From NCBI GenBank assembly GCA_011389835.1, contig JAABTO010000013.1, forward strand, positions 1 to 33,554: a stretch of 33,554 nt of DNA, read 5' to 3'. The notes beneath the pieces are model-generated. The model had not been told where the DNA came from. It saw only the letters and a list, made by a program, of their open reading frames with translations, and ran no database searches. Positions 1-33,554 of the stretch are shown here, one piece after another (position 1 is the stretch's first letter; every line of letters starts with the position of its first letter). The position numbers and the translations under genes were made by a program. The DNA is from Desulfotignum sp. GTDB taxonomy: Bacteria; Desulfobacterota; Desulfobacteria; Desulfobacterales; Desulfobacteraceae.

Positions 1-195
1 AAAGCCATCCAGCTGGAAACTGTTGAGATTCAGGACCGCACAGGACAGGCTGTTCAATTGAAACTGCCCTATGTGGTGACACAGCGGTGTATCGGATGCG
101 GTATCTGTGAGCATGTCTGTCCGGTGCAGGGCCCTGCCGGTGTCCGGGTGGAAAGCCGATCCCCGGTCATGGATGAATCATATTATTCCTACTGA
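1..195 (+). CDS. 4Fe-4S ferredoxin-type protein, C-terminal fragment (5' end outside window)
   Basis: Frame 1 is open from the window edge to TGA at 193-195; the translation contains CIGCGICEHVCPVQGP, a ferredoxin-type CxxCxxCxxxCP motif. Confidence 0.75.
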   Translation, partial: KAIQLETVEIQDRTGQAVQLKLPYVVTQRCIGCGICEHVCPVQGPAGVRVESRSPVMDESYYSY

Positions 196-221
196 ACATC
201 ATCCGGATCTGACACCGGTGT

Positions 222-974
222 CTATCGGTTGAGGGTCCAGTCGTAGGGAAGGTATTCAAGATGAATGTCACCTCCGGCAGACGCATTTTCCAGTGCCTGT
301 TTCAGGGAATTGTCCGCGTATTGCCGGATGAAACCCAGCGGATTGCCTGAGAAATCATCTTCAAACCATTTGAAAATGCGGCTGACAAACAAGGTGTTGT
401 CTTTGAGAAACGGTTTGCCAAAATGGTTGATGAACTGCCGTGTCTGTTCTTCCAGGCGGGTTTCCAGGGTATCTCCCTCATAAGGCGTGTTTGAAAGAGG
501 GGGACAGCTTCGGGCCGCACAGTTGATGGCAAAATGAATTCTGGGGTCTTTGAACCGGTTTCTGAGTATGTCATGTTCGATATGGTCCAGACTCACCTTG
601 AACCCGTTGAGGGGAATGAATTTTTTGCTCCAGGGATTGGAAAAGAAGCTGCCGATTTCCTTGATGGAGTTGATGCCCGGGTACCGGGTGAGGATCAGCT
701 TGACGGTAAACGCGTTATAGGCGTTGATGTAAAAAGCGAACTGGTGCTGGTGAGACAGGGCCCCCGGGTCTGTTGCGCTTAAAATGGCCAGGTATCGGTC
801 CAGTTCGGCTTCATCCCGCTTGAACCCGTCATAATCCACCCGGCCGTCTGTGACATGCTTTTTGAGCAGGGTTGCCCATATCCGGTTGTCCACAGGACCG
901 GTGGCAACAGATGAAACAGGGAAGGTCACAACCGCTGAGATCGCAACCAGTATAAGAAAAACAACTTGTTTCAT
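222..974 (-). CDS. DUF547 domain-containing protein with N-terminal signal peptide
   Basis: 250-aa ORF with hydrophobic N-terminus; FYINAYNAFTVKLIL, DPRIHFAINCAARSCPPL and LPYDWTLN are DUF547-like motifs. Confidence 0.85.
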   Translation of the reverse strand: MKQVVFLILVAISAVVTFPVSSVATGPVDNRIWATLLKKHVTDGRVDYDGFKRDEAELDRYLAILSATDPGALSHQHQFAFYINAYNAFTVKLILTRYPGINSIKEIGSFFSNPWSKKFIPLNGFKVSLDHIEHDILRNRFKDPRIHFAINCAARSCPPLSNTPYEGDTLETRLEEQTRQFINHFGKPFLKDNTLFVSRIFKWFEDDFSGNPLGFIRQYADNSLKQALENASAGGDIHLEYLPYDWTLNR

Positions 975-1031
975 ACGGCCAGTTAATCACAGTTTGCGTG
1001 TAATTTCCATTGGATTTTGACGCATCCCGCT

Positions 1032-2207
1032 TCAAATCGTGCCGATGCCGGCCGCCAGGTTCAGACCGCCGTGAAAAAACGGGAACGGCTTGAGATTGAG
1101 AAAATTCAGATGGCTGAACTGTTTGCCCGGATAAATCAGACCCACCCGCCATCCTTTGAAGTCCGCTGCCAGTTTCCGGGTGATTTCCCGGTAAAAGGCC
1201 GTGGTATCCCCAGGGTTTTCAAGGCGTCTGCCATAGGGCGGGTTCAGCGCAACCACCCCTTTTCGGCTCGTGAACCGGTTCGGCAGAAGATCGAAAAAAT
1301 CCAGCTGACTTGCCTGTACCGGGGCCAGAAATTCATGGCCGGCTAAATTGGCGGAAAGGATGCGCATGGCTTTGGGGTCCACATCAAAGGCGAATATGGA
1401 TTGGACTTTTGAAAACTGCTGTGCGGCTTGGGTCCGGCTGTGGGCAAATGCTGCCGGGCTCACACCGGGCCAGGGTTCAAAGGCAAATCTGCGGTGGAAT
1501 CCCGGTGGCATGCGGGCCTGAATCATGGCCCCTTCAATGGCAAAGGTACCTGATCCGCACATGGGATCCATGAGTACATCCTGGTCGGTGAATCCGGCGG
1601 CGTTCAGGATGGCAAAAGCCAGATTTTCCCGCAACGGGGCGGGTGTCACCTGTGTTTTGATACCCCGTTTGAACAGTGGCGGACCGGACATATCCAGGGA
1701 GATGTCAAACCGGTCGTTTTCTGCCCGGATCATGATGGTCTGCGACGGTATGTTTTGATCAGAGTCGGTTTCTTTGCGGGGTCCGGTGTTCAGGGCGGCC
1801 CGGACAATGGGACGGCATCTGTCGGCAATCGCATCGGAATGGTACAGCCGGGAGGTGCGCGTGGTCACCTGAATGGCCGGAACTGTCCCGGCGGGCAGAA
1901 ACAGGTGCCAGTCAATATCCGACAGTTTTTTTTCCAGGGTTGAAAATTGGGTGGCCCTGAACCGGGCCAGGCGCATGAGAATGCGGGATGGAGAACCAAG
2001 CCACAGGTTGGCCAGGCAGGCATCCATGATTCTGGCGTAAAAGACCACTCCGCCGGGCACGACCTGAATGTCATGTATCCGGGCATCCAGGCCGGCCAAT
2101 TCCCTGGCGCATGCCTGCCTGAGCCCGGGCGGGCACACAGCGAAAAATTCCTGGATTCTGGCGCTGACACGGCGTTTGACCCGCCTGGCAAAGGCCGTGT
2201 CCGTCAT
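1032..2207 (-). CDS. THUMP-domain class I SAM-dependent RNA methyltransferase (RlmL N-terminal/YcbY-like)
   Basis: 391-aa ORF; DPMCGSGTFAIEGAMIQARMPPG and VVALNPPYGRRL are class I N6/N2 methylase motifs; THUMP-like N-terminus. Confidence 0.88.
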   Translation of the reverse strand: MTDTAFARRVKRRVSARIQEFFAVCPPGLRQACARELAGLDARIHDIQVVPGGVVFYARIMDACLANLWLGSPSRILMRLARFRATQFSTLEKKLSDIDWHLFLPAGTVPAIQVTTRTSRLYHSDAIADRCRPIVRAALNTGPRKETDSDQNIPSQTIMIRAENDRFDISLDMSGPPLFKRGIKTQVTPAPLRENLAFAILNAAGFTDQDVLMDPMCGSGTFAIEGAMIQARMPPGFHRRFAFEPWPGVSPAAFAHSRTQAAQQFSKVQSIFAFDVDPKAMRILSANLAGHEFLAPVQASQLDFFDLLPNRFTSRKGVVALNPPYGRRLENPGDTTAFYREITRKLAADFKGWRVGLIYPGKQFSHLNFLNLKPFPFFHGGLNLAAGIGTI

Positions 2208-2214
2208 GGGCGTG

Positions 2215-2727
2215 TCAGTTGTTTGAATCGCAGGAGGTCAGAATCTGCTGGATCCGTTCCTGGATGAAATCAATCGCCTGAGAAATGGTTTCCCCGGAGA
2301 TGGAGGGAACATCCGATCCCAGCCGTTTCACCTCTGCTTCATTCATATCAGCGATTTTTGATACGGCAAAGCTGTCCACGGATTCTCCCTGGGGCAGCAG
2401 TCCGCACCCACCGGCCACGCCCACAAATTCATCTTTGTAAAAAATGGGCACCACCAGTTTTGTCAGGCCGGCGTCGCATTCTTCCACCGCCGGTTTTCGC
2501 GATTGTTTCACCATGGCGGTCATGTTCATGTGGGCCGCGGAACAGATGAATGTCTGGCCTTTTTCCTCAGCCTTGATGGCAGGGCAGAGCGGGTTGGAAA
2601 AATTTTTTACACTGGTAATGCGCACCCCTTCGGGATTGAACACAGATCCCTGAAGGTTGAATTTTTCATACAGGTCGATTTCCAGCGCTTCCCACGTTTC
2701 TAACGGGCAAATATCTAAAAGGGTCAT
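2215..2727 (-). CDS. PocR-type ligand-binding (sensory) domain protein
   Basis: 170-aa ORF; pattern FNLQGSVFNPEGVRIT...NPLCPAIKA...C...H...VVPIFYKDEFVGVAGGCGLLP is typical of PocR sensory domains. Confidence 0.7.
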   Translation of the reverse strand: MTLLDICPLETWEALEIDLYEKFNLQGSVFNPEGVRITSVKNFSNPLCPAIKAEEKGQTFICSAAHMNMTAMVKQSRKPAVEECDAGLTKLVVPIFYKDEFVGVAGGCGLLPQGESVDSFAVSKIADMNEAEVKRLGSDVPSISGETISQAIDFIQERIQQILTSCDSNN

Positions 2728-2754
2728 GTCATGTTGTTCCTGAAAAAAATTTTA

Positions 2755-2783
2755 ATTATATTTACGCATGATGTGAAAGTCAA
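2755..2783 (-). promoter_or_regulatory. Sigma70-type promoter for the PocR-domain gene (TTGACT-17 bp-TATAAT)
   Basis: On the - strand, TTGACT (2783-2778), 17-bp spacer, TATAAT (2760-2755), about 30 nt upstream of the ATG at 2727. Confidence 0.7.
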
Positions 2784-2788
2784 CCGGT

Positions 2789-2868
2789 TCTGAAACCCCG
2801 GGATGGTGACACCTTGTTTATAAGGGGTAAGATAGGAGGGTAAGATGCCACCATCCCGGGGTTCCAGA
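2789..2868. repeat. Long inverted repeat / stem-loop (22-bp arms, 2 mismatches, 36-bp spacer)
   Basis: TCTGAAACCCCGGGATGGTGAC (2789-2810) is the reverse complement of GCCACCATCCCGGGGTTCCAGA (2847-2868) except at two positions. Confidence 0.85.
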
Positions 2869-2923
2869 CACATGTGAAACCCGTGGTTCTGCCGGGTCCG
2901 CTGAAATTGGCCGGGCCCTGTGT

Positions 2924-3283
2924 TTACCAGTGGCCTTCGGCATTGGGGGCGGAAGAAAAGGTATATTCTCCAGCCTTGAACCGTTCCACTGCGGATTGAA
3001 CCGTGCCGCTGACATCGTTGGCCACTTTGACGCCTGCGGCATCCAGGGTTTTGAATGCATTGGGACCGCAGAATCCGGTCAGAAGGACTTTTGCGCCTTT
3101 GTCGGACACTGCGGCGGCCGCCTGGATACCCGCCCCTTTGAACGCATCTTTGTTGGCGGCATTGTCAATGACCTCCACCGCCAGGGTGTCTGAATCCACC
3201 ACCAGGATATAGGCGGCCCGGCCGAAACGGGGGTCCACGTCCGCGGACAGATCCGTGCCCGTGGCTGTAATGGCAAGTTTCAT
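2924..3283 (-). CDS. Dinitrogenase iron-molybdenum cofactor (NifX/NifB-C-terminal) family protein, orange-protein (ORP)-like
   Basis: 119 aa; MKLAITATGTDLSADVDPRFGRAAYILVVD... ending in GHW; family hallmark VDPRFGRA. Confidence 0.85.
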   Translation of the reverse strand: MKLAITATGTDLSADVDPRFGRAAYILVVDSDTLAVEVIDNAANKDAFKGAGIQAAAAVSDKGAKVLLTGFCGPNAFKTLDAAGVKVANDVSGTVQSAVERFKAGEYTFSSAPNAEGHW

Positions 3284-3292
3284 GATTCCTCC

Positions 3293-3676
3293 TTATTGGC
3301 CGCCGCCACCGCCGCAGACCTGGTCGTTGGTGATTTCCGGCAGTCTGCCGGCAATGAGATCCATGACCACCGGCTCGATGTCGGGCCGCTGGTCATCGTG
3401 ATAGACATCAATACCGACCTGGCGGAATCCCATGAGGGGCCGCATGCCGATACCGCCCACAATCAGGGCGTTGACCCGGTGTTCGGCCAGCAGATTCACC
3501 GGCACCATGCAGCCGCCCTGGACATGTTCCTGGTTGGCCAGCGTGGAAACCCCTGTGATCTTTCCGTCTTCGACATCCACAAAGGTAAACACGTCGCAAT
3601 GTCCAAAATGACCCGACCGGGTTCCGTTGAGGCCTCCCTGACCATTGGAGGGGATAGCGATTCTTCCGTTTTTCAT
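3293..3676 (-). CDS. NifB/NifX-type dinitrogenase iron-molybdenum cofactor family protein
   Basis: 127 aa; GHFGHCDVFTFVDV, NALIVGGIGMRPL and a glycine-rich CGGGGGQ C-terminus. Confidence 0.85.
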   Translation of the reverse strand: MKNGRIAIPSNGQGGLNGTRSGHFGHCDVFTFVDVEDGKITGVSTLANQEHVQGGCMVPVNLLAEHRVNALIVGGIGMRPLMGFRQVGIDVYHDDQRPDIEPVVMDLIAGRLPEITNDQVCGGGGGQ

Positions 3677-3720
3677 ACAAACTCCTTCAAACTGATAGTT
3701 ATGTTGTACATGGAAATTAG

Positions 3721-4623
3721 TTACATCAATCGTTCCAGTTTCATGGCAGGATGCGCCATTACCGTTTTCCAGATCTGTCTGACCGCTTCGGCGGCCGGGC
3801 TGCCATCATCATATTCCAGCAGCGTCTGAATCTGGATCATGGCTTTGGTAAAGGCCGGATCAAAAGGGATTTTCCCTGCCATCAAAATATTTTTTTCCCG
3901 GGCAATGGTTTCGATCTCCCGGGTCTGGTCCGGGTTCAGATCGAATTTATTGATACACACCATGGCCGGAATCTTGAAATGGGCGGCCAGTTCCCCCACC
4001 CGTTTCATGTCATGGATCCCCGATACTGTGGGTTCCGCCACGATGAGAATGGCACTGGACTGCCCGATGCTGGCAATGACCGGGCATCCGATGCCCGGCG
4101 GGCCGTCGGTGAGAATCAGGTCGATGTGCGCGTCTCTGGCCCGTTTTTTGGCCTGTTCCCTTACCAGGGCCACCAGACGCCCGGAATTTTCTTCTGCAAT
4201 GCCTAACCGGGCATGGACCATGGGGCCGAAACGGGTATGGGAAACAAACCATTGACCGCAGGTTTTCTGGGGAAAATCAATGGCGGTTTCCGGGCACATG
4301 TCCACACAGACCCCGCAGCCTTCACAGTTCAAGGCATCCACGGTATATTCTCCCTGGTTTTCATCGATGGCATCGAACCGGCACAGTTCCAGACACGTAC
4401 CGCAGCCGGTACATCGTTCCGGGTCGATGACCGCCTCATTACCGCCCACAAAATCATGGGTTTCCTGAATGTCCGGGGCCATAATCAGGTGCAGGTCGGC
4501 AGCATCCACATCAGCATCACAAAGCATCAACGAGGACTCAAGCCCTGCAAATGCGGCGGTCAGGCTGGTTTTGCCGGTGCCGCCTTTTCCACTCAATATC
4601 ACCAGTTCTTTCATGGGGCACAC
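3721..4623 (-). CDS. MinD/Mrp-type P-loop ATPase with inserted 2x[4Fe-4S] ferredoxin domain
   Basis: 300 aa; deviant Walker A LSGKGGTGKTSLT, CTGCGTCLELC and CEGCGVCVDMCP, LTDGPPGIGCPV. Confidence 0.9.
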   Translation of the reverse strand: MCPMKELVILSGKGGTGKTSLTAAFAGLESSLMLCDADVDAADLHLIMAPDIQETHDFVGGNEAVIDPERCTGCGTCLELCRFDAIDENQGEYTVDALNCEGCGVCVDMCPETAIDFPQKTCGQWFVSHTRFGPMVHARLGIAEENSGRLVALVREQAKKRARDAHIDLILTDGPPGIGCPVIASIGQSSAILIVAEPTVSGIHDMKRVGELAAHFKIPAMVCINKFDLNPDQTREIETIAREKNILMAGKIPFDPAFTKAMIQIQTLLEYDDGSPAAEAVRQIWKTVMAHPAMKLERLM

Positions 4624-5474
4624 TTTTTTTGTCCTGCCAGGCGGCAGATGTTTTTATAAAGGGTTTGAAATTTTTCCTTGTAGTCTGTCTGCTGTGAGAT
4701 GATCAGATCTCCTCTGGAATAGGCTTGGGCAATGGCCTTGTCATAAGGGATTTCCATGAGAACCGGCAGGTTTTTTTCTTTGGCATAGGCATAAACCGCA
4801 TCATCTCCCATCCCTGCCCGGTTGATGATCAGACCGTGGGGAATATTGAGCAGCCGGACGGTTTCCACGGCCAGTTTCAGGTCATTGAGACCGAACGGTG
4901 TGGGTTCTGTCACCAGGATGACAAAATCGGTGTCTTTCATGGCGGCAATGACCGGACATGACGTGCCGGGCGGCGCGTCGATCAACGTGATGCCCTGGTC
5001 CGGGGCCCGGTGGGATTTCACCTGACGGATCACCGGCGGGACCATGACCTGGCCGATATCCAGCAGCCCCTGGCCGAAAGACATGTCCGGCAGCGGCCCG
5101 GTGCCGGTTTCCACGGTTCCCAGAATCCGTTCTTTTTCAGTGACGGCATTCTCCGGACAGATGACGGTGCAGCCCCCGCAGGAATGGCACAGTTCAGGAA
5201 AGGTGACCACCGTGTCTCCCGCCACGGCAATGGCGTTGAACCGGCAGATGTCCATGCATTTTTTGCAGAACGTGCACCGGTCCAGATCGATTTTCGGCAC
5301 CGGGGCGATCACTTTTTCCTGTGAACGGATTTCCGGGTGCAAAAACAGATGCAGGTTGGGTTCTTCCACATCACAATCGAGCACCGTGACCGGCTGGTCC
5401 AACGAAGCGGCCAGATTGGCGGCCACGGTGGTCTTGCCGGTACCGCCTTTCCCGCTTGCTATGCTGATGATCAT
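4611..5474 (-). CDS. MinD/Mrp-type P-loop ATPase with inserted 2x[4Fe-4S] ferredoxin domain (paralogue of neighbour)
   Basis: 287 aa; ASGKGGTGKTTVAANL, CTFCKKCMDIC, CHSCGGCTVICP, LIDAPPGTSCPV; overlaps the next gene by 13 bp. Confidence 0.9.
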   Translation of the reverse strand: MIISIASGKGGTGKTTVAANLAASLDQPVTVLDCDVEEPNLHLFLHPEIRSQEKVIAPVPKIDLDRCTFCKKCMDICRFNAIAVAGDTVVTFPELCHSCGGCTVICPENAVTEKERILGTVETGTGPLPDMSFGQGLLDIGQVMVPPVIRQVKSHRAPDQGITLIDAPPGTSCPVIAAMKDTDFVILVTEPTPFGLNDLKLAVETVRLLNIPHGLIINRAGMGDDAVYAYAKEKNLPVLMEIPYDKAIAQAYSRGDLIISQQTDYKEKFQTLYKNICRLAGQKKCAP

Positions 5475-5484
5475 TTATGATACC

Positions 5485-5874
5485 TCATTGTTTCAGGATG
5501 TTCAGTTTTTTCAGAATGCTCACCAGTTTTTTTCCGGATTCGGCATCCGGGGTCATGGGCAGCTGCATGAGCACGCCCAGCCCTTCATAGGCTTCATGAA
5601 ACTGGTCTGAAGATAATGTGCTGGCCGCAGCGCAATTGGTCATGGGACTTTTCATGATCACCTGTTCCACCAGATCCCGGCCGGACATGTCTGTGAGGGT
5701 CTCATCCGTGATCACCAGATCGACGGTCTTTCCCTGATCCATGGCCTGTGACAGGAGGTCGAGAACGGCTTTTCCGGTATCTGTCCAGTGAATATCCACC
5801 GGATACCGCTGCAGCTCCTGAGCCAGCTGCGTGAATGTCTGTTTGTCTTTTACCGCCAGTACCGTATATATCAT
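5485..5874 (-). CDS. Receiver (REC)-like single-domain protein, divergent
   Basis: 129 aa; response-regulator-like fold pattern with VITDETLTDMSGRDLVEQV (phosphoacceptor-like D); RBS AAGGA upstream. Confidence 0.65.
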   Translation of the reverse strand: MIYTVLAVKDKQTFTQLAQELQRYPVDIHWTDTGKAVLDLLSQAMDQGKTVDLVITDETLTDMSGRDLVEQVIMKSPMTNCAAASTLSSDQFHEAYEGLGVLMQLPMTPDAESGKKLVSILKKLNILKQ

Positions 5875-5932
5875 GGTCTTTCCTTAAGCACGTTGTCTGT
5901 TCTTCTGTTCTGTTCAACACCCTCCCTCACAA

Positions 5933-5948
5933 AGCAAAGCCTGTGCCA
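5933..5948 (-). promoter_or_regulatory. Sigma54-type promoter for the 5874->2924 operon
   Basis: - strand TGGCACAGGCTTTGCT; GG-N10-GC spacing; very close to TGGCAC(G)N4TTGC(A/T); about 60 bp upstream of the ATG at 5874. Confidence 0.75.
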
Positions 5949-6055
5949 TTCAGAAATTTTTGACGTATTAAACAGGGTTTGGGCGTAATTTCAGCAAGTT
6001 GCCATTCAGAGTTGCGAAGATTTCCAGACAATGGATGTAAAAACGCGGAACACGC

Positions 6056-6071
6056 GTTGCACTTGTGCAAC
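6056..6071. promoter_or_regulatory. Perfect palindrome GTTGCAC-TT-GTGCAAC, candidate shared upstream activator site
   Basis: 7-bp perfect arms; centre about 129 bp and about 140 bp from the -12 elements of the two divergent sigma54-type promoters. Confidence 0.55.
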
Positions 6072-6189
6072 CCGAGGTATCGTTTCTGAATCAGTGCATG
6101 TGTTCCTGTATCGGCACGTATCTATAAAAATCCCCGGGGATCGGCTGAACAGCAGGATTCAACAATGCATGTGTCAGACATGAATTTTC

Positions 6190-6205
6190 TGGCATAATGC
6201 TTGCT
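6190..6205 (+). promoter_or_regulatory. Sigma54-type promoter for the 6265->20489 operon
   Basis: TGGCATAATGCTTGCT; GG-N10-GC spacing; about 60 bp upstream of the ATG at 6265. Confidence 0.7.
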
Positions 6206-6264
6206 ATGATATAATAATTCATTGTAACATGAAAGATAGATCCTGAGCCAAGGGAGGTGTCTTG

Positions 6265-7559
<1,295 letters not shown>

Positions 7560-7563
<4 letters not shown>

Positions 7564-10500
7564 TACCTGATATTATGCCATTGCGTTTAGGGGTTTACAT
7601 CTGTCACTGCGGCGTGAACATTGCCGGAAAAGTGGATGTGGCAGATGTCAGTGAATGGGCCGGATCTTTGCCCCATGTGGTCATCTCCAGGGACTACAAA
7701 TTCATGTGCTCCGAACCGGGCCAGGCCATGATTGAAACAGACATTGAAGAATATGGTCTGAACCGGGTGGTGGTGGCTTCCTGTTCTCCGAGGCTGCATG
7801 GCAAAACCTTCATGGAAACCTGCCGAAGGGCCGGGATCAATCCCTATTATTTCAACATGGCGTCGGTCAGGGAACAGGTGTCCTGGGTGACAAAAGACCG
7901 GGACCGGGCCACCCGAAAGGCCCGGCGACTGGTGGCGGCGGCCGTGAGCCGGGTGACCTGTCATCAGCCGCTGACAACGGGTCTGTCCGAAGTGTATCCG
8001 GATGTGGCCGTCATCGGCGGGGGCATTGCCGGGATGCAGGCGGCCATCGATATCGGTAACGCCGGCCTTACGGTGCATCTTATTGAAAAGGACAGCACCA
8101 TCGGGGGGCATATGCTCCAGTTTGACAAGACCTTTCCCACCCTGGACTGTGCGGCGTGTATCGGAACCCCCAAGATGGTGGAAGTGGCCCAGAATGCAAA
8201 TATCGATCTGCACACCTTCAGCCGGGTGACGGAGGTGACCGGATTTATCGGCAATTACACGTTGAATATCACGGAAAAACCCCGGTATGTGAACGCGGAT
8301 CTGTGTACCGGGTGCGGAGATTGCGCCACAGTGTGTCCGGTGTCCATTCCCAGTGCCTGGGACATGGGGCTGTCCGACCGCAAGGCCATCGGCCGCAGTT
8401 TTCCCCAGGCCATTCCCATTACGTTTCAGATCGAAAAAACCCAGACCGCCCCCTGTACCCGGACCTGTCCGGCCGGGATCAATGTTCAGGGGTATGTGCA
8501 GCTGGCAAAACAGGAAAAATATGATGAGGCCCTGGCATTGATCATGGAAAAGGCCCCGTTTCCCGGGGTCCTGGGCCGGGTGTGTCCCCATCCCTGCGAA
8601 ACCGCCTGTGCCCGGGGGGAAACGGATCAGCCCGTGGCCATCCGGCTGCTCAAGCGTTATGTCGCGGACATGGCCGGATCCGGTGCCCGGGCGATCCCTG
8701 ACAGGGGTGATCTGGAAGAGAAAGAAGAGAAAATCGCGGTGATCGGTGCCGGACCGGCCGGATTGACGGCGGCCTATTTTCTGCGGCGCAAAGGATACCA
8801 GGTCACGGTGTTCGAGGCATCGGGCCGGGCCGGGGGCATGCTCCGCACCGGGATCCCCGCGTATCGTCTGCCCAGGGAAATTCTGGATCAGGAGATCCAG
8901 CACATCCTGGACCATGGCATCGATCTGGTTCTCCATACCTGCCTGGGCAAAGAGGTGGACCTGCCCGGACTGAAACAACAGGGATTCAGTGCCGTGTACC
9001 TGGCCACCGGGGCCCATCGTTCCATGAAACTGGGCCTGGAAGGCGAAGACACCCTGTCCGGTGTCATGGATGCGACACAGTTTTTGAAACAGATCAATCT
9101 GGGGGAAGACACCCTGTGTCACGGGAACGTCCTGGTGGTGGGCGGCGGCAATGTGGCCATGGATGCGGCCCGGTGTGCCCGGCGGATTCCCGGATGCGAG
9201 GTCACCCTGGTCTACCGCCGCACCCGGCAGGAGATGCCGGCCTATGCCGATGAAATCCACGGGGCCCTTCAGGAGGGTATCACCATTCTGGAGCTGGCCA
9301 ATCCCGTGACATTGACAGGGGATCAGGGAAAAATCACCCAGGTGGTGTGCATGAAAAATGAACTGGGACCGCCGGATGATTCCGGACGGCGTCGGCCTGT
9401 GCCTGTGGAAGGATCGGAATTCATTCTGCCCTGCGATACCCTGATTCCCGCCATTGGCCAGTATCCGGATGATCTGGGAATGAATGGTCTGCCCGGGATC
9501 GAAATTACGGGAAAAAACCGGATCAAAGTCAATGAGGTCACGTTTCAGACCGGAGAGCCCGGCGTGTTTGCCGGCGGGGACCTGGTCCTGGGTCCGGCCA
9601 CGGTGGTACAGGCCATCGGCCAGGGCCGGTCTGCGGCCCGGCACATCCATGAGTTCATCCAGCATCCGGACCGGTTTGAACCTCGGACGGACGAAGGGAT
9701 TGCTGATTCAGAATCACCTGATTCGGGCGGCCCCGTTTCTGAAGACAGATCATCTTCGGGTTTGACACCAAAACCCCCGGGGTCTGTTCCCCGGGCCGAG
9801 CCCGTCTGGATGGACCCGGACCGGCGGATCCAGGGGTTTGACGAAGTGGAATCCTGCCTCACGCCGGACCAGGCCCTGGCAGAGGCAGGAAGGTGTCTCA
9901 ACTGCGGAATCTGCTGCGAGTGCAAGGCCTGTGTGGCGGCCTGCGAACGCGATGCCATCGACCATGATATGACAGCGCGGCAATATCAGATCAAGGTGGG
10001 CAGTATCATTCTGGCCACGGGATATGACACCCTGGACCCGTCCGCCATGACCCGGTTCGGTTACGGCAGATATCCCAATGTGTACACGGCCCTGGAGTTC
10101 GAGCGCTTAAGCAATGCCACCGGCCCCACCGGTGGACAGATTCTGTTGCGGGATCACGACCGGCAGTTCACAAGGGCGCCCAAATCCGTAGCCATTGTTC
10201 ATTGTGTGGGCAGCCGGGATGTGAATTTTCATGAATACTGTTCCCGGGTCTGCTGCATGTATGCGTTGAAATACACCCACCTGATCAAGGAAAAAGTGGG
10301 TCATGACACCCGGGTATATGATTTTTATATTGATATGCGCTGTTTCGGCAAAGGATATGAAGAGTTTTACAACCGGTGCCAGCAGGAAGGCACGATTTTC
10401 ATCCGGGGCAAGGTGGCCCGGATCACGCATCAACCCGGATTTGACGGAGATTCGGAACAACTGGTGGCCGTGGCGGAAGATACCTTGATGGGAGAGGTGA

Positions 10501-11012
10501 TCGAAGTGCCCGTGGATATGGTGGTGTTGTGCACGGCCATCCAGGCCCGGCAGGACGCGGGAGAAATCGGCCGGGTCCTGGGGCTCAACCAGGGGGCGGA
10601 CGGTTTTTTTCTGGAGGAACATCCCAAGCTCGGGCCCGTGAGCACGGCCACCGAAGGCGTGTTTTTGAGCGGATGCTGCCAGAAACCCATGGATATTCCA
10701 GACACCGTGTCCCAGGCATCCGGGGCTGCGGCCAAATCCCTGTCTCTGGCCGCCCGGGGCCAGGTGGAGATTTCTCCCACCGTGGCCAGTATCGATCCGG
10801 ATATCTGTGCCGGATGCCAGCTGTGCCTGAACCTGTGTCCTTATGGCGCCATTGAATTTGATGAAGACCGGCAGGTGTCCGTGGTCAACGAAGCGGTCTG
10901 CAAGGGATGCGGTTCCTGTTCCAGTGCCTGTCCCAGCGGCGCGGCCGTGAGCCGTCACTTTACCCGGAAACAGATGTTTGCCGAAATCAGCGGTGTACTG
11001 GCGGATCTTTAA
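7560..11012 (+). CDS. HdrA-like CoB-CoM heterodisulfide reductase subunit A with inserted NfnB/GltD-like NAD(P)-type FAD module
   Basis: HdrA parts: GVYICHCGVNI, VAVIGGGIAGMQAA, FPTLDCAACIGTPKM, CTGCGDCATVCP, HCVGSRD...YCSRVCCMYALK, C-terminal CAGCQLCLNLCP/CKGCGSCSSACP. Insert: CTRTCPAGINVQGYVQLAKQEKYDEAL..., VAVIGAGPAGLTAAYFLRRKG, VLVVGGGNVAMDAARCARR. ATGA overlap with the upstream gene. Confidence 0.9.
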
Positions 11013-11058
11013 GATGCCGGCCACATGTGAATAAATGTTTTTTGCAGGAGGAACCCCC

Positions 11059-11541
11059 ATGACCCAGACTGTTATGGAACCAGAGCAGGACTCACCCCCA
11101 AAGACCCCGTCTTTGAACCCGGATGCATTCGAACCGGTGGCGGTTGCATTTGTGTGCAACTGGTGCACCTACACGGCCGCGGACCTGGCCGGCACCTCTC
11201 GTCTGACATATCCGGACAATGTAAGGCTGGTACGGGTCATGTGTACGGGGATGGTGGATCCCCAGTACGTGATCAAGGCGTTTTTAGAGGGGGCCGATGC
11301 CGTGCTGGTGTCCGGGTGTCACCCCGGCGACTGCCACTATATCAACGGCAACTACAAAGCCCGGCGCAGGATCAAGCTGCTCAAGCAGATTCTGCCCCGG
11401 TTCGGCATTGATGCACAAAGGCTGCGGCTCACATGGATCGGGGCCAGTGACGGCATCGAGTTTGCACAGACCATGACCCGGTTCGTGGAAGAGATCAGGG
11501 GACTGGGACCGTGTCAGGCCCGGCTGCAGCAGGTGATCTGA
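11059..11541 (+). CDS. MvhD-type hydrogenase iron-sulfur (delta) subunit
   Basis: AFVCNWCTYTAADLAGTSR, VMCTGMVDP, VLVSGCHPGDCHYINGNYKA; ATG at 11059 after RBS GCAGGAGGA. Confidence 0.9.
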   Translation: MTQTVMEPEQDSPPKTPSLNPDAFEPVAVAFVCNWCTYTAADLAGTSRLTYPDNVRLVRVMCTGMVDPQYVIKAFLEGADAVLVSGCHPGDCHYINGNYKARRRIKLLKQILPRFGIDAQRLRLTWIGASDGIEFAQTMTRFVEEIRGLGPCQARLQQVI

Positions 11542-11579
11542 CAGATGACACCCATTGTCCTCAAACCACAGGAGACGTT

Positions 11580-12737
11580 ATGATTGCATCCATTCAAACA
11601 AAGGACCATTCCATTACCCGGACACTTCAGGATTTTTTTGCCGGCATGTTGAAAACCGGGGCAGCGGATGCGGTATTGGTGCCGTCCCGAATGTCGGACT
11701 CCCCGTATGTGAAACCCTGCCTGATCGCGTCACATGACCGGTTGGACCGCACGGTTCCCTTGGGTCCGGGTTTTTTCGTCAATGCCGGACCCATGATGTC
11801 CCGGCTGACCCGGACCCGGGCCGGGTCGACCCTTGTCGCGTGGCTCCGGCCCTGCGAGATCCGCGCGTTTGTGGAACTGACCAAACTCAGACAGGGGGCC
11901 AGGGAGGAGGTGGTCATTATCGGCATGGACTGCCCCATGGCACTGTCCCGCACAGATTATGACGACTGGGCCGGCCAGGGGAATGATATGTCCGATGATG
12001 TGGAAAAATGGATACAGACCGTGTATCAAAAACCGGTGACTCAGGTGGATGCATGGCCGGTGTCCCGGGCCTGCCAGGTGTGCGATGCCCCGTATCCGGT
12101 GAACGCGGATGTGTCCGTGATGCTGCTGGGTGGGGATCTGGACCGGGAGATTGCATTGCGGGCCGACACGGAAAAAGGAGAAAAACTGCTGGCTGAAATG
12201 GACCTGAGCGAGGGACAGGAACCGGAACGGCGCAAGGCCCTGCTGGCGGATCTGGAGACGGAGCGCACTGAAGCGTTTCAGGCCATGGACGAGGAAATGC
12301 TCGATCAGACCGGCAGCATTGAATCTTTGAACCGGTTTTTCAGTGCCTGCGTCAACTGCTATAACTGTAGAAGCGTTTGCCCGGTCTGTTACTGCAAGGA
12401 GTGTGTGTTCAACACCGATGCCGTGGCGTACGCCCCGACCCAGTATCTTTCCTGGGCAGACAAATGGGGCCAGGTGTCCCTGCCCAATGATACCGTGTTT
12501 TTCCATCTGACACGGCTGGCCCATATCGGCTGCACCTGTGTGGGGTGCGGCCAGTGCACCCTGGCCTGTCCCAGCCATATCCCCGTGTCCGACCTGTTCA
12601 TCAGTGTCACCCGGAACGCCCGGAAAGCCTTTGATTACGTGCCGGGCAGGGATGATGCAGAACCGCTGCCCCTGTCCGTTTTTCAGGAATCGGAATTTAC
12701 CGACATTGTGGGGATGGGGAACAAGGAGGCCACATGA
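11580..12737 (+). CDS. FrhB/FdhB-like coenzyme F420 hydrogenase/dehydrogenase beta-subunit family Fe-S protein
   Basis: CVNCYNCRSVCPVCYCKECVF and CTCVGCGQCTLACPSHIPVSDLF; RBS CAGGAG before the ATG at 11580. Confidence 0.75.
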   Translation: MIASIQTKDHSITRTLQDFFAGMLKTGAADAVLVPSRMSDSPYVKPCLIASHDRLDRTVPLGPGFFVNAGPMMSRLTRTRAGSTLVAWLRPCEIRAFVELTKLRQGAREEVVIIGMDCPMALSRTDYDDWAGQGNDMSDDVEKWIQTVYQKPVTQVDAWPVSRACQVCDAPYPVNADVSVMLLGGDLDREIALRADTEKGEKLLAEMDLSEGQEPERRKALLADLETERTEAFQAMDEEMLDQTGSIESLNRFFSACVNCYNCRSVCPVCYCKECVFNTDAVAYAPTQYLSWADKWGQVSLPNDTVFFHLTRLAHIGCTCVGCGQCTLACPSHIPVSDLFISVTRNARKAFDYVPGRDDAEPLPLSVFQESEFTDIVGMGNKEAT

Positions 12738-15613
12738 CAGATCAAATCGGCAAAACCCTGGTGATCGGCGGCGGGATTTCAGGGATCCGGGCGTCTCTGG
12801 ATCTGGCCCAGGCAGGCTATCAGGTCCTGCTGCTGGAACAGTCGGACCGGGTAGGGGGACTGTTGTCCCAGCTGGACACCCAGTTCCCGACATCCACCTG
12901 CGGCATGTGCCGGATGCTGCCGATGATGGAACGGGACCGGGTGGATCAACAGTGCCTGCGCCGTGGCCTTTCCCATGACAATATCGAGATCTGTGTGTCC
13001 ACGGACCTGATTTCCCTGAAAGGAGATCCCGGAAATTTTTCGGTGTCGTTCCTTTCTCAGACCGATGGAGGAAGAGATGACTGCCCGGTGCTGGTGGTGG
13101 ATGATGAAAAAATCGTCAGAGATTCCATGAAAGAGTGGCTCAGCGAAGAAGGATACCCGGTTCAGACGGCAGATTCCGCTGCCGAAGCCCTGAATCTTCT
13201 GGCAGAGGGTTCTTTCAAGGTGATGCTCACGGATATCAAAATGCCGGGTATGGACGGGGTGACCCTGTTGACCCGGGCAAAAGAGATCCAGCCGGACCTG
13301 GCCGTGGTGATGATGACGGCGTATGCGGCCGTGGACACGGCGGTGGAAGCCATGAAACAAGGCGCCCTGGATTACCTGGTCAAGCCGTTTGATCCGGATG
13401 CCGTGCTTCAGATGGTGGACCGCATATTCAAGGATGCGGTGGCGGAAAACGCCCGGAAAGACACCGTGGATGCCGTGATACTGGCGTCCGGCGCCACTTT
13501 TTTTCAGCCGAATCTGGGCATCAATCCCTATGGATACGGCCGGATTCCCGGCGTGGTCACCAATCTGGAATTTGAACGGATGCTCAGTCATGCCGGCCCG
13601 GGCGGTATGGATCTGGTGCATCCTGTGACCGGCCGGCCGGTGACGCGCATTGCCTGGTTTCAATGCGTGGGCTCCAGAGACATCCAGACCGGCACCCCGT
13701 TTTGTTCTTCGACCTGCTGCATGATTTCCGTCAAACAGAGCCTGCTGGCGAAAACCATGTATCCTCAGGTGACCGAGGCCTGTGTGTTTTATATGGATCT
13801 GCGCACATGGGGCAAGGCATCGGATGATTATGCCCGGCAGGCAAAAAAAGCGGGTGTCCGGTTTGTTCGGGCCCGGGTCCATTCACTGGCCCCGGGCCTT
13901 AAAGAAAATGATACCGGCATTCCGGTGGTGTGGCTGGATCCGTCCGGTGACCGCAGGGAATCGTTGTTCGACCTGGTGGTCCTGGCCCCGGGACAGCACC
14001 CGGATGCGTTCCTGAGCGGTTTTGCCAAAGATCAGGAGCTGACCACGGATGACTGGGGGTTTGTCCGGCCGGAGCCGTTTTTGTCCGGACACACCAACCG
14101 GCCCGGGATATTTGTCTGCGGCGGCGCCACCGGCCCCAGAGACATTCACGATTCCGTGACCGGGGCATCGGCTGCGGCCCTGTCCGCCATGCAGGTGATG
14201 GCATCGGCCGGCCGACAGACAGTTCAGAATCCGGAAAAAACAGAATCAACCGGTCTTCGATCGGACGGGGTCTCTCTTTTTCCCGGGGCCCTGGTGATCG
14301 GCGGAGGAATTGCCGGCATGGCTGCGGCCCTGGCGATTGCAGACCAGGGGTTTGACGTGGACCTGGTGGAAAAAACCGATCATCTCGGGGGAAACCTGGT
14401 CTGGCTGCAAACAGCCATCGAGGGCGCCGGATCCTTTCTGGAAGAGCAGACGGCCGCGGTGCAGGGCCATGACCGCATCCGGATTCACACCCGCACCTGT
14501 GTGGCCGATACCATGGGCCGTCCCGGACAGTGGAACACCCGGTTGACCCCGGTCAAGGACACAGCGGAGAACACGGATGCAGACAGGCCGGAACAACTCG
14601 CGGAAAACGGTTCACCACCTGATAAATCCTCTGGTGGCAAGTCTCCGGATGTCCAGGTCCGCCACGGGGTGGTGGTGCTGGCCGTGGGCGGGGCTGAAGC
14701 GTCACCGGACCGGCCTTTGCCGGATAACGGCCCCGGCATCTATACCCAGCAGCAGTTTCAGCAGGCCCTGGATCAGGATGCCATTGATACGGGGTCGCCG
14801 CTCCATGTGGCCATGTTCCAGTGTCAGGGCAGCCGGGAACCCGGCCGGGATTACTGTTCCCGGATCTGCTGTCCCCGGTCCCTGGACCAGGCCCTGCGGT
14901 TGAAAGCCGGTCATCCGGACTCCCGGGTGGTGATATTTTACCGGGACATGATGACACCGGGGTTGAGCGAATCCGCCTACACCGAGGCCAGAAAAGCGGG
15001 TGTGGTGTTTGTTCCTTATGAACCCGGCAATACGCCGGAACTGGCAGCTGATAATACCGGGTGCCGGGTGAACTGGACAGACCCGATTCTGGGACGGGCC
15101 ATGGAAATGGCTGCGGATTATGCGGTCCTGGCTACAGGCATCCAGCCCGGCCTGTCCCGGGATCTGGCCCGCCTGTTCGGGGCTGATCTGGACCGGTCCG
15201 GATTCTTTGATCAGGCTGATATCAAATGGCGGCCCGTGGAAGCCATGGATCCGCGGGTGCTGGCCTGCGGCATCTGTCTGGAGCCGGGAAATCTGGCCCT
15301 GACACTGGCGTCTGCCCGGGCTGCCGCAGCCAAAGCCGTTTCCCTGCTGTCCCGGGAAACATTTTTCCCGGGAAAAGACACGGCCCGGGTAAGGAGCGCT
15401 TTCTGCAGCCTGTGTCAGATCTGTATCGATGCGTGTCCGTTCAACGCCCGGTTCATCGATCCGGAAACCCGCACGCTGAAGGTGGATCCCCTGGCATGCC
15501 AGGGATGCGGCATCTGTGCGGCTGCCTGCCCCTCCGGTGCTGCAGTGGTGACGGACCGGTCTCTGGCACCCATGATAAAAACCATTCATGCCGTGTTAAA
15601 CCAGCCTTTATAA
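12734..15613 (+). CDS. Tandem HdrA-like flavoprotein with an embedded receiver (REC) domain
   Basis: First half: LVIGGGISGIRASLDL, FPTSTCGMCRMLPMM, FQCVGSRD...FCSSTCCMISVK; REC insert at about 13082-13450; second half: LVIGGGIAGMAAALAIADQG, FQCQGSRE...YCSRICCPRS; C-terminal CSLCQICIDACP and CQGCGICAAACP. Confidence 0.9.
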   Translation: MTDQIGKTLVIGGGISGIRASLDLAQAGYQVLLLEQSDRVGGLLSQLDTQFPTSTCGMCRMLPMMERDRVDQQCLRRGLSHDNIEICVSTDLISLKGDPGNFSVSFLSQTDGGRDDCPVLVVDDEKIVRDSMKEWLSEEGYPVQTADSAAEALNLLAEGSFKVMLTDIKMPGMDGVTLLTRAKEIQPDLAVVMMTAYAAVDTAVEAMKQGALDYLVKPFDPDAVLQMVDRIFKDAVAENARKDTVDAVILASGATFFQPNLGINPYGYGRIPGVVTNLEFERMLSHAGPGGMDLVHPVTGRPVTRIAWFQCVGSRDIQTGTPFCSSTCCMISVKQSLLAKTMYPQVTEACVFYMDLRTWGKASDDYARQAKKAGVRFVRARVHSLAPGLKENDTGIPVVWLDPSGDRRESLFDLVVLAPGQHPDAFLSGFAKDQELTTDDWGFVRPEPFLSGHTNRPGIFVCGGATGPRDIHDSVTGASAAALSAMQVMASAGRQTVQNPEKTESTGLRSDGVSLFPGALVIGGGIAGMAAALAIADQGFDVDLVEKTDHLGGNLVWLQTAIEGAGSFLEEQTAAVQGHDRIRIHTRTCVADTMGRPGQWNTRLTPVKDTAENTDADRPEQLAENGSPPDKSSGGKSPDVQVRHGVVVLAVGGAEASPDRPLPDNGPGIYTQQQFQQALDQDAIDTGSPLHVAMFQCQGSREPGRDYCSRICCPRSLDQALRLKAGHPDSRVVIFYRDMMTPGLSESAYTEARKAGVVFVPYEPGNTPELAADNTGCRVNWTDPILGRAMEMAADYAVLATGIQPGLSRDLARLFGADLDRSGFFDQADIKWRPVEAMDPRVLACGICLEPGNLALTLASARAAAAKAVSLLSRETFFPGKDTARVRSAFCSLCQICIDACPFNARFIDPETRTLKVDPLACQGCGICAAACPSGAAVVTDRSLAPMIKTIHAVLNQPL

Positions 15614-15623
15614 GGGAGGGAGT

Positions 15624-16190
15624 ATGCACCTGACAGACATACGTGAAAAACTGGCGGCCCGGCCGGACCTGACCCGGCAACTGGCACAGGTCAAGGAACA
15701 GGTGGCCACCTGCATCCAGTGCGGGACCTGTTCGGGTTCCTGTCCCAATGCCGGATTCATGGACATGACCCCCCGGCGGATGTGGCGGGCTGTGCTGACG
15801 GACCGGGTGGACATGGTGTTTTCGAGCCAGACGTTCATGCTGTGCGCCAGCTGTTATGTGTGTACCCTGCGCTGTCCCCGGGGACTGCCGTTGACCGGTG
15901 CCATGGCCGAACTCAAGCAGGTGGCGTTTGGTCTGAACCTGGACCGGTTCAAACGGTCCACCCTCTTTTACAAGGCGTTTATGGACAATATCCGCCAATA
16001 TGGCCGGGTCCGGGAAACCGAAATGATGGCCCGGTATTTTCTGGCGGTCAAAGACCCCCGGGTTCCCATGTCTTACACCGGTATGGGCATCAAACTCATG
16101 GCAAAACACAAACTGCACCCGCACCTTCCCACCTGGGGACCGGGCAGACTGGCACCCCTGTTTGACCGGGCAAAGCAACAGGAGCGATGA
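15624..16190 (+). CDS. HdrC-like heterodisulfide reductase subunit C (4Fe-4S)
   Basis: 188 aa; CIQCGTCSGSCP and CASCYVCTLRCPRGLPL. Confidence 0.88.
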   Translation: MHLTDIREKLAARPDLTRQLAQVKEQVATCIQCGTCSGSCPNAGFMDMTPRRMWRAVLTDRVDMVFSSQTFMLCASCYVCTLRCPRGLPLTGAMAELKQVAFGLNLDRFKRSTLFYKAFMDNIRQYGRVRETEMMARYFLAVKDPRVPMSYTGMGIKLMAKHKLHPHLPTWGPGRLAPLFDRAKQQER

Positions 16191-16191
16191 T

Positions 16192-17034
16192 ATGGATTAT
16201 CTTTATTATCCGGGCTGTTCTCTGGAAGGCACAGCCAAAGAGTATGACATTTCCTGCCGGGCATTGTTTGAGGCCCTGGAAGACCGTCTGACGGAAATAC
16301 CCGACTGGACCTGCTGCGGCGCCACCGCAGCCCAGTGCGTGGACCCGTTTCTTTCCGTGGTCCTGCCGGCCCGGAACCTGGCCCTGGCGGAAAAAACCGA
16401 TACCGGACTGGATGTGCTGGTGCCCTGCAGTGCGTGTTACCTGAATTTGAAAAAAGCCCGGCAGGATCTGTGGGAAAACAACGCCCTGCGCGCTCAGGTA
16501 AACCAGGTGCTGGAGGAGGACGGGCTGGCGGTCAATGCATCCGTGCGGGTCCGTCATCTGCTGGATGTACTGACCCGGGACGGGGCTGTGGACCGGGTGG
16601 CGCAGCTTTCTGAAAACCGCATGAAAGGCCTGGTGATCGCTCCTTATTATGGGTGCCAGTGCCTGCGGCCCTATGTGGAATTCGATGATCCGGAGCAACC
16701 CCGGTCCATGGATGCCCTGATTCGGGCCACCGGTGCCGATGTGCTGGCATGGGACATGGGAGCGGTGTGCTGCGGGGCCTCCACCGCCACCACCAAACCA
16801 CAGGTGGGAAAGGAACTGGTGGGCCGGATTCTGGATCAGGCAAAGACGGCCCATGCTGTGGTGACCGTGTGTCCCATGTGTCAGATGAACCTGGAGCGGT
16901 TCCAGTCCCGGTCGGTGCCGGTCGTGTATCTGCCGCAGTTTCTGGGGCTGTCTTTGGGCATGCCTGCCGAATCTCTGGGCTGTGGTATGAACCTGTCCGA
17001 TATCCGGCCGGTGCTGTCCCGGGTGGCGCCATGA
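16192..17034 (+). CDS. HdrB-like heterodisulfide reductase subunit B (two CCG domains)
   Basis: YYPGCS...WTCCGAT...CSACYLN and YYGCQCLRP...VCCGAS...CPMCQMNL; ATG at 16192. Confidence 0.9.
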   Translation: MDYLYYPGCSLEGTAKEYDISCRALFEALEDRLTEIPDWTCCGATAAQCVDPFLSVVLPARNLALAEKTDTGLDVLVPCSACYLNLKKARQDLWENNALRAQVNQVLEEDGLAVNASVRVRHLLDVLTRDGAVDRVAQLSENRMKGLVIAPYYGCQCLRPYVEFDDPEQPRSMDALIRATGADVLAWDMGAVCCGASTATTKPQVGKELVGRILDQAKTAHAVVTVCPMCQMNLERFQSRSVPVVYLPQFLGLSLGMPAESLGCGMNLSDIRPVLSRVAP

Positions 17035-19331
17035 CCCGTTTGTTGGATTATTTCCGTAACAGCCTGGTGTTCCGGCTTATTTTCGTTGTGAGCCTGACAG
17101 TTGTGTTTTCCATCTCGTTGTGGGCCTTTGTCAACGTCAGAAACTTCAAGGCCAGAAACATGGAAACCCATATCGCATCCACGGACCGTCTGAGCAATTC
17201 CATCAAACTGGGCACCCATTATGCCATGATGCTCAACTCCCGGGACGACATCAATCAGATCATCAACAATATCGCCCGTCAGCCGGAAATCGAAAACATC
17301 CGCATCTACAACAAGGAAGGCCAGATCAAATTTACCAATCAGCCGCAGGAAGTGGAGCAATATGTGGATATCAAGGCCGTGGCCTGTGATATCTGCCATA
17401 AAATGGATCCGGCACCCTCGGAAATTTCCCTGGAAGAACGGACAAGGATTTTTCAGTCACCGGACGGCCACCGGCTTTTAGGCATTGTGCAGCCCATCCG
17501 CAATGACCCGGGATGTGCCACCAGCGACTGCCATTTCCATTCCGAAGATCAGACTATTTTAGGCGCCCTGGATGTGGTGGTGTCTTTGAAAGAGACTGAT
17601 GCCCAGGTGGTGAAAATGGAACAAGGGGTGTTCAGCCTGGCGTTTTTCACGATTCTGATCACGTCGGTCATCATTTTTCTGACCACATTGTTTTTTGTGA
17701 AAAAACCCATTATCAAGCTGGTGGAAGGCACCCGCCGCATTGCCAACGGCGATTACGAGGCAGACATCGATATCGGCCAGGCCCATGAAATTCGGCCCCT
17801 GGGAAAAGCGATCCAGCAGATGGGCGAAAAGATCGGTGCTCATCAGACGGCCTTGAAAAAGCAGAAAGATGAATACCAGGCTTTGTTTGATAACGCCCCG
17901 TGCATGATCGCGGTGCAGGACAAAAATTTCCGGCTGATCCAGTACAACCGGGCGTTCAAGGAACGGTTCAATCCACGGCTTGGAGATTACTGCTACTCGG
18001 TATACAAAGGACTGGACCATCAATGCCCGGACTGTGCAATGGAAAAAACCTTTATCGACGGTCAATCCCATTCCGGGGAGACCGAAGGTATCGGCCGCAA
18101 TGGTCAGAAAAAACACTGGATATTTATCACCGCGCCCATGCGGGATGAAAAGGGTGATATTGTGGCCGGCATGGAAATGAGCATCGACATCACCCAGCGC
18201 AGACACCTGGAACAGGACCTGAAAAAGTCGGAAGAAAAATACCATGCCATTTTTAATAACATTTTCAACCCCGTGTTTGTGGTGGATCAGGATTCACTGG
18301 AGATCCTGGACTGCAATATCAAAGCCATGGAACTGTATCATACCGGCGGGAAAACCCTGACGGGAAAATTGTTCAGTGATTTTTTCCCCCGAGAGGATCA
18401 GGCGGACCTGATCCGGCAGGTGAAATCCAAAAAAGAGATTTCCAAGGTCAAGCATATCAAGGCGGACGGCAGAAAAATCGATGTGGACATGTGGGTGGCC
18501 CCGGCGGAATACTCGGGTCAGAACGTGTTTTTGATCACCATCAATGATATCACCCAGCGGCTGGAAACCGAGCAGCACCTGCTCCATGCCAGCAAAATGG
18601 CCACTTTGGGCGAGATGTCCACCGGCATCGCCCATGAACTGAATCAGCCGTTGTCCGTCATCAAGTCTTCCGCCAGTTTCTGCCTGAAAAAGATCCATGG
18701 TCAGGAACCCATTTCAGAAGAGATTTTCCATAAATTGATCGGAAAAATCGACATCAATGTGGACCGGGCAGACAAAATCATTCAGCACATGCGCCAGTTC
18801 GCCAGAAAATCAGATGTCCGGCTGGTGAGGACCCGGATCAATGACGTGATCCAGCAGACCTTTGATATGCTCAATCAACAGTTGAAAATTCGGGGCATCC
18901 AGGTATTATGGGAGAAAAACGACACGTTGCCCGACATTCTGGCTGATCCGGATCGCCTGGAACAGGTGTTCATCAACCTGGTGATGAATGCCAAGGACGC
19001 CATCGAAGCCAAATGGGACGTCCGGGGAACGGGGGATGACGGCAACGACCGGATCGTCATCCACACCTTTGTGGCGGATGACAAGGTGGTTGTCCAGGTG
19101 AGCGACACCGGCATCGGGATTAGAAAAGAGGCCAGAGACCGCCTGTTCGAACCGTTTTTCACCACCAAGGAAGTGGGCAAGGGCACCGGCCTGGGCCTGT
19201 CCATCTCCTATGGTATCGTCAAGGACTGCCAGGGAGATATCCAGGTGAGCACAAGTCAGGACGGCGGTGCAAAATTTACCCTGGTCTTTCCGGTTTCCGA
19301 AGAAACGGACGAGGACATTGAATATGCCTGA
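17031..19331 (+). CDS. Membrane PAS sensor histidine kinase with extracytoplasmic candidate haem-c motifs
   Basis: ATG at 17031 (ATGA overlap with hdrB stop); TM LVFRLIFVVSLTVVFSISLWAFV; ACDICHK and GCATSDCHF before the second TM FFTILITSVIIFLTTLFFV; HAMP/PAS; H-box GIAHELNQPLSVIKSS; NLVMNAKDAIEAK; GTGLGLSISYGI. Confidence 0.9.
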   Translation: MTRLLDYFRNSLVFRLIFVVSLTVVFSISLWAFVNVRNFKARNMETHIASTDRLSNSIKLGTHYAMMLNSRDDINQIINNIARQPEIENIRIYNKEGQIKFTNQPQEVEQYVDIKAVACDICHKMDPAPSEISLEERTRIFQSPDGHRLLGIVQPIRNDPGCATSDCHFHSEDQTILGALDVVVSLKETDAQVVKMEQGVFSLAFFTILITSVIIFLTTLFFVKKPIIKLVEGTRRIANGDYEADIDIGQAHEIRPLGKAIQQMGEKIGAHQTALKKQKDEYQALFDNAPCMIAVQDKNFRLIQYNRAFKERFNPRLGDYCYSVYKGLDHQCPDCAMEKTFIDGQSHSGETEGIGRNGQKKHWIFITAPMRDEKGDIVAGMEMSIDITQRRHLEQDLKKSEEKYHAIFNNIFNPVFVVDQDSLEILDCNIKAMELYHTGGKTLTGKLFSDFFPREDQADLIRQVKSKKEISKVKHIKADGRKIDVDMWVAPAEYSGQNVFLITINDITQRLETEQHLLHASKMATLGEMSTGIAHELNQPLSVIKSSASFCLKKIHGQEPISEEIFHKLIGKIDINVDRADKIIQHMRQFARKSDVRLVRTRINDVIQQTFDMLNQQLKIRGIQVLWEKNDTLPDILADPDRLEQVFINLVMNAKDAIEAKWDVRGTGDDGNDRIVIHTFVADDKVVVQVSDTGIGIRKEARDRLFEPFFTTKEVGKGTGLGLSISYGIVKDCQGDIQVSTSQDGGAKFTLVFPVSEETDEDIEYA

Positions 19332-19343
19332 AAGGAGGCGTTC

Positions 19344-20489
19344 ATGGACAGGACATCATTCACCATTCTGATCGTGGACGATGAAGAAGATATCAGAGAG
19401 GTGCTTGAAATCGCGCTCATGGACATGGGTCATCAGGTGCTGCTGGCCCCGGACGGAAAAAAAGCCCTGGAACTGTTTGATGCGCATCACCCATCCATTG
19501 TGATCACGGATATCAAAATGCCGGTCATGGGCGGCATCGACCTGCTCAAACAGGTGAAGCGAAGGTCTCCGGACACCCCGGTCATCATGATCACGGGACA
19601 CGGAGACATGGACCTCACCATTGCCAGCCTGAAATTCGGGGCCGCGGATTTCATCACCAAACCCGTGAACGTGGACATTCTGGAACTGGCTGTGAACAAG
19701 GCAGCCGATCACCTCATCGCCCAGCAGAAACTGGTGGAATACACCCAGAAACTGGAACTGCTGGTGCTGGAAAAATCCAAACTCTCCGATCACCTGTCCT
19801 CTTTGGGCCTGATGCTGGGCACGGTCTCCCATAACATCAAGGGCATGCTCACCAACCTGGACGGCGGGCTGTATGTGGCCCGGTCCGGTCTGAAAAAAAA
19901 GGATTTCGACGATATCTCCGAAGGGCTGGATCTGCTGTCCCAGGCCGTGGAAAAGATCAAGCAGATGATCATGGACATCCTGTTGTATTCCAAGGAACGG
20001 TCCATGAATATCCAGCCCGTGCCCCTGGATCAGTTTGTCGCAGATATTCGGGAAACCATGAAAATGAAACTGGCCAGCCACCCCATCGATTTCCAGGTGG
20101 CAACAGACAACGCCCCGGCCACCCTGAATCTGGACCCCGCCTCAATGATGTCGGCGCTGGTGAATATTCTGGACAATGCCGTGGACGCCTGTGTGGAAGA
20201 CAAAGATCAGGTCGATCACGTCATTTGTCTGACCATCGAAGAAAAAGACGATCAGCTGGTGATCAGTATCCAGGATGACGGCTGCGGTATGGACGTGGAA
20301 ACCAAGACCAAAATTTTTGATCTTTTCTTTTCTTCAAAGCAGGTCAAGGGCACGGGATTCGGCCTGTTCATCGCAAGAAACATTATCGCCCAGCATCAGG
20401 GCACCATCAACGTGGAATCGATCAAACGCCGGGGTACGACCTTCACGATTTTTCTGCCCCTGGATCCATTGTCGGACCAAGATGTGTGA
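19344..20489 (+). CDS. REC-histidine kinase
   Basis: REC: LIVDDEEDIREV, ITDIKMPVMGG, ITGHGDM, KPVN; kinase: GTVSHNIKGMLTNLDGG, NILDNAVDACVE, DDGCGMD, GTGFGLFIARNI. Confidence 0.88.
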   Translation: MDRTSFTILIVDDEEDIREVLEIALMDMGHQVLLAPDGKKALELFDAHHPSIVITDIKMPVMGGIDLLKQVKRRSPDTPVIMITGHGDMDLTIASLKFGAADFITKPVNVDILELAVNKAADHLIAQQKLVEYTQKLELLVLEKSKLSDHLSSLGLMLGTVSHNIKGMLTNLDGGLYVARSGLKKKDFDDISEGLDLLSQAVEKIKQMIMDILLYSKERSMNIQPVPLDQFVADIRETMKMKLASHPIDFQVATDNAPATLNLDPASMMSALVNILDNAVDACVEDKDQVDHVICLTIEEKDDQLVISIQDDGCGMDVETKTKIFDLFFSSKQVKGTGFGLFIARNIIAQHQGTINVESIKRRGTTFTIFLPLDPLSDQDV

Positions 20490-20538
20490 CCGGCGCTCAT
20501 TGGGTCGGGCAAGAGAAAATAAAGCCTGGTTGCTTTAT

Positions 20539-20581
20539 ATACCTTGTTATTTCGGAATAAATATCCTATATTGCAAGGTAT
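20539..20581. promoter_or_regulatory. Inverted repeat ATACCTTG-N27-CAAGGTAT overlapping the start codon of the DUF4143-type ATPase
   Basis: 8-bp perfect arms (20539-20546 / 20574-20581) plus inner GGA/TCC symmetry; right arm contains the presumptive RBS (AAGG) and the first two bases of the ATG. Confidence 0.5.
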
Positions 20582-21749
20582 GATTTCTCGATGGATGACA
20601 AATGAGATAAAAAGGAAAATTGGGCAGGCGCCTGCGGTAGCACTGCTTGGTGCCCGTCAGGTGGGAAAAACCACCCTTGCCAAAATCATCGCAAAAGGGA
20701 TGGATTCCATCTACCTCGATCTGGAAGCACCGGAAGATCTGTTCAAGCTGAGTGATCCAGCTAATTTTTTAAATGCCCATAATGATAAACTGGTGATTCT
20801 GGATGAGATACAGCGTGCTCCTGATCTGTTCCCCGTGTTACGGGGTCTTATTGATAAAAACAGGGAGCAGGGACGCAGATCCGGGCAATTCCTTTTTCTG
20901 GGTTCCGCATCCATGGATTTGATGCGTCAATCGTCTGAAAGCCTTGCGGGTCGGATAAGTTACCTGTACATGAGCGGGCTGAACATCATTGAAACCGGCA
21001 ATGAAAGCGACACAATACAGACACTCTGGGTGAGAGGCGGTTTTCCTGAGAGCTATCTGGCGGCAGATGACACCATCGCCATGGACTGGCTGGAGGATCT
21101 GATTCGCACCTATCTTGAAAGGGACCTTCCACAGCTGGGGTTTCGTGTGCCGGCTACCCGTATGCGTCGCCTGTGGACCATGCTGGCGCATTTGCAGGGG
21201 GAACCGGTGAATTATTCAAAGCTGGGGGCCAATCTTGAAATCGATGGCAAAACCGTGAACCATTATATCGATATACTTTCGGATCTGTTATTGGTGAGAC
21301 GTCTGGAACCATGGCATGCCAATGTCAAAAAACGGCTGATCAAAACGCCGCGGTTCTATGTTCGGGACAGCGGCATTTTACACCGGCTGCTTGGCATCAA
21401 CCAGTATGATGCCCTGCTCTCCAATCCGATCCTTGGCAAAAGCTGGGAAGGCTTTGTGATGGAAAATATCCATTCGGTATTGCCCCTTCGTGCTGAGACC
21501 TATTTTTACCGCACCGTTGCCGGAGCGGAAATTGACATGGTCATCCGGATGCCGTCTTCTGAAATCTGGGCCGTAGAAATAAAATATGGCAGCGCTCCCA
21601 AACTGGGGAAACATTACAGTAAAATCTGCGATGATGTGGGTGCCACCCGGAAATACGTTATCTACGGCGGCAATGACGAATTCCTCGTCAGCAGAGATAT
21701 CACCGTCATCTCTTTATCGAGGTTCATGAAAAAGCTTGGATCGTCTTGA
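20580..21749 (+). CDS. AAA-type ATP-binding protein with DUF4143 C-terminal domain
   Basis: ALLGARQVGKTTLAKIIAK Walker A, KLVILDEIQRAPDLFPVLRGLID Walker B, RTYLERDLPQLG, C-terminal nuclease-like EIDMVIRMPSSEIWAVEIKYG. Confidence 0.88.
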   Translation: MISRWMTNEIKRKIGQAPAVALLGARQVGKTTLAKIIAKGMDSIYLDLEAPEDLFKLSDPANFLNAHNDKLVILDEIQRAPDLFPVLRGLIDKNREQGRRSGQFLFLGSASMDLMRQSSESLAGRISYLYMSGLNIIETGNESDTIQTLWVRGGFPESYLAADDTIAMDWLEDLIRTYLERDLPQLGFRVPATRMRRLWTMLAHLQGEPVNYSKLGANLEIDGKTVNHYIDILSDLLLVRRLEPWHANVKKRLIKTPRFYVRDSGILHRLLGINQYDALLSNPILGKSWEGFVMENIHSVLPLRAETYFYRTVAGAEIDMVIRMPSSEIWAVEIKYGSAPKLGKHYSKICDDVGATRKYVIYGGNDEFLVSRDITVISLSRFMKKLGSS

Positions 21750-21756
21750 AAACGGC

Positions 21757-21957
21757 TCACATAGGAGTGCCGGACAAAAAACGCCTCTTCATTGTAACCC
21801 GTATTGGTAAATCAGCAAGTAATGCTCTCAGGGCTGTCTTCGGTGTCACTCGCCAGTCACCGGGGGAGGGAATGCGCCGCCATTGCTCCAGTTCCCAGTA
21901 CCGGTTCGCATAGTCATAGGGTGAATTGAGAATGGGCTCGTCAAAAGATGTTGTGGT
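21757..21957 (-). pseudogene. Fragment of a type III restriction/DEAD-DEAH helicase gene, N-terminal region
   Basis: - strand open frame without start codon: TTTSFDEPILNSPYDYANRYWELEQWRRIPSPGDWRVTPKTALRALLADLP..., resembling the RPILNSPYEYP.RHWEL and GWxVTPETARLL segments of these proteins; TGA at both ends. Confidence 0.5.
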
Positions 21958-22187
21958 TCAATCCGCGACTTTTTTGTACCAATCCAACGCAAAAACTGGT
22001 AAAGTTGATTTTTATTGAATGATGCGGCAAGTGATGGATGAGTTTTACAAAAGATATTCTCAGTCAGAATATCATGGAAAAGAAAGTTGTCTGATATGGG
22101 CATTAAAAGAGATCCTGCATGAGAGTAACTCCCACCTGTGAAGAACTGAAAAGGCAGCTTCAGGATATCACGGAAAATATGTTTTAA

Positions 22188-23075
22188 ATGGATATTATTG
22201 AAAAGATCGACAGACACGGCCTGCTCATGGACGGGGCCATGGGATCGGTTCTGATCCGCCATGGACTGGCGGGCAATGAAGCAGCGGAATCCTGGAATGT
22301 CAAACATCCGGAAATTATCCGGCAGGTTCATGCAGACTATTTTGATGCCGGAGCCGATGTGGTCACCGCAAATACTTACGGGGCATCGCAGCACAAGCTG
22401 AAAAAAATGGGGGTGGACAAGGATTTTGAACGCATCAACCGGGAAGGGGTGGGCCTGGCAAAGTCGGTGTGCGGGCCGGGACAGTATGTGGCCGCGGACA
22501 TGGGGGCCATCGGAGAGATGCTGGCACCGGCCGGGCCGGTTTCCTTTGAAGAGATGAAAGACGATTTTGCCTGCCAGGCCCGGATACTGGATGAAGAAGG
22601 CGTGGATCTGTTTCTGGTGGAAACCGTGTTTGATCTCAATGCCGGTCTGTGCACGGTTCAGGCCATTCAGTCCGTTTCAGACAAACCCGTGTTCTGTACT
22701 TTGACGTTCAAGGAAACCCCGAAAGGCTTTTTCACCATTTTCGGGGATTCACCGGAACACAGCATGAAAATCCTGGCGGATCAGGGGGTGACAGCGGTGG
22801 GTGCCAACTGTTCGTTGGGCAGTACGGACATGGTCCGGCTGGCGGCACAGATCCGGAAATGTATCGATATCCCGGTGATTATCCAGCCCAATGCCGGGAT
22901 GCCGCAGGCCACGGCCGACAATCAGGTGTTTTATCCGGAGTCCGATGACCTGTTTGTGGCCAACATGACAAAAATCCGGGAACTGGGGGTTGAAATCATC
23001 GGCGGGTGCTGCGGCACCACCCCGGTAACAATCAGACACATGCGTTCTGCCATTCATTCACCGCACAGAAGCTGA
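22188..23075 (+). CDS. Homocysteine S-methyltransferase family protein
   Basis: 295 aa; LLMDGAMGSVL, GADVVTANTYGAS, VGANCSLGS, IIGGCCGTTPVTIRHM (GGCCG zinc motif). Confidence 0.88.
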   Translation: MDIIEKIDRHGLLMDGAMGSVLIRHGLAGNEAAESWNVKHPEIIRQVHADYFDAGADVVTANTYGASQHKLKKMGVDKDFERINREGVGLAKSVCGPGQYVAADMGAIGEMLAPAGPVSFEEMKDDFACQARILDEEGVDLFLVETVFDLNAGLCTVQAIQSVSDKPVFCTLTFKETPKGFFTIFGDSPEHSMKILADQGVTAVGANCSLGSTDMVRLAAQIRKCIDIPVIIQPNAGMPQATADNQVFYPESDDLFVANMTKIRELGVEIIGGCCGTTPVTIRHMRSAIHSPHRS

Positions 23076-23083
23076 GGATTCCT

Positions 23084-24607
23084 ATGACCTATTCACCGAA
23101 ATTAAGTTCCGGTTTCACATTTGCCAAAAACCGGAGTGCGTTTGTTTCCCCCCAGTCGGGCATGTGTTCGTTCTGCACTCAAGATTGCAGCGGCACCTGC
23201 GAGATCGCCCAGGCCGCGGTCTTAGGCGCCCAGACCGTGTACCCGACCACCACCGGGAACAATCAGATCGCCTCGGAAAAAGATTACCCGGTTGATTTTT
23301 CCCATTTCAATATCAACGGTCGGGTGTTCGGGGCCCGGGGTGTTTCTGAAACCCCGGATCAGGCCACCATATTCAATGTAAACCTGGAGCGCAGTTACGG
23401 GGTTTTCAACACCGTGAACATGACCATGCCCGTAATATTGCCGGCGTTGATCAAGCTGAACTGGCAGGATTATTTTGCCGGTGCCGCCATGGCCGGGGTG
23501 ACCTGCGTGATCGGGGAGCATGCCCGAAACAACGAGCCGGATCTAACAATCGATCAGGGTCAAGTCACCGATTTTCCGCTGCTGGAAAAGACCCTGAACT
23601 GCTTTCGCAGATTTGACAGGGGGTTCGGGCAGATTGTCCTGCAATGCAATGTGGATGATGACCTGATGGGCGTGCCGAAAATCGCCATAAAAAAATACGG
23701 GGTCAAAGCCATAGAGATCAAATTCGGGCAAGGGGCCAAGGGCACCCAACCGGCCATTCGGGTGAAGGATCTTGAGACCGCGCTGGTCAAACAGCAGCAG
23801 GGAAATCTGGTGCATCCGGATCCCGTTGATCCATTGGTTCAACAAGCATATGAAGATGGGGTATGTCCCAATTTCTATACCTATGGCCGGCTGCCGTTGT
23901 GGACGGAAGAATCCCTGATGGACCATATCGACATGTTAAGGGATTTGGGGGCGCAAAATATCTATTTCAAGATGGCGGGATATGACCGGGCCGAGATTGA
24001 ACAGGTCATTCGAATCGCGTGTCAGGCAAACGTGGATATGATCACCTTTGACGGGGCCGGGGGCGGTTCCGGTTACAGTCCGTCAAAAATGATGAACGAA
24101 TGGTCGCTGCCCACCATCTGCCTGGAAGATGTGGTGGTGCGCATCTGTAACCGACTGAAGTCGGAAGACTGCCGTCTGCCGGCCATGGTGATGACCGGCG
24201 GGTTTGCCAGCGAGGATCAGGTCTTCAAAGGCCTGGCATACGGAGAAGGCCATGTGCTGGGGATCGGGCTGTGCCGGGCGTCCATGGCCGCAGCCATGAC
24301 CGCTGAAACCATCGGGAATCAGATAAAAAACGGGCAGGTGCCGGAGCGATTCAAACCCTATGGGTCCACCATCGAGGAAATCTTCTGTGATCTGCCGGAC
24401 CTGCGGGCCCTTTACGGGACAAAGGCGAATGGGTTTCCCACAGGGGCCATCGGGGTGTTCTCCTATCTCAACAAGATCGCGTTCGGATTGAGGCATTTTG
24501 CCGCGTTGAACCGGAAATTCACCATGGATCTTCTGGACAAAAGCGATCTGATTCCGCTCACATCCGAAGCAAAGGCGCTGATGGCAAACAAGTGGTTTGT
24601 CCCCTGA
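23084..24607 (+). CDS. FMN-binding glutamate synthase-family protein
   Basis: ATG at 23084; N-terminal CSFCTQDCSGTCEIAQAAVLG; ITFDGAGGGSGYSPSKMMNEWSLP; VMTGGFASEDQVFKGLAYGE. Confidence 0.82.
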   Translation: MTYSPKLSSGFTFAKNRSAFVSPQSGMCSFCTQDCSGTCEIAQAAVLGAQTVYPTTTGNNQIASEKDYPVDFSHFNINGRVFGARGVSETPDQATIFNVNLERSYGVFNTVNMTMPVILPALIKLNWQDYFAGAAMAGVTCVIGEHARNNEPDLTIDQGQVTDFPLLEKTLNCFRRFDRGFGQIVLQCNVDDDLMGVPKIAIKKYGVKAIEIKFGQGAKGTQPAIRVKDLETALVKQQQGNLVHPDPVDPLVQQAYEDGVCPNFYTYGRLPLWTEESLMDHIDMLRDLGAQNIYFKMAGYDRAEIEQVIRIACQANVDMITFDGAGGGSGYSPSKMMNEWSLPTICLEDVVVRICNRLKSEDCRLPAMVMTGGFASEDQVFKGLAYGEGHVLGIGLCRASMAAAMTAETIGNQIKNGQVPERFKPYGSTIEEIFCDLPDLRALYGTKANGFPTGAIGVFSYLNKIAFGLRHFAALNRKFTMDLLDKSDLIPLTSEAKALMANKWFVP

Positions 24608-24627
24608 CCGTCCAGCGGCGGCGGATC

Positions 24628-24732
24628 CTAACCTTTTTGTCTTTTTTTCTCTTTTTTCTCATTTCGTTTTTCTTTCAAGGTTTTTTCCGCCTTTTTTTTA
24701 ACGGTTTTTTGAGTGTCCCGTGCTTTGCCCAT
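24628..24732 (-). CDS. Lysine-rich microprotein (34 aa)
   Basis: MGKARDTQKTVKKKAEKTLKEKRNEKKEKKRQKG; ATG (cat at 24730-24732) preceded by a GGGGGG-type RBS; inside a longer track ORF 24628-24822. Confidence 0.5.
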   Translation of the reverse strand: MGKARDTQKTVKKKAEKTLKEKRNEKKEKKRQKG

Positions 24733-24898
24733 GATGTGCCCCCCTTTATGGCGTGTTGCAGTGTTGAATATAAATGGATTGTATCTTTGTTGCATCAAGA
24801 GTGCAAGCGATGATTGCACCATCTTTGTGCCACGGCATCAATGATTTGGCCGTCATATGGGTTGAGAAATTTCGCGGCTTCTGGTACATCACTGGGTC

Positions 24899-26395
24899 AT
24901 GAAACATGCCGTGCTCATCAACAACGCACACATCGAAAACTTCAGTGTCAGGCATCTGGGGGCGTATCTGACATCCCGGGGATTCCGGGTGTCCATCATT
25001 CATTATGAAAGCCGCAAGGAGTCGGTGTTTGAGCCGATGCCGGCACAGGCCCTGAAGATTCTGGCCAGATACTGCAAAGACTGCGATATAGTGGGTATTA
25101 CGGTTCTGACCACCCATCTGGTGCCCCGGTGCCGTCAGATCACAAGGTATCTGAAAGACCGGATCACGGCCCCGGTGATCTGGGGCGGCCCGCCCGTGAT
25201 TGCCGATCCAATGCAGTTTTTGAATTATGCCGACCTGGTGTGTGCCGGAGAAGGGGAAACCGTGATGGAACAGCTGCTGGAAGGGGTGCCGGTCGATCAG
25301 ATCCCTGGTCTGGGATTTGCGGCGTCTGACGGCGGTGCCGTGGTCAATGACCTGCCGCCCATGCTGGATGTCAATGATCTGCCCATCCCCCGGGTGGACC
25401 TGGAAAACGGGTATGTGCTGACCGAATCCGGCCTGGTGCCCATGAAAGGCAAGGTGCCGTCCACTTTGTCTACCTACAGCGTGCTTCTGGTCCGGGGATG
25501 TCCCTACAGATGTGCCTACTGCCTGAACAGCCGGCTGAGGCAGGTGTTTGAACGCAAAGGTCCGTATGTGCGCAAAATCGATGTGGACCGGGTCATCGAG
25601 GAACTGGTGTGGGCAAAAGATAATATTCCTCAATTGAGGCGGATCATTATCGATGATGATGATTTTTTCCTCAATTCCGAAGGCCGGATGACCCGGTTTC
25701 TGGACCGGTACATGAAAGAGATTCGCCTGCCCGTGTTTTATATCCAGGTCAATACCCGGCAGATCACCGAAGCCAAGCTGGATATTCTGGTGAACAGCGG
25801 CCTGGACCTGCGGTATCTGAAAATCGGGCTTCAGTCCGGCAGCCAACGGATCAGCAAAGAGATCTTCCATCGCCCCCTGAACCGGGAAACCTACCTGAAA
25901 AAGCTGGAAATGGTGATGCAAAGAGGCATCCGGGTGATGATCGACGTGATTTCGGACAACCCCTATGATACTGTGGCGGATAAACATGCGGTGCTGCGGT
26001 TCTATCTGGAAATTTTGAAGCGGATTCCAGACCCGCCCATCGAGCGGCCCGTGAAAATCTACGACCATAAGCTGATGTATTATCCAGGCACCCCTCTGTA
26101 TGAACGGGTGCTGAAGGACGGGCATATCAGGGACGATTACGTGGATCAGGTCCTGCTGAAGCGCAGTACCCTGCGCCTGCACCAAGAAGACCGGGACCAT
26201 GATGCCCTGATGGTGTCGTGGTTCAATACTGCGGCCAATCGAAAACTGTTTCACCGCACGGCTCACATGCTGCTCCGGATACTGGCGGTGCCGCCGGTGT
26301 TCAGGGCTGCGGTCCGGTACCGCCTGGCCAAAGTCCTGAACCGGGTGTCCCAGATTCCGGCAGTGGCGGGTGTGCTGGAAAAAAACAGAGCATAG
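24899..26395 (+). CDS. B12-binding radical SAM protein
   Basis: 498 aa; N-terminal cobalamin-binding-like domain (VIWGGPPVIADP, VCAGEGE), radical SAM CPYRCAYC, later ...KIGLQSGSQRI. Confidence 0.88.
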   Translation: MKHAVLINNAHIENFSVRHLGAYLTSRGFRVSIIHYESRKESVFEPMPAQALKILARYCKDCDIVGITVLTTHLVPRCRQITRYLKDRITAPVIWGGPPVIADPMQFLNYADLVCAGEGETVMEQLLEGVPVDQIPGLGFAASDGGAVVNDLPPMLDVNDLPIPRVDLENGYVLTESGLVPMKGKVPSTLSTYSVLLVRGCPYRCAYCLNSRLRQVFERKGPYVRKIDVDRVIEELVWAKDNIPQLRRIIIDDDDFFLNSEGRMTRFLDRYMKEIRLPVFYIQVNTRQITEAKLDILVNSGLDLRYLKIGLQSGSQRISKEIFHRPLNRETYLKKLEMVMQRGIRVMIDVISDNPYDTVADKHAVLRFYLEILKRIPDPPIERPVKIYDHKLMYYPGTPLYERVLKDGHIRDDYVDQVLLKRSTLRLHQEDRDHDALMVSWFNTAANRKLFHRTAHMLLRILAVPPVFRAAVRYRLAKVLNRVSQIPAVAGVLEKNRA

Positions 26396-26463
26396 GGTCG
26401 CATGGATCTGTATAGATCACAGGCCAAGATAGATAACGGATCAAAGTTTGAGGAGAACATGCC

Positions 26464-27252
26464 ATGACAGACAGCAATTCTCACGATTACAAAGCCCTGG
26501 ATCACCCCGGAATTCTGGCGTATATTTTTCATCCCAGAGCGTCGATGCGGCCGGCAGGCCCCAATGACATTCTGATTCCGGTGGTGGACGATGTTCACAT
26601 CGGGGCATGCTTTCATGTGGCCGGCAAAAAGGCCCCCATTATTTTATTTTTCCACGGCAACGGGGAGATCGTGTCTGATTATGATGATCTGGGACCCTTG
26701 TACACCCGCATGGGCATCAATTTTTTTGTGGTGGATTACCGGGGATACGGCTGGTCCACCGGGTCTCCCACAGTATCTGACATGATGGCGGACGGGCATC
26801 GGATCCTGGATTTTGTGACGCAGTGGTGCCGGGATCAGGGATTTTCCGGCCGTCTGACGGTCATGGGCCGGTCTTTGGGCAGTGCATCCGCCATCGAGCT
26901 GGCAGTGACCCGGTCGTCCGGGGTGGAGAACCTGATCGTGGAAAGCGGTTTTGCCAGTACCGAGAGCCTGCTCCGGGTGCTGGGGATCGATCCGGCGGCC
27001 CGGGGCATCCACATGGCACCGGAACTGGACAACCGGGAAAAGATCCGTCAGTGGACCGGGCCGGCGTTGATCATCCATGGGGAACAGGATCAGTTGATTC
27101 CTTTTTCCCATGGCCAGGCCCTGTTTTCCGCCTGCCCGTCATCTGAAAAAAAACTGATACCAATTGCCGGTGCCGGTCACAACGATATTTTTCTGCGCGG
27201 TCTGGAACCGTATCTGTCCGCTGTGAAGGCCCTGATCCTGCCGGAAGCCTGA
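26464..27252 (+). CDS. Alpha/beta hydrolase
   Basis: 262 aa; LFFHGNGEIVSDYDDLG, VMGRSLGSASAIELA (GxSxG), IIHGEQDQLIPF, GAGHNDI. Confidence 0.88.
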   Translation: MTDSNSHDYKALDHPGILAYIFHPRASMRPAGPNDILIPVVDDVHIGACFHVAGKKAPIILFFHGNGEIVSDYDDLGPLYTRMGINFFVVDYRGYGWSTGSPTVSDMMADGHRILDFVTQWCRDQGFSGRLTVMGRSLGSASAIELAVTRSSGVENLIVESGFASTESLLRVLGIDPAARGIHMAPELDNREKIRQWTGPALIIHGEQDQLIPFSHGQALFSACPSSEKKLIPIAGAGHNDIFLRGLEPYLSAVKALILPEA

Positions 27253-27297
27253 AATGGGGGCCGGGACCAAAAAATAGATTCAAATTCAGGGATATGG

Positions 27298-27327
27298 TTG
27301 ACATTTTGGCCTGCAGATGGTTATACA
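27298..27327 (+). promoter_or_regulatory. Sigma70-like promoter upstream of the rnfB-like fusion gene (TTGACA-18-TATACA)
   Basis: Perfect -35 TTGACA at 27298-27303; weaker -10 TATACA at 27322-27327; ATG at 27397. Confidence 0.4.
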
Positions 27328-27396
27328 GTACAGGATTATTCCGGCGCAACCGGACCGGTATCGGAAAACAACACAAAAAACCATAGAGGATACGGC

Positions 27397-29427
27397 ATGA
27401 TTCAATCGATTCTGATGATGGGGGGACTGGGGGTGGTTATCAGTACGGCCCTGGTGATCGCGTCCAAGGCGTTTTATGTTTACGAAGATCCCAAGGTTCT
27501 GGCGATCGATGATGTGCTGCCCGGTGCCAACTGCGGCGGCTGCGGCCTGCCCGGGTGCACCGCCAATGCCCAGGCCATTGTGGCCGGAAGAGCCAGCGTC
27601 AATTCCTGTGTGGCGGCCGGTGATGATGTGGCCCAGGCCATTGCCGCCATCATGGGGGTATCAGTGACCGACAAGGAACCGGAGTTTGCGGCCCCGGGGT
27701 GTTATTACGGCAATGCCAAAGCCGATCTCAACTATGAGTATCAGGGAATCAGTGACTGCCGGGCCGCTGCCATGCTTTTGGGCGGCATGAAGGTCTGTCA
27801 TATCGGGTGCCTGGGACTGGGGACCTGTGTGACGGCCTGCATGTTCAATGCCCTTTCTATGGGGCCGGACGGACTGCCCGTGGTGAATGAGGAAAACTGT
27901 ACCGGGTGCGGGGCCTGTGAAAAGATCTGCCCCAAAAACATCATCCGGCTGACATCCGTGACAAGGCGGATCATTCGGGAATACACGGTCCAGGACTGCA
28001 CCACACCCTGCCAGAGAGCCTGCCCGTCCGGGCTTGATATCCGAAAATATGTGGGATTGATCCAGGAAGGGGATTATGCCGGTTCGCTGGCGGTGATCAA
28101 GGAAAGAATGCCGTTTCCCACGGTCATCTCCCGGATCTGCCCGCAGCTGTGCGAGTTTGACTGCCGTCGGCTGCTTCAGGATGAAACCGTTGCCATCAAC
28201 GATCTGAAACGGTTTGTCTGTGATTATGAAAGAAAACAGCCTGAGCGGATTCAGCCGTATAAAGCCCCGGCCACGGACAAGACCGTGGCGGTGATCGGCG
28301 GCGGCGTGGAAGGTCTGTCGGCCGCGTATTTCACGGCCCGTCTGGGCCATGCGCCCACGGTGTTCGAAAAAACCGAAGTATTGGGAGGTATTCTGCGGAC
28401 CGCCATCGCCAGAGACCGCCTGACCATGGATCTGCTGGACTGGGATATCCAGGGGATTGAGGATCTGGGGGTCACCTTTAAAACCGGCGTGTCCGTGGGA
28501 ACCGACATCACCATACCCCAGCTGCTGATGGGGGAAGGGTTTGATGCCGTGTTCATTGCCACGGGCGGATGGGATTCCCGCATGGCCAGAAACGAAGGGG
28601 ACAACCCCACACCGCTGTTTCCTGGGGCCTGTCTGCTCATTGATCTGGTGCGCAGCGGCCGGGACGATAAAATCCAAGTGGATTGCGGTAAACATGCCGT
28701 GATCGCCGGGGGAGGAAAATATCTGGCAAAAGCTGTCGAAACCCTGCTGGCAAAAGGGGTTGAAACCGTGACCGTGGTCTCCAGAAATCCGGAAGACGAC
28801 CCGGATGTGGATCTGTCAAGCCTGGACAAAGAGACTGCGCAGGCGGTGACCGTGATTTGCCATGCCGGTATCACCAAGGTGACCGGTCAGGAAGAGGCCC
28901 TGACCGGAGTTGAAGCAGTGGATCTGATGACCGGAGAAAAACAGGAGATTGCGGCAGATACCTTGATCATCGGGGCCGGGCGGTTTCCGGAACTGGTGTT
29001 TTTGCCGGTCAAAGAAACCGATGAAACCGGTGAAATGATTGCCGGAGGCGCCTTGAAATGGGAAGGGCGTGAACTGCCCAAGAAACCGGATGTCCCGCTT
29101 CAGATCGGCCTGCTGTCAAAACAGGATGTGATCTCCGAATATCCGTCCGCAGTGGCTGCCATCAATGGTGGCCGGAAAGCGGCGGCAGCGGTGCACCATT
29201 ACATGTATGGCCTGGAATTTCAGGATCCTGACCTGTTGATCACAAAACACAGCCGGATTCAGAATGTCAATGAGATCAAACAGGTGGAAACCACGCCGAA
29301 AACCGTCTGGGATGATCTGGCGCAGCCTATTGCTGCGGCCACCGGGTTTTCCGAAAAAAATGCCCGCAAGGAAGCGGACCGGTGCCTGCAGTGCGGGTTG
29401 ATCTGCTATGAAAAACAAACAAGCTGA
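27397..29427 (+). CDS. RnfB-like ferredoxin subunit fused to a GltD/NfnB-like FAD oxidoreductase module
   Basis: RnfB part: N-terminal TM, PGANCGGCGLPGCTANAQAIV, CHIGCLGLGTCVTACMF, CTGCGACEKICP; GltD part: CTTPCQRACPSGLDIRKYVGLIQEGDYAGSLAVI, VAVIGGGVEGLSAAYFTARLG, C-terminal EADRCLQCGLIC. ATG at 27397. Confidence 0.87.
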   Translation: MIQSILMMGGLGVVISTALVIASKAFYVYEDPKVLAIDDVLPGANCGGCGLPGCTANAQAIVAGRASVNSCVAAGDDVAQAIAAIMGVSVTDKEPEFAAPGCYYGNAKADLNYEYQGISDCRAAAMLLGGMKVCHIGCLGLGTCVTACMFNALSMGPDGLPVVNEENCTGCGACEKICPKNIIRLTSVTRRIIREYTVQDCTTPCQRACPSGLDIRKYVGLIQEGDYAGSLAVIKERMPFPTVISRICPQLCEFDCRRLLQDETVAINDLKRFVCDYERKQPERIQPYKAPATDKTVAVIGGGVEGLSAAYFTARLGHAPTVFEKTEVLGGILRTAIARDRLTMDLLDWDIQGIEDLGVTFKTGVSVGTDITIPQLLMGEGFDAVFIATGGWDSRMARNEGDNPTPLFPGACLLIDLVRSGRDDKIQVDCGKHAVIAGGGKYLAKAVETLLAKGVETVTVVSRNPEDDPDVDLSSLDKETAQAVTVICHAGITKVTGQEEALTGVEAVDLMTGEKQEIAADTLIIGAGRFPELVFLPVKETDETGEMIAGGALKWEGRELPKKPDVPLQIGLLSKQDVISEYPSAVAAINGGRKAAAAVHHYMYGLEFQDPDLLITKHSRIQNVNEIKQVETTPKTVWDDLAQPIAAATGFSEKNARKEADRCLQCGLICYEKQTS

Positions 29428-29476
29428 CAAATGATTATCCCGGCGGGGGTCAGATAGAAACGCCGGGAAAGAAAAC

Positions 29477-29522
29477 AAAAAGGGGCCGGCATCTGAAGCA
29501 TGAGATGCCGGCCCCTTTTTTA
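29477..29522. terminator. Bidirectional Rho-independent terminator between convergent genes
   Basis: AAAAA-GGGGCCGGCATCT-GAAGCATG-AGATGCCGGCCCC-TTTTTT; 13-bp perfect stem 29482-29494 / 29503-29515. Confidence 0.93.
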
Positions 29523-29552
29523 TTGAGGCCTGATATATGTTTTTTTCAAATA

Positions 29553-30473
29553 TCAGCTGAACGCTTTTTCCAGATCCGGTACAATCTGTTTTTTCCGGCT
29601 CATGATGCCGGGCAGCCAGGCTTTGCCGTCTTTGGGCGCCACGCCGAACGCTTTTTCCACCACAGATTCATCCTCAGATGCCACCAGCAGCTCGGTGCCT
29701 TCCTTCATGATGTCGGTGAGCATCAACAGAACCGAATGATGACCTTTTTCCGCTTTCAGGTCCCGGATATCCTTTTCCAGGTCCGCTTTGATGCCGTCCA
29801 CGATGGACAGGTCCACCAGCTCCAGCTGGCCCACGCCCACGCCCTTGCCGCTCATGTTGAAGTCTTTGTAATCCCTGAACACCAGTTCCCGGATCGGGGT
29901 GCCTTCCACAGCGGATTTGACCTTGAACATCTCGATGCCCAGAGCTTCCAGATTGGATTCGCCGCAGATTTCAGAAAGTTCCGCACAAACGGCTTTGTCT
30001 TCATCCGTACAGGTGGCGGATTTGAAGATCACGGTGTCGGACAGAATGGCGCACAGCATGATGCCGGCGATATCCTTGGGGATCTCCACGCCCAGGTATT
30101 TGTACATGCGGGAGATGACGGTGCAGGTGCAGCCTACCGGCCAGATCCAGCATTCCAGGGGCTGGCCCGTGGTCACATCCCCGAGTTTGTGGTGGTCCAC
30201 GATCCCCAGAATATTGGCTTCTTTCAAGTCATCAGGGCTCTGGGCCAGATCGGAATGATCCACCAGATACACATCCTTGCCTGCATAGCTGGTCACCACT
30301 TTTGGAGCGGCAACGCCGAATTTGTCCAGTACAAACTTGGATTCCGGGTTGAGTTCTCCCTGAACCGCGGGGGCGATATCCTCACCCAGTTTTTTCTTGA
30401 GATCTGCCAGTGCAATGGCGGCACAGACAGAATCTGTATCTGGATTTTTGTGGCCAAATACCAAAGTTGTCAT
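29553..30473 (-). CDS. ppaC: Manganese-dependent inorganic pyrophosphatase (DHH family)
   Basis: MTTLVFGHKNPDTDSVCAAIALADL, LVDHSDLAQ, GIVDHHKLGD; RBS AGGAGGTTTT before the ATG at 30473. Confidence 0.93.
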   Translation of the reverse strand: MTTLVFGHKNPDTDSVCAAIALADLKKKLGEDIAPAVQGELNPESKFVLDKFGVAAPKVVTSYAGKDVYLVDHSDLAQSPDDLKEANILGIVDHHKLGDVTTGQPLECWIWPVGCTCTVISRMYKYLGVEIPKDIAGIMLCAILSDTVIFKSATCTDEDKAVCAELSEICGESNLEALGIEMFKVKSAVEGTPIRELVFRDYKDFNMSGKGVGVGQLELVDLSIVDGIKADLEKDIRDLKAEKGHHSVLLMLTDIMKEGTELLVASEDESVVEKAFGVAPKDGKAWLPGIMSRKKQIVPDLEKAFS

Positions 30474-30656
30474 AAAACCTCCTAACTGATTAATGTCCTG
30501 TTTATACAAAGAGATGATGTGTTTTGTCACGCATCATCATACGGTTTCATGCCTGCATCTGTCCGCTGCCGTGTAAAACCGGATCGCGGAAAAATGGATA
30601 GATCCTGTTAAAATCAGAGTATCTTATAGAATTTATCGGCAATATACACAAGGAAA

Positions 30657-30738
30657 ATTTTAAAAATTCAATTCGGGATTTTCTGTGGTCTGTTCAAACA
30701 GGCAGACCTGTGATATAAACAGGATTTTAAAAATTCAA
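30657..30738. repeat. Pair of 15-bp direct repeats ATTTTAAAAATTCAA upstream of yhbY
   Basis: Exact copies at 30657-30671 and 30724-30738, 67 bp apart. Confidence 0.6.
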
Positions 30739-30754
30739 GATAAAGGAAATACCG

Positions 30755-31063
30755 ATGGTGATGCAGTTGACCGGCAGCCAGCGCAAGTATCTGCGAGGTC
30801 TGGCCCATCATTTGAACCCGGGGGCGTTCGTAGGCGCCAAAGGCGTGACCCAGGCCCTGGTGGATGAGATCGAGACTGCCCTGGACGGGGCGGAACTGAT
30901 CAAGATCAAGTTTGTGGACCACAAGGACAAGGAGATCAAAGCCGGGCTTCTGGATGAGATTTCCCGGCGAAGCAACGCAGCGGTTGCCGGCATGGTGGGG
31001 CATGTGGCCGTGCTGTACCGGCCCCACACCAACCCGGAAAAACAACGGATTCATCTGCCCTGA
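30755..31063 (+). CDS. yhbY: YhbY-type RNA-binding protein (CRM domain)
   Basis: LTGSQRKYLRGLAHHLNPGAFVGAKGVTQALVDEI...LIKIKF...VGHVAVLYRP. Confidence 0.92.
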   Translation: MVMQLTGSQRKYLRGLAHHLNPGAFVGAKGVTQALVDEIETALDGAELIKIKFVDHKDKEIKAGLLDEISRRSNAAVAGMVGHVAVLYRPHTNPEKQRIHLP

Positions 31064-31121
31064 ACAGGTCTGTCCAGGGCCGGTTTTAAACTCAAACAAT
31101 CTTAAGGAAACCCCCAATCCA

Positions 31122-32192
31122 ATGAAAGTCGGCATTATCGGCCTGCCCCAGACAGGCAAGAAGACCCTGTTTCAGATTCTGACGGGAAATGCGGCCGTGG
31201 ATCCGGCAAAGGCGAACAAGCCCGTGCCCGGGGCCGCAGATATCCTGGACTCCCGGTTTGATACCCTGGTGAAGCTGTATGAACCCAAAAAACAGGTCCG
31301 GGCCCGGCTGGACCTGGTGCTGCTGCCAAAACTGGAAGCCGAAACCATTGCCGCAGGAGAGATCTTCCGGGATATCGCGGACATGGATGCCGTCTGTCAT
31401 GTGATCCGGGCGTTTGAAGATGATGCGGTGTATCACTCTGCCGGATCAGTGAACGCGTGGCGGGATTTTGAAACCGTGAATGCCGAGCTGCTCATGCATG
31501 ATCAGATTTTTGCGGAAAAACGGATTCAGCGGCTGACCGATGAGGTGAAAAAAATCAAGGACGAGACCCGTCACAAGGAACTGGCCCTGATGCAGCGCAT
31601 ACAGGAACACCTGGAGCAGGAAACCCCGCTGCGGCTGATGGCCCTCACCTTGGATGAGGAAAAAATGATCCGCAGTTACCCGTTCATCACCCGGAAAAAA
31701 ATGGTGATTGCCGTGAACGTGGCCGAGGACGATCTGGGAAACCAGGATCTTCTGGCCCGATTCGAGCCGGCCTGTCAGGCCCAGGCCATCGCGGCCATGC
31801 TGGTGTCGGCCAAAGTGGAAGCGGAAATCGCGTTGCTGGACACGCCAGCGGAAAAACAGGAGTTTCTGGATGCCCTGGGGATCGAAGAAACCGCCCTTGA
31901 AATGCTCACCCGCCTGTGTCTGAGATCGTTGAACCTGATCTCCTTTTTCACCGTGGGCAAGGACGAGGTGCGCCAGTGGCTGGTGCGCCAGGGAAGTACT
32001 GCGCCCCGGGCCGCCGGTGTCATTCATTCGGATCTGGAAAGAGGGTTCATCCGGGCCGAAGTGTTTTCTTATGATGATCTGATTTCTCTGGGCTCTGAAG
32101 CGGAGTTAAAAAAAGCCGGGCGGTTTTTTGTGGAAGGAAAAACCTACCCGGTCAAGGACGGCGATATCCTGAACATCCGGTTTTCCGTGTAG
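31122..32192 (+). CDS. YchF-like DUF933 (TGS-like C-terminal domain) protein with atypical P-loop
   Basis: MKVGIIGLPQTGKKTLFQILTG; C-terminal WLVRQGSTAPRAAGVIHSDLERGFIRAEV...GDILNIRF typical of YchF/DUF933. Confidence 0.85.
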   Translation: MKVGIIGLPQTGKKTLFQILTGNAAVDPAKANKPVPGAADILDSRFDTLVKLYEPKKQVRARLDLVLLPKLEAETIAAGEIFRDIADMDAVCHVIRAFEDDAVYHSAGSVNAWRDFETVNAELLMHDQIFAEKRIQRLTDEVKKIKDETRHKELALMQRIQEHLEQETPLRLMALTLDEEKMIRSYPFITRKKMVIAVNVAEDDLGNQDLLARFEPACQAQAIAAMLVSAKVEAEIALLDTPAEKQEFLDALGIEETALEMLTRLCLRSLNLISFFTVGKDEVRQWLVRQGSTAPRAAGVIHSDLERGFIRAEVFSYDDLISLGSEAELKKAGRFFVEGKTYPVKDGDILNIRFSV

Positions 32193-32212
32193 CCGGTGCG
32201 GAGCGCTTGATC

Positions 32213-32260
32213 CATCCGGGGCGGGATTTCAGCCGGAACCCCGCCCCGGATGTTTTTTTT
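32213..32260 (+). terminator. Rho-independent terminator
   Basis: CATCCGGGGCGGG-N14-CCCGCCCCGGATG-TTTTTTTT; 13-bp perfect stem directly after the 32192 stop. Confidence 0.92.
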
Positions 32261-32666
32261 ATTCCGGTGCGTTGGCGTGGGCTTCGGTGAGCCGCAGTTT
32301 CAGGTAGTCCAGGTCTTTTGCATCGTATTCATCCAGATCAAAGCAGTATCCATCCTCCCCTAAAAGCCCTTCGGGAATCAGGTCCCCTTTTTCTTCGGGA
32401 TCCGTGATCATTTCTCCGTAAAAACAGACCGAGAGCCACCGATTGTCCGGATCGTCATCAATGACATCCACCATGGCATACAGCGCCCGTTTTTTCTGAA
32501 GATCATGCTTCGGACGGACCGAATAACTCACCGTGGGACGGGCCACGAATTCCATCCGGGTTCTGTCCAGGGTGTTCAGGTGGGCCAGCAGTTCTCCAAA
32601 TGCCTGCTTGATCCGGGTATCATTGTCTTTCCATTCTGAAATAAATTGGTCCAGTTCTGTTGTCAT
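32259..32666 (-). CDS. Hypothetical protein
   Basis: 135-aa ORF closely following the moaB-like gene in the same orientation; no family recognised. Confidence 0.7.
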   Translation of the reverse strand: MTTELDQFISEWKDNDTRIKQAFGELLAHLNTLDRTRMEFVARPTVSYSVRPKHDLQKKRALYAMVDVIDDDPDNRWLSVCFYGEMITDPEEKGDLIPEGLLGEDGYCFDLDEYDAKDLDYLKLRLTEAHANAPE

Positions 32667-33172
32667 CAGTTGTCCCTCATGTGTTTAAGCAGGTGTCCGA
32701 GTTCAGGGAAAATCAATTCGTTGCAGGCCAGTTTGCAGGCTTTGAGACTGCCGGGGATGCAGAATACCAGAACATTTTTGATAATGCCGGCCGTGGCCCG
32801 GGATCCGATGGCAGCGGCGTCGATCTCTTCAAAAGAGAGCTGAGCAAACACCGGACCGAACGCGGTGAGCGTCTTGTCGAAAAAGGGCTGAACCGCTTCA
32901 ATGGTTACATCTTTGGGACTGAGGCCGGTGCCCCCGGTCATGATGACGGCATGGGGCGCGATTTTTTCCACCACATGGGTCATCAGATTCTGGATGTCCG
33001 TGATATCATCTATGACAACCTGATGAACCATTACTTCATGGCCTTCTTTTTTTGCCTGGTTTTTGATCCAGATGCCGCTTTTGTCATCTGCCAGCGTCCT
33101 TGTGGTGGAGATGCTGATCACCGCGATCCGTATCTGCCGGAGCGCTTTATTCCTGTGTTCTTCAGTGCTCAT
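32666..33172 (-). CDS. moaB: MoaB/MogA-family molybdopterin biosynthesis protein
   Basis: AVISISTTRTLADDKSG, MTGGTGLSPKDVTIEAVQPFF, FCIPGSLKACKLACNELIFPELGHLLKHM. Confidence 0.92.
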   Translation of the reverse strand: MSTEEHRNKALRQIRIAVISISTTRTLADDKSGIWIKNQAKKEGHEVMVHQVVIDDITDIQNLMTHVVEKIAPHAVIMTGGTGLSPKDVTIEAVQPFFDKTLTAFGPVFAQLSFEEIDAAAIGSRATAGIIKNVLVFCIPGSLKACKLACNELIFPELGHLLKHMRDN

Positions 33173-33554
33173 GAATGGATTTCCCTGAATACCAGATCCT
33201 GATCATCGTGTTCAGACACATACACCTGGATGGTGTCCTGGTGGTCCGTGTCCACAAAAATGCCTTTGTAATCCGCCTGGATGGGCAGTTCCCGGTGGCC
33301 TCTGTCCACGAGGACGGCCAGTTCGATGCAGGCGGGACGGCCGAAATCCATGAGCGCTTCCATGGCGGCCCGGATGGTTCTGCCGGTGTACAGCACGTCA
33401 TCCACCAGAACGATATTGGTGTCGTCAACGTCAAACGGAATGTCCGACGGCCGGACCACCGGCTGGTGACTGATTTTTGTCCAGTCATCCCGGTACATGT
33501 TGATATCCATGCTGCCCACGGGCAACGTGACATTCTCAATTTTCCGGATCCGGT
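33169..33554 (-). CDS. pyrR: Bifunctional pyr operon regulator / uracil phosphoribosyltransferase PyrR (5' end outside window)
   Basis: VGSMDINMYRDD, NIVLVDDVLYTGRTIRAAMEAL (PRPP-binding motif), LAVLVDRGHRELPIQADYKG; frame open to the window edge. Confidence 0.93.
   Translation of the reverse strand, partial: RIRKIENVTLPVGSMDINMYRDDWTKISHQPVVRPSDIPFDVDDTNIVLVDDVLYTGRTIRAAMEALMDFGRPACIELAVLVDRGHRELPIQADYKGIFVDTDHQDTIQVYVSEHDDQDLVFREIHS

Follow-up and report, generated by a model that had tools for sequence, protein, structure and literature searches.

A complete receiver domain within a tandem HdrA-like flavoprotein encoded alongside histidine kinases in Desulfotignum

A 33,554-nucleotide stretch of DNA from Desulfotignum sp. 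(the window; contig JAABTO010000013.1) contains a gene (12734..15613, on the + strand like every other feature given below, ATG start) for a tandem HdrA-like flavoprotein of 959 aa that carries a complete response-regulator receiver (REC) domain in its first half. Judged from its sequence and from its genomic surroundings, this protein (REC-HdrA) is probably a subunit of a Hdr-type complex whose activity or assembly would be under post-translational two-component control. Two-component systems act mainly on transcription, and known REC-enzyme fusions are, to our knowledge, few and scarcely studied. In REC-HdrA, the receiver is built into a core subunit of a main cytoplasmic electron-transfer machine of anaerobes. 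The protein occurs in about 40% of the genomes sampled from a large order of sulfate reducers, and its operon also encodes a likely heme-sensing kinase. Cells may therefore switch this machine directly by phosphorylation and not via gene expression alone; if true, electron flow would be phospho-regulated, which may explain quick adjustment of low-potential electron flow.

The protein starts with the N-terminal part of a FAD/thioredoxin reductase (TrxR)-like domain (residues 1-110, 12734..13063), in which C56 and C59 belong to an FPTSTCGMC motif, C59 corresponding to HdrA Cys197 when the L004 ortholog is aligned to 5odc. It is followed by a junction (13055..13084) where orthologs have an inserted ferredoxin of ~75 aa with 2x[4Fe-4S], deleted in the window subclade, then by REC (residues 118-235, 13085..13438) and by the remainder of the TrxR-like domain (residues 245-495, 13466..14218) with the cluster cysteines C311, C324, C328 and C329 (QCVGSRD...FCSSTCC). 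A 20-aa linker (14222..14278) stands where orthologs hold a ~150-aa domain of the HdrA N-terminal [4Fe-4S] type, which the window protein lacks. The second FAD/TrxR-like half (residues 516-880, 14279..15373) has its own cluster cysteines (C697, C708, C712 and C713) and neither an inserted ferredoxin nor the Cys197 motif (FPxxxCxxC), the latter as the first-pass annotation had noticed, and the protein ends with a 2x[4Fe-4S] ferredoxin (residues 888-936, 15395..15541; Fer4_7 match at 891-936 in a profile search). The missing FPxxxCxxC is nothing special, complementary loss of Cys197 (M. wolfeii HdrA numbering) and of the N-terminal domain being known in tandem HdrAs (PMC9012536).

With phmmer, residues 7-105 align to 153-241 and residues 244-382 to 328-465 of M. 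marburgensis HdrA (8rvu). HdrA sequence thus picks up again at residue 244, right behind REC as originally claimed, and the two alignments place REC in the position of the inserted ferredoxin of HdrA. The FAD/TrxR domain with CVGSRD...CxxxCC cluster cysteines that characterizes HdrA is present, but scores are below the NCBIfam cutoffs for both HdrA (444 bits vs 1100) and HdrA2 (329.5 vs 1400); by these sequence measures, the protein is HdrA-like and no HdrA equivalog. A Foldseek search with the whole protein recovered HdrA and TrxR-type flavoenzymes and not REC, as would be expected of a whole-chain query.

The completeness of REC, which the first-pass annotation had located at ~117-240, is borne out by profile, predicted fold and motifs alike. 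Pfam Response_reg (PF00072) matches residues 119-228 over 110 of its 111 model positions (E 4.8e-31, 107.6 bits, cutoff 30.2), and the AF2 model has a REC fold at residues 119-238, five strands alternating with five helices, with pLDDT of 84-90 for most of 120-190 and of 70-79 for 190-240. All four motifs are in place: the acidic pair D123/D124 (VVDDEK), the phospho-acceptor D167 (LTDIKMPG, codon 13232-13234), T195 (MMTAYAA) and K217 (LVKPF). These residues are invariant among REC-bearing orthologs covering each position (D123/D124 in 39/39, D167 and K217 in 42/42). A degenerate REC was ruled out, the one departure per column coming from the REC-less L044, which is misaligned there. Among 28 divergent orthologs, mean pairwise identity is 65.5% for REC, vs 67.7% for the FAD Rossmann part and 53-60% for the other domains, and REC dN/dS in the ferredoxin-less clade (0.09-0.15) is among the lowest of the protein. 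REC is under strong purifying selection, even after ferredoxin loss.

Surveying HdrA proteins for an internal REC revealed this architecture, in one copy, in 94 of the 242 sampled genomes of the order (~40%), single-contig genomes among them, and in 7 genomes from other orders of the phylum. The placement of the insert is fixed across dozens of genera, between 5odc residues 310 and 319, where the chain leaves the inserted ferredoxin, a regularity far beyond chance. The idea that REC had replaced an electron-relay domain holds for this gene and for five congeners with an identical in-frame ferredoxin-less architecture (82-84% identity), but for none of the other orthologs with an available N-terminal region, in all of which REC comes after a ferredoxin. 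Outside this one subclade of the window's genus, the two-cluster ferredoxin is intact, while in these six genomes, the window's included, both the ferredoxin and the N-terminal-type domain before half 2 are missing. On the sampled tree, REC gain and ferredoxin loss are one change each: REC entered behind an intact ferredoxin, and a single later deletion removed this ferredoxin in one subclade. Replacement of the ferredoxin as the founding event for REC is ruled out by this late and single loss, which offers a natural comparison for finding REC's target.

The HdrA proteins of the HdrABC-MvhADG, Hdr-Fdh and Elp-Hdr complexes (5odc, 7bkb, 8rvu) are the top sequence and fold matches, and share with the window protein the FAD/TrxR-like domain, the Cys197 motif, the QCVGSRD...CxxxCC cysteines and the C-terminal 2x[4Fe-4S] ferredoxin. 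In contrast to them, REC-HdrA has two HdrA units per chain and REC where the inserted ferredoxin ends; both this ferredoxin and the N-terminal domain are gone from the window protein. A two-half organization with complementary Cys197 and N-terminal domain, as in ferredoxin-bearing orthologs, is found in ANME HdrA3/HdrA4 and Moorella MetFV-HdrABC (PMC9012536). However, the order of the halves is reversed here (Cys197 in the first, N-terminal domain before the second) and REC is added. The window protein keeps the two HdrA units; complementarity is seen in orthologs, but the window clade has wholly lost the N-terminal domain.

The gene lies in an operon whose order is repeated in many families. 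It starts with a REC-HisKA-HATPase kinase (RECHK1, 6265..7563), followed by a HdrL-type HdrA with a NfnB/GltD-like NAD(P) module within its ferredoxin (7560..11012), MvhD (FlpD family, 11035..11541), a FdhB/FrhB-like iron-sulfur protein (11580..12737) that resembles F420 formate dehydrogenase beta subunits while having zero Pfam matches at E<=1e-5, and REC-HdrA. Downstream are HdrC-like (15624..16190) and HdrB-like (16195..17034, two cysteine-rich CCG domains) proteins, a membrane histidine kinase (17031..19331; extracytoplasmic sensor, HAMP, PAS, PAS, HisKA, HATPase) and a REC-HATPase kinase (RECHK2, 19344..20489). At two points, RECHK1/HdrL and hdrB/membrane kinase, a kinase gene and an hdr gene share 4 nt, and no DNA-binding response regulator was found in the window operon. 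Descent of the REC of HdrA from those of the operon kinases is not supported, since HdrA-RECs group apart from RECHK1/RECHK2 in a tree with few columns. In L004, L010 and L123, a Usp-REC protein adjoins the cluster and its REC clades with HdrA-REC.

Association with kinases extends beyond the window. With counts that ignore kinship, a kinase gene is found within 3.5 kb of 25/27 REC-HdrA loci vs 6/20 HdrA loci without REC (p 2e-5, Fisher test), and a heme-motif kinase in 76/94 genomes with REC-HdrA vs 35/148 without, counts again blind to kinship. Adjacency is not universal, since no kinase lies within several kb of the REC-bearing Hdr genes of D. autotrophicum HRM2 (G028, locus L129), and L009 is likewise without an adjoining kinase. 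From its gene content, L129 would be the hdrL/hdrA4-hdrCB locus VIII of HRM2, whose order HdrL-MvhD-FdhB-HdrA-HdrC-HdrB is shared with the window; REC goes unmentioned for its HdrA4 in the available part of that publication (PMC2702500). L129 has REC like the window but, unlike it, retains the ferredoxin. The extracytoplasmic loop of the membrane kinase has two motifs, CxxCH and CATSDCHFH, and CxxCH plus a second Cx3-4CH are kept in 28/28 orthologs. The former is reminiscent of the c-type-heme sensors of Geobacter chemotaxis proteins (PF21563, Mcp40H-20_sensor) and of sCache_heme domains (PMC12889525), from which the second conserved Cx3-4CHxHP motif sets the kinase apart; PF21563 scores 25.3 on the window kinase (cutoff 27) and exceeds its cutoff in the L003 and L008 orthologs. 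These heme motifs are features of the kinase and not of HdrA.

Direct control of a redox enzyme by a two-component system, as first put forward, is the best reading of these findings because a complete REC lies inside HdrA, is under purifying selection and is encoded in an operon that has three kinases and lacks a DNA-binding response regulator; what has not survived is REC as a general stand-in for an electron-relay domain. In this scenario, REC-HdrA would supply the large flavoprotein subunit to a soluble complex of HdrL, MvhD, FdhB-like, HdrA-REC, HdrC and HdrB, which possibly performs electron bifurcation, to go by homology and operon content. The membrane kinase would probably sense a periplasmic redox or gas signal via covalently bound c-type heme and, together with the two REC-kinases, phosphorylate D167, setting activity or assembly of the complex post-translationally. 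Phosphorylation by the operon kinases is quite likely, and an effect of it on the enzyme reasonably probable. The REC-kinases have RECs of their own, which could be the kinases' main partners and count against this reading. Since the chain passes through REC on its way from the ferredoxin back to the FAD domain, phosphorylation in the ancestral form could move or lock the ferredoxin, thereby opening or closing the low-potential electron branch. This detail seems rather doubtful, being weakened by the persistence of REC without ferredoxin, which shows that REC can do without it. In the window subclade, where the ferredoxin is absent, REC would more likely act on how partner subunits dock or change the conformation of the FAD domain directly. 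A broader proposal, plausible but slightly short of probable, is a lineage-wide switch by which sulfate reducers would turn an (electron-bifurcating) Hdr complex on or off by phosphorylating the REC at the hinge within its FAD subunit. A periplasmic c-heme sensor kinase from the same operon would drive this switch, coupling outside redox state directly to cytoplasmic low-potential electron flow.

Information might instead flow in the reverse direction, the Hdr complex acting as a sensor in which the redox or loading state of FAD/Fe-S alters the phosphorylation or phosphatase behaviour of REC, which would report electron flow to the kinases or serve as a phosphate sink. The operon REC-kinases could join such a relay, DNA-binding output is lacking in the window operon, and the kinship of the neighbouring Usp-REC with HdrA-REC suggests REC-to-REC traffic. 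However, a REC within a catalytic subunit, at a structural hinge, favours an output on the enzyme and a phosphate sink needs no fusion, which makes this scenario unlikely. REC could also be a docking or localization module linking the complex with the membrane kinase or another partner, phosphorylation tuning the interaction with no electron gating. While its outlasting the ferredoxin and the strong genome-wide co-occurrence with the membrane kinase are in accord with this, pure docking does not need all phosphorylation residues to be invariant, and we consider it improbable. Finally, although the window genome is a draft of 405 contigs with an estimated completeness of 88%, the same architecture in orthologs, from the five congeners to single-contig genomes among the 94, means that REC-HdrA is no artefact joining two genes, and with the low dN/dS of REC, mis-assembly or a functionless decaying passenger is hardly conceivable.

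In the literature searched (open-licence texts), no described HdrA-receiver fusion was found. Response regulators with metabolic-enzyme outputs have been described, such as REC-thioredoxin reductase and REC-pyruvate phosphate dikinase (PMC5847659), and share with REC-HdrA the coupling of REC to a redox or metabolic enzyme instead of a DNA-binding output. In these proteins, however, REC is attached to another enzyme, whereas here it lies within a Hdr subunit, at a domain hinge.

The open reading frame at 12734-15613 (+) encodes a 959-aa tandem HdrA-like flavoprotein, HdrA-REC, in the first half of which the first-pass annotation had recognised a complete receiver (REC) domain. This was borne out by a full-length Pfam match at residues 119-228 (E 4.8e-31), and by structure prediction, since the AF2 model displays a REC-type alternating fold of five strand/helix units at residues 119-238 (pLDDT 71.5, moderate confidence). 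The codon of D167 had also been placed correctly, at 13232. A phmmer search against solved structures aligned residues 7-105 with residues 153-241 of HdrA in 8rvu, and residues 244-382 with residues 328-465, which puts the receiver of the window protein at the position of the 2x[4Fe-4S] ferredoxin inserted in HdrA. The second HdrA-like FAD half spans residues 516-880 and is followed by a C-terminal two-cluster ferredoxin.

The position of the receiver had led to the proposal that REC stands in place of an electron-relay domain. As a description of the window protein this agrees with the 8rvu alignment; as a replacement it does not hold, because an intact CxxCxxCxxxC-CxxCxxCxxxC ferredoxin precedes REC in every ortholog with an available N-terminal region outside the window-genus subclade. 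One of these ferredoxin-bearing orthologs (L004) aligns with residues 145-310 of Methanothermococcus thermolithotrophicus HdrA (5odc), a REC of ~120 aa then intervenes and the match resumes at 319. The ~75 aa of the ferredoxin are absent from the window protein and its five congeners, as is a ~150-aa N-terminal-type domain that lies ahead of the second half in orthologs. In an HdrA tree computed without the ferredoxin and REC columns, the rows lacking the ferredoxin group together with support 100, and those lacking REC likewise make up a single clade, indicating a single change in each case. Within the window genus (L110-L114 and 12734-15613), the deletions of the inserted ferredoxin and of the half-2 N-terminal domain are separate and coincide on one branch.

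REC occurs at the same place in orthologs from congeners, other families of the order Desulfobacterales and a few other orders, while tandem HdrA relatives without it are also found (L026 and L055). In a whole-genome survey of the phylum Desulfobacterota, 94 of the 242 genomes sampled in the order (50 of 113 genera) hold one copy each of REC-HdrA, which was found in 14 of 395 genomes spread over the phylum, half of them (7/14) from other orders. The domain is under clear constraint: D123/D124 are conserved in 39/39 and D167/K217 in 42/42 of the REC-bearing orthologs covering them, and T195 is invariant among REC-bearing orthologs. Within the ferredoxin-less clade, the dN/dS of REC (0.09-0.15) is similar to that of the C-terminal ferredoxin and lower than that of the rest of the protein; among divergent orthologs its mean identity is 65.5%, versus 53-68% for other domains.

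In the window, HdrA-REC lies in an operon in the order REC-HisKA-HATPase kinase (6265-7563), HdrL, MvhD, FdhB-like Fe-S protein, HdrA-REC, HdrC, HdrB, membrane kinase (17031-19331) and REC-HATPase kinase (19344-20489), with four-base overlaps between several neighbours, kinase/HdrL and HdrB/kinase among them. This gene order is widespread among REC-HdrA loci. A kinase gene was found within 3.5 kb of REC-HdrA at 25/27 loci; for HdrA paralogs that lack REC, taken from related genomes, the figure is 6/20 (Fisher p 2e-5, uncorrected for relatedness). No DNA-binding response regulator was found in the window or in most REC-HdrA neighbourhoods, and in a few (L119, L121) one is encoded on the other strand. 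REC would probably be phosphorylated by the operon kinases, and this may alter enzyme activity.

The extracytoplasmic loop of the membrane histidine kinase contains the motifs CDICH and CATSDCHFH. All 28 kinase orthologs have a CxxCH and a second Cx3-4CHxHP motif, both heme-c-like, between membrane helices that were predicted by visual inspection of the translated sequence. Two of these orthologs score above the cutoff of PF21563, a Geobacter c-heme sensor family to which the sensor of the window kinase is close. The window kinase is possibly a two-heme sensor. The kinase is present in 76/94 genomes with REC-HdrA versus 35/148 without (counts uncorrected for relatedness), and lies within 12 kb of REC-HdrA in 56 of the 76 genomes having both.

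How might REC act? In ferredoxin-bearing forms it is located at the exit of the inserted ferredoxin, and its phosphorylation could be coupled to ferredoxin position; in ferredoxin-less forms, REC would have to target the FAD domain or partner docking. Fusions of REC to metabolic enzymes, including thioredoxin reductase, are already known (PMC5847659), as are tandem HdrAs and HdrAs with an inserted NfnB (PMC9012536); no description of an HdrA with a receiver domain was found in the open-licence literature. An orthologous REC-HdrA locus is present in D. autotrophicum HRM2 (L129), and its gene content fits the published hdrL/hdrA4 locus VIII (PMC2702500), the consulted passages on which make no mention of a REC in HdrA4.

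In HdrL (7560-11012), which is itself an HdrA, an NfnB/GltD-like NAD(P) module interrupts the inserted ferredoxin; this arrangement has also been reported in ANME-1 HdrA9-11 and D. autotrophicum HdrL. The Hdr complex containing HdrA-REC may bifurcate electrons. In some genomes, Usp-REC(-Usp) proteins adjoin the Hdr cluster (L004:15169-16500, L010:2831-4033 and L123:13934-15445). Their REC groups in the HdrA-REC clade (SH-aLRT 98, in a REC tree of few columns), and this shared clade suggests domain shuffling within the Hdr locus. Elsewhere in the window, the protein encoded at 27298-29427 joins a GltD/NfnB-like flavoprotein module to an RnfB-like 4Fe-4S sequence, a reading based on its translation and on weak BLAST similarity to HdrL.
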